DNA of 64,000 bases from Acaryochloris sp. CCMEE 5410 (GTDB lineage Bacteria > Cyanobacteriota > Cyanobacteriia > Thermosynechococcales > Thermosynechococcaceae), in assembly GCF_000238775.2 (NCBI RefSeq), contig NZ_AFEJ02000001.1, positions 2,852,001 to 2,916,000 on the forward strand. Direction: 5' to 3'. Below are positions 1 to 64,000 of the stretch, one piece after another. The notes under the pieces were generated by a model. That model saw only the letters and a list, made by a program, of their open reading frames with translations. It had not been told where the DNA came from and searched no databases. Position numbers and translations under genes: made by a program. How positions within the stretch are numbered: position 1 is the first letter of the stretch; each line of letters opens with the position of its first letter.

Positions 1-186
1 GGCTGGGTAATTGGTCAGCCCATGGACTTAGACTTCAACCCCTTTGAATTGGTCGCTGTTGCCGTATCAGTCCTGATTGCCAATTCGATTAGCTCAGATG
101 GTCAGTCCAACTGGTTAGAAGGGACGCTACTCCTCGCCACCTATGCAGTGTTAGGATTAGCCTTTTATTTTCATCCTCTGACGTGA
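1..186 (+). CDS. Ca2+/H+ antiporter, C-terminal end (partial)
   Basis: The first 61 codons are open in frame 1 and end with TGA at 184-186; the start lies outside the window. The peptide has the cation/proton exchanger (CaCA/Cax) pattern: a short loop containing [12 protein letters not shown], then a helix with [11 protein letters not shown], then a last hydrophobic segment ending FYFHPLT. In this family the final two membrane helices close the exchanger that moves Ca2+ out against H+. Only the extreme C-terminus is visible, so family membership is judged from these motifs alone and the substrate is inferred. The gene ends 8 bp before the convergent SLH gene, with no hairpin between them. Confidence 0.7.
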
Positions 187-193
187 TCAGCCC

Positions 194-2623
194 TTAAGAA
201 TCTGGCGTCACTACATATTCAGACTCAATAGGCTCTAGCCGCCCTGATTGAACCAGCGCCTGGTAAATCATGGCGGCGACTTCTGCCCGAGTAGCATTGG
301 CCTCTGGCTTCAATAGTCCCGGCTCAGGATGACTCACCACAATATTTTCTTGGGTCGAAGCGGCAATTTTTCCTTTTGACCAACCGGGGAGCTGGCTCTG
401 ATCTTGGAACTGCTGCAGGCTAGTTTCTGGGGAAGTAGGAATGTCCAGTTCTAACCCACTGACCAGAGCCACTAATACTTCATATCTGGGCACAAGCTTA
501 TCCGGCTGAAAATCTCCTTCCGGATATCCGCTCATAAATTTCTTATCGACCGCGTCTTCAATGGCGCCTGCAGCCCAATAATCTGATGCAATATCAGAAA
601 AGGTTAGAGCACTCTGGCCGGGCTCATCGACAAAAGCACGTTGAATTTGGGCTGCTAATTCAGCCCGAGTCACGGGCTTATCGGGTTGGAACTTTCCATC
701 TGGGTAATCCGGAATAATCCCTTGGGCATGCAGCTTTGTGATAAAAGGATAGGCCCAATGATCCTCAGGTACATCAGAAATATCAAGCTGTGAGGGAATC
801 ACATCCGGTGCATCTAGGCCGCCAATCGCTTCTGTAGGGCCTTGCGGAACAGCTGCTGTTTGATTGGTTGGAGCCTGTCCAGGCGTATTCCCTGTCTCAC
901 CAGTACTCGGAGCATCTTCACTAACAGAAGGAGCACTGGCAATAGGTGAGTCACCAGCTGATTCACCTGATGGGCTATTGGCCGATGGGTTCGGGTTTAG
1001 AGGCGAAGAAGAGACCGATGGAGAAGAAGGTGGTGTTAGAGAGGGTTCCTGCTGATTGCCAGTCACCCCAAAGTAAGTAATGGCGCCTAACGTTGACAGA
1101 GCGACCAATAAACCAACAGCCTGAACACGGTTAAGGGGTAATTTACCGCTTAACGCACCTAAATCGCCTGCATTTGCCCCAGTAGAAGGACCTGAACCCA
1201 CAGCCACTGGCTCTGGTGCTGGCACAGGATCTGGTACCGGAGTTGAGGGAACCTCGGGTTCACCATCACTTTCTACGGCGGGTATAGACTCAAGGCCCTC
1301 CGCTTCAGGCAGAGCAGTACTCTCGTCTGTGATTTCTCCTAACGGAGAAATCACAGCAGGAATATCAGCTGCAGGGCCATCTGGATCAACCGGATCAGTG
1401 GGGACAGCCCCTACGTCACTCGTCGACACATCTCCCATATCAGAACTGATACCCCCCGGGCTGGCAGGCGTTGTACTGCTGTCTGGGGTGACTTCTGTAT
1501 CGATAGGGAGTGGTGACTCCGCCACTGGCAGGTTTTCATCGATTGGCAACGGCGCATCTTCTGATAAGGAGGCATCTTCACCCACCGTTAATGGTTGATC
1601 TTCTGGTGTTGGCAGTTCTTCTATCTCAGGTTCCACTGCTGGTATGTCAGTACTAACAGGCACATCAGCCACAACATCAGGAATCGGGGCATCCACAGGA
1701 GGAATATTTGGCCCTGAGATATCGGTCGTTTCTGGGGTCGAAATCTCTGATATGGGATCTTCAGCGCCAGAAGGCTCAAGATCATCCATCCAAGGATCAG
1801 GTAACGGACTCTCTTCTGGCGTGGACTCTAAGGATATAGGTTCTTCAACAGGTTCGTTGATGGTTGGAGCATCAGGGGGCTGAATCAGAGTTGGCTCTTC
1901 AATCTCTGCACTCAGCGGGGTAATCAGCGGTTGTTCGTCAGCAGCTGGTTCAGACCAAGGATCGGAGAGGGTATCTCCAGCACTGGTCGATGCTGCTATA
2001 TCAGGAAGATTGGGGTTTGATGATTCATCGACTACAGGAGTCAAATCGACAGGTGGCTCTACGAGAGGGGGCGCAAACGGATCGGACAAAATATCAGATG
2101 AATCGGTTGGTGCTGCTGATATATCTGGAAGACCGGGGTCTGGCAGCTCACCTCCCTCAGGAGTTAAATTCCCAGGTAAATCCAAGTCACCCAGGACAGG
2201 AGAGCTGGAGTCTGATGACGTCTCTGACCAGGCATCTAGGGGCTGAGTACCTTCGTCTTCACCTACTAACGGCATATTAGCCGGATCAACGGATTCTAAA
2301 CGGTCGCCAATTCCACTCAACTCTTCTATTGGAGGCGTTTCTACATCTGGCCCCATTTGAATAAGCGTCGTATCGCCAAGGGTTGTTCCCAGCTCTTCCG
2401 TAGGAGGCGGAGGTTCCGTGGATTCCTCTGACCAAGAGTCTAAATCTGGTAGAGAGGCAGGCTCATCATTGGCAGGGGTATCTCCTAACAATTCTGACAA
2501 CGAATCAAACAACTCGTCAGAAATAGGGCCAGAATCGGCACTGGGAGCATTACTAGGATCCGAGCCAGGTTCTGAAGAAGGGACTCCACCTGATTCAGAG
2601 TTCGGATCGTTAGGATTAACCAT
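194..2623 (-). CDS. SLH-domain envelope protein with long acidic Pro/Ser-rich N-terminus
   Basis: An 809-residue protein. Residues 1 to about 490 are low complexity, rich in Pro, Ser, Asp, Glu and Thr, with short degenerate repeats (LPDPWMDD, LSDPWSEP, LSDPFAPP) and no signal peptide. One hydrophobic helix follows at about 497-520, then a second Ser/Pro linker, then S-layer homology repeats at about 614-660 (DVPEDHWAYPFI) and 675-720 (DIASDYWAAGAIED), plus a weaker third copy. SLH repeats bind cell-wall polymers. In cyanobacteria they usually sit at the N-terminus of outer-membrane porins, so C-terminal SLH behind an internal helix is a different architecture. I infer a single-pass protein with the N-terminus inside and SLH in the periplasm; its role is unknown. 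The start is ATG at 2623. Confidence 0.8.
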   Translation of the reverse strand: MVNPNDPNSESGGVPSSEPGSDPSNAPSADSGPISDELFDSLSELLGDTPANDEPASLPDLDSWSEESTEPPPPTEELGTTLGDTTLIQMGPDVETPPIEELSGIGDRLESVDPANMPLVGEDEGTQPLDAWSETSSDSSSPVLGDLDLPGNLTPEGGELPDPGLPDISAAPTDSSDILSDPFAPPLVEPPVDLTPVVDESSNPNLPDIAASTSAGDTLSDPWSEPAADEQPLITPLSAEIEEPTLIQPPDAPTINEPVEEPISLESTPEESPLPDPWMDDLEPSGAEDPISEISTPETTDISGPNIPPVDAPIPDVVADVPVSTDIPAVEPEIEELPTPEDQPLTVGEDASLSEDAPLPIDENLPVAESPLPIDTEVTPDSSTTPASPGGISSDMGDVSTSDVGAVPTDPVDPDGPAADIPAVISPLGEITDESTALPEAEGLESIPAVESDGEPEVPSTPVPDPVPAPEPVAVGSGPSTGANAGDLGALSGKLPLNRVQAVGLLVALSTLGAITYFGVTGNQQEPSLTPPSSPSVSSSPLNPNPSANSPSGESAGDSPIASAPSVSEDAPSTGETGNTPGQAPTNQTAAVPQGPTEAIGGLDAPDVIPSQLDISDVPEDHWAYPFITKLHAQGIIPDYPDGKFQPDKPVTRAELAAQIQRAFVDEPGQSALTFSDIASDYWAAGAIEDAVDKKFMSGYPEGDFQPDKLVPRYEVLVALVSGLELDIPTSPETSLQQFQDQSQLPGWSKGKIAASTQENIVVSHPEPGLLKPEANATRAEVAAMIYQALVQSGRLEPIESEYVVTPDS

Positions 2624-2680
2624 AATATTGAGCCATTTTTAGGGTTTAATCTTTGGCAACCATCCTACAGGGGTACTGAA

Positions 2681-2694
2681 GGTGCGATCGCACC
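2681..2694. repeat. Extended HIP1 palindrome
   Basis: GGTGCGATCGCACC is a 14-bp perfect palindrome built around the HIP1 octamer GCGATCGC. It lies between the divergent SLH and lipoprotein genes. HIP1 is a dispersed cyanobacterial repeat, and other copies in the window lie mostly inside genes. Confidence 0.8.
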
Positions 2695-2723
2695 TCCGCA
2701 CATTCTTTTTAGAATTCATGAAC

Positions 2724-2740
2724 ACAAACTGTCAGTTTGT
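2724..2740. promoter_or_regulatory. 17-bp palindrome, putative operator in divergent promoter region
   Basis: ACAAACTG-T-CAGTTTGT is a perfect 8+1+8 palindrome in the 245-bp gap between the divergent SLH gene (start 2623) and the lipoprotein gene (start 2869). Size and symmetry fit a dimeric repressor site. No regulator gene is adjacent, so the binding protein is unknown. Confidence 0.35.
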
Positions 2741-2868
2741 AAAGTCATTTGTGAACATTAAAAATGAGTGTTGGAGTGGGTAATTAGCGTATTAGTCTTG
2801 ACGATTCAACTCAGTCACTCATTTAATAATCATCATTGCGAGAATAATCCTTAAGGATTAACCGAAGT

Positions 2869-4287
2869 ATGCGTTTGTTTCTGCCCTTCAAAGTACAACT
2901 TCATCTTTTAGTCTTAACCCTCTTTTTATCGACGCTGAGTAGTTGTGCTGAACGAGAAACGCAGTCTCAAACGTCCGCCCCCCCTTCGCAATCCACTACC
3001 GAAAAGACGGAACCTTCATTATCCAGTCAGGATGCAGCCAGTTGGTCTATCATCTTGACCGATCCAGAAGAGTCGCCTCAAACATCTTCACCATCATCTT
3101 TGGGTGCACCCGATTCATCTCCTCAGGCTCCTACATCTCCGAGTCCTCTGAAACCAGGAAAAACAGGTCAACCTCAAAAAACGAAACCTCAAGGCCAGGC
3201 AGCCCCTAAACGCAACACCCGCAAACAAAAAGTTGCGTTTTCTCGCACCCCCTATGCCGTTATTGATGAAGCTAAAAAGGATCAATTCAACGTTACAGGG
3301 GAGCAAATTTTTAGCAACAGCTATCTACCCAATCATCAGGTTGATTTCAACGAGGCTGATTTATTAGCCGTTCTGACCAATGTTAAAACGTACTTTGAAT
3401 CCCATAGTCACAATGATTCCACGGCATTACGGGAAGGAATTTTAGGCACGGGTGGCGTCACGGTTCAGGATATTCAAGACACCTTGGCCTTTATGATCAA
3501 TACCTTAGAGCAAGATATTGCACTCCAACGGCCATCCCGATTAAAAGATCCGAATTTTCTCAACACCCATTTCCAGGTCGTAAAATGGCAACCCTATAAC
3601 CCGCAACAGCCAGATCAAAATCAATTGCGAATTACCAAATATGCAGTTTTTGCCCATCAAGGATCTCGGACAAAAACTGCAGAGTTTGATACTCCTATTT
3701 ACCAGCTCAAACCAGAGTATGCAGTTGATAAATTTTTCCAGAACTATTCGAAACAGGAGGTCCTCACAGGTATCTATGAAACCGGAGGCAAGGAACAAGG
3801 GAAAGCCACTCCTCTGGCCTACCTGACTCGGCAAGGATTGGAAGATGCCTTATTGCAAGGCACCATCTTGATCCGCTTTGGCGATGGCTCATCGGCTTAC
3901 TTCAATGTGGATCGCAACAATGGGATTGCCTATGTACGAGGACAGCCCCAACGAGAACAAAAGCGCTACTGGTATTTCAAACAAGTGGATGCCATTAAGG
4001 GGTATGGTCCTAAAACTGCAAAAATCGCGGTGCGACCGGGCGTGACTTTTGCAGGTGATGTGCTCAATATTGGCCTAGGGAAAATTATCATGCTGGAGCA
4101 CAATACAGGCGGGACTCAGCAGCTCAATATGGGGGTTCTGGCGGATACGGGTGGGGCGTTTTTGCCCAATTTATATCAACTCGATTTTCTAGCTGGCGTA
4201 TTTCCCAGCCATGACCAGTTTAAGCAACATATCAGTACCCTACCTGCCTATGCGAATGCCTATATTTTGATCAAGAAGAAGAGTTAG
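2869..4287 (+). CDS. Putative lipoprotein of unknown function
   Basis: A 472-residue protein. The N-terminus has a basic/hydrophobic export signal ending in a lipobox, Leu23-Ser-Ser-Cys26, so export and lipidation at Cys26 are likely. A Ser/Pro/Thr/Gln/Lys-rich linker follows to about residue 120, and then a folded region of about 350 residues. I do not recognise the domain. Visible features are many aromatic residues and an extended beta-rich pattern (QVVKWQPYNPQQPDQNQLRITKYAVF; GDGSSAYFNVDRNNGIAYVRG is similar in style). It could be a periplasmic binding or scaffold protein. It is divergent from the SLH protein and followed 38 bp later by a DUF1877-like gene. Start ATG at 2869 gives the complete signal. 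Confidence 0.65.
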   Translation: MRLFLPFKVQLHLLVLTLFLSTLSSCAERETQSQTSAPPSQSTTEKTEPSLSSQDAASWSIILTDPEESPQTSSPSSLGAPDSSPQAPTSPSPLKPGKTGQPQKTKPQGQAAPKRNTRKQKVAFSRTPYAVIDEAKKDQFNVTGEQIFSNSYLPNHQVDFNEADLLAVLTNVKTYFESHSHNDSTALREGILGTGGVTVQDIQDTLAFMINTLEQDIALQRPSRLKDPNFLNTHFQVVKWQPYNPQQPDQNQLRITKYAVFAHQGSRTKTAEFDTPIYQLKPEYAVDKFFQNYSKQEVLTGIYETGGKEQGKATPLAYLTRQGLEDALLQGTILIRFGDGSSAYFNVDRNNGIAYVRGQPQREQKRYWYFKQVDAIKGYGPKTAKIAVRPGVTFAGDVLNIGLGKIIMLEHNTGGTQQLNMGVLADTGGAFLPNLYQLDFLAGVFPSHDQFKQHISTLPAYANAYILIKKKS

Positions 4288-4325
4288 ATGGTTATACTGT
4301 GGTCATTATGGCGCTGCTTTATTAA

Positions 4326-5051
4326 ATGGGCATCAACAGTTACCTAAAAGCAGTCTCGATTTCAACGCTGGAAACCTTACAACAAGATCCGGGGTTGACT
4401 GAATTATTTTTTGCTGCCCAGTGGTTACCAGAAGCTCCTAAATGGAAGAAGTCTTATCTGCAGGGAGAATGGTGTGAGAGAGCGAAGGAACAGGCGGCCC
4501 AACGGTTCTCAACATATTCTTCACTCAAGCAACCGTTTCTTGATGAGTGGGAAACTCCAGAAGCAGATCTCCACAAGTATTTTGATGTCCTTACATTTCT
4601 GCTAGCAGGCTATGTGCCAGGCTATATCCTGCAGCCATGGACGATTCCAGAACTCAGAAGCAATGCTGAGTTGATGCAACAATCCAAAACTCGAGATTTT
4701 GCACCTTTCCTACTGTTTATGGACTCTCAGTGGGATGGGCTTCCTTTGGTCAATGCCTTGGGGGCCGGAACGATTCTGAATCCCAATACGAGGAATAACC
4801 CAAATCATAGCTTAGTTCGTTATCTATCCACAGAGGAAGTAGGGAACATGTTAGGTGGCTTGCTATTGCTTTCAGAACAAAGATTTCGAACACGTTATAA
4901 ACGAGAATCTAGGAAGTCAGCCCCTGTTCCCCTTTTTGATCTTTCTGAAGAAGAAGAGCTAGATTGGTTAACCGATTATTTTCGGATTATAGAAAATTAC
5001 TATAGCAACACCCTTCGTTCAGAAAAAGCCTTGCTGCTATACCTGTCTTAA
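4326..5051 (+). CDS. DUF1877 (YfbM)-like protein
   Basis: A 241-residue soluble protein. The N-terminus MGINSYLKAVS, followed by a helix with LETLQQDPGL, resembles the start of DUF1877/YfbM proteins. Further features of that family are a central 'hKYFDVLTFLLAG' segment and the later RYLSTEEVGNMLGG helix. Members are small cytoplasmic proteins of unknown function, often encoded near toxin-immunity-like loci. Here the neighbours are a lipoprotein and the Clp protease pair, which say nothing about its role. The assignment rests on motif order only. The protein is longer than typical members, mainly through an acidic C-terminal helix. Confidence 0.5.
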   Translation: MGINSYLKAVSISTLETLQQDPGLTELFFAAQWLPEAPKWKKSYLQGEWCERAKEQAAQRFSTYSSLKQPFLDEWETPEADLHKYFDVLTFLLAGYVPGYILQPWTIPELRSNAELMQQSKTRDFAPFLLFMDSQWDGLPLVNALGAGTILNPNTRNNPNHSLVRYLSTEEVGNMLGGLLLLSEQRFRTRYKRESRKSAPVPLFDLSEEEELDWLTDYFRIIENYYSNTLRSEKALLLYLS

Positions 5052-5058
5052 TTAAAAA

Positions 5059-5091
5059 TCTGGCAGATCATCTCTTCTAGATGCTGCCAGA
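5059..5091 (-). terminator. Rho-independent terminator of the clpR-clpP operon
   Basis: An 8-bp stem TCTGGCAG/CTGCCAGA (5059-5066 with 5084-5091) encloses a second 5-bp stem CATCT/AGATG with a 5-nt loop. Read on the minus strand the hairpin is followed by ATTTTTAATT, a proper U-tract, 30 bp after the clpP stop. It can also serve the convergent gene that ends at 5051. Confidence 0.75.
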
Positions 5092-5120
5092 CTCGACAAA
5101 AATAATGGATTGAGATGTGG

Positions 5121-5717
5121 TTAAGCAGGTCTTTCTTCAATCACTTGGTCAATGAGGCCATATTCCAAAGCCTCATGGGCAGACATAAAGAAGTCGCGAT
5201 CCATATCTTTTTCAATTTTTTCCAAGGGTTGCCCTGTTCTCGCGGCGTAGATGTCATTCAACTGTCGACGCACACGAATGATTTCCTTCGCTTCAATTTC
5301 AATATCAGAAGCTTGTCCACGCGCCCCACCCGAAGGCTGGTGAATCATAATGCGAGAATGAGGAAGCGCCAAACGCTTACCAGGAGAGCCCGCAGCCAGT
5401 AGAAACGAACCCATGGAGGCCGCTAGGCCAACACAGATGGTCGCGACTTCTGACTTAATATGCTGCATGGTGTCATAAATAGCCAACCCCGCAGTCACTG
5501 AACCACCCGGCGAGTTGATATAGATGGAAATCGGCTTACTGGGATCTTCAGAATCCAAATACAGGAGAAAAGCCACAATTTGATTGGCTAGACCATCCGT
5601 TACTTCCTGGCCCAGAAAAATGATTCTTTCTTGGCTCAAACGGGTATAAATATCCACCCAGCGTTCATAGGGGCTGCCAGGAATACGGTAGGGAACACTA
5701 GGAACACCAATAGGCAT
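5121..5717 (-). CDS. clpP: ATP-dependent Clp protease proteolytic subunit (ClpP3 type)
   Basis: A 198-residue ClpP peptidase. The catalytic triad is visible: Ser101 in GLAASMGS, His126 in SRIMIHQP and Asp175 in DMDRDFF. The oxyanion and handle motifs [11 protein letters not shown] and [12 protein letters not shown] are intact. It forms the degradation chamber of the Clp machine with a Clp ATPase. It is the second gene after clpR, 44 bp downstream on the same strand. This is the cyanobacterial arrangement in which ClpP3 and catalytically dead ClpR form a mixed ring, which supports the paralogue assignment. A strong terminator follows at 5059-5091. There is no long propeptide, and the start ATG at 5717 matches the family. 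Confidence 0.93.
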
Positions 5718-5761
5718 AGTCGATAACTCTCTTTTTGCTACTACTCAGGTTGACTCATTTC

Positions 5762-6448
5762 TTAGACGGGCATTGGCGTGGGTAATTCTTTTTGGCTAGC
5801 CAACACGCGATCAATCAACCCATAGTCTTTGGCTTCTTCTGGAGACAGATAAAACATCCGGTCCATATCTTTCGAAATCTTCTCGGCGGTTTGTCCGGTA
5901 TTTTTTTGCAGAATGTCTAGCATTGTGGTTTTATTCGCAAGGACTTCCTGCGCTCTAATTTGAATATCAGAGGCTTGCCCTTGGGCACCGCTGCGGGCCT
6001 GGTTCAGAACAATCGTTGCATGGCCTAAGCTCGCTCGATATCCTTTGGTTCCTGCTGACAAGATCATGGCCGCAGTTCCCATGGCTTGACCGATACAAAT
6101 CGTGTGGACTGGGGGTTTGATGTATGACATGGTGTCGCAAATGGCAAAAGCTTCTGTTTCAAAGCCAATGGCATCGCCACCATACCAAGAGGTGCCTGTG
6201 GAATTGATGTAAAAGAAAATAGGTTTATCAGGATCGTCGAATTGCAAGAACAACAGTTGAGCAATAATCAACTCTGTGACATCAAAGCCAACTTGGCGTT
6301 TGATATCATCTGAGGAAAATAGGGGCATCCCCAAATACACAATCCGCTCTTTTAGCAATAGAGACTGTAAATCAGGGGGCGGGGTGCGGTAATAGGCATC
6401 GCCACCGCCACCGTAAGGGGCTTGAACTGCTTGAATCCTGGACTCCAT
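5762..6448 (-). CDS. clpR: ClpR, inactive ClpP-like subunit
   Basis: A 228-residue ClpP homologue from the ATG at 6448. The frame is open to an upstream ATG at 6505, but family N-termini begin near MESRIQAVQ, so 6448 is preferred. The catalytic serine position is Gly124 (IGQAMGTAAM) and the catalytic histidine is Asn149 (ATIVLNQA), so it cannot hydrolyse peptides. The ClpR-specific insertion follows INSTG (TSWYGGDAIGFETEAF). The handle region GAQGQASDIQI is conserved. In cyanobacteria and plastids ClpR combines with ClpP3 in one heptameric ring that works with ClpC. It is transcribed first, followed by clpP 44 bp later. Confidence 0.92.
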   Translation of the reverse strand: MESRIQAVQAPYGGGGDAYYRTPPPDLQSLLLKERIVYLGMPLFSSDDIKRQVGFDVTELIIAQLLFLQFDDPDKPIFFYINSTGTSWYGGDAIGFETEAFAICDTMSYIKPPVHTICIGQAMGTAAMILSAGTKGYRASLGHATIVLNQARSGAQGQASDIQIRAQEVLANKTTMLDILQKNTGQTAEKISKDMDRMFYLSPEEAKDYGLIDRVLASQKELPTPMPV

Positions 6449-6836
6449 TGCCTGACAACTACCTAAAGGTGACAATACTGTTACACTGTAGCAATTTTCT
6501 GGCATTTGAATTGGGGGAAATACCGTACTCCCAGATTGTCACTAAAGCTCATCCACAATGGCTCAAGTAACAATGGCATCGCTACAGATTATGTTGAAGC
6601 ATCGTAATACAATCTAGTTCGAAAAAATCTAGAAAGACTAGCATTCAGCAACAGCGCATCCTCAGAATGCTCAAAAATATTGATATATAAGCCTTTCAGC
6701 AATACTCACTGCTTTACTATTATTTTGCTGACGACAGGGATGTAATTACCAATATCTTGTAGTACAATACTACAAATAAATCTCTTATGCTTCCAGGGAC
6801 GATTGTTGCTCCCCATATCGTTTTGATGAGTGCATC
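6449..6836. other. Intergenic region between clpR and methyltransferase genes
   Basis: About 390 bp without a convincing gene. It holds the clpR promoter side, an AT-rich stretch and, near the right edge, the 19-bp inverted repeat at 6757-6775. No RNA gene was recognised. Confidence 0.6.
6757..6775. promoter_or_regulatory. Inverted repeat, putative operator before methyltransferase/RidA-PchB pair
   Basis: TTGTAGTA-CAA-TACTACAA is a perfect 8-bp inverted repeat with a 3-bp spacer, 61 bp before the methyltransferase start. The hexamer TACAAT inside it resembles a -10 element, so a bound repressor would block transcription. The cognate regulator is not adjacent. Confidence 0.45.
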
Positions 6837-7466
6837 ATGTCTAATCAATGGACCTCGGCAGAGCATGCCCTGAGTTATCTTGCTAGAGCAGATCAGTTTC
6901 CCCACCGTACCGAAGGAGAAGCAGTTCTGCTGGAACATGTGCCAACGACTGTCCAGCGAATCCTAGATTTGGGCACTGGAGATGGTCGCTTGTTGGCACT
7001 CCTCAAACTTGACCGTTCAGATGTGAACGGTGTGGCAATGGATTTTTCATCCACCATGCTTGAGGCGGTACAACAGCGATTTGCAGAGGACACCAAAGTT
7101 AAAATTGTTGAGCACAATCTGGAGAACCCGTTGCCCCCATTGGGAACGTTTGACGGGGTGGTGTCCAGTTTTGCCATTCACCATCTTGCCCACCCCCGCA
7201 AACGCTCCCTCTACCAAGAAGTATTTGAGATCCTGGAGCCTGGAGGCATTTTTTGTAACTTAGAGCATGTTGCATCACCCACGGCCAAACTTCATAAGCA
7301 GTTTTTGCAAGCCCTTGACATTGCCTTAGAAGATGATGATCCTTCCAATCAACTGTTAGATGTCGAAACACAGCTCAGCTGGTTGAGGGAGATCGGCTTT
7401 GAAGATGTGGACTGTTACTGGAAGTGGCTAGAAATGGCCCTCCTGATTGGGGTGAAACCACTATGA
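6837..7466 (+). CDS. Class I SAM-dependent methyltransferase
   Basis: A 209-residue Rossmann-fold methyltransferase. Motif I is ILDLGTGDGRLLALL at about residues 40-54, the acidic residue at the end of strand 2 is in VNGVAMDFS, and motif IV is the FDGVVSSFAIHHL segment, followed by a motif resembling LEPGGIFCNLEHV. These place it among small-molecule methyltransferases of the UbiE/Tam type; the acceptor is unknown. Its stop overlaps the start of the RidA-PchB fusion gene by 4 bp (ATGA), so the two are almost certainly co-translated. That suggests methylation of a chorismate-derived or related metabolite, which is inference. A palindromic site lies upstream at 6757-6775. Confidence 0.85.
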   Translation: MSNQWTSAEHALSYLARADQFPHRTEGEAVLLEHVPTTVQRILDLGTGDGRLLALLKLDRSDVNGVAMDFSSTMLEAVQQRFAEDTKVKIVEHNLENPLPPLGTFDGVVSSFAIHHLAHPRKRSLYQEVFEILEPGGIFCNLEHVASPTAKLHKQFLQALDIALEDDDPSNQLLDVETQLSWLREIGFEDVDCYWKWLEMALLIGVKPL

Positions 7467-8164
7467 ACCAGCCGATTCAACGGGTAAGTTCAGGGGCCCC
7501 GTGGGAAACCCAGGTGGGCTACTGTCGAGCCATTCAAGTGGGGGATCAAATTCACGTTTCTGGAACGGCCCCAGTGGATGCTCAAGGGCAGGTGGTTTCT
7601 GCCGATGGCTATACTCAAGCGCATCGATGCCTAGAGATTATCCAGACTGCTCTACAAGATTTGGGAACAGATACCCATGCCGTTGTACGAACCCGTATGT
7701 TCGTCACCGATATTACACAATGGCAGCAGTTTTCCCAGGCTCACCAAGAATTTTTTGGAGACCACCCTCCCGCTACCACCATGGTGCAAGTCAGTGCGCT
7801 GATTGATCCAGCCATCCTCATTGAAATTGAGGCGGATGCAGTGGTTCCAGTAGATAGCGCCGCCGCCATACTGGATGCTCAGGATTGTCGTGACATGACT
7901 GATATTCGCACTGCGATTGATCAGCTTGATGCCCAAGTCATTGCATTACTCGGTCAGCGATTTGACTACGTTAAAGCAGCAGCAAAATTCAAAACAGATG
8001 CCCACAGTGTCCAAGCTCCTGAACGCCTTAAGAAGATGTTAGAGCAGCGTCGGCAATGGGCTGAGAAGGCTGGTTTAGAGCCAGACGTTATCGAACAGCT
8101 TTATCGCAATTTAGTGCAATATTTTATTGATGCTGAACTTGAACATTGGCGATCTTCGCAATAG
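7463..8164 (+). CDS. RidA/YjgF - PchB-like chorismate mutase fusion protein
   Basis: A 233-residue two-domain protein from the ATG at 7463, which overlaps the preceding stop by 4 bp. Residues 1 to about 125 form a RidA/YjgF domain (VGDQIHVSGTAPVD, ALQDLGT, VVRTRMFVTD, LIEIEADAV). The usual RidA arginine in the VxRL position appears to be Ala (VSALIDP), so classical imine deamination is doubtful. Residues from about 132 form an AroQ-type chorismate mutase most like PchB, the isochorismate-pyruvate lyase: DIRTAIDQLD, LGQRFDYVKAAAKFK and APERLKKML carry the active-site Arg, Arg and Lys positions. Likely substrates are chorismate or isochorismate. No salicylate or siderophore genes are next to it. 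Confidence 0.85.
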   Translation: MNQPIQRVSSGAPWETQVGYCRAIQVGDQIHVSGTAPVDAQGQVVSADGYTQAHRCLEIIQTALQDLGTDTHAVVRTRMFVTDITQWQQFSQAHQEFFGDHPPATTMVQVSALIDPAILIEIEADAVVPVDSAAAILDAQDCRDMTDIRTAIDQLDAQVIALLGQRFDYVKAAAKFKTDAHSVQAPERLKKMLEQRRQWAEKAGLEPDVIEQLYRNLVQYFIDAELEHWRSSQ

Positions 8165-8194
8165 CGCTTGTCTCTGTTGAGGGTGCACGGGTGT

Positions 8195-9748
8195 TTACCG
8201 AGTCATGATCGACTGCGATCTGGACAAAGTGCGGAGATGATTTTGAAACTGCCAGACTAACAGCACAATCACACAAAGCTGGGCCACTAGCCCCACTAGG
8301 GCACTGCTAATTAACATGGGCTTGGCAAAATCGCTGAAAGGATAGCCTAAAAAGGTCCAAATCATCATTGAAGCAGGCATCTGATCGGGAAGAATTTGCA
8401 AGAGCGCCAACATAATGGGTGGCACCAACATCCACAGCCCTAGCCCTCCCATAGTCCAGGTGTAAGGGTTGCGGATTTTAAGGGCGAAAATTTGCTGGAC
8501 GACGGCGGTATAGATCAGCAATACGCCAGTCAGGGATAAAACAATAATGGCTGCGACGCTGGGGTTCTCCTTGCCAACCCCCACTAAGAACATCCAGGGA
8601 GCATAGAGGGCATTGATGATGACAAGATTGATTGAGATCGCAACCAATGCCGGACTTTTATCAGCCCAGACTAAATCTCGTAGAATGCCTTGAGGGTGCT
8701 TCTGAAATCGCAACCAATCGAGGAGAGAGGCTCGTTGGGGACAGAGCGCCAACATAATCACGATCATCAGACCAAAATTAAAAGCGTAAAGGAGCCATGT
8801 GCCTGCTTCTGCGGTTGACTCTGCAAAGTTGACTTGATTGGATGTGACCACAAAGAAACCGATCACCAATGCTTCTAGGAAAGCCACAATGGCATAGCTT
8901 TGCCATTTACTCATCACGGTTGTATTGGGATTGCGAAATAAGCGGACCAGCATCAACCAAATCAGGGTAGTAGCAATCGCCAACACCATCAGGGTAAACC
9001 CGTGAGATAACCAGGCGGACTGGTTAATGGCTTGTCCAAACCACTGAATTGTTGCCCTAGGACTGTCTGCCTCATATCGATAGGAATCCCACTGGGCAGA
9101 CCAGGCATTGAACCCTAAGGGTCGCCAAGTGACGGCAAAATTCCAGGCAAAGTAGAGCGGGGATAGAAAAAACAGCGTTAATCCTGCAAACGCGACAGCC
9201 ACCACAGATTGTTGACCGACCGCAATCGTTCGAGAGCTACTGAGGAGGCCATACAAAATCGCTAGACTGAATAGGGCAAAACACCCAGCGGCCAGCATCA
9301 GATAGTAACTAATCAAGAAAAATACGGGCATCCCCGACTGCAGTCCAGCAAGGAGATGCAAGGGAATTGCTAGGCCAATGGCGATGTACGGCAGGATGGG
9401 AACCCCTAGCATTTTGCCCAATAAAATACCTCGACTGGGTCGGGGGCTGAGGCGAATAAAGTTGAGGGTACCGCGCTTCTCTTCTTGGTTTAAATCGCTG
9501 ACCAGGTAGTAGCTGCCGGCGGTAAACAGTGCATAGGGCAAGATCCAAGTGATGGTTTCTGCCAAACCTGCCCAACGCTCAATCACAGGATTGTAGGTTT
9601 GTTGGGAAAACCCCAGGCCTAAAAGGGTTTGGCCAACCAGAGAAATAACGATTGTGGCAGCGATACTGCGGGGTTTTAAGCGGCCTCGAAATTCTCGCAG
9701 CAATTGAGGATTCCAATTACCAACTTGATTAACAAAGGTGGATGTCAT
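8195..9748 (-). CDS. ABC-2 type transporter permease
   Basis: A 517-residue integral membrane protein with about twelve hydrophobic segments. Soluble stretches fall mainly at the N-terminus (NPQLLREFRGRLKPR) and in loops such as LRFQKHPQGILRDLVWADK. The sequence LNQEEKRGTLNFIRLSPRPS with GKMLGVP is the ABC-2 membrane signature found in export and gliding-type permeases. The ATPase gene is immediately upstream on the same strand, 15 bp away, so the two form one transporter. The substrate cannot be read from sequence. It converges with the RidA-PchB gene, whose stop is 30 bp away. Confidence 0.82.
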   Translation of the reverse strand: MTSTFVNQVGNWNPQLLREFRGRLKPRSIAATIVISLVGQTLLGLGFSQQTYNPVIERWAGLAETITWILPYALFTAGSYYLVSDLNQEEKRGTLNFIRLSPRPSRGILLGKMLGVPILPYIAIGLAIPLHLLAGLQSGMPVFFLISYYLMLAAGCFALFSLAILYGLLSSSRTIAVGQQSVVAVAFAGLTLFFLSPLYFAWNFAVTWRPLGFNAWSAQWDSYRYEADSPRATIQWFGQAINQSAWLSHGFTLMVLAIATTLIWLMLVRLFRNPNTTVMSKWQSYAIVAFLEALVIGFFVVTSNQVNFAESTAEAGTWLLYAFNFGLMIVIMLALCPQRASLLDWLRFQKHPQGILRDLVWADKSPALVAISINLVIINALYAPWMFLVGVGKENPSVAAIIVLSLTGVLLIYTAVVQQIFALKIRNPYTWTMGGLGLWMLVPPIMLALLQILPDQMPASMMIWTFLGYPFSDFAKPMLISSALVGLVAQLCVIVLLVWQFQNHLRTLSRSQSIMTR

Positions 9749-9763
9749 GACGTAACCAAACGG

Positions 9764-10714
9764 TTATGAGGTTTGCCGATAGCCCATTTTGATAAAGATA
9801 TCTTCTAGGCTCTCTTGAGTACGGTGGAAATCGATGATTGGGAAGTTGTGGGAGATCAGCGATCGCAACAACGCAACGATGTCATCGTCCGTGCCCGTAA
9901 AGGTCACAGCAATTTGATGTTTATCAGGTAAGACTTTGCATTCATGGACGAATGCATGGTCTTGTAGAAAAGTTTCAACAGGCGCTAAATCTGTCACCGT
10001 AGAAATAATCAATTGCTGAGTCTGATCTCGGTTGTATAACGCCCGAAGCTCTGAACTCTCCACCAATTGCCCCATCTGCATAATGCCGATGGAGGTACAG
10101 AAATCTTCCAAATCGCTGAGAATATGGGAAGAGATAAAAATGGTTAAGCCTTGCTGTTGTAAGGTCTTTAAGGTTTGACGGAACTGAACTCTAGCCACTG
10201 GATCTAGCCCAGAAACAGGTTCATCCAGTAACAACAAGGTGGGTTTATGAATAATCGTTCGAGCTAAGCTAAGGCGCTGCTTCATGCCTCGCGACAAGGT
10301 ACTAATCGGGCTATGGCGCTTACTGTCTAGATCGACCAACGCCAATACTTCCTTCAATCTGTTGCTGAGGTCTGGTTCTTGCAGATAATATAGGCGGGCA
10401 AAATATTCCAGATAATCCCATACCAACAAATCATCGTATAGAGGGAAATCATCCGGCAGGAAGCCAATCCGCCGCTTGATATCAGGATTGGGCTGGTTCT
10501 GGATGAGAGTTTGCCCAGCAATCGCAATACTTCCCAGGGTGGGTTCTTCAGCCGTCGCCAACATGCGAATCAGAGTGGTTTTGCCAGCGCCATTCGGCCC
10601 AATTAAGCCGTAAATTTCGCCTGGTTGAACTTGCAGATCAACTTGGCTAACCGCAATGCTGTCACCAAACTGTTTCGTCAGTTGCTGAGTGGCAATGACT
10701 GGAGGATGGGTCAT
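9764..10714 (-). CDS. ABC transporter ATP-binding protein
   Basis: A 316-residue ATPase of the CcmA/NatA type. Walker A is GPNGAGKTT at about 38-46, the Q-loop region is GFLPDDFPLYDDL, the signature is LSRGMKQRL, Walker B is LLLLDEPVSGLD, and the switch His is in FISSHIL. A C-terminal extension of about 90 residues after the nucleotide-binding domain is usual for ABC-2 exporters. It is the first gene of a two-gene operon with the permease 15 bp downstream. It powers export of an unidentified substrate across the inner membrane. Start ATG at 10714. Confidence 0.88.
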   Translation of the reverse strand: MTHPPVIATQQLTKQFGDSIAVSQVDLQVQPGEIYGLIGPNGAGKTTLIRMLATAEEPTLGSIAIAGQTLIQNQPNPDIKRRIGFLPDDFPLYDDLLVWDYLEYFARLYYLQEPDLSNRLKEVLALVDLDSKRHSPISTLSRGMKQRLSLARTIIHKPTLLLLDEPVSGLDPVARVQFRQTLKTLQQQGLTIFISSHILSDLEDFCTSIGIMQMGQLVESSELRALYNRDQTQQLIISTVTDLAPVETFLQDHAFVHECKVLPDKHQIAVTFTGTDDDIVALLRSLISHNFPIIDFHRTQESLEDIFIKMGYRQTS

Positions 10715-10865
10715 TGATTCACTGACCTTTACGAGGATGAGAATAATGTCATGATGCCACCATCTTCGCGAATCGGATCTGAAACTTGAGTGATGTCAAT
10801 CACGTCTATCGGCAAAGGAAAAGAACGCAAAGTTAATCACTAGCACACCCAAAACTTTTCAGTAT

Positions 10866-11196
10866 ATGAAAGTGGACCTCCATACTGTTGATGCTCATGG
10901 TATTCGCCTTTCCATCACCAAGAATAATGTGGAAGTTGGGTGAGCCTTTGTCTATTTCATGCACAATGATTTGCACGATCAACCTTTTGCCTTGATGGAA
11001 GATTGTGTATGTCAATAAAGAGTTTAGAGGGAAGGGGTTAGGCTCCGACCTCGTTCGTCAGGTGATCCAGCTTGCCCAAGATGCCAAATGCTACAAACTC
11101 ATCGCCACGAGTCGAGATTCTAGGCCCAAAGTTCACACCCTCTATCGACAGTTAGGGTTTACCCAGCGAGGGCTTGAATTTCGCATAGATTTTTGA
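10866..11196 (+). pseudogene. GNAT-family N-acetyltransferase, disrupted
   Basis: Reading from ATG at 10866, 25 codons run to an in-frame TGA at 10941. The same frame continues as a sensible GNAT strand (AFVYFMHNDL, QPFALMED) to about 11003. One extra base in GATTGTG then shifts the frame to VYVNKEFRGKGLGSDLV, the acetyl-CoA loop (R/Q-x-x-G-x-G/A), and on to YRQLGFTQRGLEFRIDF with TGA at 11194-11196. One nonsense change (CGA to TGA would restore Arg) and one single-base insertion thus break an otherwise full-length acetyltransferase of about 110 residues. The 63-codon tail could in theory start at GTG 11005 but would lack the N-terminal half. Acceptor substrate unknown. Confidence 0.75.
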
Positions 11197-11220
11197 AAAG
11201 CATCCAGTCTATCAGTACCC

Positions 11221-12207
11221 TTAACCCACGGTCGGCACCGGGTAGAGGAGATTGTTCATTGGCTTCAGATTAGCCTGCTGCTGTAAGCGGTTGAGTAATT
11301 TTACGAAATCTATAGGCAACGGGGCTTGGACACTAATCTCTGTATGAAAAACCGGATGTTTCAGGCTTAAATGCCATGCATGTAAGACTTGTCCGGATAG
11401 ATTTACCTTTAAGGATCGACCTCGACTGTAGAGGGGGTCACCGACAATCGGCCAACCCATCTGAGCGCAATGAACCCGAATTTGATGGGTGCGTCCGGTT
11501 TCTAACCGAAACTTAACCAGCGCATAATTCCCCAACGGCTGGAGAATCTGCCAGTGGGTGACCGCCGCTTTTCCCCCTTGTTCTACAGGCACCACCGCCA
11601 TTTTGATCCGATCTGATCGATGACGACCAATGGGAAACTCCATTCGTCCTGTTAAGGCAGATGGACGGCCATAAACCAGGCCCACATATTCCCGTAGTGC
11701 TGTTTTGGCTGCAATCTGAGCTTGGAGATGTTGATGGGCTTGGTCCGTTTTAGCCACCATAACGGCCCCGGTTGTGTCTTTATCTAGACGATGCACAATG
11801 CCTGGACGCTCAACACCGCCAATGCCAGAGAGGGTGGTGCCCTGCCCCTCTTGGCAATGAGCCAGCAAGCCATGCACAAGGGTACCTGTGGCATGACCAG
11901 GGGCAGGATGGACTACGAGACCTGCAGGTTTATTGACGATCAGGAGATGAGCATCTTCAAATAGGATCTCTAAATCCATCAGTTCGGGCTCTAGGGCTAA
12001 GGGCTGAGGTGCAGGAATGTGCACTTCGACTTGGTCACCGATTTGCAGGGCATATTTCTTAGAGGTGCAAATCTGATGATTGATTTGGACATGGCCCTGT
12101 TCAATCAGTTTCTGAATATGCGATCGCGACAATGAATCCACTTGGTTCGCCAGCCAGCGGTCTATTCTGGCAGCAGATCCCTCAACCGAAAATTCCAGTT
12201 TTTCCAT
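11221..12207 (-). CDS. RluA/RluD-family 23S rRNA pseudouridine synthase
   Basis: A 328-residue pseudouridine synthase. An N-terminal S4 RNA-binding domain covers about residues 12-60 (RIDRWLANQVDSLSRSHIQKLI). The catalytic core has the motif GIVHRLDKDTTG with the nucleophilic Asp, then the ARPE-like RTHQIRVHCAQMGWPIVGD block. It isomerises specific uridines in large-subunit rRNA; RluD targets helix 69, but the exact position here is inferred from length and the S4 domain. It is 15 bp downstream of the PHP-domain gene on the same strand, likely co-transcribed. Start ATG at 12207. Confidence 0.88.
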   Translation of the reverse strand: MEKLEFSVEGSAARIDRWLANQVDSLSRSHIQKLIEQGHVQINHQICTSKKYALQIGDQVEVHIPAPQPLALEPELMDLEILFEDAHLLIVNKPAGLVVHPAPGHATGTLVHGLLAHCQEGQGTTLSGIGGVERPGIVHRLDKDTTGAVMVAKTDQAHQHLQAQIAAKTALREYVGLVYGRPSALTGRMEFPIGRHRSDRIKMAVVPVEQGGKAAVTHWQILQPLGNYALVKFRLETGRTHQIRVHCAQMGWPIVGDPLYSRGRSLKVNLSGQVLHAWHLSLKHPVFHTEISVQAPLPIDFVKLLNRLQQQANLKPMNNLLYPVPTVG

Positions 12208-12222
12208 GGAGATGAGCCTCAG

Positions 12223-12903
12223 TTAGAGGCGACGGCGAATATCTGAACCATGGGTATCGGTCCCACAGGTTTGCAGCAAGTTATGCTGGTCAGCCAGTCG
12301 CATCAGTGTTTGTGTTTGAGATGGACTTGGTTCCCACGGATCGTTATTCCCATAACAATAAAACGTTTCTATTCCATCAATGCCCGCTTGGACAGCCGCA
12401 TTGACTAGCTCCTTTACAGAACGTCTATATCGGGCAGGATGAGCCAGAACAGCCAGTCCTCCGGCTGCATGTAGGGCATTAATCACTTGGTTGGCCTGGG
12501 CCTGATGTCCCGAGGGTGCTGAACCGACTAAATAAGGCTGCAATGCCCCATGATGAGGATCAAAGCCATAGCCCAGGATATGAACCTGGGTCTCCAGCAA
12601 CCGAGACGTAATTTCAATGCCGGTCCACAGATGAGGCAAGGATGATGTACTGTCCGGGGGCTGAGATTGCAAGAGTTCTAAAGCCCTCCAATAGCCATCC
12701 ACACTATGGTGGTCTGTGATAGCTAAGCTCGTGATACCTGTGTCAATGGCTTGTTGAACCAATTGCTGAGGCTCTAACCGCCCATCTGAATGGATCGTAT
12801 GTAAGTGAAAGTTATAGGTATGGGGACAGCTTTCAGCCGTAATGGATTGAAAGATAGCTTTCAATCGATCTTGATCGGTTTGAGGTGCCTTCGTAACAAT
12901 CAC
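12223..12903 (-). CDS. PHP-domain metal-dependent phosphoesterase
   Basis: About 226 residues of a PHP-family hydrolase. The metal-binding motifs are visible: FHLHTIHSDGRL, LAITDHHSVDGYW, a GIEI segment, AVLAHPARYR, and near the end TCGTDTHGSD. Family members hydrolyse phosphodiesters or phosphomonoesters such as nucleoside 3',5'-bisphosphates; the substrate here is unknown. The frame is open to a TTG at 12939, but GTG at 12903 gives the N-terminus that suits the family better and is used here. It is followed 15 bp later by the pseudouridine synthase gene. No catalytic residue looks missing. Confidence 0.82.
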   Translation of the reverse strand: MIVTKAPQTDQDRLKAIFQSITAESCPHTYNFHLHTIHSDGRLEPQQLVQQAIDTGITSLAITDHHSVDGYWRALELLQSQPPDSTSSLPHLWTGIEITSRLLETQVHILGYGFDPHHGALQPYLVGSAPSGHQAQANQVINALHAAGGLAVLAHPARYRRSVKELVNAAVQAGIDGIETFYCYGNNDPWEPSPSQTQTLMRLADQHNLLQTCGTDTHGSDIRRRL

Positions 12904-13039
12904 TAAGCAATTACTAAATGCGATGCCCTTAGATTCCAACTATATCCCAAGATTTTTGAGATGTTCAGTTTCAAAATCCGCCAGAACCACTCAGTATCTG
13001 AGTTTGTGCTGAAAATAAAAAAGTTTAGGCGTCCCCCAC

Positions 13040-13843
13040 TTACACTTCTGAAGTAGGTGGTGCCTTGTAGATAGGCGTTAAGAAGGCGATTAAAAACCCA
13101 ACCAAAAAGCCAGCGACATTTCTCAGGATAGGTAACCATTCTGTCGTTCGGGCAATCACGGGGCCAATACCAAAGGAAAAGAAACAAATTCCCCAAAGAG
13201 GAGAGAAAATCAACATCCATTGCCAAGCAAACACTTGGTCTGGTTTGCGAGGGTGAGCTGAAAAACCACAGATAATTCCACCGACCACAGAGGTGATCAG
13301 GGTAAAAATCCATTGTTCTTGGGGTAAGCCTGGCACAACCCGGCAACCGCCTTGATTCAAGCAGGTCTTCACGGAGTTGATGGCTTGAATAATCGATTCG
13401 TCTTCCCCGTTCTCCTGAACAAAGTACTGGTTACCGAACCGAGTCTGGAGTTCGACCCAGAAGGTGCGGGGGAGTAATTGATAAACCGCATCCCCAACAT
13501 TGAAATTGAGAATGTTGCCGCCGCGAGAGTCTGCTACCAACAGCACGCTTTTTTCATCTAAATTCCAAAAGTCTTTGACAGCACGTCCTGGCGTACGATC
13601 GTACTGGGTCAAAATTCTCAGCTTCCAACCCGTATCCTGTTCAAAACTGTCTAGATCTTTATCTAGCTTGCTTTTCTGAGTGCTAGTCAGGGCCTGAGCG
13701 AGATCCACAATGGAGGTGGGTTCTGCAGGTAATAGTTCAGGTGCCTCAAAGGCTTGTGCGGGTGATGCGCTAAACCATACCCCTAAGCTCAGTATTAGAC
13801 CGAGGCAGGCAGTAAACACTCGACGAACAAGATTACGATTCAT
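13040..13843 (-). CDS. TPM-domain protein, Psb32-like
   Basis: A 267-residue membrane protein from ATG 13843; a longer reading from TTG 13867 exists. A signal peptide ends near SPAQAFEAP. The TPM domain covers about residues 40-160: SIVDLAQALTSTQKSKLDKDL, an extended strand with WKLRILTQYD, then VLLVADSRGGNILNFNVGDAV. Four hydrophobic segments fill the C-terminal third. Psb32 proteins with this layout associate with photosystem II repair or protection in cyanobacteria, which is the best guess at role. It stands alone, 136 bp upstream of the PHP gene on the same strand. Confidence 0.75.
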   Translation of the reverse strand: MNRNLVRRVFTACLGLILSLGVWFSASPAQAFEAPELLPAEPTSIVDLAQALTSTQKSKLDKDLDSFEQDTGWKLRILTQYDRTPGRAVKDFWNLDEKSVLLVADSRGGNILNFNVGDAVYQLLPRTFWVELQTRFGNQYFVQENGEDESIIQAINSVKTCLNQGGCRVVPGLPQEQWIFTLITSVVGGIICGFSAHPRKPDQVFAWQWMLIFSPLWGICFFSFGIGPVIARTTEWLPILRNVAGFLVGFLIAFLTPIYKAPPTSEV

Positions 13844-14511
13844 TAGAAATAATGTATTGGATGTCAAAAGGTATTAATTGGCAACTAATTAAGTCAATTT
13901 TTAACACTTATTCAAGATACTTATCATAATAATACGAATCTCGGGTCTTTGGCATAGTCACTAATGAGGTGGGTGCATGCCCTGACCTAGCTTAATAGGT
14001 AGGCATCAAGGATGACAAAGGCTATAGGGTCAAAATATTGAAATTCGTATCTAACCTTAGTAAACAGTGCAAATTTGCATAGGTCCTGGGTATTCTATGC
14101 CGTATATCCTTGCCTGGGCTTTTTGAGCGGTCCCTTGGCCATCAGGTCCAAAATTGACAGCTGTTACTCAGCATTTTTTCAGGTCTATCGGCGAGGATGT
14201 AGTGACGTTGAAACTTAATAGACTACAGAACAGTCTAGAGGTAGAGATGCTTATACAACTTGTTGCTTATTAGCGAAGATGGCCTGAGAAATGGCTGGTG
14301 AGGTCACAATGGCCCTAGTGAATACGGTTTACCGAATATTCAATTATCACCAAGCCTAAAAAAATCGCCTAGTATAGAAGGACAAACTCATACTGACTTC
14401 GTTTTTAATCTGCCATATCGATTATTAGCATCTTGCATCATTCACTATCTAATTCGAAGTTTGATAGTCTTCATGCCAACATCACCTTCTTAAAGGGGGT
14501 AGCTCAAGTCC
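13844..14511. other. Long intergenic region upstream of sigma factor gene
   Basis: About 670 bp without a coding region I can support. Short AT-rich segments alternate with GC-richer ones such as 14100-14230, which is unlike simple spacer DNA. No known RNA motif was recognised. It must contain the promoters of the divergent TPM and sigma genes and may hold a long 5' leader or a small RNA. Confidence 0.5.
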
Positions 14512-15495
14512 ATGTCCAATACCAAAACTAAGCAACAAGCTATCTCTGTGTCTCCGACAACAGATATGGTTCGTACCTATCTCCATGAGATCGGTCGAGT
14601 CCCTTTGTTGACCCATGAGGAAGAAATCGTTTTTGGTAAGCAAGTCCAGGCCATGATGGCGCTTTTAGACTTGCAAAAAACTGAAATGGATGAATTAGGG
14701 CGTGAACCTTCCTCAGAGGAGTGGGCAGCGAAAGCCAATCTTAGTCCCTCACAGTTGGAGCTGTCCCTGCACCAAGGACAGCAAGCCAAGCAAAAAATGA
14801 TTGAAGCCAACTTAAGGCTGGTCGTGTCCGTTGCCAAGAAGTACCAAAAGCGAAACCTAGAACTGCTAGACCTAATCCAAGAAGGAACCTTGGGATTAGA
14901 ACGCGGGGTTGAAAAGTTTGATCCAACCCGAGGCTATAAGTTTTCAACCTATGCCTACTGGTGGATTCGACAGGCGATCACCCGTGCGATCGCACAACAG
15001 GCTCGCACCATCCGACTGCCCATTCACATCACCGAAAAACTCAATAAGATCAAGAAAGCTCAACGTGAGCTATCGCAAAAGCTGGGACGCAGTGCCACTC
15101 CTGCTGAAATTGCAGAAGCCTTAGAACTAGAGCCCAGCCAAATTCGAGATTATCTCACCATTGCTCGTCAGCCTATTTCCCTGGATCTGAGAGTGGGGGA
15201 CAATCAGGACACTGAGTTGCGAGATCTGCTGGAAGATGATGGGCAATCTCCTGAGCAGTTTACGACCACTGAGGCGCTGCGGGATGATGTGAATCAATTG
15301 CTCAAAGAGTTAACTCCCCAACAACGGGATGTCCTAATGCTCCGGTTCGGCCTCAACAACGGTAAAGAGTTGTCTCTGGCCAAAGTCGGCCAACAATTAA
15401 GCCTCAGCCGAGAGCGCGTTCGTCAGCTAGAACGGCAAGCCCTAGACTATCTGCGCCGTCGTAAAGGCGAAGTGCGAGAGTACATCGCTAGCTAG
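14512..15495 (+). CDS. Group 2 RNA polymerase sigma factor (SigB/SigD-like)
   Basis: A 327-residue sigma-70 protein without region 1.1. Region 1.2 is DMVRTYLHEIGRVPLLTHEEE. Region 2 contains ANLRLVVSVAKKY, LDLIQEGTLGLERGVEKFDP and the -10 recognition helix YKFSTYAYWWIRQAITRAIA. Region 3 includes RTIRLPIHITEKLNKIKKAQ, and region 4 ends with SLSRERVRQLERQALDYLRR. Cyanobacterial group 2 factors redirect transcription under light, nutrient or heat stress. Which paralogue this is cannot be settled by eye. A long gap precedes it, the ribosome site AAAGGGGG lies about 13 bp before ATG 14512, and a strong hairpin follows at 15520-15552. Confidence 0.9.
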   Translation: MSNTKTKQQAISVSPTTDMVRTYLHEIGRVPLLTHEEEIVFGKQVQAMMALLDLQKTEMDELGREPSSEEWAAKANLSPSQLELSLHQGQQAKQKMIEANLRLVVSVAKKYQKRNLELLDLIQEGTLGLERGVEKFDPTRGYKFSTYAYWWIRQAITRAIAQQARTIRLPIHITEKLNKIKKAQRELSQKLGRSATPAEIAEALELEPSQIRDYLTIARQPISLDLRVGDNQDTELRDLLEDDGQSPEQFTTTEALRDDVNQLLKELTPQQRDVLMLRFGLNNGKELSLAKVGQQLSLSRERVRQLERQALDYLRRRKGEVREYIAS

Positions 15496-15519
15496 TCTGC
15501 TCATTCCATTTCTTTCCCT

Positions 15520-15552
15520 AAAGCGCCAGTGCATCATCTGCACTGGTGCTTT
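15520..15552 (+). terminator. Hairpin terminator after sigma factor gene
   Basis: A 14-bp stem with one G-U pair (AAAGCGCCAGTGCA with TGCACTGGTGCTTT) and a 5-nt loop TCATC starts 25 bp after the sigma stop. The arm ends in TTT but no longer U-run follows, so it may stop or only stabilise the transcript. It separates the sigma gene from sfsA. Confidence 0.65.
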
Positions 15553-15598
15553 ACTGTATAAATCTGCCACTGGAGACAACACCGGAGGGACGCGGTAG

Positions 15599-16366
15599 AT
15601 GAGTTCAGCCCCTGATCCTAGGGAGTTAAAGCGTATGGCGGACTGGCTATATCAATATCCCCCTTTACTTGCAGGCACATTGATCAAACGATACAAACGT
15701 TTTCTAGCCGATATTGAACTCGATACGGGGGAAGTCGTCACTGCTCACTGCCCTAATACAGGTCCCATGACCGGCATGTGTGCCCCCCATAGTCGGGTGC
15801 AAATTTCTCAAAGTAATAACCCCAAACGCAAATTAGCCTATACCTGGGAGATGATTGAGGTTTGTGAAACCGAACCCACCTGGGTCGGGGTGAATACTCA
15901 AATCCCGAATCTTGTAGTCAAACAACTACTCCAAGACCGTCTTTTACATTCTTTAGGTGACTATGATCAGGTCAAATCTGAAGTGCGCTATGGTCAAGAA
16001 AAAAGTCGAATTGATTTTTTGCTGACAGGCAGCGCTCAGCCTGCCTATATCGAAGTTAAAAGTACGACTTGGGCCATCGAAAAACAAGCTTTATTTCCAG
16101 ACACCGTTACGACTCGCGGCCAAAAACATATTCGAGAGTTGATATCGGTTTTATCTGCAGCCCGAGCATACTTACTCTTCTTTATTAATCGGGCCGATTG
16201 CACAACATTTGCCCCAGGTGATCAGGCGGATCCAGAATACGGAAAACTCCTCAGGGAAGCTGTGGCCGCAGGGGTTGAGCTTTTACCCTGTCGCTTTGAG
16301 ATTACCCCCGAAGGCATTCGCTATTTAGGGTTGGCCACCGTCGACGAGAAGTCTTTAACAAGATGA
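15599..16366 (+). CDS. sfsA: SfsA family protein (sugar fermentation stimulation protein homologue)
   Basis: A 255-residue protein with the SfsA signature order: LIKRYKRFLADIELDTGEVVTAHCPNTG, MTGMCAPHSRVQIS, YTWEMIEV, the SEVRYGQEKSRIDFLL nuclease-like core and YIEVKSTTW. SfsA carries an N-terminal OB-like DNA-binding part and a PD-(D/E)xK-like fold; the D..ExK elements are seen as RIDFLL and IEVKS. Its cellular role is unsettled in any organism. It is expressed separately from the sigma gene because of the hairpin between them. A ribosome site CGGAGGGA precedes ATG 15599. Confidence 0.9.
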   Translation: MSSAPDPRELKRMADWLYQYPPLLAGTLIKRYKRFLADIELDTGEVVTAHCPNTGPMTGMCAPHSRVQISQSNNPKRKLAYTWEMIEVCETEPTWVGVNTQIPNLVVKQLLQDRLLHSLGDYDQVKSEVRYGQEKSRIDFLLTGSAQPAYIEVKSTTWAIEKQALFPDTVTTRGQKHIRELISVLSAARAYLLFFINRADCTTFAPGDQADPEYGKLLREAVAAGVELLPCRFEITPEGIRYLGLATVDEKSLTR

Positions 16367-16503
16367 ACCGTAGTTTTAAATTAGTATGAGTATATTTCGC
16401 TGTTTTTTCTCTCAGCATCGAATTGATTTTTAGGGGGAAAAGCAAGATCCTCGCCTGAGGATGTTAGGGTAAATACGATTTAGTTGTGGGGTAGACATTT
16501 ACG

Positions 16504-17445
16504 ATGGTCGATCGCGATCGTCTATTTAGGGACTTACTCAAAAACCTTTTTCTAGAATTTGTCGATCTCTTCTTTCCAAAAATTGCGGTCGCTATCGACC
16601 CCAAATCGATTCGATTTCTAGAAGATGAAGAATCCCTTAAACCTCAAGAGCAGGGAGAGCATTCTCCTGCCTCTACCAAGCAAGAGGCGAGCTCTAATGT
16701 ATTAGTGCAAGTGCGATTACGAGGACAAGAATCATGCTTCTGGGTACATCTAGAAAATTCATCTGAAACTAACATTAAGCTAGAGCGACGTATTTTCCAT
16801 ACCTTTGCTCGCCTGGATGAAAAATATAATTTACCGATTTACCCCATTATTTTGCAGTCTTCAGATAAGTCTCAACGTCTGGAAACCAATGGGTATCGGG
16901 TGGAATTCGTCGATCGTCGGGTTTTGGATTTTAGTTTTGTCGCCATTCAACTTCATCGATTAAACTGGCGTGACTTTTTGCAGCGTCGCAATCCTGTAGC
17001 AGCCGCACTGATGCCTACGATGAACGTTCAAACCTTTGATCGTCCCGTGGTCAAAGCGGAATGCCTGAGACTGCTGACCAACCTGCGTTTAGATGCCAAG
17101 AAAGTCAAAGTCATCTCTCAATTTATTGAAGCTTTTCTCCATCTCAATGCTGCTGAAGAACAGGTCTTGCAAACCGAGATGGAACGCATGGGCTTACTCG
17201 AGCGGGAGCGAATTACCAATCTACTGACGAGTACGACTCAAGCCAATCAACAACAAGGGGCCGAACGAGAAGCCCTCAGCCTGGTATTTCGCCTTTTAAA
17301 ACGGCGAATTGGGGATCTTAATCCAGAACTTGAAGCTCAGGTTCGTAGCTTACCGGTCAATCAAGTGGAAGATTTGGGTGAAGCCCTCTTGGATTTCAAT
17401 AATGAAGAAGACCTGAAAAACTGGTTGCGGGGAAAAACGTCTTAA
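16504..17445 (+). CDS. Rpn/PD-(D/E)XK nuclease-like protein with DUF4351 C-terminus
   Basis: A 313-residue protein. The N-terminal half resembles the Rpn (recombination-promoting nuclease) family: DRLFRDLLKNLFLEFVDLFFP followed by a strand pair with VLVQVRLRGQESCFWVHLENSSE. The usual catalytic core reads 'hVEhQS'; here it is VHLENSSE, so activity is uncertain. The C-terminal part (EALSLVFRLLKRRIGDLNPE then LPVNQVEDLGEALLDFNNEEDLKNWL) is a DUF4351 domain, common behind such nucleases in cyanobacteria. These proteins are abundant and mobile in the phylum; DNA cleavage is inferred from family. Its stop overlaps the convergent queE stop by 4 bp. Confidence 0.8.
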   Translation: MVDRDRLFRDLLKNLFLEFVDLFFPKIAVAIDPKSIRFLEDEESLKPQEQGEHSPASTKQEASSNVLVQVRLRGQESCFWVHLENSSETNIKLERRIFHTFARLDEKYNLPIYPIILQSSDKSQRLETNGYRVEFVDRRVLDFSFVAIQLHRLNWRDFLQRRNPVAAALMPTMNVQTFDRPVVKAECLRLLTNLRLDAKKVKVISQFIEAFLHLNAAEEQVLQTEMERMGLLERERITNLLTSTTQANQQQGAEREALSLVFRLLKRRIGDLNPELEAQVRSLPVNQVEDLGEALLDFNNEEDLKNWLRGKTS

Positions 17446-18212
17446 AGCTGTCCCAGAAATTTATGGGTTTGAGGTACAACCCTAATTCGTCGACCCATCT
17501 GCTTGAGCTGCCCTTGCCAGGCCAAAACTTGATCGGGGGTGGGTGGCTGGACGGGGTGTTGCGCTGTTAAGGGTGTCACGGGTTGTAAGAACATCGGTAC
17601 AGTAGGGCTAATCTCGGCAACTAGCTGGGCCGCTTGAACCAACTCCAACCAATCGGTTTGTTCGCCAATAATGAGCTTACAGAACACTTCTATATGGGCT
17701 TGATGGCACAATTCCAAGCTTTGACGATGTTGAGGCCAATGGGTTTCACCACTCACACTCGGTAACTTCAGATCCATGCCCACACTATCCAAGTAGGGCA
17801 ACAGCGGATCGAGGGCTTCAGGATGATGACCGCCCGTTTCTAAGTAAATGGGTAACGAGGTCTGCTGCCGCAGCAAAGGCAATAAATCTCGTAAGAACGC
17901 CATCTGTAAAAGGGGTTCTCCACCTGTCAAGCTGATGCTGTCATGCATCCCAGGCTGATCCTGATCTTGAACCCACTCTAGGATCTGGGTGAGGGTCACT
18001 GGATTTGGATAGCAGGCAAAATCGCGACAGCCCGGCGTTTTTTCAATTTGACAGCTGCTTTTTGGGGTCCAGGTATGGGCGCTATCGCAGAAATGGCACC
18101 GGAGATCACAACCACCAAAGCGAATAAAAATTTGGCGAGTGCCAACATTTAGCCCTTCCCCTTGAATGGCGGAAAAAATCTCAACTAAGTTGGCGGTGGA
18201 TGCAGTCTTCAT
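17442..18212 (-). CDS. queE: 7-carboxy-7-deazaguanine synthase
   Basis: A 256-residue radical SAM enzyme. The N-terminus EIFSAIQGEGLNVGTRQIFIRFGGC leads into the iron-sulfur cysteines of CDLRCHFCDS, and a glycine-rich SAM-binding segment SLTGGEPLLQ follows. QueE converts 6-carboxytetrahydropterin to 7-carboxy-7-deazaguanine on the route to preQ0 and queuosine. The insertion after the cluster (TPKSSCQIEKTPGC) is longer than in short bacterial forms. queC, the next enzyme of the pathway, lies just upstream on the same strand with 56 bp between, so an operon is likely. QueD and GCH1 are not in the window. Confidence 0.92.
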   Translation of the reverse strand: MKTASTANLVEIFSAIQGEGLNVGTRQIFIRFGGCDLRCHFCDSAHTWTPKSSCQIEKTPGCRDFACYPNPVTLTQILEWVQDQDQPGMHDSISLTGGEPLLQMAFLRDLLPLLRQQTSLPIYLETGGHHPEALDPLLPYLDSVGMDLKLPSVSGETHWPQHRQSLELCHQAHIEVFCKLIIGEQTDWLELVQAAQLVAEISPTVPMFLQPVTPLTAQHPVQPPTPDQVLAWQGQLKQMGRRIRVVPQTHKFLGQL

Positions 18213-18268
18213 AAAGGCGAATGCTGAGGGGCAACCCCATTGAGGGAAAACAGAGGTCGATGTTGCGG

Positions 18269-18955
18269 TTAGGTGGCATAGGATAGGGGATCGGATAAAC
18301 CGAGTTGAGCAAATGCCGCTAATCGTAATTGGCAGGAATCACACTGACCACAGGCTAGAGGTGGTGAGCCACCGCCGTCACTGTAGCAAGACCAGGTCTG
18401 CTCCCACGGTACACCCAGTTCATTGCCCAATTCGATAATGGCAGACTTATGCAAATTGATTAGAGGGGTACAAATTTCGATAGCCTGCCCCTCCCGACCC
18501 AGCTTGGTCCCTAACCGAAACACCTCTTGCATGGCTTGGATAAAGTCAGGGCGACAGTCGGGATAGCCCGAGTAATCCAGTTGGTTGACGCCGATATAGA
18601 CCTGCTCTGCTGAAATCGTCTCTGCATAGGCAAGGGCAAAGCTCAGGAAGATCGAGTTGCGGGCGGGCACGTAAGTGACGGGAATATGATCTGCCATCTC
18701 TTCGATGGAACGAGACGGCAAGTCGATTTGGGTATCGGTTAAGGCAGACCCCCCCCAGAGGGTGAGGTCGAAGGCCACAATTTGATGTTGAGTAACTTGG
18801 GCTGATTTTGTGATCGCAACCGCCGCATCCAATTCCTGGCGATGACGCTGCCGATAGTCAAACGAGATGGCATAACAGTCAGCCCCATCAGCTTTTGCTT
18901 TGTATAAAACAGTGGACGAGTCTAGCCCACCTGACAATAAAACAACTGCTTTCAC
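18269..18955 (-). CDS. queC: 7-cyano-7-deazaguanine synthase
   Basis: A 228-residue N-type ATP pyrophosphatase. The PP-loop is VLLSGGLDSST near the N-terminus. The family blocks FDYRQRHRQELDAA, YVPARNSIFLSFALAYAE and GVNQLDYSGYPDCRPDF follow, and the zinc ligands are near the end in SPPLACGQCDSCQLR. QueC turns 7-carboxy-7-deazaguanine into preQ0 using ATP and ammonia. The start is GTG at 18955, preceded by GGGAGAT. It is transcribed before queE, with a gap of 56 bp. Its Cys and loop residues all appear intact. Confidence 0.93.
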   Translation of the reverse strand: MKAVVLLSGGLDSSTVLYKAKADGADCYAISFDYRQRHRQELDAAVAITKSAQVTQHQIVAFDLTLWGGSALTDTQIDLPSRSIEEMADHIPVTYVPARNSIFLSFALAYAETISAEQVYIGVNQLDYSGYPDCRPDFIQAMQEVFRLGTKLGREGQAIEICTPLINLHKSAIIELGNELGVPWEQTWSCYSDGGGSPPLACGQCDSCQLRLAAFAQLGLSDPLSYAT

Positions 18956-19413
18956 ATCCCATCTCCCTGACTACCGTCGTTATAAATCCTAAGTTGGGTA
19001 CTTGCCATAGGGACATGAGTGACACATGAGAATTAGCGATGGGTTGCTCAGGACATCAAGCCAGTCGCAGCCAAAAGTCCCAGTGACTTATTGTATCGAC
19101 TTCAGGGATGAGATGGGACCTACCTCAATCCGGACGCTCCATCGCCAGAACCCTAAGATTTTGTTAAGCACACTTAACAATAGCGAGTCTCAAAAACATG
19201 GACGAGATCCCTTTTCTTAAGAACGGTGATGATAAACGCCTAGGTATAAACACTTTCAAGCATCAGTCTAGAAAACGCTTACAGGCCGTTTATTGCTCAT
19301 CAATCATTCTCAAGTGAGCAATACAGCATGAGTTTGGGCATACTAGCAATAAGAATTAAAATATGTTAAGTTAACTTTAGTTAACAACCTCAACACCTTA
19401 GGGAGCAAAAACC
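18956..19413. other. Intergenic region upstream of the 50-residue membrane protein gene
   Basis: About 460 bp. A 64-codon open frame at 19026-19220 shows no recognisable protein character and is not called. The region holds a perfect 8-bp inverted repeat TTGTTAAG/CTTAACAA at 19161-19180, and a cluster of GTTAAC-type words at 19365-19386 just before the small gene. It probably carries that gene's promoter and control sites. Confidence 0.55.
19365..19386. promoter_or_regulatory. GTTAAG/GTTAAC repeat cluster before small membrane protein gene
   Basis: The words GTTAAG, TTAAC and GTTAAC recur here within 22 bp, including two TTAAC elements 10 bp apart, and the same TTAAC word forms the inverted repeat at 19161-19180. 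The cluster ends 28 bp before the ATG at 19414 and could bind a regulator; none is identified. Confidence 0.35.
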
Positions 19414-19566
19414 ATGTCTTCTGACTTCAACAAAGGCATTATGAAGTTTGACAACGCTGACAACCCCATTACGGTTGCCCTATCAGCCATCATCATTTTT
19501 GGTAGCATCGGCCTCTTGATTGGCTGGAGTCTAGAAACTGCATATCTCGTCGGTCAACTGGGTTAA
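19414..19566 (+). CDS. 50-residue single-pass membrane protein, unidentified
   Basis: A short gene with ATG 19414 and TAA 19564-19566, preceded by AGGGAG at a suitable distance. The product has a polar N-terminus (MSSDFNKGIMKFDNADNPIT), one hydrophobic helix of about 20 residues (ALSAIIIFGSIGLLIGW) and a short polar tail ending VGQLG. Size and layout match the low-mass subunits of photosystems, cytochrome b6f or NDH-1, but it is none of the PsbX, PsbY, PsbH, Psb30, PetG/L/N or PsaM sequences I can recall. It lacks the chlorophyll-binding ExxNGRxAM motif of Hli proteins. Its stop overlaps that of convergent comF by 2 bases. Real by codon pattern and ribosome site; function unknown. Confidence 0.65.
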   Translation: MSSDFNKGIMKFDNADNPITVALSAIIIFGSIGLLIGWSLETAYLVGQLG

Positions 19567-20216
19567 GCTTTAGCCACCACCACAATTTCTACCACTTGAA
19601 AGCCTGCTTGGCTTAACGTTTCAACGGCTGAGTTAATGGTTGCACCCGTTGTATAAATGTCATCAAGCAGCATAATCTTACTTCCACGGCTTTTCTGTGC
19701 TAGCTCAGGGCCTATTCGAAAAGCTTCAGCTACGTTAGTAAGCCGGTCTTGTGGAGACAAGCTAAATTGAGCTGCTGTTGCCCGTACTCTCACCAAACCG
19801 TTGAGCATCGAGTTTAAGCCTGTAAATTGGCAAAAACTATTGGCAATTAGTGCTGATTGATTGTATCCCCGCTCCCTCTGCCTGACTTTGTGAAGTGGAA
19901 TAGGGATAACGATAGATTCTCTAAGGTGAGACTGAGTTTCTAACCAAGTGACTCCTAGAAGTTGCCCTAAAAGACGAGCAACTTGAGCTTGTTGGTCATA
20001 CTTAAGACGACCTAATAATTGCTTCAGCGGCCCTTGATAATGCCCCCATGCGAGAAGCGGGAGCTTATCCACGAAGGTGAGTGGAATTGCTAACTGGCAA
20101 GTTTCTAGCTGATGACGGCAATCTAGACATATAAGTCCAAATGAAAGTCGCTGACACATTGCACAGCGAGACTGAAGAACAAGCTGTTGCAGCGACTGAA
20201 GTAAAGCGTTTTTCAC
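19563..20216 (-). CDS. ComF family protein (phosphoribosyltransferase fold)
   Basis: About 217 residues from GTG 20216; a TTG at 20225 is also possible. An N-terminal zinc-ribbon-like motif has paired cysteines (CAMCQRLSFGLICLDC). The type I phosphoribosyltransferase domain follows, with RERGYNQSALIA and the PRPP loop IMLLDDIYTTGATINSA. ComF homologues take part in DNA uptake in competent bacteria; in cyanobacteria comF is needed for natural transformation in the strains tested. No other competence gene is nearby. It converges on the 50-residue membrane protein gene with a tail-to-tail overlap of 3 to 4 bases. Confidence 0.85.
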   Translation of the reverse strand: MKNALLQSLQQLVLQSRCAMCQRLSFGLICLDCRHQLETCQLAIPLTFVDKLPLLAWGHYQGPLKQLLGRLKYDQQAQVARLLGQLLGVTWLETQSHLRESIVIPIPLHKVRQRERGYNQSALIANSFCQFTGLNSMLNGLVRVRATAAQFSLSPQDRLTNVAEAFRIGPELAQKSRGSKIMLLDDIYTTGATINSAVETLSQAGFQVVEIVVVAKA

Positions 20217-20383
20217 CTCAACCAAGCCATATTGCTAGATTGGTGAATCCATAAGCTATCCTGCATGGTTTAGGAAGATATCGAGTAGAGTGTCTTTCAT
20301 ATTACGATCTGGAACTCAAAATATCGATATATTGCTTTATGGATTTAGTTATATCTCATTGACCAACAGGTGTTTGCACTAGG

Positions 20384-22711
20384 ATGAGATCGTCTGTTCA
20401 AGACAATTTTGTGGAAAGCCTGTATTGGTTAAACAAGCTAGAAACAACTCACTCTCTGCGGGTGGGTGACGCTGCCTTAGGGCTGGCTGAGCTCTGTAAT
20501 GCTCAGATGCCGGTTCTGCCCAGTGCAGTTATCGGTACAGAATCTTTTCAGCAGTTTTGCCGATCGATTGTTTGGTCTTCCCCTTTCTTAAGTGATTTTC
20601 CCCATGTAAGTTTGCGCATACGAGCAGCGCACCCCTTCCAGCTACAAGCGGTTGCAGAAGAAATTGCCCAAAGGTTTGAGCAAACTGATTTACCTCCACT
20701 GTGGTTACAGACCACTTCAGCAGAATTGCAGGGGCTATCCAACCGCTGGCGGTTGTGCCCATCCTTGACCTTACCGAAGCCTTGGACCCAATTTACCCCC
20801 CTCCTGACGGAGATGTTACCAGTTCAATACTGTTCATTGACCGGCATTGGCACAGCCATCAAACAAGCCTGGAACAGTACTTTTACAGCTCACACACTCC
20901 TGCTCATGCAGGAACGAGCGATTCCTATTGATCAATTACGCGTAGCGCTACTATTACAGCCCGTAACGTCAGCCCAGGCATCTGGATTTTTAACCGTCAC
21001 AGAAACCCACATCCAGGTGCAAGCGACCCATGGTCTGAGCAAAAGTCTGATGATGGGCGAAATCTTACCTGAAACCTATACCTATGACCGCCAGGAGAAG
21101 CGGTGGCACCGCTATCCTGGCTCGATCACGAGTGCCTACCAAGCTCCTTTTGAAACATCTATCCCAGGAGAATTGGGTTTAGTACAGCAGATCCTGACAC
21201 CCGTTTCAGACTCGTGGGTCCTTGAGCAACTCCAACTAGAGCAATTACTAGATTTAGCCCAGAAGCTTCCCCCTTTACAGTCTGAGTTACAAGCTGTGGA
21301 ATGGATATTCTCTGGGAAAGAATCTGAGGAACTCCACATTGCAGGGTTAAGGCCAGCCCAGCCCTTGCCGCCTCTGACTGCCGCTCTTCAGCTCCGAAAA
21401 GAACCCGAGCTAGATGATAACTCTCGGGTAATCGCTGCCGGATTAGCCGCAGCAGTCGGCCAGGTAACAGCCCCGATTCTCATCTGTGAAGATCCAAGTC
21501 AACTGCAGCCTCACATCGTAGCCAACCAAATTGTTGTCCTAAAGCAGGTCGGGCCTGCCGACTGGATTTGGTTACAAAAGGTCGCAGGCTTAATTTGCAC
21601 AACAGGCGGACATACCTCTCATGGGGCCATAATGGCCCGCGAATTAGGATTGCCTGCAGTGGTTGGCGTTGCTGGTGCATTAGAGACGTTCCAATCAGGG
21701 CAAATGGTGTTGCTAGATGGGAATCATGGCCAGGTCTTGGCTGCCCCCTCCTCCAGCTCCCTAGACAAAGTATCTTTATCGACTCCTACGAAACCTGCCT
21801 TCGATCTCGACCTGAAAACGACCCAGTTATGGGTCAATCTGAGCCAGTCTCAACGACTAGATCGGGCTTTACATCTGCCAGTCCATGGCGTCGGCTTATT
21901 ACGATCTGAATGGTTTCTGCTCGATATTTGCCAAGGACAATTACCTGATGTTTGGATCCAACAACAGGGGGCTGACGCTTTTGTTAGCCATTTGAGCCAC
22001 CATTTACTGTCTTTTGCCCAAGCCTGGCATCCTCGGCCTGTGTTGTATCGGTCCCTCGACTGTAAACAAGATGCTGCCCACTCGTTACAACCCGCCAACT
22101 CGATATTGGGACTGCGGGGAGGAGCGCAATATATGTATGACTCAACCCTATTTGATCTGGAATTGCAGGCACTGGCAAAGCTTTGTCACCAAGGCTGTCA
22201 AAATATACGCTTGATCTTGCCATTCATTCGCTCGGTCGAGGAATTTATCTTCTGTCGAGATCGGCTTCAAGTTGCTCATCTCCTGGAGCATCTACAGATT
22301 TGGATCATGGCAGAGGTGCCTTCGGTGCTTTTTCAACTGCCTGAGTATGTCGCGGCAGGGGTACAGGGGATTGCGATTGGCACCAATGATCTCACTCAAC
22401 TGATCTTAGGCGTTCATCGAGAGAATACCTATTTGACAGAGCGATATGCAGCAAATCATCCGGCTGTGGTTGCCGCTCTCTCCCAATTGGTCAAGACTGC
22501 TAAATCCTTGGGAATTCCCTGTTCTATCTGTGGTCAAGCTCCGATTCAACACCCTCAGCTGATTCCCCAGTTTGTTGAATGGGGAGTGACCGCCATCTCT
22601 GTGGATTTGTCGGCAGTACCCACGACTCAGGTTGCGATCGCAACCGCCGAAGCACAGCTTAAATCTAGGACTGCTCCTTCTGCTACATCTTCAACTACCC
22701 AAAACGGTTGA
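20384..22711 (+). CDS. PEP-synthase/PPDK-like protein with degenerate ATP-grasp domain
   Basis: A 775-residue protein in the PEP-utilising enzyme family. The central swivelling domain has the phosphohistidine motif GGHTSHGAIMARELGLPAVVG near residue 410. The C-terminal TIM barrel keeps GLLRSEWF, the IAIGTNDLTQLILGVHRE block and the catalytic CSICGQAP. The N-terminal part lines up only roughly with the ATP-grasp domain: the usual Gly-Gly-Lys entry is RVGDAALGLAEL and the RSS motif reads LRIRAAHP. So the phosphohistidine and PEP/pyruvate halves look competent while ATP binding is doubtful. It may be a divergent PpsA or a regulator. It stands alone, before ycf54. Confidence 0.75.
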   Translation: MRSSVQDNFVESLYWLNKLETTHSLRVGDAALGLAELCNAQMPVLPSAVIGTESFQQFCRSIVWSSPFLSDFPHVSLRIRAAHPFQLQAVAEEIAQRFEQTDLPPLWLQTTSAELQGLSNRWRLCPSLTLPKPWTQFTPLLTEMLPVQYCSLTGIGTAIKQAWNSTFTAHTLLLMQERAIPIDQLRVALLLQPVTSAQASGFLTVTETHIQVQATHGLSKSLMMGEILPETYTYDRQEKRWHRYPGSITSAYQAPFETSIPGELGLVQQILTPVSDSWVLEQLQLEQLLDLAQKLPPLQSELQAVEWIFSGKESEELHIAGLRPAQPLPPLTAALQLRKEPELDDNSRVIAAGLAAAVGQVTAPILICEDPSQLQPHIVANQIVVLKQVGPADWIWLQKVAGLICTTGGHTSHGAIMARELGLPAVVGVAGALETFQSGQMVLLDGNHGQVLAAPSSSSLDKVSLSTPTKPAFDLDLKTTQLWVNLSQSQRLDRALHLPVHGVGLLRSEWFLLDICQGQLPDVWIQQQGADAFVSHLSHHLLSFAQAWHPRPVLYRSLDCKQDAAHSLQPANSILGLRGGAQYMYDSTLFDLELQALAKLCHQGCQNIRLILPFIRSVEEFIFCRDRLQVAHLLEHLQIWIMAEVPSVLFQLPEYVAAGVQGIAIGTNDLTQLILGVHRENTYLTERYAANHPAVVAALSQLVKTAKSLGIPCSICGQAPIQHPQLIPQFVEWGVTAISVDLSAVPTTQVAIATAEAQLKSRTAPSATSSTTQNG

Positions 22712-22776
22712 TGGGCTGAGATAATGGCGATGGGCGTCCCTCAATACGTCTTCGTTCATTTGTCTTTCCCTAAGCC

Positions 22777-23103
22777 ATGCAAACTTACCACTACGCCCTT
22801 GCCAGTCAGCGCTATCTCTTTGAAGAAGAGCCCTTTGAAGAAGTTCTCAAAGAACGTCATCGCTACTACAAAGAAAAAAATAAAGAGATCGATTTCTGGG
22901 TGGTGATGCAGCCGGCATTTTTAGAACTGCCGGAAATGCAGGACATCAAAGCAAAGTGTCCTCAGCCCTGTGCAGCAATTGTGTCTACCAATCCAACCTT
23001 TGTGACTTGGCTAAAACTGCGTTTGGAATATGTGTACGTCGGTGAGTTTGAGGCCCCATCAGACACGATCCCTGATCCGCTAGCGTCTTTAGCGTCTGTT
23101 TAA
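22777..23103 (+). CDS. ycf54: Ycf54, Mg-protoporphyrin IX monomethyl ester cyclase accessory protein
   Basis: A 108-residue protein with the Ycf54 hallmarks: MQTYHYALASQRYLFEEEPFEEVLKERHRYYKE, then IDFWVVMQPAFLE, then CPQPCAAIVSTNPTFVTWLKLRLEYV. Ycf54 binds the aerobic cyclase AcsF/CycI and is required for normal formation of the fifth ring of protochlorophyllide in cyanobacteria and chloroplasts. No other cyclase gene is next to it. It is 65 bp downstream of the PEP-synthase-like gene and converges with dapF over a hairpin. Start ATG at 22777. Confidence 0.93.
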   Translation: MQTYHYALASQRYLFEEEPFEEVLKERHRYYKEKNKEIDFWVVMQPAFLELPEMQDIKAKCPQPCAAIVSTNPTFVTWLKLRLEYVYVGEFEAPSDTIPDPLASLASV

Positions 23104-23116
23104 TGCAAGGGATCGA

Positions 23117-23149
23117 GGCTAACGCTCCAGTCCAAGAGTGGCGTTAGCC
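23117..23149. terminator. Hairpin between convergent ycf54 and dapF
   Basis: GGCTAACGC (23117-23125) pairs perfectly with GCGTTAGCC (23141-23149) around a 15-nt loop that can pair further (CTC with GAG). The right arm overlaps the last codons of dapF. No U-run follows on either strand, so termination is plausible rather than certain. Confidence 0.5.
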
Positions 23150-23995
23150 CGCCTCATAAATCCCTGTAAATACTTTTTCTGCAGGCCCCGTCATAAACAC
23201 GGACTGTCCCTCTCCTGCCCAGCGAATCTGCAACGGACCGCCGGGCAATTCAATCGTGGCTTGAGATTGGCTCTTACCTGTGAGTACTCCTGCTACTAAC
23301 ACAGCACAAGCCCCTGTGCCACAGGCTAGGGTAGGACCTGCACCCCGCTCCCACACCAACATTTTGAGATAGTCTGGACGGATCACCTGGATAAATTCAG
23401 TATTAATGCGTTGGGGAAAAACAGGGTGATGCTCAAACTGAGGGCCTAAGGCCTGAAAATCAATCGCCTCTAAATCTTCAACAAATGTAATGCAGTGGGG
23501 GTTGCCCATACTCACACAGGTTACTGACCAGGATTGTCCGCCCACTTCTAGGGGCTGATTCACCACTGGATCGGTGCCTTCCCCTAGCGTGGTCGGAATC
23601 TCTTGAGGCACCAAAAAAGGAGGTCCCATATCCACCTTCACCAGGCCATCGGCCTGCAAACTAGGGGTGATGGTGCCTGCCAAGGTATGAATGCGATAGG
23701 TGATGTCTGTTTGGGGGGGCTTGCCTTCTAAATGGGCCAGAAATCGCGCTAAACAGCGAATACCATTCCCGCACATCTCGGGTTCAGATCCATCCGAGTT
23801 ATAGATGCGCATGGTGTAGTCCGTGTCCCCGTCTGGGGGTAAGGCAAAAATGACCCCATCCCCACCGATACCGAAGTTGCGATCGCACATCTGCACCGCT
23901 TGGTCTGGCGTCAAACAGGGTTGAGCTTGGTGGCGATTATCGATCAGGATAAAATCATTTCCCAATCCTTGATATTTTGTAAACTCAACCCGCAT
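23144..23995 (-). CDS. dapF: Diaminopimelate epimerase
   Basis: A 283-residue enzyme from ATG 23995; another ATG lies two codons upstream. The family motifs are FTKYQGLGNDFILIDNR, FGIGGDGVIFALPP, the first catalytic cysteine in SEPEMCGNGIRC, and the second in GPTLACGTGACAV. DapF interconverts LL- and meso-diaminopimelate for lysine and peptidoglycan synthesis in the cytoplasm. It is divergent from hfq, a neighbour relationship that recurs in cyanobacteria. Its 3' end overlaps a hairpin shared with ycf54. Confidence 0.95.
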   Translation of the reverse strand: MRVEFTKYQGLGNDFILIDNRHQAQPCLTPDQAVQMCDRNFGIGGDGVIFALPPDGDTDYTMRIYNSDGSEPEMCGNGIRCLARFLAHLEGKPPQTDITYRIHTLAGTITPSLQADGLVKVDMGPPFLVPQEIPTTLGEGTDPVVNQPLEVGGQSWSVTCVSMGNPHCITFVEDLEAIDFQALGPQFEHHPVFPQRINTEFIQVIRPDYLKMLVWERGAGPTLACGTGACAVLVAGVLTGKSQSQATIELPGGPLQIRWAGEGQSVFMTGPAEKVFTGIYEAG

Positions 23996-24165
23996 CAGCA
24001 TTCCTTAGGCAAAAACAACGTCTTTCTATACTACTCTGGCAGTCAGAGAAGTCTATGCCAAGATTTTTATGGGTATCATGGCAAGATAAACCATCTTTAT
24101 AATGGCTCCACGGATCATCTCCACAACGCCTTATCTGTTCTTTTATCCATCTCGCGCCAAAAATA

Positions 24166-24381
24166 ATGTCAACTGAACTTGATGTCAAACTGCCTAGTTT
24201 TCGGCAACTTCAGACCCTGATTCAAGAAGAATCTGAAGTTGAGATCAAATTAATCACCAACGATTTACTCGTCGGCAAAGTGCGTTGGCAAGATAATTTC
24301 TGCATCTGCTTACTCGATCATTACGATCAGCCGACCATTGTCTGGAAGCAGGCTATCGTCTTTCTCAAACCCAAACCTTAG
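24166..24381 (+). CDS. hfq: Cyanobacterial-type Hfq
   Basis: A 71-residue Sm-like protein. The Sm1 region is EVEIKLITNDLLVGKVRWQDNFCICLLDH and Sm2 is the short TIVWKQAIVFLKP. The Sm2 lacks the YKHA-type motif of enterobacterial Hfq, as is normal for cyanobacteria, where RNA binding is weak and Hfq instead docks on the pilus ATPase PilB and is needed for motility in Synechocystis. It is divergent from dapF. The next gene, 108 bp on, has a GspE-N-like domain, which fits the PilB connection. Start ATG at 24166. Confidence 0.92.
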   Translation: MSTELDVKLPSFRQLQTLIQEESEVEIKLITNDLLVGKVRWQDNFCICLLDHYDQPTIVWKQAIVFLKPKP

Positions 24382-24489
24382 ACAATCTTCAGGTGTAAGA
24401 TTGTGGCATTGAGACGGTCGCTCAACACAGAACTCAAAGCGTTTAGTAGCAACATATTCCGATTGGTTTGAAGTAAAAGGAAACGAACC

Positions 24490-24834
24490 ATGACTCAGGG
24501 GGTTGACAGTCGAAGTTCCCAACCTTATCAGCCGATAGGGGCATATCTAGTGGAAGCAGGGTTACTAACAGACGCCCAAGTGGGTGTCGCCCTCGCTGAC
24601 CAAAATGTCACCGCTATGCCATTTGGAGAGATTGTCGTGGCTCGAGGTTGGGTCAAAGAGCAAACCATTGAATTTATTATGCATCGGGTGGTACTACCTG
24701 AGCGGAGCATCCAAGCAGCATCCAACGGCATGCAAGATTGCTTAACCCATCGTCAACGCCCCGCACCTGGACAAATCATCCCAACTCAACAACTCCCCAA
24801 GCAGGGGTGTCTTGGCTCGGCTAGCGGAACCTAG
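24490..24834 (+). CDS. Small protein with GspE/PilB N-terminal-like domain
   Basis: A 114-residue soluble protein. Residues about 15-68 (PIGAYLVEAGLLTDAQVGVAL, then MPFGEIVVARGWVKEQTIEFI) match the helical pattern of the GspE-N/MshEN type domain found at the N-terminus of type II secretion and type IV pilus ATPases: short helix, G-L-L-T-x-x-Q-x-x-x-A-L, then F-G-E/D-I-L-V-x-x-G. The remaining 45 residues look disordered. No ATPase domain follows. Lying next to hfq, it may belong to the pilus/Hfq-PilB control system; this is inference. Start ATG 24490 with GGAAACGA upstream. Confidence 0.65.
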   Translation: MTQGVDSRSSQPYQPIGAYLVEAGLLTDAQVGVALADQNVTAMPFGEIVVARGWVKEQTIEFIMHRVVLPERSIQAASNGMQDCLTHRQRPAPGQIIPTQQLPKQGCLGSASGT

Positions 24835-24885
24835 TTCATTGCCATCTAGACTATATACTTGTAGACTGCATCCGTTTATCTCTGC

Positions 24886-25758
24886 ATGAGTTATCAAAAT
24901 CTTCGTAGGCTGAGCGTTCTCCTCTTCGCTACAGTAGGGAGCACCCTATCTGCCGCCTTATCTGCCCAAGCGTTAGACGTCACTGTAACCCCTAAAAAGC
25001 CCAGATTGGGTGATACCCTGGCCATTACCGTCAAACCTGATCCAGGCGAGCAACTCACACAAGCACCTGTCGTCAAAGTTGCAGGCAAAAAACTGCCCGT
25101 TTATCCCGTCGCGGCCAACCGTTGGCGGGCTTTTTTACCGACCATTCCCTTGGAAAAACATGGTCGTCGCAGTCTGATCGTGACGGGAAATCAACAAGCC
25201 CGCAACATGGTGCTGTGGATCGGGAAAAAATGGTTCCGGACCCAGAGCATTTGGTTGCCACCGGGGAAAGGGTCAGGCACAGACTTTGAATTCGATCGAG
25301 TGGATGCCTTTAAAGCCATTGTCTCTCCTAAAAAACTTTGGAGTGGCAAGTTCTTGCGTCCCAATAATGGCCCCCTTACGGCTGGGTATGGGATCAAGCG
25401 GATTTACAATGGCGATTACTCCGATCCCGATTATCATCGAGGCTTAGATTATGCAGGCTGGGGTGGCTCTCCTGTGAAAGCTTCAGCGGCTGGACAGGTG
25501 CGCCTTGTGGGTCGAGAATCCCAAGGGTTCCGGATTCATGGCAATGTCGTTGGCATTGATCATGGCCAAGGAGTGAACACGGTATATCTACATTTACGAG
25601 ATATTAAAGTCAGAGAAGGTCAAAGGGTACAAGCAGGCCAAATCATCGGCACCGTCGGCTCAACGGGCGCATCAACAGGCCCCCACCTGCATTTTGGGTT
25701 AAATGTGAATGGTCAAGCCGTCGATCCCACTCCGTGGCTGAAATGGGGATTTCAGTAA
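24886..25758 (+). CDS. M23 family metallopeptidase, exported
   Basis: A 290-residue exported protein. A signal peptide ends near ALSAQALD. A domain of beta strands covers residues about 28-110 (VTVTPKKPRLGDTLAITVK), followed by the LytM/M23 peptidase domain at about 170-290. Zinc ligands are seen as the His of YHRGLDYAG with its Asp, and the His pair of TGPHLHFG. Such enzymes cut peptide cross-links in peptidoglycan or scaffold other hydrolases. The catalytic motifs look intact. The gene stands alone, 69 bp before the TRAP genes. Start ATG 24886 gives the full signal. Confidence 0.9.
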   Translation: MSYQNLRRLSVLLFATVGSTLSAALSAQALDVTVTPKKPRLGDTLAITVKPDPGEQLTQAPVVKVAGKKLPVYPVAANRWRAFLPTIPLEKHGRRSLIVTGNQQARNMVLWIGKKWFRTQSIWLPPGKGSGTDFEFDRVDAFKAIVSPKKLWSGKFLRPNNGPLTAGYGIKRIYNGDYSDPDYHRGLDYAGWGGSPVKASAAGQVRLVGRESQGFRIHGNVVGIDHGQGVNTVYLHLRDIKVREGQRVQAGQIIGTVGSTGASTGPHLHFGLNVNGQAVDPTPWLKWGFQ

Positions 25759-25827
25759 CAGCGGCCATTTTTCTCTCTGCATTCTGATTCAAGGCCGTGA
25801 TCTGAGAGGATAAGTCTCAGATGGATT

Positions 25828-26400
25828 ATGGAGGCCCCTAGAAGATTGCAGAAGCTGTTGCGACTATCTCAGATCATCGATGGCATCAACGAAGGCGTGG
25901 GCAAATTTACTGTCCTACTCGTTCCGTTGATGATCGTCCTTGGGGTTTGGAATACCTTAGGTCGAAAAATAGGCAATTTAATTGGCCAGAATCTGAGCTC
26001 TAATTCTCTGATTGAGGGACAAGCTTATTTATTTGCCCTTGTCTTTCTATTGGGGGCAGCCTATACCTTTAAGCACAATGGCCATGTGCGAGTTGATGCA
26101 TTTTATGATCACTGGCCGCTCAAACGACAGACTTGGGTCAACTTCTTAGGGGCAATACTCTTTGTCATCCCTTTTTGTAGCTTGATGATCTATTACGTCT
26201 GGTCTCCCATCATCAATTCCTGGGAGGTTTGGGAAGTCTCGCCGGATGCAGGGGGGTTGCCCCGTTATCCCATTAAATCTGTGGTTTGTATCTTCTTTGT
26301 GCTGCTTTTACTGCAAGGCATTTCAGAAGCCATTAAAAACGGAATCAAGCTGAGACGGTTCAGCCTAGGCCAAGAAGGAGAAGCCGACCATGGACTATAA
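25828..26400 (+). CDS. TRAP transporter small permease (DctQ type)
   Basis: A 190-residue protein with four membrane segments: LLVPLMIVLGVWNTLG, YLFALVFLLGAAYTFKH, FLGAILFVIPFCSLMIYYV and SVVCIFFVLLLLQGISEA. The GHVRVDAFYDHW motif after helix 2 is a DctQ hallmark, and SWEVWEVSPDAGGLPRYPIK is typical of the branch linked to mannitol/chloroaromatic-type TRAP systems. DctQ anchors the large permease in Na+- or H+-coupled uptake with a periplasmic binding protein. The next gene overlaps it by 11 bp. No DctP binding protein gene lies nearby. Confidence 0.88.
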   Translation: MEAPRRLQKLLRLSQIIDGINEGVGKFTVLLVPLMIVLGVWNTLGRKIGNLIGQNLSSNSLIEGQAYLFALVFLLGAAYTFKHNGHVRVDAFYDHWPLKRQTWVNFLGAILFVIPFCSLMIYYVWSPIINSWEVWEVSPDAGGLPRYPIKSVVCIFFVLLLLQGISEAIKNGIKLRRFSLGQEGEADHGL

Positions 26401-27754
26401 CTGGCTGAGCCTAGCCATGTTTGTGGTCGCCCTAGGCCTACTGTCGGCCGGGTATCCGGTGGCCTTTACCTTGAGTGGCGTGGCCCTTTTATTTTGCATG
26501 CTACCCACCGCTATCAGTTGGGTCGATCCAGAAATTTTGGTGGATCCCAATCTGCTAGCCATGCCTCAAGAAATTTTCGCCACCATGCTGAGCAATACGC
26601 TCCTGGCGATTCCCTACTTTATTTTTATGGGAGCCATGCTGGAGAAATCGGGTTTGGCTGAGAAGCTGCTCGAAACCATCGGTATTCTCTTTGGGCCGAT
26701 TCGGGGCGGACTCGCTTTGGCCGTGGTATTTGTGGGGGCTTTGCTGGCGGCGACCACGGGCGTTGTCGCTGCCTCTGTCGTCGCCATGGGTCTTATCTCT
26801 CTGCCGATCATGCTCCGCTACAACTACAGTAAGGAGCTGACGGCCGGGGTCATTGTCGCCTCTGGGACTTTGGGGCAAATTATCCCTCCCAGTGTGGTGC
26901 TAGTGGTGTTGGGGGATCAACTGGGGGTTCCGGTCGGCGACTTATTTCTGGGCGCCTTGATTCCAGGCTTAATGATTGCTGGGATGTTTGCCCTGCACAT
27001 TATCATTGTTGCCATCTTTAAACCCGAGGCCGCTCCTGCTTTACCCCTCTCGGTCCGGGAAATTCAGGGAAAAGAGCTAGCCCTTCGAGTTATCAAAGTC
27101 TTAATTCCGCCCCTAGCCCTAATTTTCTTGGTTTTGGGCAGTATCTTTTGGGGCATTGCAACACCCACAGAAGCAGGCGCATTGGGGGCATTAGGAGCGA
27201 TTATTTTGGCCTGGGCCAATGGTGAGTTTTCCCTAAAACGGCTGTTTGAGGTGTCAGAGTCTACCCTGCGCATCACCAGCATGGTGATGTTGATTCTGAT
27301 CGGTTCTCGGGCTTTTAGTCTCGTCTTTATTGGTTTAGGCGGAAATGTTCTAGTTTCTGATGCACTGCAAAATCTACCAGGTGGCGAACTCAGCTTCTTA
27401 ATCGTCAGTATGCTGACGGTATTTTTGCTAGGTTTCTTTATCGACTTTTTTCAAATTGCCTTTATCGTGGTACCCATTTTTCGACCCATTGCCCAAGCCT
27501 TGGGGATGGACTTGCTTTGGTATGGCATTTTGTTAGGGGTCAATTTACAGACCTCCTTTTTAACCCCTCCCTTCGGTTTTGCGTTGTTCTATTTAAGGGG
27601 GGTGGCTCCACCTGAGATAAAAACGTCAGACATTTATCGAGGCGCTATCCCGTTTATTATTTTGCAGCTAATCGTGTTGGTTATTTTGGTCCAATTCCCA
27701 CAGATAGTAACGTTTTTGCCTTCCTTAAAGGCAGCACCGACTGGTGGCGTCTAG
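26390..27754 (+). CDS. TRAP transporter large permease (DctM type)
   Basis: A 454-residue membrane protein with about twelve hydrophobic helices. Conserved TRAP large-subunit blocks are FIFMGAMLEKSGLAEKLL, the ATTGVVAASVVAMGLISLPIM segment, SGTLGQIIPPSVVLVVLGDQ and ATPTEAGALGALGAI. It forms the transport path for an organic acid or similar anion. It overlaps dctQ by 11 bp. Because no substrate-binding protein gene is adjacent, the system must use one encoded elsewhere. Start ATG at 26390. Confidence 0.92.
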   Translation: MDYNWLSLAMFVVALGLLSAGYPVAFTLSGVALLFCMLPTAISWVDPEILVDPNLLAMPQEIFATMLSNTLLAIPYFIFMGAMLEKSGLAEKLLETIGILFGPIRGGLALAVVFVGALLAATTGVVAASVVAMGLISLPIMLRYNYSKELTAGVIVASGTLGQIIPPSVVLVVLGDQLGVPVGDLFLGALIPGLMIAGMFALHIIIVAIFKPEAAPALPLSVREIQGKELALRVIKVLIPPLALIFLVLGSIFWGIATPTEAGALGALGAIILAWANGEFSLKRLFEVSESTLRITSMVMLILIGSRAFSLVFIGLGGNVLVSDALQNLPGGELSFLIVSMLTVFLLGFFIDFFQIAFIVVPIFRPIAQALGMDLLWYGILLGVNLQTSFLTPPFGFALFYLRGVAPPEIKTSDIYRGAIPFIILQLIVLVILVQFPQIVTFLPSLKAAPTGGV

Positions 27755-27912
27755 CAATATTTTTCCAAAAAATAAAAATATAGTCCCAGTGATGCCCAAC
27801 TGCAAATATTTGGGAATACTAAGGGGTAATCGGCAAATCGGTTAGAGTACGATGCGTATTTATGACCTTGAGTCGCGATAACTTCTAGGACACTCCTAAG
27901 GCAATCTGTGAA

Positions 27913-27930
27913 ACAAAATACATATTTTGT
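27913..27930. promoter_or_regulatory. Inverted repeat, putative operator before SRPBCC gene
   Basis: ACAAAATA-CA-TATTTTGT is a perfect 8-bp inverted repeat with a 2-bp spacer, followed 12 bp later by TATGAT at 27943-27948, a fair -10 element. The site would overlap the -35 region of a promoter for the gene starting at 27988. Confidence 0.4.
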
Positions 27931-27987
27931 AATAAATAGAGCTATGATGGCCCTGACTGTTATTTCTCCATTAGGAGTTTAACCGGT

Positions 27988-28566
27988 ATGTCCCATCGCG
28001 ATCCTGTTATGAGTGTTCCCGCTACAGCGGTTGATCCAACTCACGCTCTTCTCCCCCCTCAACAAATGGTTGATCTACTGCAAGGCGAAATCCTCTTAGA
28101 TGTCCGGTCCCATACCCATTGGGGCGGTGCAGTAACGGCAACCATGTACTTACCCCGAGTGCGATCGCATATTTGGTCTCAGCTCACCACCTACAGTCGC
28201 TGGGTGCGATTCTTTCCCGACATTGTCAAAAGCGAAGTCTTGGAACATGCTTCCAAAACGGCGGACCAAACCCATCGCCTTTATCAGGCTGCACGCAAAA
28301 CGTTTTTCTTGCTGTCCGTCGATGTAGAAATCTTTTTGCGAGTGTCAGAACGTTTCCAAGAGAATATTAAATTTTCAATGGAACGAGGCAGCTTTAGCGA
28401 CTTTTCTGCTGATCTGACATTGCAAGACTGTGGAGAAGGCACAATTCTCACCTACTCCGTCGCCGCTACGCCATTGATTCCCATGCCGTCTATTTTTATT
28501 CAGGAAGCCATTCGTGCCGACCTGCCTGGGAATATGAAGCACATGCGCCAGGCACTCTGCAGCTAG
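27988..28566 (+). CDS. SRPBCC/polyketide cyclase-like protein
   Basis: A 192-residue soluble protein with a START-like ligand-binding fold: a first strand with HTHWGGAVTATMYLPRVRSHIWSQLTTY, the WVRFFPDIVKSEVLEH turn, a long strand pair (FFLLSVDVEIFLRVSERF; SFSDFSADLTLQDCGEGTIL) and a long C-terminal helix (IFIQEAIRADLPGNMKHMRQAL). In cyanobacteria these proteins bind hydrophobic ligands; the ligand here is unknown. It converges on the FAD monooxygenase gene with 11 bp between the stops. Start ATG at 27988 follows TTAGGAG. Confidence 0.75.
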   Translation: MSHRDPVMSVPATAVDPTHALLPPQQMVDLLQGEILLDVRSHTHWGGAVTATMYLPRVRSHIWSQLTTYSRWVRFFPDIVKSEVLEHASKTADQTHRLYQAARKTFFLLSVDVEIFLRVSERFQENIKFSMERGSFSDFSADLTLQDCGEGTILTYSVAATPLIPMPSIFIQEAIRADLPGNMKHMRQALCS

Positions 28567-28577
28567 ACTGCCCTCTA

Positions 28578-29855
28578 TTAACTAGCCTGTTTAACCCGAT
28601 TAATCCATCCTTGATGGATATCGAGGACTTGTGAATAGGGAAGATCAGAGTCGAAAACGAGGTCAAATAGGAAGGGCGGACAGTGCTGGGGAAACCAACG
28701 ATTCAAAATCCGGCTGACTTGTAGTCGCAGAATAAACTCAAACACCAGCCACCTATTTCTGGGAAAGGAATAGTCTGAAAGCTCTCTAAGGGCATGAACT
28801 TCAGGAATTCTTTGGTCTGAGAACGCTAGTAGGGCTTGAGACCAATTATCTTGGTGTTGATCTAGGAGTTGATTAAACACCCACACATCTTGAAGGGCAG
28901 AATTACAGCCTTGACCAATGGAAGCCGACACCGCATGAACGGCATCTCCAATTAAGAGAATATTCGAACCCTCATGAAACCGTTGGCATCGAACCGTGGT
29001 AACGTTTGCCACGGGCCGCGATAATAATGCGTCTGCTTCATCCAGCGTCATCAGGGCGCCAAACCGGGGAAAATTCTCCTGGACAAAGGCTAGAATCTCT
29101 TCTTTGGTGTTGTACTCAGCGATGGGACTCTGATCGCGTTGGAAGACCAGCACTCCATTGAGCTGTGTGTTCCCTTGAGGGACCAACATCATGCGGACAT
29201 TGTTGGGTAAATTCAAGGTATGGACTTTATCCACAGCCAGTGGCGCTCCATCTTCTGGCTGAGTCAGAAAGACTGATTTATAGGCATCGGGGATTAAAGT
29301 TTGTTCACAGGGGAAGTTGACCTGTTCAACTAAAGCCGCTCTTACCTTTGAATGCGCTCCATCTGCCCCCACAACGATATCGTAACTATGGGTAATGGCT
29401 TCACCGTTAGGTTGCTCGATTAGAAGGGTGTGCTCGGCTGAATTAAGGTGAGTACAGCGACAATCAAACTGGATGACCAACTGATCAGATGAGTACTGGT
29501 CTGACAAGAACCGCAGCAAGACCATCACCAGCTGTAGACGATCAATCATTAAGCTAGATGTCTGGCGAGGGATGACCCGGTTTTTGCCGGAGGCTTGATG
29601 CATGATCGTGCCATTACAAACCGTGCTGCGATCGGCGACAGCCTGTTCTAGGCCGGATATTGATCGCAGTGCCTGCCGCCCCCGCTCCTGCAATGAAATG
29701 GGAAAGGTTCGATTCTGAACTTGTGGGGTTAGCCTAGGGTCGGCCCGCTGCTCAAACACACTAACGCGATATCCTGGCCGTTTTAACAGGTATATCGCTA
29801 ACAAAAGCCCCGCAGGACCTGCTCCCACAATCACCACATGCCGATCCGCCACCAT
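28578..29855 (-). CDS. FAD-dependent aromatic-ring monooxygenase-like protein
   Basis: A 425-residue class A flavoprotein. The FAD-binding GxGxxG is VVIVGAGPAGLLLAIYLL at the N-terminus, the DG motif is IVVGADGAHSKVRAAL in the middle, and the GD motif is NILLIGDAVHAVSASIGQGCNSALQD. This order is that of kynurenine 3-monooxygenase and related hydroxylases, and the MLVPQGNTQLNGVLVF strand fits. The C-terminal WLVFEFILRL segment is hydrophobic and could be membrane-associated, as in kynurenine monooxygenase. The true substrate is not evident and no tryptophan-breakdown genes are close. Start ATG at 29855. Confidence 0.82.
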   Translation of the reverse strand: MVADRHVVIVGAGPAGLLLAIYLLKRPGYRVSVFEQRADPRLTPQVQNRTFPISLQERGRQALRSISGLEQAVADRSTVCNGTIMHQASGKNRVIPRQTSSLMIDRLQLVMVLLRFLSDQYSSDQLVIQFDCRCTHLNSAEHTLLIEQPNGEAITHSYDIVVGADGAHSKVRAALVEQVNFPCEQTLIPDAYKSVFLTQPEDGAPLAVDKVHTLNLPNNVRMMLVPQGNTQLNGVLVFQRDQSPIAEYNTKEEILAFVQENFPRFGALMTLDEADALLSRPVANVTTVRCQRFHEGSNILLIGDAVHAVSASIGQGCNSALQDVWVFNQLLDQHQDNWSQALLAFSDQRIPEVHALRELSDYSFPRNRWLVFEFILRLQVSRILNRWFPQHCPPFLFDLVFDSDLPYSQVLDIHQGWINRVKQAS

Positions 29856-29944
29856 GCACCTGCTCTAAGAATTCAGCACATGGGTCAATTATCTCATTTC
29901 ACTGAAACTCGCTGCGCTATCAGTGGAAAGAACATCCGATACGC

Positions 29945-30340
29945 CTACGTCAAACACAACTCTGGAGTTGACGAAGGCACAACGGTTTGATCTTCGATCA
30001 CACGATTCTCTTGGTCTACCAACACAACCTGGGGTTCAAATCCTTCGATTTCTTCCGGCGTTAGCTGGGCATAGGTCATAATAATCACCCGGTCACCACG
30101 AGTACCCAGTCGTGCTGCTGCACCATTTAACTCTACAGCCCCAGAATCAGCAGGAGCTGGAATAGCATAAGTGACCAGTCGCTCACCGTTATTCATATTC
30201 ACGACTTGAACTTGCTCATAGGGCACAATCCCAGCCGCATCCAATAACGTTTGGTCGATACTGATGCTGCCCACATACTCGAGATTCGTCTCCGTAAGTG
30301 TGCAGTGATGGATCTTGGAGAATAAAAAGGTGCGATGCAT
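29945..30340 (-). CDS. panD: Aspartate 1-decarboxylase
   Basis: A 131-residue pyruvoyl enzyme from ATG 30340; the open frame continues upstream but [29 protein letters not shown] is the family N-terminus. Self-cleavage occurs at the Gly-Ser bond in YVGSISID, giving the pyruvoyl group. The remainder ([36 protein letters not shown]) matches PanD. It makes beta-alanine for coenzyme A. It is divergent from the DUF4129 operon across about 126 bp. The length fits the family's usual 120-130 residues. Confidence 0.95.
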
Positions 30341-30466
30341 ATAGACCATTCTACTGTCAGTCTTTATAGTCTGACTGTAGGTCAGAACACCGATCCTCAC
30401 CTACGTACTCTAAGATAGGGAGCTGAACCCTGTGTTCGAGCCAACGCCTACTTGAAATTCAGGACT

Positions 30467-31144
30467 ATGGCTTCTACCATACCCTTAATCAGTGCTGTGA
30501 GCCAGTTTGATCGAGTACTCTGGCAAGCTGAAAACTCCGTTCGACAAACCGGGGAATGGGTTGAGTTTCAATGGCAACGTTTAGGCAATTGGGTATGGGG
30601 CAACGAAGCAGCCAGCCTGAATACGCCAACGTGGTGGGGCGATATTCTGCTGTGGATTGCTCGGGTACTAGCCGTGTTAATTGCTCTTTGGGTTTTACAA
30701 GCCCTCTATCAGCAACTCAAGGACTGGCGACGCTGGTTTTCTAGAAAGATAGCCGTGAGCGATGCCATTCAGCAGCCTCTCATTGCAGATCGCACTACAG
30801 TACAAGATTGGCTGCAGCAAGCGATCCAGGCTCAAAAGAATGGGGATTACGCCAAGGGCTGTCGTGCCCTCTATATGGCCTTACTACTGCGGTTAGAAGA
30901 AACCGGCTGGATCTACCGAGATCATGCCTTTACCAACCAGGAATATTTGCGCCGATTAGAATCTCAATGGGTTCTGAAGGCTAAACCCGCCCGTTTACAA
31001 ACGACTTGGCGGCAGATTTTTCAAGTCCATGACGCGTCCTACTATGGAGCTGAATCCGTCACCCCTGAGACTTTTCAATCTTGTCAGCAAGCCTATGAAA
31101 CGTTAGACGGAGAGTTGAACCAGCTCCCTGAGGTCAACCCATGA
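30467..31144 (+). CDS. DUF4129 domain membrane protein
   Basis: A 225-residue protein from ATG 30467; a TTG 15 bp upstream is less likely. One membrane helix lies at about residues 60-85 (WWGDILLWIARVLAVLIALWVL), followed by the DUF4129 helical domain: WLQQAIQAQKNGDYAKGCRALYMALL, then FTNQEYLRRL. DUF4129 is often fused to transglutaminase proteins and co-encoded with MoxR and DUF58 genes. It is the first of four genes joined by 4-bp overlaps. The role in the complex is unknown; it may sense or anchor at the membrane. Confidence 0.8.
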   Translation: MASTIPLISAVSQFDRVLWQAENSVRQTGEWVEFQWQRLGNWVWGNEAASLNTPTWWGDILLWIARVLAVLIALWVLQALYQQLKDWRRWFSRKIAVSDAIQQPLIADRTTVQDWLQQAIQAQKNGDYAKGCRALYMALLLRLEETGWIYRDHAFTNQEYLRRLESQWVLKAKPARLQTTWRQIFQVHDASYYGAESVTPETFQSCQQAYETLDGELNQLPEVNP

Positions 31145-32286
31145 CCCAAACGGCCCAATCCTACCCCACCCGCATTACCCCCAGCAAAGGGCCGGGGAAA
31201 AGATGGTTATGGGCAATCTTAGTCGCTGCGGCTTTGCTCATTCTGCTCTTTTTCAGTGCACCCAATCAGCAAGACGGGTCAACCTATAGTCGGTCCAATA
31301 AAGGCTACCGAGGGTGGTATGACTTTATGGTCGAACAAGGCTACTCCATCAATCGCTGGCAAAAACCTTATTCTGAGTTACAAGGCCAGAATCAAACCTT
31401 GATCCGCATTACTCCAAGCCTAGAGAAGGCAAGGGAGCAGGTCCCTTCTTGGGACAACTTTGACTCATGGGTATCGCAAGGGAATACAGTTATTCTTTTA
31501 ACCTGGGATGGTCCTGTAACCGCAGCCTCGTTTAATAGTGATCTGGTCAGTGAAGCCGGTCCGGTCCGGATCGAAACTGCTCGGCGTCAAAAGATTGGTT
31601 CTAAACAGCAAAGCCATCTCAAAGATGACTATGGCAGCGTCGTTTGGTCACAGTCATTTGGCAAAGGCCAGATGATTTTTGCCGCCTATCCTTGGATTGG
31701 AGCCAATATCTATGGCGATCAGCCTGGCAATTACCTATTCTTGCAACAGCTAGTACCTGAGTCGAAGACGATTTGGATGGATGAATGGTTACATGGCTAT
31801 CGCGACCAACAAAATCAGTCCGCCGAAGATGCTCGCAATCCTGAGAATCTCTGGCTGTTTTTTGCCCAAACTCCTGTCGCCGCCATGGCCATTCAAGGTG
31901 TCTTACTGACCTTGATTTGGATTTGGGGTCACAATCATCGATTTGGTTTGCCCTTACGGCTACCCCAAGCATCCAAAGACAATAGTCAGCAATATATTCA
32001 ATCCCTGGCAGGAACTCTAAACCATGCCAATCAGCGAGAATTGGTCCTCACACAGTTGAGCCAATATCTGCGACAATCTTTAGCCCAACGGTTAGGGCTC
32101 ACCAGTCGCCTGGAGAGTCAGTTGCCCACCGATAACGCCTTAGCAGCTCAATGGTCGATGATATCTGGACGGAATGACCAAGAGTTATTAGAGTTATTAC
32201 AACCATCAGGCCAGCAGTCGATCACGGATCAGACTCTGTTAGCTTGGGTCAATAAAGCCGACGCTATTTTGCAGGATCTCCCTTGA
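31141..32286 (+). CDS. DUF4350 domain membrane protein
   Basis: A 381-residue protein. The N-terminal membrane helix is WLWAILVAAALLILLFF. An extracytoplasmic domain follows (NKGYRGWYDFMVEQGYSINRWQKPYSEL and VILLTWDGPVT), matching DUF4350, then a second helix near residue 245 (AAMAIQGVLLTLIWIWGH) and a cytoplasmic helical tail (LAGTLNHANQRELVLTQLSQYL). It overlaps both neighbours by 4 bp. In comparable operons this protein is predicted to work with the MoxR ATPase and DUF58 protein at the membrane; the substrate is unknown. Confidence 0.8.
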   Translation: MTQTAQSYPTRITPSKGPGKRWLWAILVAAALLILLFFSAPNQQDGSTYSRSNKGYRGWYDFMVEQGYSINRWQKPYSELQGQNQTLIRITPSLEKAREQVPSWDNFDSWVSQGNTVILLTWDGPVTAASFNSDLVSEAGPVRIETARRQKIGSKQQSHLKDDYGSVVWSQSFGKGQMIFAAYPWIGANIYGDQPGNYLFLQQLVPESKTIWMDEWLHGYRDQQNQSAEDARNPENLWLFFAQTPVAAMAIQGVLLTLIWIWGHNHRFGLPLRLPQASKDNSQQYIQSLAGTLNHANQRELVLTQLSQYLRQSLAQRLGLTSRLESQLPTDNALAAQWSMISGRNDQELLELLQPSGQQSITDQTLLAWVNKADAILQDLP

Positions 32287-33224
32287 ACCCATCCTTTAAA
32301 CAACTGCAACAGCAGCTTAGCCAAATCGTCATCGGTCAAGACGCTATCGTCGAAGGGCTGCTGATTGCCCTGTTGGCAGAGGGGCATGTCATTCTCGAAG
32401 GAGTCCCAGGAACGGCCAAGACCCTCATTGTTAAACTACTCGCTACGCTGATTAGTGCAGATTTTCGGCGTATTCAACTCACCCCAGATGTCTTACCGGC
32501 TGATATTTTGGGGACCAATATTTTTGATTTCAATAGTAAAAGCTTTACCCTCAGCAAAGGTCCAATCTTTACCCAAATCCTGCTGGCCGATGAAATAAAT
32601 CGGACCCCACCTAAAACCCAGGCGGCTCTGCTGGAAGCGATGGAAGAGCGGCAAGTCACTCTGGATGGGAAAACCATTGCCCTGTCAAAGCTGTTTTGGA
32701 CGATTGCCACCCAAAACCCCCTAGAGTTTGAGGGCACTTACCCCCTACCCGAGGCCCAGTTGGACCGATTCTTGCTAAAGCTGGTAGTCTCCTACCCTGG
32801 TAAAGCAGCCGAACAACAGATGCTCCACAATATCCTCAGTGGTTTCGAGCCACGGGATTTAAAGCAAATGCCCCTTGAGCCCGTAATTACGGTTGATCAA
32901 GTGCTGGAGGCGCGGCAACAGGTGCGTCGAATTCGGGTCGAAGGCCAAGTGCTCGATTATTTACTCGAGCTAGTGATGGCCAGTCGGCAACAAACGGAGT
33001 TGATGCTAGGGGCCTCTCCTCGGGCAGCCGTGGGTTGGCTACGGGCTGCTCAAGCCCATGCCTGGCTAGCCGCTCGGGATTTTGTGACACCGGATGATGT
33101 GAAAACGATTGCTGCCCCTTTGCTACAACATCGCTTAATCCTGAAACCCGAAGCCCAGCTCGATGGTGTGTCAATGGACCAAGTCATTCAGACTTTGCTG
33201 ACCCGCGTCCCGGTACCTCGATGA
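32283..33224 (+). CDS. MoxR-family AAA+ ATPase
   Basis: A 313-residue ATPase. Walker A is GVPGTAKTLIVKLL at about residues 40-53. A MoxR-specific segment follows (FRRIQLTPDVLPADILGTNIFD), then Walker B ILLADEINRTPPKTQAALLEAM, sensor 1 in FWTIATQNPLEFEGTYPLPEAQLDRF and arginine finger candidates after it. The C-terminal lid has ASPRAAVGWLRAAQA. MoxR proteins are chaperone-like remodellers that act on VWA or DUF58 partners. The start is TTG at 32283, which overlaps the previous stop as TTGA. DUF58 follows by a 4-bp overlap. Confidence 0.92.
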   Translation: MNPSFKQLQQQLSQIVIGQDAIVEGLLIALLAEGHVILEGVPGTAKTLIVKLLATLISADFRRIQLTPDVLPADILGTNIFDFNSKSFTLSKGPIFTQILLADEINRTPPKTQAALLEAMEERQVTLDGKTIALSKLFWTIATQNPLEFEGTYPLPEAQLDRFLLKLVVSYPGKAAEQQMLHNILSGFEPRDLKQMPLEPVITVDQVLEARQQVRRIRVEGQVLDYLLELVMASRQQTELMLGASPRAAVGWLRAAQAHAWLAARDFVTPDDVKTIAAPLLQHRLILKPEAQLDGVSMDQVIQTLLTRVPVPR

Positions 33225-34681
33225 CTAACGCTTCTCAGTCCGAGTTTATTTCTCCCTTTCATCGGCAATCTGATTCGGTGGTACCGCCGCCAGCAAAACC
33301 CAATCCCCCGCAGCCCACTATTCCCCATTTATTGCCAACATCTCGGCTGTATTTGATATTAGGGCTGGGGTTCCTTATCCCCTTAGGTCTGGCCTGGATT
33401 CCAGGAGATGGCATTGAGTTAGGCTGGGCGGCCATGCTTCTCTTCGACATGGTGGTGTTGATAGTAACCTGGGTCGATTATCAGCGATCGCAATGGTGGG
33501 ATATTCAAGTCACTCGCCATTGTGACCCACGACTATCCATTGGCCGAGATAATCCCATTCACTTAACCGTGACCGTTGGGTCTGGCCCTGGCAAAGCCCG
33601 ACAAGCCCAACTGCACCTTAGAGATAGCTATCCACAAGACTTTCAGGCCGATCAGGACCGCCTGATTCTGCAAATTGCCCCCCATACTGAAACGGACGTT
33701 ACCTATCATGTATTTCCCCCCCAACGGGGAGCGTTCCAATGGCAGGGCGTAACCTTACGGTTGCTAAGCCCTCAAGGGTTCGCCTGGAAAGCTTGGCAAA
33801 TTCCTATTGAGACGGAGGTGGATGTCTACCCTGACTTAATGGGGTTGCGGTTACTGTCGGTGCGCTTAAGTTTGGAGGCAGCAGGCGGCTTACGTCGCCG
33901 TCAGCGCACCTTAGGAGGAACCGAGTTTGCCGAGTTACAGGAGTACAATCGGGGCGATGATCTACGACTGATTGATTGGAAAGCCACGGCCCGTCGAGGA
34001 CACCCCTTGGTCCGGGTTTGTGAGCCTGAGCGAGACCAGCCCCTCTTGATTTTGCTCGATCGAGGACGACTGATGACAGCCCAGGTTGCGGGCCTAAAGC
34101 GGTTTGATTGGGCTTTAAATGCAACCCTATCCTTAGCCATGGCAGGCCTACGGCGGGGTGATCGCGTTGGCGTTTGTGTGTTTGACAATGACATTCACAC
34201 CTGGATTCCGCCGCAATCGGGGAACTCCTACCTCTCTCGGATTCTAGAGCAGGTCTATAACCTAGAACCGGTAATGACGGAATCAGACTATGTGGCGGTG
34301 GCCAGTCGGGTGCTCAGCCAATATACCCGGCGGGCGTTAGTGGTGTTGCTGACGGATATTGTGGATGCGATCGCATCCAGCGAACTCCTAGCCGCTATGG
34401 CTCGTCTATCCCCGAGATTTTTACCCTTCTGCGTTGCTCTCCGCGATCCCTTAGTCGATAGTCAGGCTCACCAAGCTTTAGCACTGACCGAAGCCGCCAA
34501 GGATTTACAAATCCAGCAGTTATACGAACAAGCAGTCGCCTTAGATTTACTCCATCAACGATCCGTTGCCTTTGCTCAACTGCAGCAACAAGGTGTCTTG
34601 GTATTAGATGCCCCAGCCCCCAGCATTAGTGAGCAATTGGTGGAGCGATATCTCTTGCTAAAAGCCCGTAATCGTTTGTAA
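33221..34681 (+). CDS. DUF58 protein (VWA-like MoxR partner)
   Basis: A 486-residue protein. Two membrane helices lie near the N-terminus (LYLILGLGFLIPLGLAWIPG; LGWAAMLLFDMVVLIVTWV), then an extracytoplasmic beta domain (LSIGRDNPIHLTVTVGS). The DUF58 motif follows: GTEFAELQEYNRGDDLRLIDWKATAR. The VWA-like region has LLILLDRGRLMTAQVAG in place of the DxSxS MIDAS motif, so metal binding at that site is doubtful. It pairs with MoxR, overlapping its stop by 4 bp. The four-gene set is common in bacteria, and its job in cyanobacteria is not established. Confidence 0.88.
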   Translation: MTNASQSEFISPFHRQSDSVVPPPAKPNPPQPTIPHLLPTSRLYLILGLGFLIPLGLAWIPGDGIELGWAAMLLFDMVVLIVTWVDYQRSQWWDIQVTRHCDPRLSIGRDNPIHLTVTVGSGPGKARQAQLHLRDSYPQDFQADQDRLILQIAPHTETDVTYHVFPPQRGAFQWQGVTLRLLSPQGFAWKAWQIPIETEVDVYPDLMGLRLLSVRLSLEAAGGLRRRQRTLGGTEFAELQEYNRGDDLRLIDWKATARRGHPLVRVCEPERDQPLLILLDRGRLMTAQVAGLKRFDWALNATLSLAMAGLRRGDRVGVCVFDNDIHTWIPPQSGNSYLSRILEQVYNLEPVMTESDYVAVASRVLSQYTRRALVVLLTDIVDAIASSELLAAMARLSPRFLPFCVALRDPLVDSQAHQALALTEAAKDLQIQQLYEQAVALDLLHQRSVAFAQLQQQGVLVLDAPAPSISEQLVERYLLLKARNRL

Positions 34682-34717
34682 AATGCAGGGCCTACCTGAA
34701 TCAACCTTCTATTCACC

Positions 34718-35242
34718 GTGTCTGAAGTCGAGACCCACCTGCAAATGATGAGCGCCTACACCAAAGGCCGTGAGGCCTTTGAACATGGTTGCTATCGAGA
34801 AGCTGTAGAAGCCTTTTTACAAGCCATCGCTTTAGTCAATCGGAATTCTCCTTTGGACGGCGAAATGCAAATGTGGCTGGTGACGGCCTATCAAGCGGCA
34901 GGACAACAGCAAGAGGCCATTAGTCTATGTCGCAAACTACAGATGCATGCTCACTGGGAGACGCGCAAGCAAAGTAAGCGACTGCTGTACATTTTAGAAG
35001 CCCCGCAACTCGAGAAAAAGTCAGAATGGCTGACCCAAATCCCTGATTTAAGCGATGTCAATGAAGAAGATGTCAACGAACGGATGGGCGTCGGCACCTT
35101 CACACCATCCGTTCTTAAACCTCACCCCCCTGAACCAGAACCAATTGATTGGAGCCAAGTCGACACCAAAGAAAGCAATATTGTTGGGGTTGCCCTCATT
35201 GCACTCCTGCTAGTCCTAGGAGGCTTAGTATGGTTGGGGTGA
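34718..35242 (+). CDS. TPR-like protein with C-terminal membrane anchor
   Basis: A 174-residue protein starting at GTG 34718. Residues about 10-80 form TPR-like helix pairs (YTKGREAFEHGCYREAVEAFLQAIAL; MWLVTAYQAAGQQQEAISLCRKL). An acidic linker precedes one C-terminal helix (IVGVALIALLLVLGGLVWLG), so it is tail-anchored with the TPR in the cytoplasm. It follows the DUF58 gene by 36 bp and could be a fifth member of that operon, perhaps as an adapter for the MoxR complex; that is inference from position. No catalytic motif is present. Confidence 0.7.
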   Translation: MSEVETHLQMMSAYTKGREAFEHGCYREAVEAFLQAIALVNRNSPLDGEMQMWLVTAYQAAGQQQEAISLCRKLQMHAHWETRKQSKRLLYILEAPQLEKKSEWLTQIPDLSDVNEEDVNERMGVGTFTPSVLKPHPPEPEPIDWSQVDTKESNIVGVALIALLLVLGGLVWLG

Positions 35243-35481
35243 TGGTCCGTCTCTAGATCTCTCCTCTCAGTATGAGCACAATGCCATAGCGTGCAGGATT
35301 AAGATCATAAAAATGACGACAAGATAATATTCAGTCCAAAAATGGGAATGTTAGAGTGACAATAGACACTCACCCCGACCCCAAGAATGTCTTAGGCATA
35401 AATTCTGCATTGAGTGGGGTGAACAATAACCTCAGTCCCAAATGGCAGACTAGTCTTTATCACCAGTGGAGTTGCTAAGGC

Positions 35482-36039
35482 GTGGATTATTCCCAACCCC
35501 ATATCTCTGGAAGAGATGTTCAATCTGAAATCCTGCAGTTGAACCAACAAATCCAAATGCGAGATCAATTAGTAGATCAGCTTTCAAGTGAGCTGTATCG
35601 ACTGATTAAAGCAAATCCTGCAGCCCTTCCACCGGCCCAAGGACTGAGTCCAACTGCTCCAGCTCTCCCGATGCCAACCTCCCCCGCCCCTGAGGCCAAT
35701 CAAGGGGACTTGACCGCTTTGGAATCCCAAATCGAATTTTATCAAACCCAAATTGATAAGCGGGATGCTCAAATCGCTCATTTACAGAGCTCTTGCCAAA
35801 GTCTAAGCGAGCGCAATCAAATGCTGGAGCATGTCATTCAAGAACTGCCAGAGGTCTATCGTCAGAAATTTTCCAATCGGCTTAATCATGTCAAAACCAA
35901 AGTGAAATCTTTGCAGTTGGAAAATCGCAGATTATACTCAGCCCTGCAGGATTCTAACTATCCCTCAACAACCGATAGAATGTCCTTACCTGCTCGCAGC
36001 AAAGCCGCCCGAGAACGGACATCATCATCCATAGAGTGA
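35482..36039 (+). CDS. Coiled-coil protein of unknown function
   Basis: A 185-residue soluble protein starting at GTG 35482. An N-terminal coiled coil (residues about 12-45: EILQLNQQIQMRDQLVDQLS) is followed by a Pro/Ala-rich linker and a second coiled coil at about 75-155 (ALESQIEFYQTQIDKRDAQI; SLQLENRRLYSAL). The tail is basic and Ser-rich. The repeated 'RDxQI/L' heptads suggest dimerisation. No recognised domain. Neighbours are the TPR gene 239 bp upstream and the UDP-sugar genes 200 bp downstream, which give no clear hint of its role. Confidence 0.6.
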   Translation: MDYSQPHISGRDVQSEILQLNQQIQMRDQLVDQLSSELYRLIKANPAALPPAQGLSPTAPALPMPTSPAPEANQGDLTALESQIEFYQTQIDKRDAQIAHLQSSCQSLSERNQMLEHVIQELPEVYRQKFSNRLNHVKTKVKSLQLENRRLYSALQDSNYPSTTDRMSLPARSKAARERTSSSIE

Positions 36040-36239
36040 ATGAAGTGAAGTGGGGCCGAGTTCGGTCAATCCACCTTCCACCTTGGATTCAACGCTAGAT
36101 GATGTTGTTCTTCCTGTCCTGGATAGAGATTTATTTTCATGCCAAGACATAGCGCTTTTCTTAATTGTCAGGCAAACTTAGGAAGCAGTAGCCATATTGT
36201 TACCTTCCAGTCTAATTTTTGTTGTGAAAAGCCCTAATT

Positions 36240-37163
36240 ATGAGAATATTGGTCACCGGTGGTGCTGGTTTTATTGGATCTCACTTAATTGACCGCTTGA
36301 TGGCAGACGATCACGAAGTGATTTGTTTGGATAACTTTTATACGGGACGTAAACATAATGTTCTGAAATGGTTAGACAATCCCAACTTTGAAATTATTCG
36401 CCATGATGTAACAGAGCCGATCCGCCTGGAAGTGGACCAAATTTATCATTTAGCGTGCCCAGCGTCGCCTGTCCACTATCAATATAATCCTGTCAAAACC
36501 ATTAAAACGAATGTAATGGGTACCTTGATCATGTTAGGGCTAGCCAAGCGGATTAAGGCCCGATTTCTCTTGGCTTCTACATCAGAAGTCTATGGAGACC
36601 CAGAAGTACATCCTCAAACGGAAGAATATCGAGGAAATGTGAATCCCATCGGCATCCGTAGCTGCTACGACGAAGGTAAACGAGTGGCTGAAACCCTAGC
36701 CTTTGATTATCATCGTCAAAATAACGTCGACATCCGAGTCGCTCGCATTTTCAACACCTATGGTCCCAGGATGCTGGAGCAAGATGGGCGAGTCGTCAGT
36801 AATTTTGTCGTTCAAGCGTTGAAAGGCATCCCTTTAACCGTCTATGGCTCCGGCAAACAAACCCGTAGCTTCTGCTATGTCTCGGATTTAGTCGAGGGCC
36901 TGATGCGACTGATGAATGGGAACAGTATTGGTCCCATCAATTTGGGTAATCCCGATGAGTATACGGTGTTAGAGTTGGCCCAAACCGTTCAATCTATGGT
37001 CAACCCGGATGCCGCCATTGAATATAAGCCTTTACCAGCAGACGACCCACAACAACGTCAGCCGGATATTACCAAAGCTCGAACCGAATTAGGATGGCAA
37101 CCCACCATTCCTTTGAAAGATGGTTTAGAACGTACCATTGAACATTTTCGAACTCGACTTTAG
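36240..37163 (+). CDS. UDP-glucuronate decarboxylase (UDP-xylose synthase)
   Basis: A 307-residue extended short-chain dehydrogenase. The NAD-binding GxxGxxG is [16 protein letters not shown]-specific blocks are [39 protein letters not shown] and [13 protein letters not shown], and the catalytic Tyr/Lys pair is in [11 protein letters not shown]. It converts UDP-glucuronate to UDP-xylose with NAD+ retained. The next gene makes UDP-glucuronate, so the pair forms a two-step UDP-glucose to UDP-xylose path, used for cell-surface polysaccharides. The window holds no glycosyltransferase that would use the product. Confidence 0.92.
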
Positions 37164-37269
37164 GTAAAACTGCAAAATTAGAGGACCCACTGCCTTAGGC
37201 AGCTCAGTACTCTATTTCCCCCTTGACGATGCGCCCTTGAATACATTGCTGGTTATATAGGAGTTTTAT

Positions 37270-38649
37270 ATGAAAGTCTGTGTGATTGGAACAGGTTATG
37301 TCGGTCTAGTGACTGGCGCTTGTTTAGCTCGCATTGGTCATCACGTCATTTGTGTTGATAACAACGAAGAAAAAGTCAAAGTCATGCAGGCTGGTCAGTC
37401 CCCTATTTTTGAGCCTGGCCTATCAGAAATTCTGCGTGAGTCCATTGATGCTGGCAATATTGAGTTCACAACGGACTTAAAGGCGGGTGTCGAACATGGC
37501 GATATTTTGTTTATTGCGGTGGGCACTCCGGCACTGCCGACAGGAGAGAGTGATACCCGCTATGTTGAGGCGGTGGCTAGAGGGATTGGTTCTCACTTAA
37601 CGGGTGACTATAAGGTCATTGTCAATAAGTCGACGGTGCCGATTGGCTCGGGGGACTGGGTGAAGATGATTGTCTTGGATGGCCTGGCAGATGCTAAAAA
37701 GCAGGCTGGAGAAGCAATCGACACCTCTAATTTAGACAGCAAAGGCTTGTTCGACGTCGTCAGTAATCCTGAATTTCTCCGGGAAGGCTCTGCCGTTTTT
37801 GACACCTTTAACCCCGATCGCATTGTTTTAGGAGGGGCCGATCCCAATGCGATCGCAAAAATGCAGGAACTCTATGAGCCCATCGTCAAACGCCAGTTCG
37901 CGGAAGATCAATCTCTTCCACCTGTCCCCGTGGTGGTCACGGATCTGAGTTCTGCAGAAATGGTGAAGTACGCTGCGAATGCCTTTTTGGCCACCAAAAT
38001 TAGCTTTATCAATGAAGTGGCTAATATTTGCGATCGCGTCGGTGCTGACGTGGTGCAGGTCGCCAAAGGCATTGGTTTAGATTCCCGAATTGGCAGTAAA
38101 TTCCTCCAAGCGGGCCTCGGCTGGGGGGGATCTTGCTTCCCTAAAGATGTATCGGCCCTGGTGCATACGGCTACAGACTATGGCTATGAAGCGATCTTGC
38201 TAGAGTCCACCATCAAAGTGAACCGGCATCAGCGTGTGATCGTGATTGAGAAGCTCCAGCAGACCCTGAAAATTTTGAAGGGGAAAACTGTGGGGCTACT
38301 GGGTTTAACCTTTAAGCCCGATACAGACGATATGCGAGACGCACCAGCCCTCACACTAATCGATGAGCTTAATCGCCTAGGGGCCAAGGTTAAAGCCTAT
38401 GATCCCTTACTATCCCAAAGTGGTTCTAGTCATGGCCTATCTAACGTCAGTGTAGAAACGGATGTTGAACGTTTAGCCGATCATTGCGACGCCCTGGTCC
38501 TGGTCACGGACTGGGATGTCTTTGAGACGTTGAATTACAAGCGGATGGCCGAGCTGATGACACATCCTGTGATTATTGATGGTCGTAATTACCTGGATCG
38601 CAAGATGCTGGAAGAGGCTGGCTTCCAATATGTTGGCATTGGCCACTAA
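37270..38649 (+). CDS. ugd: UDP-glucose 6-dehydrogenase
   Basis: A 459-residue enzyme. NAD-binding VCVIGTGYVGLVTGACLA begins the chain; family blocks are NPEFLREGSAVFDTFNPDRIV and SSAEMVKYAANAFLATKISF, and the catalytic cysteine lies in GLGWGGSCFPKDVSAL. The C-terminal domain has LLGLTFKPDTDDMRDAPAL. It oxidises UDP-glucose to UDP-glucuronate with two NAD+. It lies 106 bp after the UDP-xylose synthase gene on the same strand, with its own ribosome site TAGGAG before ATG 37270. A 13-bp hairpin follows the stop. Confidence 0.95.
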   Translation: MKVCVIGTGYVGLVTGACLARIGHHVICVDNNEEKVKVMQAGQSPIFEPGLSEILRESIDAGNIEFTTDLKAGVEHGDILFIAVGTPALPTGESDTRYVEAVARGIGSHLTGDYKVIVNKSTVPIGSGDWVKMIVLDGLADAKKQAGEAIDTSNLDSKGLFDVVSNPEFLREGSAVFDTFNPDRIVLGGADPNAIAKMQELYEPIVKRQFAEDQSLPPVPVVVTDLSSAEMVKYAANAFLATKISFINEVANICDRVGADVVQVAKGIGLDSRIGSKFLQAGLGWGGSCFPKDVSALVHTATDYGYEAILLESTIKVNRHQRVIVIEKLQQTLKILKGKTVGLLGLTFKPDTDDMRDAPALTLIDELNRLGAKVKAYDPLLSQSGSSHGLSNVSVETDVERLADHCDALVLVTDWDVFETLNYKRMAELMTHPVIIDGRNYLDRKMLEEAGFQYVGIGH

Positions 38650-38654
38650 TTCCC

Positions 38655-38694
38655 GGCCGCATCGAGCTTAAGATCCGACCGGCTCGATGCGGCC
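38655..38694. terminator. 13-bp hairpin between convergent ugd and dipeptidase genes
   Basis: GGCCGCATCGAGC (38655-38667) pairs perfectly with GCTCGATGCGGCC (38682-38694) around a 14-nt loop. The right arm encodes the last residues of the dipeptidase gene, whose stop is at 38668-38670. Neither flank has a U-run, but strength and position suit a shared bidirectional stop. Confidence 0.6.
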
Positions 38695-39426
38695 ATAGCG
38701 GGCCTTAAAAGTCAGATGAGGCTGTTCAAGCTGATTGAGCCAGGCCCACATCTGATCCCCTAAACAAAAATGCCACCATTCGTTTTGATGCCGTTGGAAG
38801 CCTGCTTGGCTCATGGCATCGCACATAATCCTACGGTTTTGATCGGCTTGCTCTGCAAGCCGTTTTTCGTTGGGTGGGGTTTGAGGATTGTTGGCCAGAT
38901 CTGCAAAGTAGTGGGGATGCGATCGCACCGACAATTCATCAATCTCAGATCCCATAAACACAGGCTCATCTGTCTGTTGATCAAACAGAGTGATATCTAC
39001 TGCAGCGCCAGTACTGTGCGGAGGAGGTGACTTGGGATTCAGGTTGGGGGGAGCCCATAATCCATAGACTTCCTGCCACGCGGCTTCTGTTTGACTGGAC
39101 GATAAGGTCTCTGCATGCCAGCCTTTCTCTTTGAGTACTTGGTCATAAGTGAAATTCACCATAAAAGCCTGTACCGCAATGGGGCGATAGGCATCAAAAA
39201 TCATAATTTGCCAATGAGGCTGACGCTGTTGTAAGTAGTCTTGAGCAGCTTGGAGAGCCGCTAGCACGCCCTTCCGGAGGAAATAGGGAGATGCCTGTTC
39301 ATAGGGTGCACCTAAAACTTCATAAGGATGAGGCGTTTCAAAGGCAAAGAGATCCTGAGGAATGGGTAACAGCGTCTCTCCTGATTCAACAATCGGCATT
39401 TGCAAATAAGGTTTGCTGATCGGCAT
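38668..39426 (-). CDS. D-Ala-D-Ala dipeptidase (VanX/DdpX family, M15D)
   Basis: A 252-residue zinc peptidase. Motifs are IFDAYRPIAVQ, where the Arg stabilises the transition state, HSTGAAVDITLFD, supplying the zinc His and Asp, and EWWHFCLGDQ, carrying the catalytic Glu and the third zinc His. It hydrolyses D-Ala-D-Ala dipeptide; in non-pathogens the family recycles peptidoglycan precursor. No vanA/vanH-type ligase or vanR/S pair lies next to it, so glycopeptide resistance is unlikely. No signal peptide, so cytoplasmic. It ends inside the hairpin shared with ugd. Confidence 0.9.
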   Translation of the reverse strand: MPISKPYLQMPIVESGETLLPIPQDLFAFETPHPYEVLGAPYEQASPYFLRKGVLAALQAAQDYLQQRQPHWQIMIFDAYRPIAVQAFMVNFTYDQVLKEKGWHAETLSSSQTEAAWQEVYGLWAPPNLNPKSPPPHSTGAAVDITLFDQQTDEPVFMGSEIDELSVRSHPHYFADLANNPQTPPNEKRLAEQADQNRRIMCDAMSQAGFQRHQNEWWHFCLGDQMWAWLNQLEQPHLTFKARYGRIEPVGS

Positions 39427-39563
39427 ACCAAAAACTCAAACTAGAGGGAATACACAGAGGTCAGGGTAGTGATGGCATCCCTTAAATCAGTACTTAAGGC
39501 TCCCATCAGACCATCCCCAAGGGCTGACAACTCCAACAACCATAAGCTGACTCATGACTATCG

Positions 39564-40409
39564 CTAGCCTGATGATACAGATTTTACAGGCTCTCTAGCA
39601 TTCACCTGTTCGTTGTGTAATCCATACCGGCTCCTTTTGTAGCTGTCTAGCTGAATGCCATCTAAATTGACATCTGATAAATCAGCCCCTCGCCATGAGG
39701 TGTGGGCAAAATCTTTGAGTTCTGTGACAAGGTTGGCTATCACTTGGAGCGTTATCCCCAAAAAAACGAGACAGAGGAGGCTCCAAGCGATCCCTGCCAC
39801 CAGTTGTTGGACATTCAAGAGACTACTGGCTCGAGTGCCACTAAAAAAGCAAACGCCATACGCCGCGCACCCACCGACGGTATAGATGGCCACGGTAACC
39901 AGTCGGGTCCTAGCCATCACACTCATCCCCAAACTGAAGACTCCCCCAACACAGGCCATCAGGACAGCCGCTTGAGGATCATTCTTGAGCATCACCCCAC
40001 CATAGAAGAAACCTAGTAGTGCACCTGTGGTCAGAGCTGCGATGGGTTTGACTCGTTTTCGACTGGGGAAAATTGCACTACTGATGCCAGCACTTGCCAA
40101 AAAACCGAGCAAGGCTAAGAGATAAGGGTAGGTTGAGATCTCCGAGGTGAGACCTAATGCACCAAAGAGCATCTGACTCATGGCATAAAAGGCCAGCCCT
40201 ACAAAATCGATAACGACCAATAGCCCGATTAAGATAGACTCAGGACCATAACCTACCCTGGCTCGATCAAAATTGGCCCCTTGTAATTGAGCCAAATCGA
40301 AACTACATCCTCGAAGATCAGAACCACTAAAATTGGCCTGCTGTAAATTCTGACCTCGAAATGAACGATTCCGTAGGTTTCGGTTAGACCACTTGTGTAC
40401 TTTAGCCAT
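39564..40409 (-). CDS. Pentapeptide-repeat membrane protein
   Basis: About 281 residues from ATG 40409; a longer frame reaches 40442. Residues 5-60 carry A(N/D)LxX pentapeptide repeats (NLRNRSFRGQNLQQANFSGSDLRGCSFD is the style), then about five membrane helices (SILIGLLVVIDFVGLAFYAM and so on), and a short second repeat stretch (WRGADLSDVNLDGIQL) near the end. Cyanobacteria have many such proteins; their function is unknown. Its ATG overlaps the ATG of the divergent glycosidase-like gene in the sequence CATG, so both may share an unusual start region. Confidence 0.75.
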   Translation of the reverse strand: MAKVHKWSNRNLRNRSFRGQNLQQANFSGSDLRGCSFDLAQLQGANFDRARVGYGPESILIGLLVVIDFVGLAFYAMSQMLFGALGLTSEISTYPYLLALLGFLASAGISSAIFPSRKRVKPIAALTTGALLGFFYGGVMLKNDPQAAVLMACVGGVFSLGMSVMARTRLVTVAIYTVGGCAAYGVCFFSGTRASSLLNVQQLVAGIAWSLLCLVFLGITLQVIANLVTELKDFAHTSWRGADLSDVNLDGIQLDSYKRSRYGLHNEQVNAREPVKSVSSG

Positions 40410-41328
40410 GCAACGATTACGAATTTTGGGATGGGCAGCCATCTGTTTTAGTTTACTAACCCCTTTATACTGTTATGGCAGATCACAATGGCAACGTCCG
40501 GCCCAAACCCCTCAGATACAGCAGTTGTTTGCCGGTATTACCTACCAACGGCAAGTTTATACTTCTCCGCGCCCCTATATCGTTCATATTGCCAAGATTG
40601 ATCTCACCCATCCTGGTATTCGAGTGATCGCGACCCCAGGGCAGCCTGCAGACGATGACAATGAGTTCCGTGCCCAACCGACCTCAGCCTTTCTCACCCA
40701 GTTTCGCCTGCAGTTAGCCATGAACGCAGGTTATTTCTATCATTTCAACGAAAAAACCCCTTGGGATTATGCGCCTCATACAGGCGGTCGGGTGAATGTA
40801 TTAGGACAGTCCATTAGCATGGGACAACCCTATTCTCCTCCGCAGAAACAGTGGCCCGTTCTCTGCCTTGATCAAAACCAGCGGGGCCGAATTGTAGAAA
40901 CGGGACATTGTCCATCTGATACCCTCCATGCTGTAGCGGGTAACTATATCCTTCACCCTGATCAACCACTACAGTTGGATTCAGATAAACCCTATGCCCG
41001 TTCAATTGCAGCCTTGGACCCAACCGGAACAACCCTCTGGCTGATTGTAGTAGATGGCAAACAGCCCGACTACAGTGAAGGAGCAACTCTTGCTGATATT
41101 GAGCAACTGATCAAACAGATTGGCGCTGATATTGCCCTCAACCTCGATGGTGGCGGATCCACAACGTTAGTAACGTCTACCCGATCTGGAGCGAAACTGT
41201 TGAATGCGCCGATCCATGGCAAGTGGCCCATGAATGAACGACCCGTTGCAACCCATTTGGGTATCTATGCCTCCCCCATAGGGGAAATGGCTGATGCCCA
41301 GTTCAATTCTTCACAAAACGCCCCCTGA
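40408..41328 (+). CDS. Phosphodiester glycosidase-family (NAGPA-like) exported protein
   Basis: About 306 residues from ATG 40408; a TTG 15 bp upstream is less likely. A single N-terminal hydrophobic stretch (ILGWAAICFSLLTPLYCYG) serves as signal or anchor. The domain has LAMNAGYFYHFN, AVAGNYILHPD, ARSIAALDPTGTTLWLIVVDG and DIALNLDGGGSTTLV, the hallmarks of the NAGPA/phosphodiester glycosidase fold. The family cleaves sugar phosphodiesters and binds cell-wall or exopolysaccharide material; the substrate here is unknown. It is divergent from the pentapeptide-repeat gene with start codons interlocked. Confidence 0.82.
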   Translation: MQRLRILGWAAICFSLLTPLYCYGRSQWQRPAQTPQIQQLFAGITYQRQVYTSPRPYIVHIAKIDLTHPGIRVIATPGQPADDDNEFRAQPTSAFLTQFRLQLAMNAGYFYHFNEKTPWDYAPHTGGRVNVLGQSISMGQPYSPPQKQWPVLCLDQNQRGRIVETGHCPSDTLHAVAGNYILHPDQPLQLDSDKPYARSIAALDPTGTTLWLIVVDGKQPDYSEGATLADIEQLIKQIGADIALNLDGGGSTTLVTSTRSGAKLLNAPIHGKWPMNERPVATHLGIYASPIGEMADAQFNSSQNAP

Positions 41329-41357
41329 ATCAATCATGCCCTTGCCCATTCCAGCAG

Positions 41358-42041
41358 TTAGGGAGTAAGCAGCAGAGAAGTTCCCTGTCCAACCCCTAGC
41401 TGGGTTAGCAACTCTGATCGGAATGCAGCCTGAAGAACCTGTTTTGAAGAAGGATCAGACTGCAAAACTGCTTGATAGGGCTTTTGGCCCCGATAGTTGC
41501 CAGGTGGGTTGTAATTACATACCCAAATTTCTTGAGGACCTGAGCGAACATAGGCACAACCGACTTCAGTCGTCTTCTGCCAAACTAGCTGGGTATAGTG
41601 CCCACAAACCGCAGAGCAGCGATTGGTCTCGTAATCATAATGCTTGATTTCATCGCCCCACATATTCACCACTTCGGTCGGGGAGAGTTGTTGGTGAGCT
41701 GCCCACGTTAAGTTCTCTCCATAGGGATTATTGGGACGGTGGTAGAGTCGGAAATTATCGTTAGCCAAATGATTCGCCCAGGCTTGGGCATGCTTGGCCA
41801 AATCATCTGACCAAGTGAGCGGGGGAATACCTGTTCGCTGACGCCATTGATTATGAGCCTCTAGCATCTCTCGTGACCACGTTGGACGATGCACATTAAG
41901 GCTGGTAGAGGCTTGGGTATGAGATGGATTGGCTGGCTGGGCAGGATGATCTGTACACGCTAACGCAACCGATGTTGCAACACTACCGACACCCACCAAA
42001 CTGAAAGCAAGACAAAGCGAAAAATATAGCTTACGCAGCAT
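41358..42041 (-). CDS. CAP-domain (SCP/PR-1) exported protein
   Basis: A 227-residue exported protein. The signal peptide ends near VALACTDHPA, and the Cys there could be a lipobox residue (SVALAC is a loose fit). The CAP domain has MLEAHNQWRQRTGIPPLTWSDDLAKHAQAWANHL, NPYGENLTW, HYTQLVWQKTTEVGCA and WVCNYNPPGNYRGQ, with the His and Glu of the CAP cavity present. Secreted CAP proteins are widespread; their bacterial function is unsettled. The gene stands alone, converging with the glycosidase-like gene 29 bp away. Confidence 0.88.
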   Translation of the reverse strand: MLRKLYFSLCLAFSLVGVGSVATSVALACTDHPAQPANPSHTQASTSLNVHRPTWSREMLEAHNQWRQRTGIPPLTWSDDLAKHAQAWANHLANDNFRLYHRPNNPYGENLTWAAHQQLSPTEVVNMWGDEIKHYDYETNRCSAVCGHYTQLVWQKTTEVGCAYVRSGPQEIWVCNYNPPGNYRGQKPYQAVLQSDPSSKQVLQAAFRSELLTQLGVGQGTSLLLTP

Positions 42042-42533
42042 GGAAACACATCATCAAATTACTCAACATAGATGAATCACCGGGTTCAGAGATACTTCAA
42101 GCCATAAAAAAGGCCTATCCAAAATAAATAGGCACTCGAAAACATGTCCTACTCCTAAATTTCATGCATTAAATGACTCCAAAAGGCATGGAGTAGCAGA
42201 AAGGAATCGACAATAGTTTTTTCTAAAAGAATGAAAAATCAATATCGTTGTCGGGCTTTACCTCTATCAACGATTGAGCAGCCCTATTTCTGTCCTCAAA
42301 ATTGGCAGAAAACAAACGGTGTCTATATCTTGTATAACTGACGAAGAGAGAAAAATAGTCCAGTGGAAATACCGAATTCTAAAAAAAACGATTTTAAATC
42401 CTTAATACTTCTCAGCATCAGTACTGTTTTAAAGCTATCAAAAAGCGAAAAACACTGAACTCTAACATATTAATTTCATCGACAAACAAAGAGCATTAAG
42501 TTACTCATGTAACAGAGCATTGAGTCTGATGCT
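42042..42533. other. AT-rich intergenic region with a minus-strand hairpin
   Basis: About 490 bp with no coding region I can support. It holds the minus-strand hairpin at 42105-42133 and otherwise AT-rich DNA with A-runs. The stretch from the radical SAM stop at 42534 to the hairpin, 400 nt, could be a long 3' UTR or a separate small RNA. Confidence 0.5.
42105..42133 (-). terminator. Rho-independent-like terminator on the minus strand
   Basis: GCCTAT (42113-42118) pairs with ATAGGC (42128-42133) around a 9-nt loop. On the minus strand the stem is followed by C and six T residues. The stem is only 6 bp, so confidence is moderate. Confidence 0.45.
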
Positions 42534-44144
42534 TTACATCAAATCGGTGGCATTGTGTAAATGTTTTTCTAAGGTGGATTGTGGCAGAGGACCTTGCAAG
42601 TGTGACCAAGGCAAGATTTGATCTGTTGGCCATTCCTGAAAAACGTAAAAGTCTAGAGAAGGAATCTGCCCTTTAAGTTGCTTAAACGCTCGACGATAGC
42701 TCCCGAGGGAATCGCCAAAATGCCGAGTCAGTTCTAGTAGATGAGAAATCCGTCGGTCACCCCGAGCAATTAAGGCCTGGATAATTGACCAGTTATAGCT
42801 TTCAGGCCTAAAATCAATCCCTTGAGATCGCAACTTCTTCTGCATCAATTGCAGCGACTTCTTAGCTGTAGGGTTGACGCCAAACCACTGAAAGGGCGTA
42901 TGGGCTTTGGGGACAAAGGTGCTGCATCCTAAGGTTAATCGCAATCCAGGCACCTTTTTCTTTAACTGCAACATTAGATTAATCGTCGCTTCAACGTCCG
43001 TATCTGTTTCCCCTGGAATACCCACCATCCCATAAAGTTTTAGGCCTTTCAGTTGACCTTGATAAGCATTGGCAGCCGCTTGGTGAATCTCGTCATTCTG
43101 TAATTTCTTATTGATAATCTGCCGCAACCGCTCAGAGCCACTTTCAATCGCAATGGTAATCGAACGAGTATCCCGCTGAGCCAGGACCTGGGCGAGCTTG
43201 ACCGTCACAGTATTGGTCCGCACGGAAGCAATACTTAAACGCACCTGATCTCGGTCAGGGTGGGCAAAATAGTCGATCAGCTGCTCAAATTCTGGATGTT
43301 GCGTAACAGAGGCTCCTAGGAGGCCAATACGGTTGGTAACAGCTAGTCCTTTTTCAATTTGGGGGAGTAGCGTTTGGGCCACCTCTGGAGTCCGAAAGGG
43401 GAGCGTTAAATAGCTAGCCAGGCAAAAACGACACATTTCTGGGCAACTCCGCACCACCTCCACCATATAGATACTTTCCCAAGCTGCTTTAGGGGTAACA
43501 ACCGTTGAGGCGGACAAGGTATTGCCACGATAGGTCTGTTTTTGGACCTGGGCGGGTACGTCTGGAGTGTGGGGTTTGATGGTTGCGATCGCACCCTCCG
43601 ATGCCTGGTATTGAATCTCATACAAGCTGGGAATATACACCCCAGGCACTTGGGCTAAGGTCAACAGTTGGGTCGCACGGTCGGCTTGATGTACCGTTTG
43701 AAACGTATCAATAAACTGCCCCAGTAGCTCCTCTCCATCCCCCAACAGAATCACATCAAAGAAATCAGCAAAGGGTTCGGGATTAGCAGTCAGCACTGGC
43801 CCACCCCCAAAGACTAAGGGATGAGCCGCTGTGCGGTGCTGACTACGCAATGGGATATCCAAGTCCTCCAACATCTGCAAAATATTGGCATAATCCAATT
43901 CCCAGGACAGAGAAAAACCCAAGAGTACGGGATGTTGGGGGAGGGGTTCCTGGACATCTGTGAAAAGTCGGCTAACCTGTAGATCAGAACGTGCACACAG
44001 CATGGCCCAAACGACTTGGAAGCCCAAACTCGTTATTCCTACACAGTACGTGTTTGGAAATGCGAAAATAAGCGGAAGCCTATTCGGTGTTGGCGTTCCT
44101 GGTGTAAACAATAATTGCTCTGATTGAAAGATTGAGGTTGACAC
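42534..44144 (-). CDS. Radical SAM protein with B12-binding-like N-terminal domain
   Basis: A 536-residue protein starting at GTG 44144. The N-terminal 180 residues have the Rossmann-like pattern of B12-binding-domain radical SAM proteins (IFAFPNTYCVGITSLGFQ; VLLGFSLSWELDYANILQML; PLVFGGGPVLTANPEPFADFFD). The radical SAM core has its cluster cysteines in CPEMCRFC at about 234-241 and the later IESGSERLRQIIN and GIPGETDTDVEATI segments. The cobalamin-ligating DxHxxG motif is not evident. Members include tRNA modification and peptide-modifying enzymes; no substrate can be assigned. Confidence 0.8.
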   Translation of the reverse strand: MSTSIFQSEQLLFTPGTPTPNRLPLIFAFPNTYCVGITSLGFQVVWAMLCARSDLQVSRLFTDVQEPLPQHPVLLGFSLSWELDYANILQMLEDLDIPLRSQHRTAAHPLVFGGGPVLTANPEPFADFFDVILLGDGEELLGQFIDTFQTVHQADRATQLLTLAQVPGVYIPSLYEIQYQASEGAIATIKPHTPDVPAQVQKQTYRGNTLSASTVVTPKAAWESIYMVEVVRSCPEMCRFCLASYLTLPFRTPEVAQTLLPQIEKGLAVTNRIGLLGASVTQHPEFEQLIDYFAHPDRDQVRLSIASVRTNTVTVKLAQVLAQRDTRSITIAIESGSERLRQIINKKLQNDEIHQAAANAYQGQLKGLKLYGMVGIPGETDTDVEATINLMLQLKKKVPGLRLTLGCSTFVPKAHTPFQWFGVNPTAKKSLQLMQKKLRSQGIDFRPESYNWSIIQALIARGDRRISHLLELTRHFGDSLGSYRRAFKQLKGQIPSLDFYVFQEWPTDQILPWSHLQGPLPQSTLEKHLHNATDLM

Positions 44145-44350
44145 TTAAACTAGAGACACTTTGATGTCTAGCAGAGGCTAATGTAACAGCATTTAGGTTT
44201 AAACATCTTTACATATGTGTTATCTCTCCAACACTCTCAGGTAAAAATAGCTTTAATACTATCGTCCAGGTGATGTGTCTTCATTCGTTTCTTAAATAAG
44301 GGCAATCTTTAGATACAGATTAACAAGGACCCAATCCGTTAATTACGCAC

Positions 44351-46879
44351 ATGCCACACTCCCAACCCCAATTGCAATGTCCCAATCTCAGATGTCGAGC
44401 AGTCAACTCTGATCGAGATCAGTTTTGCCAGAAATGTGGGACATATTTACCGAAACGCTTTCTTTGGGTTGTGGGCGCTCGTGTAGATAACTTTCAAGTG
44501 GGTGACCTCCTAGAAGATCGGTTTCTGTTTCAGGGGCCGAGAGTGGTCTTCGATACCCAACCGGGCATTCCTCTCAAAATGAGTGTTGAGTTACCGGATA
44601 CCTTAGTCCCTTACCTGAAGCTATTTCCTTACCGACTCCATCTGCCCCAAGTCTATACCCTCCTGTCTTTAGGAGACCCCGAACCTTCCCTTATGCTCTT
44701 ACTAGAGCACGCACCTCTAGGCACTGCCGATCTGGATCCGAGTCACCAGGGTGGACTAGCCCTAGGGGCAGGTATGCCGTTATTTGATGCTTGGGCCAAC
44801 GCCCAACCTCTGCGCCAACTCCACTGGCTCTGGCAAATTGCTCAGCTATGGCAGCCCCTCCGAATTCAGGGGGTGGCGTCGAGTTTATTGCAACCTGACT
44901 TTATGCGGGTCGAAGGATCCCTCTTTCGGTTATTGGAATTAGAAAATGATTTTCGCCTAGAACCGAGTTTGGCAGACCTAGGTTTAGTTTGGCAACAGCT
45001 CATTCCCAAAACTAGCGGTAAACTCGCAGACTCCTTAGATGGCCTCTGTGATCAATTAGCCAGTGGCGAAGTTGAATCAGCAGAAGAACTGCTCGCCCAA
45101 TTGGAAAGCTGGATTGAAAATATCCATAAAGCCTATCGAGTCAAAATAGATATTGCGACTCGTACAGATACAGGCATGGTTCGCGAGCATAACGAAGATG
45201 CTTGCTATCCTGCAGATGGCGCAGTCACCCAAAATTCGTTAGAGCGAATGGCGATTGTTTGCGATGGAGTGGGGGGACATGCCGGTGGCGAAGTCGCATC
45301 CGGTATTGCTATCGAAGCGCTACGGGATCATCTTACTCAATTACCCATTGATGATCTCTCACCCGCTGATGTGATTACAGAATTAGAAAATGCCTCCTTT
45401 AAGGCTAATGATCTCATTTGCCAGCGGAACGACCAAGAACAGCGCCAGGATCGTCAACGGATGGGAACCACGCTGGTGACGGCGTTATCCCAAACGCACC
45501 AAATTTATGTCTCGCATATTGGAGATAGTCGGGCTTACCTGATCACCACCCAAGGCTGCTACCAAATCATGGTAGATGACGATATTGCATCTCGCGAAGT
45601 GCGATTGGGGTATGTCCCTTACCGCGAAGCCCTCCTCCAACCCGCTTCCGGATCGTTGGTCCAGGCCTTAGGCATGGCCTCTTCGTCAGTGCTCCGGCCA
45701 ACGGTTCAGCGATTCTTACTGGATGAGGACTGTTTGTTCCTGCTGTGTTCAGACGGCCTGAGTGACTACGATCGCATTGATATGATTTGGCGAGAGGAGC
45801 TGCTACCTCTCCTCCAAGGCGGCACCGACTTAGCCAGCACGAGCAAGCGTCTGATCGAACTCGCCAATCAGCTCAATGGTCATGATAATGTCACCGTTGG
45901 TTTGGTACATTGCCATGTGACGCGTCAACGCCAAAGTACCGGCGCAACTGGCTTAAATAGTGCGCCAGCAGAAACATCAGCCCCGGTCGATAATACACCT
46001 CCAACGGTTTTACCCAAGACTCAAGCCGTTGCTCCCGACGCTCCTCTTGCTCCAAAGCGTTCAGGGAGTGGATTCGGCCTATGGATTTTATTGGGCCTGA
46101 TTTTATTAGGGGTTGGCGGCGCAGTGGCTTACCAGCTCGGCTTTCTCAAACTCCCTTTTCTGAATCAGCCCATCGCAGATTCTTCGGCTTCTCCTTCTCC
46201 TGAACCCAGCCTACCTGACACTCCCCCTCCTCCTCCTGATTTAGCTCAAGCGAATAAGTTGGATGTCCTCCGGTTAGTCAGTGCCAATGATCAACCCATT
46301 GAGATCTCCGTCGTCAAGGATCCAAAAGAACTATTACAGGGCATTGGTGGCGTGGATGACGCAAGCGTAGATGATCCACCGACAGAAACTTCAGACTCTA
46401 AAATCGCGCTAGGCTCTACCATTTCTATTCCAAGCGATAGTTTAGTGGTCGTTGATGGAATCTTTCCGCCCCCTCTGGCTGATGCATCAGATAAAACCGC
46501 ACCAGGCGCTCCCATCCAAGCACTGCGGATTCGAACTTGCCAGCCTGTAGAAGAAGTTTCAGAACAAGAAGGTACGGGTATTCTGCCCCCCGAAAAGTTA
46601 GATGAAAAATTAGAAAAAGAAGGAGCAGACCCAGACGCCGATTCCGTCGCTCAACTCATCGATGAAAAACTGAGTGATGAGAATCCTAGCGGATCAGTAA
46701 CAACCCCATCTACCCCCCAAATTGGCTGGGTGGATCGATCTAAGTTGGCCTCATTAGTGACAGAAATTATTCCCGCTGCCCAGCTCAGTCCTGAACAGCA
46801 AAAAGCTTGTACGCCTGCGCCTCTAGAAGGCAAAGATATTCCAGCAGGTGCTCCTATTGGCTCAGATCCTGCCTCATGA
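44351..46879 (+). CDS. PP2C-type protein phosphatase with N-terminal zinc ribbon and membrane anchor
   Basis: An 842-residue protein. An N-terminal zinc ribbon has four Cys (CPNLRCRAVNSDRDQFCQKCG style). Residues about 40-260 look like a degenerate kinase-like or scaffold region with a few Arg/Trp-rich helices. The PP2C domain spans about 278-515: VREHNEDACYP, VCDGVGGHAGGEVAS, GTTLVTALSQTHQIYVSHIGDSRAYL, LCSDGLSDYD and GHDNVTVGLVH carry the metal aspartates. A membrane helix follows (LWILLGLILLGVGGAVAYQLGF), then an acidic, Pro-rich extracytoplasmic domain of about 240 residues. It is a serine/threonine phosphatase; targets unknown. The SIS gene overlaps its stop by 4 bp. Confidence 0.85.
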   Translation: MPHSQPQLQCPNLRCRAVNSDRDQFCQKCGTYLPKRFLWVVGARVDNFQVGDLLEDRFLFQGPRVVFDTQPGIPLKMSVELPDTLVPYLKLFPYRLHLPQVYTLLSLGDPEPSLMLLLEHAPLGTADLDPSHQGGLALGAGMPLFDAWANAQPLRQLHWLWQIAQLWQPLRIQGVASSLLQPDFMRVEGSLFRLLELENDFRLEPSLADLGLVWQQLIPKTSGKLADSLDGLCDQLASGEVESAEELLAQLESWIENIHKAYRVKIDIATRTDTGMVREHNEDACYPADGAVTQNSLERMAIVCDGVGGHAGGEVASGIAIEALRDHLTQLPIDDLSPADVITELENASFKANDLICQRNDQEQRQDRQRMGTTLVTALSQTHQIYVSHIGDSRAYLITTQGCYQIMVDDDIASREVRLGYVPYREALLQPASGSLVQALGMASSSVLRPTVQRFLLDEDCLFLLCSDGLSDYDRIDMIWREELLPLLQGGTDLASTSKRLIELANQLNGHDNVTVGLVHCHVTRQRQSTGATGLNSAPAETSAPVDNTPPTVLPKTQAVAPDAPLAPKRSGSGFGLWILLGLILLGVGGAVAYQLGFLKLPFLNQPIADSSASPSPEPSLPDTPPPPPDLAQANKLDVLRLVSANDQPIEISVVKDPKELLQGIGGVDDASVDDPPTETSDSKIALGSTISIPSDSLVVVDGIFPPPLADASDKTAPGAPIQALRIRTCQPVEEVSEQEGTGILPPEKLDEKLEKEGADPDADSVAQLIDEKLSDENPSGSVTTPSTPQIGWVDRSKLASLVTEIIPAAQLSPEQQKACTPAPLEGKDIPAGAPIGSDPAS

Positions 46880-47913
46880 GTTATCAGTCGGATGTGCTGG
46901 AACAACCCCAAGTTCTACGCCAGCTGATTTATACCTATCAGCACCATACCGTTTGGTCTATCTTATCTGACTATCCCCAGAGGTCCATTCTTCTGACAGG
47001 TATGGGAGCCTCCTACAATGCCCTCTATCCAGCTTGGTTTTACCTGAACCAGCAGGGTAAAACAGCCCTTCATCTCGAAACCTCTACCTTAATTCACTAC
47101 CTTCCGACTCTGCTAGAGAGACCGAGCCTGATCGTAGCCGTCTCTCAATCGGGCGAAAGTATTGAACTCCAGAAATTAGTGGCGCAAATTGAAGCTCGAC
47201 GCCATCACAGTTCACAGCCTCCTGTGCTGATTAGCGTTACGAACTCTCCACAAAATACCTTGGCAGACCATAGTGATGTGGCATTGCCCACGGCCGCCGG
47301 TCCCGAAGTGGGGATTGCCACCAAAACCTATACCAGCTCGATGTTAGTGCTTCACTTTATCGCTAGGGCATTGACAGGCCAGTTACAACCACAAGACTTT
47401 GAGTATGGGGATGCGATCGCATCCCAAGCCCAAACCTTTCTCAAAGAGCAGCAAGCCGACATCTCCAACGCGTTTAATGTCCTAAAGGCCAGTTCCTACA
47501 TCAGCATTATTGGCCGTGGTCCAGCCTTAGCAACAGCCAACAATGCCGCCTTAATGCTTAAAGAAGGGGTTCGCATACCTGCTGAGGGCTATTCGGGCGG
47601 GCAGTTCCGCCATGGCCCGAGAGAAATGATTGTTCCCCAGATTGGTTCGATTGTCTTAACTAGTCCTGATGCCACCCTGGGCATCAATCAACGCCTTGCA
47701 GCCGATATTGTCGAGTATGGCGGGCCAGTAGTTTGTATCGGCCAACCCACCATCGGGACAACCCATATTCCGCTGCCTGAGATTGAAGATATTTTTCTCC
47801 ATCCCCTGTTAGAGATTTTGCCCATTCAGCAACTAGTTGCCCAGTTAGCAGATCAACAGAATATGACACCTGGAGAATTTCGCTGGTCCGGTAAAGTCGT
47901 TGACCAAGAATAG
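46876..47913 (+). CDS. Double-SIS sugar isomerase-domain protein
   Basis: A 345-residue protein from ATG 46876, overlapping the preceding phosphatase stop by 4 bp. The first SIS domain has ILLTGMGASYNALYPAWFYL and IVAVSQSGESIELQKLV, and the second has ISIIGRGPALATANNAALMLKEGVRIPAEGYSGGQFRHGPREMI. This is the layout of the GlmS isomerase half and of AgaS/FrlB deglycases, without the glutaminase domain. It probably binds an amino-sugar phosphate; the activity is unknown. Translation coupled to the phosphatase suggests a shared role. A strong hairpin follows. Confidence 0.85.
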   Translation: MSYQSDVLEQPQVLRQLIYTYQHHTVWSILSDYPQRSILLTGMGASYNALYPAWFYLNQQGKTALHLETSTLIHYLPTLLERPSLIVAVSQSGESIELQKLVAQIEARRHHSSQPPVLISVTNSPQNTLADHSDVALPTAAGPEVGIATKTYTSSMLVLHFIARALTGQLQPQDFEYGDAIASQAQTFLKEQQADISNAFNVLKASSYISIIGRGPALATANNAALMLKEGVRIPAEGYSGGQFRHGPREMIVPQIGSIVLTSPDATLGINQRLAADIVEYGGPVVCIGQPTIGTTHIPLPEIEDIFLHPLLEILPIQQLVAQLADQQNMTPGEFRWSGKVVDQE

Positions 47914-47930
47914 CCGTTACTCTGAAAGCA

Positions 47931-47960
47931 TCAGCGCTCTCAGAAATCTGAGAGCGCTGA
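47931..47960. terminator. 13-bp hairpin between convergent SIS and apcB-like genes
   Basis: TCAGCGCTCTCAG (47931-47943) pairs perfectly with CTGAGAGCGCTGA (47948-47960) around the tetraloop AAAT. It starts 18 bp after the SIS stop and 44 bp before the end of the apcB-like gene on the other strand. No U-run follows on either side. Confidence 0.6.
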
Positions 47961-48004
47961 AATCATGGTTATCGAGCAATTTTTGGAGATAGCGACTTTG
48001 AAGC

Positions 48005-48481
48005 CTAGCTCAAGCCTGCACAGAGATGCTCAAAATAGGGGCTAATCTCATGGCCTGCTGCAGAACCCACCACATCACTGGTCACCTCTTGCATCGCTCG
48101 AATGGCCTTGATTGTTGCGGCTAGAGACACACCTAAAGCTAGGTAGGTTTCCTTGAGACCATTGAGCACACGCTCATCCAAAATAGTCGTATCGCCAGCA
48201 ACCATGGCATAGGTCGCATAGCGAAGATAAAAGTCTAGATCCCGCACACATGCAGCATAACGACGGGTCGTTGGTAAGGCATCGCTACCTGGCACATCTA
48301 GGGACTTAGCAACCGCCTCTTTGACAATTTCTGCTGCGTTGTCACGGATAATTGCAGCGGCTTCAACTTTCGGTTCATCAATTTGGAAGCTATGTTTGAG
48401 CTGCTGTAAAGCACCACCATCAATGTATTTGCCTTGAAGGTCAAATGAGGTAATCACAGAGGTGATTGTGTTTTCCATCAT
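48005..48481 (-). CDS. apcB: Allophycocyanin beta subunit-like protein (ApcB)
   Basis: A 158-residue phycobiliprotein; the frame begins with two ATGs (48481, 48478), and AGGAAG precedes them. [21 protein letters not shown], then [21 protein letters not shown], and [23 protein letters not shown] with the bilin-binding Cys, match ApcB better than ApcF or phycocyanin beta. Compared with normal ApcB the loop before TTRRY is about four residues shorter and has no Asn for the conserved methyl-asparagine. No apcA, apcC or other phycobilisome gene is adjacent. It would bind phycocyanobilin in an antenna core or variant trimer. Flanked by a long upstream region. Confidence 0.8.
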
Positions 48482-49039
48482 TATTTAACTTCCTTACCTG
48501 CTTCCTTGTTAAATGTCGATAAAATCTAAAAAATTAAAAGCTTTATAGCTCTACATTGGCCATTATTCGGAGCTAACACCACTACTGGCTAAACATTTGC
48601 AGTAATTCAATGCTGCTGTGAGAAACGGATGCAGATACTACCAAATCTATAAACCACATCTTCTATAGTAACCTGAGACCGAGCAGAACGCTTTAGATTG
48701 AATCTATTTTGTCCATAACTTAAAAGTCTCCAGAGACTATTTTCAGATAAGACGGTCACCATCACAGACTAGCTGTAACAGTTTTTAATATTCTATTAAG
48801 CATCCATTTATTGTCTAGAGTGGACTGCTCAAGATGGTTCTCTAGAGATACATTCTACTCCCTAAGCCTCCAGGGTTAAACCATGACTGCTGGCGATCTC
48901 AAGATTCACTAGACCACTTTCTCTAAGGCACAACGGTCAGTAATATCAGTGCGTTAATCATTCTCCCAACCCAACGTGAAAACAGCTATAGTTCTTGTGG
49001 CTGTATTGGGACATATGTTCCTTTTCAAGACCTTTAGCT
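48482..49039. other. Intergenic region between apcB-like and SPOR-like genes
   Basis: About 560 bp carrying the divergent promoters of the two flanking genes. Only small repeats are seen, such as AGTCTC/GAGACT at 48725-48738. No RNA gene or coding region was recognised. Confidence 0.5.
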
Positions 49040-50230
49040 ATGACTAACTCCCCTGTTTCGAATGGTCCTCACCCTCTGTTGAAAGCAGCTTTGGGGACAT
49101 TAGATATGACAATTGAGTCTGAAATGTCCCTGTTTCGTCAACATCAGGCTCTAGTGGAGTTGCCAGACGACGTAAAGGAAGAAATCAGTGAACCTCAGAT
49201 GCTGCCTGAAACTACACACTCAGAGGCGGTATCTACAGAGGATTCTGTGACTTCTAGCACTGCACCACAAGACGCTATTTCCCCATTACAACTAGAAGAT
49301 GTTGCGGAGGATTTAACGCCATCCGAACTCGCACTCTTCCAGGTTGAGACAGACTCTGCCAATGATTCAGAAGCAAGTGATTCAGAGAATAGTGAGACAA
49401 AACTGGATCAACAAGAAGCCGTCTTAGAACCTTCACCCAGATTTAAGCGGCCTGCTGGCGTTGCCGGGGCCCCTTTACCTTCTGAGGCTACGGAAAATGA
49501 TCCTCATCTGTCTAAACTCGACCCAGCCATTGATGACTATCTCGATTCTTCCACCGCCTTACGCCAGCACCTTGAAGAGGCTGTAGCTGAACCTGAGACG
49601 CCACCGGTAACGACTAACAATCCATTGACTCCAAAGAGAATCATGTTACTGGTGGGGGGCAGCATTTTAGGCGCATTAGTTGTCGTGCTGTTTCTTCATG
49701 TCACGGGCTTACGCAATAAATTATGGCCTCCCAAGCAACCTCGGCCATCCGCCCCAGTCTCAGCGTCTAGTCCCCCTAAATCCCCCAGCGCTCCAGCTCC
49801 GCCTAGTGAGTCTCCTCTTGTCGCGACCTCACCACCGGGTCCTGACTTATCCAAGAAAGAGTTTTCTGATGTCAATTTAGAGAATTTGAGTCGCCTAGAC
49901 CCCAGTTCCTCACCCTCGCCCTCTCCTGCCACTAGCCCATCTCCTCAGCCAAGCGCAGCTCCAACGCCAGCAGCAACGCTATCCCAGAAACCTGTGCCTA
50001 TTTTGAAAAATCAGACGTCAGAAACAGGCTTGTTCTATGTGGTGATTCCTTACAACAATGCAGCTTCGCTCCAACAAACCCGCAAGATAGTACCTACTGC
50101 ATTCCTGACCAATGGTACAGGCGGCCAACAGGTACAGGCAGGCGCTCTAGAATCCTTAGATGCAGCAAAGCGATTAGCTAAACAGCTCCGGTCCAAGGGG
50201 CTATCTGCCGCCATCATTGCGCCAGGCTGA
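49040..50230 (+). CDS. Membrane protein with SPOR-like C-terminal domain
   Basis: A 396-residue protein from ATG 49040; the frame is open further upstream. Residues 1-200 are acidic and Ser/Glu/Pro-rich. One membrane helix lies near residue 205 (IMLLVGGSILGALVVVLFLHV), then a Pro/Ser/Ala-rich linker of about 110 residues and a C-terminal domain of 65 residues (GLFYVVIPYNNAASLQQ, then GGQQVQAGALESLDAAKRLAKQLRSKGLSAAII). That domain has the size and beta-alpha pattern of a SPOR domain, which binds denuded peptidoglycan at division sites. The layout parallels the SLH protein at the start of the window: disordered N-terminus inside, cell-wall domain outside. Confidence 0.65.
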   Translation: MTNSPVSNGPHPLLKAALGTLDMTIESEMSLFRQHQALVELPDDVKEEISEPQMLPETTHSEAVSTEDSVTSSTAPQDAISPLQLEDVAEDLTPSELALFQVETDSANDSEASDSENSETKLDQQEAVLEPSPRFKRPAGVAGAPLPSEATENDPHLSKLDPAIDDYLDSSTALRQHLEEAVAEPETPPVTTNNPLTPKRIMLLVGGSILGALVVVLFLHVTGLRNKLWPPKQPRPSAPVSASSPPKSPSAPAPPSESPLVATSPPGPDLSKKEFSDVNLENLSRLDPSSSPSPSPATSPSPQPSAAPTPAATLSQKPVPILKNQTSETGLFYVVIPYNNAASLQQTRKIVPTAFLTNGTGGQQVQAGALESLDAAKRLAKQLRSKGLSAAIIAPG

Positions 50231-50245
50231 TATTTAGCTTCTGGC

Positions 50246-52240
50246 TTAACTAGCCTTAGCCAGAGGGGAGAGAGTGACGGGTGGTGCATACCGAGTTGAA
50301 TCAGCAGCATCACTTGACTCAGGTAAAAGAAATTCTCGAATAACCCGTACCAGTGCTTTTTGCAAAAGACCAGTGGCAATTTGTTGGCCTAGGGCTTGGG
50401 TTTCAGGTTTAACTAACAAAGGCGGAACCACGCTGGCAAGCTTGACGGGGTCAAAACCAGGCGTTTCTTGTAACAAGCCAAAAATACGTTGAATATGGCC
50501 AAAATTAGCTTCTAATTCAGCCACCGAGGCTTTATCAGTTTCCCATCCCATCTGTTCTCGAAATTTAGCCGTTAAACCATGCCAAGTGGTCTGTCCAAAG
50601 GCATCGATGCCATTGACGAGTTCTTGGGCCATCCGATCTCGAATCAGTTCTCCTCGTTCTGAGAATAGATAATCGAGGGCTTGGTCCAGGGATCCACTTA
50701 GATCGTAATCAAAGTTGTTGCGGGCATTTTTCATCAAGTTTTCGAGGCGATTCCAGCGAAAACTACTTTCTTTAAACAGTAAGTCTTTCAAACTTTCCCG
50801 AAGTTCAGGGGCAGGATCCGTCAAAATTCGTTTGGCAACATAGGGATAAGCTGCGCTCAAAACTTTAAAGTCTTTATCTACCCCAATGGCAATGCCTTCC
50901 ATGGTCAGTAGGGAACGCACAATCAGGGCGTAGTAGGACGGGACCCGAAACGGATACTCATACATAATTTCAGACAGCTGATCAAAGATGCTCTGAATAT
51001 TGAGTTCCGCAACGCTGGCCCCCAAAGCATTGTTAAAGACGATGCCTAGGGCCGGAATAATGGGTTCTAAATTAGTGTCTGGAGTTAGGAAGCCTAAGTG
51101 GACATAGTCGTGGGCTAAGGCTTCAAATTCACGATTAATGATGTGGACAATAGCGTTAATCAGACCATAGCGCTGTTCAAGCTTGATTTCGCTCATCATG
51201 CCGAAGTCAAGGTAGGCCAACTTGCCATCCGGTGTAGCCAGCAAGTTGCCCGGATGAGGATCTGCATGGAAAAAGCCATGCTCTAGGAGCTGCCGCAGGG
51301 AGCAATTGACGCCAACGTCAATCAGGTGGCGCGCATCAATGCCTTGGGCCTGGATTTTCTCGGGCTGATTGAGTTTGGTCCCCGTGATCCACTCCATGGT
51401 CAAGACCCGGCGATTGGTATATTCCCAATAAATTTTAGGAATATAGATTTCAGGGAGGTATTCATATAGATGGGCAAAGCGCTCAGCGTTGCGCCCTTCC
51501 TGGGTATAGTCGACTTCTTCAAAAAGTCGTCCGGCAAATTCATCCAGGATACCGACTAAATCACTGCGGATAGATTTGTTGTTTTTTTGTACCCAGGCGG
51601 CTAGACCCCGCAGAATATAGATATCGAGGGTGACCTGTTCTGCCAGATCAGGGCGCTGAACTTTGACGGCCACCCATTCTCCAGAGTGCAGTTGCCCCTT
51701 ATAAACTTGGCCTAGGGAAGCGGCAGCAATAGGTTCGGGGGTTAATTGAGCATACAGATCTTGAGGTGGGTGTCCCAGTTCTTCTTCGATAAAGCGATAG
51801 GCAATCTCATTCGAGAACGCTGGCAGTTGGTCTTGAAGTTTGGATAATTCTTCTAAGTACGGACCTGTAAGAATATCAGGACGCGTAGATAAGGCCTGAC
51901 CAATTTTGATAAAAGCAGGGCCTAGGGCGGTGAGGGTTTCTCTTAATTGGACCGCCCGCCGCTTTTGCCGTTCAGGAGAGGTGGGGGTTCGCTTATCCCA
52001 CCAACGCCGGGCAAAGAGCAGAAGAAATGGCCAGAGGATGGTGACCCATCGCTGAAGGACTCGAAAAATTTGACCTTGAAATTTTTGCTGAATCTTGGCT
52101 GGATCGTAAGCCTCAAACTCTATGGCTGAGGTGAGGTTCGAGGGGTTCTCAGTGGCCACGGCTACCCCAGAAAAATCGGCTGTTGATGGGCCAGCGGGCA
52201 GAGAAGGGGACTGTGGGGAGGTCGGTTCAGCCAAGGTCAT
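50246..52240 (-). CDS. ABC1/AarF/UbiB-family atypical kinase
   Basis: A 664-residue protein. The family motif KIGQALSTRPDILTGPYLEELSKLQDQLP (with the KxGQ element) lies near residue 110, EVDYTQEGRNAERF and the catalytic HGFFHADPHPGNL follow, then YLDFGMMSE as the DFG-equivalent. The alanine-rich nucleotide loop AAASLGQVYKG is typical of ABC1 proteins. Such kinases act in quinone or tocopherol metabolism, and plastid members sit in plastoglobules. It lacks obvious membrane helices in the C-terminal third. Its start ATG at 52240 faces a 900-bp gap. Specific substrate unknown. Confidence 0.88.
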   Translation of the reverse strand: MTLAEPTSPQSPSLPAGPSTADFSGVAVATENPSNLTSAIEFEAYDPAKIQQKFQGQIFRVLQRWVTILWPFLLLFARRWWDKRTPTSPERQKRRAVQLRETLTALGPAFIKIGQALSTRPDILTGPYLEELSKLQDQLPAFSNEIAYRFIEEELGHPPQDLYAQLTPEPIAAASLGQVYKGQLHSGEWVAVKVQRPDLAEQVTLDIYILRGLAAWVQKNNKSIRSDLVGILDEFAGRLFEEVDYTQEGRNAERFAHLYEYLPEIYIPKIYWEYTNRRVLTMEWITGTKLNQPEKIQAQGIDARHLIDVGVNCSLRQLLEHGFFHADPHPGNLLATPDGKLAYLDFGMMSEIKLEQRYGLINAIVHIINREFEALAHDYVHLGFLTPDTNLEPIIPALGIVFNNALGASVAELNIQSIFDQLSEIMYEYPFRVPSYYALIVRSLLTMEGIAIGVDKDFKVLSAAYPYVAKRILTDPAPELRESLKDLLFKESSFRWNRLENLMKNARNNFDYDLSGSLDQALDYLFSERGELIRDRMAQELVNGIDAFGQTTWHGLTAKFREQMGWETDKASVAELEANFGHIQRIFGLLQETPGFDPVKLASVVPPLLVKPETQALGQQIATGLLQKALVRVIREFLLPESSDAADSTRYAPPVTLSPLAKAS

Positions 52241-52953
52241 GGGTGCAAAGATCTAGGACAATATTGCTTTAGACGTATCAAATCGTTACGGCATGGGCCA
52301 GGATAAGATACGGTCTCTTGTAAAGCATTGTAACAATTAAGCTGTCCTTCTGTTGGGTTAAGACGCTTTGCGATGGGTTAGGGAATGGGTTTGCGGTAAT
52401 CAATTGTGATTGCAGGAAGAATAAACACCTACAAACAATCTACGTGTTTGTAAGTGATGCATTGACGATGCAGATTTCCAATAGTTGATATCCCAAAAGG
52501 CTTTGTATTGCCTTAAATCTAATAAATATATTTGATTTACATAGTTCTCATCTAGAGAGAATCAACGCAGCTTCACCTTCTTTGGGGATCATTCCAGCAC
52601 CAGAATGTTAAAGATTCAAGACTATCCGATAGATTAGTGCGTGCAGGAAATGACACGCACATTGCAAGCATGTAGTAATTGGTAGTAGAAAAAAGTTTAA
52701 TATCTTTGACTATCGATATCTATGGCTTAACGGTCATTATATTCATATTGCCGAGAAAAAATCCAAATTAGATCGATTTAATAATTTAAAAGGTTAAAAA
52801 TGGCGATAATTGATTGATTTTAATCAATTATTTGTCAAATAAGGCTGAGCAAGAGTTGGTATAGATAAAGATATTTCTTCCTTTTTTGTTCATTGAAATG
52901 GTAGTTAAACTTTTTTTACCTTTTAAGTTTTGAACACTTATCTCCAAGCACCT
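52241..52953. other. AT-rich intergenic region upstream of nrdJ
   Basis: About 700 bp of AT-rich sequence with no coding region. A perfect 8-bp hairpin AATTGATT/AATCAATT lies at 52808-52829. The left end must carry the ABC1 kinase promoter; the right end holds TTGAAC at 52930-52935 and TAGCCT at 52953-52958, a possible promoter with 17-bp spacing overlapping the NrdR boxes. Confidence 0.5.
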
Positions 52954-52969
52954 AGCCTATATGTAGTGT
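52954..52969. promoter_or_regulatory. NrdR-like box 1
   Basis: AGCCTATATGTAGTGT matches 13 of 16 positions of the NrdR consensus written as ACACTATATATAGTGT. It lies 186 bp before nrdJ and overlaps a possible -10 element. A second, near-identical box lies 31 bp downstream centre to centre, the spacing of known NrdR operators. Confidence 0.65.
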
Positions 52970-52984
52970 TTTTATTTAGAAGAA

Positions 52985-53000
52985 ACGCTATATGTAGCGT
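52985..53000. promoter_or_regulatory. NrdR-like box 2
   Basis: ACGCTATATGTAGCGT is a nearly perfect palindrome matching 13 of 16 NrdR consensus positions, exactly 31 bp after box 1. The surrounding symmetry extends to a 13-bp stem with loop TATG (52978-53007), so it could also form a hairpin in RNA. Confidence 0.65.
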
Positions 53001-53154
53001 TTCTTCTTGTTTGCAATTCTGAGCCAATCGCTAATGGTCGATCACGGATTGGTAATCGTAGGCCTGCTATCTCAAAATTCATGTAAACTTGGGTGATTAA
53101 ATCGCATATAGTGCAAATTTATTCCGTTTTTTATCCCTCAACGCTAGATGTGCC

Positions 53155-55104
53155 ATGGTTGCCACTCAATCTTTTATAACTGAACTCAGCGAATCCCAAA
53201 AAGCGGTTCTCCAAAAATATCTGATCGAAGATGAAGTCTCTTGGGAAGACGTCGTTCACCGGGTAGCGACCTATGTTGCCAGTGCGGAATCCACCCCTGA
53301 ACAGCAAAGCTATTGGCAAGAGAAATTTCTGTCGATCCTCCAGCCCATGAAGTTTGTACCTGGTGGGTCTATTCTCGCTAACTGTAATCATGGCACCCGT
53401 GGCTTGCTGAATTGTTTTGTCCTTTCCGCTGAAGATCACATCCACGACATCACTAAGTTAGTGTCTGACTCAGTACTCACTACCAAATTCAGAGGTGGGG
53501 TGGGAATCAATATTGGGGCAGAAGGCTCCAAGGGATATATCCGCCAAAAAGGTGCCCCATTCCAAGATGGGAAAGCGCTTGGTCCCTGTGCAGTCCTAGA
53601 TATGGTGTCTGAGAATTCCAAGAAAATCACCACTGGCAACAAGGCCCGCCGAGGTGCGTTTCTGTTTTCCATGAACTGGAAGCACCCTGATATTTGGGAG
53701 TTTATTCAGGCGAAAACCCAGTCCACTATTGATGCCAATTTTGCTAAGTCCATGATTGAGCAGTTAGCCCAACTGGCTCAACAGGATGAGCCGTCTCAGG
53801 AAAAACAAGAGAAGCTCAAAGCTTTACATACAGAGGTCGGCACGGCTTGGGTAGAAACCCATTTGAATCCAGAAGGGAAACGCGATCGCAGATGGCATAA
53901 CGCCAACATCTCAGTGCAGCTAGATGACGAGTTCTTTGCCAAACTCGATCAAGGCGATGAAGAGGCCAACAAACTCTGGCAGGCCATGGCTGAAAATGCC
54001 CATGCCACCGCAGATCCTGGCTTACTGCTGATCGACAATGCCAAGCGTCGGAGTCCGATTCGAGATTTTGTCACCTGCACCAATCCCTGTGGGGAAATCT
54101 TCCTCCCCCCCAACTCAGCGTGTAACCTCGGCTCTCTAGTGCTCACCAAGTTTGTCCGTCGGACTGCAGAGAGCAACATTGAAATTGATTGGGATGATTT
54201 AGCTGAGACCGTCAGAATTGCGATTCGCTTTCTGGACAACGTTCTTGATGTCTCTGAGTTTGCGACTCCTGACCAAAAACATAATGTCCGTGATGTCTTT
54301 CGCCAGTTGGGCTTAGGCATTATGGGTTGGGCTGATTATCTAAAACTCGCTCGAATTCCCTATGATTCAGCCCGACACTTAGAAGAAATCGATCGCTGGG
54401 GCAGCTGGATTGCAGATCATGCCTATCGGACCTCAGAAGCAATCGCTGCCGAGAAAGGAGCCTGTGGTGTTTGGGATCAGATTAAAGATCTCCAGACCGG
54501 CAATCCGTTTGAACGCTGGATGGATAGTGAAGGGAACTACTATAACGGCACAGAAGCTCACCATAACGATCGCCAAGATTTGACCCAAGTGCCTCGTCGT
54601 AACTCCACGGTTTTATCCATTGCCCCCACGGGGAGCATTGCCCAACTGGCTGCCTGCTCTTGGGCCTTTGAGCCAGACTTTGGCTTAACCCTATGGAAGC
54701 AAGTGTTTGTGGATGCTTCTCGCAGTCAGCAAAACTGGGTGCAAATTCTCAATCCTTATTTGGATGAATTGAACCTACCCGAAGCTGATGCTGAGATCGT
54801 CAAACAAACGGGATCGCTTGCAGATACTAACTATGGCAAGCAGCATCCAGACATTGCCCGTAGCTTCAAGATTGCCCGGGAGATTCCGCCCGGTTGGCAT
54901 ATCCTTGTGCAGTCCAAATGGCAGAGCTGGATCGATTCTTCTATTTCTAAGACCATCAATCTTCCGGCCCATGCCACCGTAGACGAAATCAAGCAGATTT
55001 ATCGGTTGGCCGAAAAGGCAGGACTCAAGGGCGTCACCATTTACCGATCTGGCACCTTAGACTCTGAACCGATCAAGGTCGGCAATAGCGAGAAAGACTC
55101 TTAG
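53155..55104 (+). CDS. nrdJ: Adenosylcobalamin-dependent (class II) ribonucleotide reductase, catalytic part
   Basis: A 649-residue protein. Residue Cys312 in TNPCGEIF is the thiyl-radical cysteine, with Glu314. The partner cysteine is in GLLNCFVLSAED and the second half in SACNLGSLVL. Other blocks are FRGGVGINIGAEGS, GNKARRGAFLFSMNWKHPDIWEFI and the phosphate-binding APTGSIAQLAACSWAFEPDFG. It reduces ribonucleotides using coenzyme B12, without oxygen. The chain stops after KGVTIYRSG, where other class II enzymes continue into a TSCPD domain and a cysteine-rich tail; that part is encoded by the next gene. Two NrdR-like boxes lie upstream. Confidence 0.92.
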   Translation: MVATQSFITELSESQKAVLQKYLIEDEVSWEDVVHRVATYVASAESTPEQQSYWQEKFLSILQPMKFVPGGSILANCNHGTRGLLNCFVLSAEDHIHDITKLVSDSVLTTKFRGGVGINIGAEGSKGYIRQKGAPFQDGKALGPCAVLDMVSENSKKITTGNKARRGAFLFSMNWKHPDIWEFIQAKTQSTIDANFAKSMIEQLAQLAQQDEPSQEKQEKLKALHTEVGTAWVETHLNPEGKRDRRWHNANISVQLDDEFFAKLDQGDEEANKLWQAMAENAHATADPGLLLIDNAKRRSPIRDFVTCTNPCGEIFLPPNSACNLGSLVLTKFVRRTAESNIEIDWDDLAETVRIAIRFLDNVLDVSEFATPDQKHNVRDVFRQLGLGIMGWADYLKLARIPYDSARHLEEIDRWGSWIADHAYRTSEAIAAEKGACGVWDQIKDLQTGNPFERWMDSEGNYYNGTEAHHNDRQDLTQVPRRNSTVLSIAPTGSIAQLAACSWAFEPDFGLTLWKQVFVDASRSQQNWVQILNPYLDELNLPEADAEIVKQTGSLADTNYGKQHPDIARSFKIAREIPPGWHILVQSKWQSWIDSSISKTINLPAHATVDEIKQIYRLAEKAGLKGVTIYRSGTLDSEPIKVGNSEKDS

Positions 55105-55138
55105 TCCCCATTACCCAGACGCAGAAGAAGGTATAGGC

Positions 55139-55999
55139 ATGGCCCAAACGGATGACTTATTAGGCTTAATCGATAGCTTTCCAGATGCCTTTAATCAGGT
55201 TGAAGGGAAGCCTGATGGTGCAGCGCCGATCGACCCCGCCTTAGACTCCAAACTACAGCAGCTAATTGCTGAATTTCCCAGTGCTTTTGTAGATCCTGCA
55301 ACCCATATGGATGGAGCGGATAGCCAAGCTGAACCTGTCAGTGAGGAACATACCCTCCCTGACACGGAGGCAGCTGCAGAAAAAACTGAGCCTGTGCAAC
55401 CGGCTCCAACTCCTCTGCCTTCAGCCCAGCCAGGAACCTATGCCCATGCCCTGACACGAACCATCTCCACGTTTACTTGGGGACAGGTTGAAGTGAATCT
55501 GACCTATGGAGACAGCGGCTTGCAGTCGGTTTGGGTGACAGTGGGTAAATCGGGAACTGAGGTGCAGTCTCTTTGCGAAGCGATCGCCCGTTTAATCAAC
55601 CTGTTGCTTGTCAACCAAACCCCAATCCCTGAGATTGCTCGCCAAATTCGCGGCATTCGGGGAGCAGATTCAGAAGGATTAGGTCCTAATCGTTTCTTAG
55701 GATTAGCTGATTTAATCGGTAAGGTATTGCAGGAAGCTCCCACAGCCTGGCAACCAACACAGCCTAGCCAGGAACAGGCCGCACCTCCGAAGCATAATGG
55801 CCATAACGGTAACGGGAATGGCAATGGCCATAACGGCAGCGATACCAAAACTGCAGTAATGCCGACTGAAGTGTGGACCACTATTGCAGACCATGATCAT
55901 GCTGCTTCTATCTGCCCTGAATGTGGGGCCGAACTCCATCAAGTGAATGGGTGTTCTGGAGGTGCTTGTGTGGTCTGTGGATACAGTAGTTGTAGCTAA
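55139..55999 (+). CDS. Detached C-terminal part of class II ribonucleotide reductase (TSCPD + Cys-rich tail)
   Basis: A 286-residue protein beginning 34 bp after nrdJ, with AGAAGAAGG before ATG 55139. The N-terminal 100 residues are acidic and unlike any domain I know. Residues about 107-200 form a TSCPD domain (TRTISTFTWGQVEVNLTY, VWVTVGKSGTEVQSLCEAIARLINLLL, GPNRFLGLADLIGKVL). After an Asn/Gly/His-rich linker the protein ends with a CxxC zinc-ribbon-like tail (CPECGAELHQVNGCSG and VVCGYSSC) that normally delivers reducing power to the reductase. In other species these are part of one chain, so the two products probably associate. Confidence 0.8.
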   Translation: MAQTDDLLGLIDSFPDAFNQVEGKPDGAAPIDPALDSKLQQLIAEFPSAFVDPATHMDGADSQAEPVSEEHTLPDTEAAAEKTEPVQPAPTPLPSAQPGTYAHALTRTISTFTWGQVEVNLTYGDSGLQSVWVTVGKSGTEVQSLCEAIARLINLLLVNQTPIPEIARQIRGIRGADSEGLGPNRFLGLADLIGKVLQEAPTAWQPTQPSQEQAAPPKHNGHNGNGNGNGHNGSDTKTAVMPTEVWTTIADHDHAASICPECGAELHQVNGCSGGACVVCGYSSCS

Positions 56000-56811
56000 G
56001 CGGCTCTGGAAAGATCACAAATAAACTGAGTGGCCGTCGGCAAGTTACTTTGAATGCTCGTCGGCCTCAGGCTGTTTAGGAAGGCATAATTACGCATTCC
56101 ACAGGTTAAAGCCACGGTTTTAATCTTCATGGCTTGAGCTGCTAATACATCTGCTTCCGTATCACCAATCATCCAAATTTGCTGGTGGTTGGTCAGCCCC
56201 ATGGCATTGATTGAATCCTGGATTAAAGACTGTTTGCAGACCGCATAGTTTTTATAGGCTGCCTGGGTATCATTCGTTCCCCGGATCAACCGGAAGTAGC
56301 GCGTTAAATGATGCTGCTGTAAGACTTGGTCCACTTGTTCTTGGCAGCGGAGGGTCACAACCGCTAGTTGTGCACCTTGGTTGAGCAGGTGTTCTAAGGC
56401 CTGATGGACACCCGGTTGAAGACGGTCTTCTTGAAGCAGCAGTGGCTGATTCACAATCGCCTGAACCTGCTGCATAAAGAAATCAATATGATTACCAGAG
56501 AGTCCAGATAAGTAAGCAATCTCGATATCAGGCCGCTTTGATTGCTTCATACTCCAAAACTGGGCATGGCTTAAAGGAGTCAGCGCTAGCGTGTCGCCTT
56601 GGTCTTGAATATATGCTTGGGTCTCAGCGAGAGCAAGCTGATAGGTTTTGTAATATCGTTGCGAGACATCAATCAGGGGACCATCTAGATCACAAAAGAT
56701 GGTGAGTTGTGATGTTCTTTGAGTTCCAAGCCAGTCATTTTTTGCTGTAGCTTGAGCAATGTCTGATGGCGATCTAGGTAGTGTGAAGGCTGGCACACCT
56801 GTCATAGGCAA
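55996..56811 (-). CDS. HAD-superfamily hydrolase
   Basis: A 271-residue HAD hydrolase. Motif I is TIFCDLDGPLIDVSQRYY (the nucleophile Asp and the acid Asp), motif II is AVVTLRCQ (a Thr), and motifs III/IV are seen as NDTQAAYKNYAVCKQSLI and IWMIGDTEADVLAAQAM. The cap is helical (type C1). This resembles phosphoglycolate phosphatase and beta-phosphoglucomutase relatives; substrate unknown. The start at ATG 56811 gives a 38-residue leader before motif I, so a start further in (third codon ATG) is possible. Its stop overlaps the TSCPD gene stop by 4 bp. Confidence 0.85.
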   Translation of the reverse strand: MPMTGVPAFTLPRSPSDIAQATAKNDWLGTQRTSQLTIFCDLDGPLIDVSQRYYKTYQLALAETQAYIQDQGDTLALTPLSHAQFWSMKQSKRPDIEIAYLSGLSGNHIDFFMQQVQAIVNQPLLLQEDRLQPGVHQALEHLLNQGAQLAVVTLRCQEQVDQVLQQHHLTRYFRLIRGTNDTQAAYKNYAVCKQSLIQDSINAMGLTNHQQIWMIGDTEADVLAAQAMKIKTVALTCGMRNYAFLNSLRPTSIQSNLPTATQFICDLSRAA

Positions 56812-56912
56812 GACCGACTAGGAGTCAGCAATATATCTTTACTTGAATTTAACATTTTTTTATGAATTCGGTAGAGTTCAATTTATCTTAAATTTTTTTT
56901 GTCAAGGTTAAC

Positions 56913-58460
56913 TTACTCATAATCGTGCCCAGTCCCATAGGTCCATCCGTCATATCGACGTTGCCAATAGTATTGTTGTTTCGGGTTCAAACTATCACTC
57001 CACTGCTTGAGAGCAGGGATAAGGCGATGCAGCTCGTTATATAAGCCCAAGCCCATGTAATGGGGAATCCACTTGAATAACGCCACTAAACCCACATGCC
57101 CCAAAATTTTAGGGGTCAGTTGCGGATGACGCAGGGAAATCTGGAGCAAGGTTTGCGATAGGGCAGGGAACTGAACAATATCCTGGAGAAAAGGTTTGAG
57201 AACGGGGTCTCCGAGTTTCTCCATTTCCTGGAAAACGACCTGGAGAAGCTGATTGATTTGTTGGGGGTTCAGATCGCGATCGGCGGGAGCCCGCATGGAT
57301 TGCTGAAACAGCCAGGTCACGGATAGGTTGGGTTGATAGGGCTGCAGTAGGTTGAGATCCTTTGTCCCTAGGGCATCGGCACCAAGGGCTTCATGAATAC
57401 CTGCATCGAGACGCCGCAAATGGCGAATCATGGCTCCAAAGCCGCCAAAACTGAGAGGGGATTGACTACCGCTACTGTCCCCTATCGGCATAATGCGGTC
57501 CCAGGGATACTGGAGGGGACTTTGTTCATAGCTGGGAAACATACCAAATAAGGCTCGCAAGATTTTGACCTCTGCTAGATCCGTATCTTGGTACTCAGGT
57601 AGCCGGTCTAGATAATGGCGAAACACATGCTCCAAGCTAGGGCGTTGAGGATGCAGGTCAGCATAGGTAAACATATAGGTCGTGCGACCGTCTCGGGCAG
57701 GGAACGCTTCCCAAAAATACTGACATCGATCTTCGATGGGGGTGAAAGAGACCAATAAATCTCCGGTGTCTCGAACGGGCAGTCCTTGCGCACAAGTGCC
57801 GACCACTAAACAGATACCTGCAGGGGTTTGCCCTTGACGGGCTTGGACGGCAACGGGAGAGAAATGCCCCATCACATCCAGCATCAGTCGGGCCGTGAGG
57901 GTCGTGTCTGTTTGAATCGCCACGCCATCGGGATGAACCACAACGTTGGAAAAGGCGGTCTGTTCTTGTAGCTGACCTCCCGCTTCGAGAAATCGAGCTT
58001 TTAGGGCATCCAATAAAAAGACGGGGTCAACCCCAACATTGAGGACATCTTGAACCCAAACCGCAGGTCCCCCCATAAACTGAATCCGATTGGGGTTAAA
58101 TTCACTAGCAATGGCGGTGTCTAGTTGTGCTTCGGTGAGCAGTTCTAGCTCTACTAAAACCGACAGCTCAGCTCTGGAGATATTCCATTCCTGTTCGCGG
58201 CCTTTGAGAATTCCTCGCTCTAAAATTAAGACCCGCCAGCCTCGTAACGCCAGGGTGGTGCCAATCATGACGCCTAAGGTGCCACCACAGATCACCACAT
58301 CCCAATCCACCGTCCCTAGACGTTCGGTACTGTCTTGAACGACAGTGGGAATCTGTGCGGGTGGCCCTTGGCGCAACTGGCTCCAGCGACGATCGGCCTG
58401 TTGCAAATTGGCCAGAAAGGGCGCGGGTAGGGTGGCGATTAATTCAGCAGTCGAGGGCAT
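56913..58460 (-). CDS. cruP: FAD-dependent lycopene cyclase-family protein (CruP-like)
   Basis: A 515-residue flavoprotein. Residues about 52-85 carry the FAD/NAD-binding region (DWDVVICGGTLGVMIGTTLALRGWRVLILERG). The later segment WDRIMPIGDSSGSQSPLSFGGFGAMIRHL is typical of the CruA/CruP group. Length agrees with CruP; CruA is longer. CruA makes gamma- and beta-carotene from lycopene; CruP is its paralogue in cyanobacteria and plants whose cyclase activity is weak or absent and which has been linked to redox stress. CruP is therefore the preferred name, but CruA cannot be excluded. The next gene upstream is a histidine kinase 36 bp away. Confidence 0.72.
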   Translation of the reverse strand: MPSTAELIATLPAPFLANLQQADRRWSQLRQGPPAQIPTVVQDSTERLGTVDWDVVICGGTLGVMIGTTLALRGWRVLILERGILKGREQEWNISRAELSVLVELELLTEAQLDTAIASEFNPNRIQFMGGPAVWVQDVLNVGVDPVFLLDALKARFLEAGGQLQEQTAFSNVVVHPDGVAIQTDTTLTARLMLDVMGHFSPVAVQARQGQTPAGICLVVGTCAQGLPVRDTGDLLVSFTPIEDRCQYFWEAFPARDGRTTYMFTYADLHPQRPSLEHVFRHYLDRLPEYQDTDLAEVKILRALFGMFPSYEQSPLQYPWDRIMPIGDSSGSQSPLSFGGFGAMIRHLRRLDAGIHEALGADALGTKDLNLLQPYQPNLSVTWLFQQSMRAPADRDLNPQQINQLLQVVFQEMEKLGDPVLKPFLQDIVQFPALSQTLLQISLRHPQLTPKILGHVGLVALFKWIPHYMGLGLYNELHRLIPALKQWSDSLNPKQQYYWQRRYDGWTYGTGHDYE

Positions 58461-58496
58461 TCAGGCAACACAAAAAGACATCTCTTTTGAAGATAC

Positions 58497-60632
58497 CTAA
58501 TTGGCGTCGACTGCGGGGGGGAGAGATGACTTATAGGGTAACTTGACGATAAAGGTGGTGGTTCCCTGGCGACTGGACACAGAGATTTCGCCTTCGAGTT
58601 GTTCAATCAACTTTTGGACGAGGGCTAGTCCTAAACCCGTTCCGCCTTGTTTCCAGGGGTCGGCATTGGGGACTCGATAAAACTTATCAAAAATCCGGGG
58701 TAGCTCCTGTTCTGGAATTTCGGCCTCATTAGTCACTTGCAGCCGCAACATCGGCTTTGGAAATTCCAGATACTGCAACGTGAGAGAGACCTCGCCACTT
58801 TGGGGCGTATATTTGCAGGCATTATTTAATAGCTCTGCCAAAATTCGATCTAAGCTGACGCGATCGGAATGGAAGGTGGGGATACTTTGGTCGCAGTTTA
58901 CCCGTAGGTTAAGTTCTCGATCTTTAATTCGGGATTGAAACGGTTCGAGAGCCCGAGGCAGCCATACTTGGATTTTGATCGGTTCTGACTTGATTTGATT
59001 GCCGCCTGCTTCGAGACGTTGCAGATCTAATAGGTCGTTAATTAGTTCTGTTTCTCGACTACATTCAGCGTCCAAAATTTTGATATAGCGACGCTGGCGA
59101 GGTTCAAGGGGAAACTGGCTGAGCATGTGAATCGCCATTTTGATATTGGACATAGGGGTCCGCAATTCATGGGATACGGTACTCAAGAAGTCGTCTTTGA
59201 GGCTATTGAGACGTTCCAATTCCCGCATTTTTTGCTGGAGTTGGGCGGTGCGATCTTCTACCTGTTGAGCCAGGTTGGTATTTAAGTCTTGGACATGTTG
59301 GTGAAGTTGGGCTTGATGAATTGCGATCGCACATTGATCCGCAATGGTTTTGACCAATCCTCGTTCATCGGCATTCCAGGTTCGAGTTTCTACGGCAAGC
59401 CTTTCCTCCGTGGATTCCTGGCAATGATACAGACTAATGCTGCCTAAATAGTTCTGTAAATATTGCAGGGGAGAAATCAACAGGGTTTGAATGTTGCATT
59501 GCTCACATATGGCAATGAGTTCAAGATCGAGATCATTCGTATCCGCAAAAACCACCTGTTGCCCTTGGGCTAAGGTCTCTTGAGAATGCCGCAAAAACAT
59601 CTCATTGGCCTGAATTAAATCTTGGCGTCCAATAGCGGTATCACTCACATAATGATCCGCTAATTCACCATCTGAATTCATTTGAACAATCAGACAATGG
59701 CTAGCACCCAAGGCTTCCGTTAACAGACCCACGGTAATTTGCAAGACTTCAGCCGTGACCATCGTCCCCCGCATGGCTTGGACAATGCGATTGATAATGG
59801 ATTCTCGCTGGGCTGTATGTCGGAGTTTCTCTTCCGCCCGCTTACGCTCTGTAATATCAGTGACGTAGCTGCGGACTAAATCACTTTCAACAATATAGTG
59901 AATCGATTGTTCGTAAATATTTTGGTCAATTTCTACTTCCCGAACAAAGAAGTTGCTCTTGGACGAATGCTCTGTTTGCACCATTTTCAGCAGTCCCTGC
60001 AACATGGGGTGCGCCACCCCTTCTTTGGAGATATCAGGAAACTGCATCACCGCAGCCGGATTGAGATAGGTCACGGTGCCTTGCAAATCCATTTCAAGAA
60101 TGGGACTCGGCGTTAACTCAGGGAAAGACGCCATCCGTACCAGAGACGCTTCGCTCATATTCTGCAAGTCAGCGTCATCCGGAACCAAGGTCTGGAAGGG
60201 ATTGACAGACTGCGACAGAATCATGGACAAGTCTGTGGCCTCACAGAACTTATCAAAATCGGCATCTGACAGATTAGAAACAACAAAGTATTTGGTTTTG
60301 ACATCCCCCCCAAAAATGACTACATCTCCATGTTTGAGATCATGGGAAAAGAGACGACGACCGTTCACAATCAAGCCGTTTGTACTGCGTTTTCCTTGCA
60401 AATCACCGTCAATAATTCGGAAGAGAAAATTAGAGGTTTCCGGGGCGGTAACTCGCAACAAAATCGCATGCTGACGAGACACCATTTTGGAATGCAGCAC
60501 AATCGAATTGGTAACATCCCGACCAATCGAGTAAGTAGCAGCTTCTAAGGAAATGGTTCGACGCCCTTCGGCATCATCAATGATGAAGAGATGTCTGAAA
60601 CGTTGTCTTTGATCCTGCTCAAGGTTACTCAC
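58497..60632 (-). CDS. FHA-PAS-GAF sensor histidine kinase
   Basis: A 711-residue protein starting at GTG 60632. An FHA domain covers about residues 20-115 (TYSIGRDVTNSIVLHSKMVSRQHAIL). A PAS domain is at about 170-270 (PSPILEMDLQGTVTYLNPAA), a GAF domain at about 285-440 (AMRGTMVTAEVLQITVGLLTEALGASHCLIVQM), a coiled coil, then HisKA with phosphorylated His in FLSTVSHELRTPMSNIKM near residue 490, and an ATPase domain with GTGLGLALVQKLIE. It has no membrane helix, so it is cytoplasmic. FHA binds phosphothreonine, linking it to Ser/Thr kinase signalling. No response regulator is adjacent. Confidence 0.9.
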   Translation of the reverse strand: MSNLEQDQRQRFRHLFIIDDAEGRRTISLEAATYSIGRDVTNSIVLHSKMVSRQHAILLRVTAPETSNFLFRIIDGDLQGKRSTNGLIVNGRRLFSHDLKHGDVVIFGGDVKTKYFVVSNLSDADFDKFCEATDLSMILSQSVNPFQTLVPDDADLQNMSEASLVRMASFPELTPSPILEMDLQGTVTYLNPAAVMQFPDISKEGVAHPMLQGLLKMVQTEHSSKSNFFVREVEIDQNIYEQSIHYIVESDLVRSYVTDITERKRAEEKLRHTAQRESIINRIVQAMRGTMVTAEVLQITVGLLTEALGASHCLIVQMNSDGELADHYVSDTAIGRQDLIQANEMFLRHSQETLAQGQQVVFADTNDLDLELIAICEQCNIQTLLISPLQYLQNYLGSISLYHCQESTEERLAVETRTWNADERGLVKTIADQCAIAIHQAQLHQHVQDLNTNLAQQVEDRTAQLQQKMRELERLNSLKDDFLSTVSHELRTPMSNIKMAIHMLSQFPLEPRQRRYIKILDAECSRETELINDLLDLQRLEAGGNQIKSEPIKIQVWLPRALEPFQSRIKDRELNLRVNCDQSIPTFHSDRVSLDRILAELLNNACKYTPQSGEVSLTLQYLEFPKPMLRLQVTNEAEIPEQELPRIFDKFYRVPNADPWKQGGTGLGLALVQKLIEQLEGEISVSSRQGTTTFIVKLPYKSSLPPAVDAN

Positions 60633-61104
60633 GATTTGGGCTGTCAGTCGCGGTAGGGTGAATGGTTAAAAGAGAGATGACTGTAGTATGCCTCTATTGC
60701 TTGCTGAATTACACCTGTTGACTATTGTGTCATGAGGGTTAGACATTTCTCTTTAGAAAGGAAAGTTTAGTTATTTTGCTATTATTTGCCTCTTTGCTTT
60801 AGCTTCGCAATAGTACAGCGATTTTCCCAAGCATACCTCGACTCTAACCTAACCCCAATAGGAATAATGACTATATCTGAGTCAATCTGATACGACAACA
60901 CGCTCCGCCCGCATAGTTGATGATGAGATAAGGTATTGATGTTTCCAAGTCGCTCAAAAGACTGATCAGCTCTTTTCTATATTTTTAAAAATCCTACACT
61001 CCATCAAAGCGACAGAGAGTATGCCATTAGCTGCAGATCACTCTTCATCTCTGAGGCTTCCCTAAGCGACTATCAAAATCAGAGAGGTAAACAGCAATTG
61101 CAAT
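60633..61104. other. Intergenic region between histidine kinase and Rieske genes
   Basis: About 470 bp with no coding region recognised. It is AT-rich and ends at the left inverted repeat (61105). It must contain the histidine kinase promoter. No tRNA or RNA motif was seen. Confidence 0.5.
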
Positions 61105-61122
61105 AGACCTCTTGCATAATTG
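61105..61122 (+). repeat. Left inverted repeat flanking the Rieske gene
   Basis: AGACCTCTTGCATAATTG matches the reverse complement of 62902-62919 at 17 of 18 positions. The two copies lie 1815 bp apart in inverted orientation, enclosing one gene. Ends of this size resemble insertion-sequence termini, but no transposase lies between them. Confidence 0.5.
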
Positions 61123-61152
61123 GATTTGCAGTCCCATAGGGTCTGCCCAAAA

Positions 61153-62643
61153 CTACAGATTTCGAGCACTTCCAGTGGGCCAGAGTCTTACGCTTGGTAT
61201 TCCTTGCCCAGGAATACTACTCATGAAATGCGAGTGAAATTTTGTGAGTCCCTGATGTCCCAGTAGACTCAGAATTGCAATTGCAAAACATCCTAGACTG
61301 GGGCGGGTGGTGAGTGGCAGTAAAAGCATGATTCCCCCCAGAATTGCCATCATAGTTGTCATAAAATGGCACATCCGCTGAACTTCTGCAATCCACTCTA
61401 CAGAACGGCGACAGCTAGGACAAAGTTTAGTATGGCGATGCCAGCGGTCATAGAGTTGCTCATTACTACGGCTCTCCACTCTTTCTGCGTAGAGAGAATT
61501 AGGTTCAGGACCACCACTCCCAAATCGATTGAGCCAGTTTTTTAAGGTCAAAGTTCCCTGATCAGCAGGAGAAGGAAGGAAGGGAGAACGTCTACGACCC
61601 ATATCAATAACAGCCTCATTCCGTTCTTGGGCATACATAGCTGTAATATCCTGGTCATTGAGTTTGTAAGTTCCCAAATGTTGTAGTCCAACCTGCACAT
61701 ACTCGGGCAGTAACCCTAGCATTTTTTTGTTCATCCACTGTATTAGACTCAATGGACGTGCTGGGAATTCTAAGTCCATCACGAACTTCATAATGTATCG
61801 ACAATGTCCTGGTGCCGTTGGGACAAAATAGAGTTGAAAGGTTTGGACGCCACCCGTTGGCAGGTAGTACTGGGTGATGTTGGCACAAGGAGGACGGAAT
61901 GTTCGAGTTGCCTCCATCTCTCGGTTGAAGGTGTTATACCCTTTGTGACTCAGAACAAAACCTTCCTCTGCAGATAGCTCACCTAGGAGTTCGAAACCCT
62001 TCATAGGAATGGCGTTCGCAGGTGAAAAAGTGCCGATCCCTTCATGCAGAAATTGGGCATGTACAGGGTCAAAGCTGTTTTCAATCGAAACAGTGTAGCC
62101 TAAAGGAACCTCTATCATGTGCCAATCAGTCTTATTCCACTTCGGACTCGTTTTAGGCAGTGTTGCGGGCTGCTTTTGCTGACAGTCTGCAAAGGCTCGG
62201 TCGTTACGATCTGGCCAAATCCAAAGCAATCCTTGTTCAACCTGGGTCGGATAGGTAGTTACATGAGATCTAACATTGTGATAAGCGGCTGGCTGATCTA
62301 ACTGAGCAGGCAGCATCGGATTCTGGACACACTGTCCCTTCTGATCAAAACACCAACCATGTTGACGGCAGACAAGGGTGCCATCCGCTTGAACCTTGCC
62401 TAGGGATAATTGCGTCAGTTTATGGGGACAAACATCATCCATTGCAATCCACTGACCCTGATGTTGCCAGATCACCAGATTTTTACCGAGCAAGGTGATG
62501 GGGGTAGGACAGGAGTCATCAAGATAGCTTAAGGGGCTAACCGGATACCACTGCTTTAGCCAATTGAAGGGTTGCCCTTCTGCGGTAGGTTGTAATTCTA
62601 AACCCTCTAGATTGTCTGGATTGAGGTCAATGTCTGTAGTCAT
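61153..62643 (-). CDS. Rieske-type oxygenase, pheophorbide a oxygenase (PaO)-like
   Basis: A 496-residue protein from ATG 62643; a GTG 18 bp upstream is also open. The Rieske cluster ligands are Cys72-Pro-His74 and Cys92-x-x-His95 (CPHKL; CRQHGW). Mononuclear iron ligands are Asp192, His195 and His200 in the FDPVHAQFLH segment. Two membrane helices lie near the C-terminus (FMTTMMAILGGIMLLLP; LGCFAIAILSLLGHQG) after the CxxC motif LCPSCRRSVEW. This layout is that of PaO, Tic55 and chlorophyllide a oxygenase relatives. Such enzymes oxidise chlorophyll derivatives with ferredoxin; the exact substrate is not known. It lies between 18-bp inverted repeats. Confidence 0.82.
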   Translation of the reverse strand: MTTDIDLNPDNLEGLELQPTAEGQPFNWLKQWYPVSPLSYLDDSCPTPITLLGKNLVIWQHQGQWIAMDDVCPHKLTQLSLGKVQADGTLVCRQHGWCFDQKGQCVQNPMLPAQLDQPAAYHNVRSHVTTYPTQVEQGLLWIWPDRNDRAFADCQQKQPATLPKTSPKWNKTDWHMIEVPLGYTVSIENSFDPVHAQFLHEGIGTFSPANAIPMKGFELLGELSAEEGFVLSHKGYNTFNREMEATRTFRPPCANITQYYLPTGGVQTFQLYFVPTAPGHCRYIMKFVMDLEFPARPLSLIQWMNKKMLGLLPEYVQVGLQHLGTYKLNDQDITAMYAQERNEAVIDMGRRRSPFLPSPADQGTLTLKNWLNRFGSGGPEPNSLYAERVESRSNEQLYDRWHRHTKLCPSCRRSVEWIAEVQRMCHFMTTMMAILGGIMLLLPLTTRPSLGCFAIAILSLLGHQGLTKFHSHFMSSIPGQGIPSVRLWPTGSARNL

Positions 62644-62845
62644 AAGGCACCATTGCTCCACTTTTGTTGAGAACGTGCTTGGAAGACTGTGTGGTTCTAT
62701 TACATAAGGCAGGCGAAGGCTATATCTGATGGCAGAGTTCTAACCAACCCTTCCTTAGAAAAAATATCACTAATCAGATGTCAGTGACTTTCCCAGCTTT
62801 TATGCATTACTCCTTAGACTCCGCCACCTAGCACTGCACCCTGCG

Positions 62846-62893
62846 AAAAATGCCTGATATGGAAGAATTTTAGCTCTCTATATCAGGCATTTT
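62846..62893 (-). terminator. Rho-independent terminator of the gene at 62974-63450
   Basis: AAAATGCCTGATAT (62847-62860) pairs perfectly with ATATCAGGCATTTT (62880-62893), a 14-bp stem with a 19-nt loop. On the minus strand five T residues close the stem, about 80 nt after the stop of the gene that starts at 63450. The symmetric A/T ends would let it work on both strands. Confidence 0.6.
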
Positions 62894-62901
62894 ACTTTCA
62901 T

Positions 62902-62919
62902 CAATTATGCAAGAGATCT
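62902..62919 (-). repeat. Right inverted repeat flanking the Rieske gene
   Basis: CAATTATGCAAGAGATCT, whose reverse complement matches 61105-61122 at 17 of 18 positions. With the left copy it encloses the Rieske gene and its upstream region. No clear target-site duplication is visible outside the two copies. Confidence 0.5.
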
Positions 62920-62973
62920 TCTGTCCCTGCTCCCTCAAACTAAGCAGTAAATCTAACAACCTTGCTTCAGGCT

Positions 62974-63450
62974 TTAATTCATAACTGAGGCAGTTTCATG
63001 GGCTCCAACCGCAAGCACGAGGCAAAGGGCAGCAACCGTTTTTTGCCATTCGAGACGTACATTATCGTCTTCAACACCATCAAACGCTGAAACCAAGCGA
63101 GGAATAGAGCGTTGTAACGCTTTTTCGGGTATGGGGCTATGCAGCTCCACTAGGTGAGTGAGACTTTCCTGATTATTTAGAAATGCCACAACCCACTTGG
63201 TTGCATGATCGGGACTATCAGGCACCCGATCAACCCCTAACTCTTGCTTGAGCCAGTCGTAAAACGGAGGAAGTTGCTTGGCCAAGATTTGTCCAGCCGT
63301 CGGTAAGGTTTCACGGAGCAATCCTGCATTTAGGCTTCCCAATAATTCGGTGACTGCGGGGAGGGCCAGAAAGTCTTCTAGACTGAGTGGGAGAAGGCTT
63401 TCGACAGTTGGAGCATCGAGTTGAAGGTGTTGTTGAAATGTGGCCTGCAT
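62974..63450 (-). CDS. Unknown helical protein controlled by a MarR operator
   Basis: A 158-residue, mostly alpha-helical soluble protein. No family is recognised. Features are a Leu-rich N-terminal half (APTVESLLPLSLEDFLALPAV), an amphipathic LPPFYDWLKQEL segment and a C-terminal hydrophobic helix (TVAALCLVLAVGAHE) that might insert in a membrane or pack inside. Its ATG at 63450 lies only 5 bp from the twin palindrome at 63456-63483, so the MarR product very likely represses it. A hairpin terminator follows. The divergent MarR gene begins 140 bp away. Confidence 0.65.
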   Translation of the reverse strand: MQATFQQHLQLDAPTVESLLPLSLEDFLALPAVTELLGSLNAGLLRETLPTAGQILAKQLPPFYDWLKQELGVDRVPDSPDHATKWVVAFLNNQESLTHLVELHSPIPEKALQRSIPRLVSAFDGVEDDNVRLEWQKTVAALCLVLAVGAHETASVMN

Positions 63451-63455
63451 TATAT

Positions 63456-63468
63456 TTAGGACTCCTAA
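63456..63468. promoter_or_regulatory. MarR-type operator, copy 1
   Basis: TTAGGACTCCTAA is a 13-bp near-perfect palindrome (TTAGGA-C-TCCTAA). It lies 5 bp before the start codon of the unknown gene on the minus strand, where a bound repressor would block its transcription. Confidence 0.7.
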
Positions 63469-63470
63469 GC

Positions 63471-63483
63471 TTAGGACTCCTAA
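63471..63483. promoter_or_regulatory. MarR-type operator, copy 2
   Basis: An exact second copy of TTAGGACTCCTAA, 15 bp centre to centre from the first and separated by GC. Two adjacent palindromes suit two dimers binding side by side and shutting off both divergent genes. Confidence 0.7.
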
Positions 63484-63590
63484 ATATTAACCATGGTCGA
63501 TCATTCTGTCAAAAAAATCTCATCGCCGTTCTCTCACGAGCGTTTTAGAATTTAAGAGTCTGGGATTGCTTCAAGGAGGTGAAGGTATCT

Positions 63591-64000
63591 ATGGCAAAGA
63601 CTTCACAGGATGCAACAGATACACCCCTACGCCAACGGTTGGGCATCGGGCTAGAAAAAATTAGTATGGTGCTCAAAAGTCAGGCGTGGCACGATGCTAA
63701 CCTGCAAGGACTGACACCCACCCAGGGCAAAATCTTGACCCTACTGCGAGATCGCCAACCCGTTGGCATGCGACTATCGGAGGTGGCTGATATTTTGGGA
63801 ATTACCTCTCCCACCGCCAGCGATGCGGTGGCCGTTTTAAGTAAAAAGGGTCTGGTCGATAAGCAACGCTCTAAAGAAGATGCTAGAGCCATCTCGATTA
63901 CTTTATCGGCCCAGGGGATTCAGCAAGCAGAACAAGTGATGGGGTGGTCTGATTTTTTGCTGTCTGCCATTGATGATCTGACTGAATTTGAGCAAGAGAT
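63591..64000 (+). CDS. MarR-family transcriptional regulator (partial)
   Basis: At least 136 residues; the 3' end lies beyond the window. The winged helix is clear: LQGLTPTQGKILTLLRD, then RLSEVADILGITSPTASDAVAVLSKKGLVDKQRSKEDARAISITLSAQG. A strong ribosome site, AAGGAGGTGAAGG, precedes ATG 63591. MarR proteins are dimeric repressors released by small phenolic or oxidising ligands. It is divergent from the unknown gene, and the two TTAGGACTCCTAA palindromes between them are the natural operator, so autoregulation is likely. The ligand is unknown. Confidence 0.9.
   Translation, partial: MAKTSQDATDTPLRQRLGIGLEKISMVLKSQAWHDANLQGLTPTQGKILTLLRDRQPVGMRLSEVADILGITSPTASDAVAVLSKKGLVDKQRSKEDARAISITLSAQGIQQAEQVMGWSDFLLSAIDDLTEFEQE

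Follow-up and report, generated by a model that had tools for sequence, protein, structure and literature searches.

A Rid–PchB-Like Fusion Protein Encoded in Overlap with a Methyltransferase Gene in Acaryochloris: A Candidate Isochorismate Pyruvate Lyase on a Probable Rid Scaffold

Within the window analysed here, a 64,000-nucleotide stretch of the genome of Acaryochloris sp. CCMEE 5410, a 233-residue protein (7463..8164, plus strand) unites a Rid domain with an AroQ domain resembling PchB, the isochorismate pyruvate lyase of Pseudomonas, and its gene overlaps that of a 209-residue class I SAM-dependent methyltransferase (6837..7466, plus strand). The fusion is real, is under purifying selection, and represents a new domain combination built from known parts. 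The explanation that we prefer, with a probability of about 0.45, is that the AroQ domain would be isochorismate-pyruvate-lyase-like rather than a chorismate mutase and would sit on a non-deaminase Rid scaffold, the methyltransferase being a separate enzyme that is coupled to the fusion in this genus.

Gene Overlap and Domain Architecture

The two reading frames (6837-7466 and 7463-8164) share four base pairs, CCACTATGAACC, an ATGA start/stop overlap (7463..7466, plus strand) in which the ATG of the fusion begins at 7463 and the methyltransferase ends at 7466. The sequence-only reading had described this junction correctly, and because the same genes and the same overlap recur in three further species (four of the four with an intact pair), the arrangement cannot be ascribed to chance.

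The fusion was delimited from its open reading frame, Pfam and NCBIfam models, and solved relatives. Alignment to the latter places a Rv2704-like Rid domain at residues 7–128 (7481..7846, plus strand) and alignment to PchB places the AroQ domain at residues 139–232 (7877..8158, plus strand); the two are joined by a short linker, residues 129–138 (7847..7876, plus strand), that is recognised as fast-evolving from its nonsynonymous divergence (dN) between species. A structure prediction made from a two-row alignment gave a beta-alpha Rid domain and three long helices, and the predicted secondary structure agrees with the domain calls; the mean pLDDT was only 52, which makes the model unfit for a fold search. 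No description of a Rid–PchB fusion was found in the part of the literature covered. One lead on Rid–chorismate mutase fusions was rejected since it compares folds only, and we set aside a Yersinia study that deals with Rid genes and aromatic metabolism, since it contains no chorismate enzyme.

Conservation and Loss within the Genus

In the three other species with the intact pair, the fusion is 76–80% identical to the protein described here. Between species, both of its domains have dN values of 0.07–0.18 against synonymous divergence (dS) ranging from 0.6 to saturation, and dN for linker residues 131–139 is 0.24–0.58. Next to the methyltransferase, two tandem ClpP-family genes lie on the minus strand (window 5121-6505), a neighbourhood that is kept in several species of the genus. 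A DUF1877 protein is encoded at window 4326-5051.

The unit is nevertheless dispensable, as it is lost or broken in three of the seven genomes of the genus: one genome (G003) has an intact methyltransferase beside a fusion remnant with stops and a large internal deletion (locus L069, about 4490-4800), and two others (G005, G006) lack the fusion and have an interrupted methyltransferase, although these drafts are 82–92% complete and assembly error is possible for the broken copies. Such losses could be taken to mean that the pair is a decaying accessory unit, by now functionless in most strains. We regard this as highly improbable, given that both genes and their catalytic residues are intact in four species and that dN in each domain is far lower than dS.

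The AroQ Domain: Lyase or Mutase

The sequence-only reading had proposed a PchB-type domain with its Arg and Lys positions kept, and family models and alignment both uphold this. Pfam CM_2 matches residues 148–225 at 69.4 bits (cut-off 27), and the C-terminal half of the fusion passes the NCBIfam isochorismate lyase model NF005475 at 135.9 bits (cut-off 126); the curated NCBIfam chorismate-mutase models, by contrast, stay below their cut-offs (e.g., 47.8 versus 95.9 and 36.1 versus 107.55 bits). Residues 139–232 align to PchB (PDB 2h9c) with an E-value of 8e-23, and PchB R14, R31, and K42 correspond to R149, R166, and K177. What had been missed is that Gln90 of PchB is replaced by Glu (E225). 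The same Glu occupies this site in every PchB-like relative compared (cyanobacterial, Spirosoma, and the Escherichia coli cassette), and it does not imply inactivity, since working mutases have Glu for Gln there as well (Glu109 in *MtCM and Glu246 in ScCM; PMC7762937).

The distinction between lyase and mutase has been approached experimentally by Künzler and co-workers, who turned PchB into a mutase by changing seven positions and singled out Val54 versus Glu (PMC12329711; their numbering is the crystal numbering used here plus one, so that their 55 is Val54). At positions 49, 50, 54, 85, 86, 87, and 89, the fusion reads Q-A-L-Y-F-I-A and PchB reads P-A-V-W-Y-I-E, and the mutase Glu is thus absent from the fusion: the position that separates lyase from mutase is L189, which is hydrophobic and is neither the Val of the lyase nor the Glu of the mutases. 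Among these positions, which distinguish PchB from the E. coli mutase, the fusion shares Ala50 and Ile87 with PchB, and an aromatic pair, Tyr/Phe, takes the place of Asp/Ser at 85 and 86. Any such comparison has to be read in light of the published view that lyase and mutase are not separable from sequence alone, that about 80% of AroQ mutases hold the pocket Glu at position 54, and that PchB is the sole AroQ-fold isochorismate lyase to have been characterised biochemically (PMC12329711).

Taken with the AroQ three-helix fold that the domain shares with PchB (2h9c, 2h9d), the score above the NF005475 cut-off, the retained Arg/Arg/Lys set, the lack of the position-54 mutase Glu, and dN well below dS make a lyase the more likely assignment as far as sequence comparison can indicate. 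Against it stand E225 and L189, which both depart from PchB, an identity of 39%, and the dispensability of the unit. The domain further differs from PchB in the Tyr/Phe that replaces Trp85/Tyr86, in being fused to a Rid domain, and in having no siderophore genes around it.

Could the domain instead be an accessory chorismate mutase that feeds Phe and Tyr synthesis? The fold, the conserved Arg/Arg/Lys residues, and the Glu that replaces Gln90, also known from *MtCM and ScCM, would all suit such an enzyme, and the fusion carries the only AroQ domain of the 8.1 Mb genome. We nonetheless consider it unlikely: Leu stands at position 54 where most AroQ mutases have Glu, the isochorismate-lyase cut-off is passed and the chorismate-mutase cut-offs are far from reached, and an AroH-type chorismate mutase (PF07736, 151 bits) is encoded elsewhere in the genome, so that Phe and Tyr synthesis would have no need of the fusion. 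The genome also encodes a MenF-type isochorismate synthase (328 bits), from which it follows that isochorismate should be available and, together with the AroH-type mutase, that the AroQ domain is left free to serve a secondary function and has its substrate at hand. The sequence-only reading had remarked that salicylate, siderophore, and menaquinone genes are not nearby; siderophore genes are indeed absent, but the menaquinone part of the remark carries no weight because the MenF-type synthase lies elsewhere.

A lyase-like AroQ domain would accordingly be expected to act as an intertwined dimer that converts isochorismate, supplied by the MenF-type synthase, to salicylate and pyruvate, with an active site formed by R149' (from the partner chain), R166, K177, and a protonated E225 that would replace the Gln of PchB. 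We know of no use of salicylate in the host organism, which counts against this reading.

The Rid Domain

The N-terminal part of the fusion matches Pfam Ribonuc_L-PSP at residues 16–128 with 92.5 bits (cut-off 27.3), and in an alignment to YabJ the position of the catalytic Arg105 is A112, as expected from the initial suggestion of a RidA fold without its catalytic Arg. All four species with the fusion read VQVSALIDPA in this region, and the equivalent of Tyr17 is kept as Y20. Farther out in the clade the motif is VEVSRLI and the Arg stands at its canonical position. Of the unfused Rid proteins closest to the fusion (59–64% identity), several place an Arg or Lys one position before it; the two residues are Ser-Ala in the fusion. 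A search of contigs for relatives of the fusion returned unfused Rid genes only, and a match on a Nocardia plasmid, which at first sight covered the two domains, turned out to be a Rid gene alone.

The best solved relative of the domain is 3i7t, which we take to be Rv2704. With Rv2704 and the Arg-less subfamilies Rid4–Rid7 the domain shares the Rid fold, a similar N-terminal VGY motif, the lack of Arg105, and a conserved Tyr and Glu, and it differs from them in being fused to an AroQ domain. The functions of Rid4–Rid7 have been described as completely unknown (PMC4433059). Because Arg105 is lacking, the Rid domain of the fusion is probably not an imine deaminase, and it would most likely serve as a trimerising scaffold or as a ligand-sensing partner. 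Were trimerisation by Rid to be combined with dimerisation by AroQ, a 2x3 assembly of the fusion would result.

The Methyltransferase

The methyltransferase matches Methyltransf_25 (65.5 bits, Pfam cut-off 27), and its closest solved structures are the carboxyl O-methyltransferases CysG and BelI (PDB 9fcd, 9fce; E about 1e-30), which methylate isopropylmalate-type acids at the C1 carboxylate and have a His-His-Asp metal site (PMC11408123). Besides the class I fold, the metal-binding His pair is kept, as H115-H116, and is invariant across the 13 sequences of an orthologue alignment. The third ligand, Asp191, lies where the alignment has gaps; it is paired with Asn171 in one alignment, and in others the match is ambiguous. 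Unlike CysG and BelI, the enzyme has no belactosin or cystargolide cluster around it, and the region of the substrate-binding Arg187 is deleted. The proximity to CysG and BelI and the invariant His pair make a carboxyl O-methyltransferase a reasonable guess. The SABATH salicylate carboxyl methyltransferase family (PF03492) is absent from its Pfam matches; a whole-genome search for SABATH-type methyltransferases also found none, but says little because its control search was likewise empty. The CysG/BelI-like family itself appears to be uncharacterised and occurs, at 65–75% identity, in many cyanobacterial genera without a constant neighbour (loci L062–L068 and L070–L077).

One Pathway or Separate Parts

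The sequence-only reading had gone on to propose that the pair makes a methylated chorismate-derived metabolite. Put in terms of the domains, the PchB-like half would convert isochorismate to salicylate or a different product, which the methyltransferase would then turn into its methyl ester; methyl salicylate is a possible product because the nearest relatives of the methyltransferase are carboxyl O-methyltransferases. Salicylate is a hydroxy-carboxylate chelator, as are the hydroxy-acids of the CysG/BelI type. The overlap conserved in all four intact pairs speaks for this proposal, as does the kinship, invariant His pair included, with enzymes that methylate hydroxy-acid carboxylates. The uncertain Asp191 ligand speaks against it, as do the one species with an intact methyltransferase beside a dead fusion and the comparative evidence.

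In a sample of 386 cyanobacterial genomes searched with strict thresholds, the PchB-like domain was found in 13, the methyltransferase in 20, and the Rid clade in 17. Tested by genus (143 genera), the pairwise overlaps of the three families amount to 2, 2, and 3 genera, no more than chance, and none of the co-occurrences is significant; for the methyltransferase and PchB-like families, p was 0.14, or 0.44 without the host genus. Within the set of relatives, several other genera have the methyltransferase, with orthologues 65–75% identical, but no fusion, and the same holds for 13 further genera of the 143. No locus examined outside the genus joins any two of the three families, and no relative of the PchB-like domain turned up in phage records. 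Each part therefore has an independent existence in other cyanobacteria, which, with overlaps at chance level, argues against an obligate shared pathway. The linkage of the two-gene unit is conserved in three congeneric species but was not seen at the loci examined beyond the genus. Support for a joint pathway beyond the conserved overlap was not found, the case for coupled functions is weak, and a single pathway seems improbable to us. On the preferred reading, the methyltransferase would be a separate carboxyl-O-methyltransferase-like enzyme, with a family of its own, that has become translationally coupled to the fusion in this genus, and it might methylate the product of the lyase.

Unfused Relatives and the NAD Cluster

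Unfused PchB-like proteins from cyanobacteria, Spirosoma, and an E. coli integron cassette are 46–66% identical to the AroQ domain and share its invariant Glu, but they are single-domain proteins in different gene neighbourhoods. In eight of eight sampled genomes, from two cyanobacterial genera in two families, the PchB-like gene (46–63% identity) lies between a NUDIX gene and nadE; pncB and nadD precede the NUDIX gene where the flank sufficed, with a transposase-like gene intervening in one case (loci L042, L044, L048–L050; L030, L031, L034–L039), the names pncB-nadD-NUDIX-nadE having been assigned by reading the sequences and not from a family search. On the E. coli IncN plasmid NZ_CP135207.1 (locus L086, 3256-3570), a PchB-like gene with 53% identity, annotated as an isochorismate lyase, is carried as a cassette of a class 1 integron, flanked by blaVIM-23 and aac(6')-Il. 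Since neither the NAD cluster nor the integron is the context of a siderophore pathway, these relatives make the lyase annotation less certain.

Perhaps, then, the PchB-like clade with Glu at position 90 catalyses a different reaction or binds some other aromatic or pyridine carboxylate ligand in connection with NAD, the Rid fusion being a variant of it. The constant position between NUDIX and nadE in two genera and the Glu found in all relatives compared are in keeping with this idea, which we think rather unlikely: such a context was seen neither in the host genus nor at the other sampled cyanobacterial loci, and we know of no chemistry that links AroQ enzymes to NAD synthesis.

Conclusions

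There is a modest chance that the PchB-like proteins marked by the invariant Glu in place of Gln90, the fusion among them, form an uncharacterised enzyme clade whose role touches NAD metabolism, and that the fusion gives a first hint of function for a Rid subfamily lacking the Arg. The joining of an Arg-less Rid domain to a lyase-like AroQ domain is a clue to both, and one that can be tested with a single purified protein.
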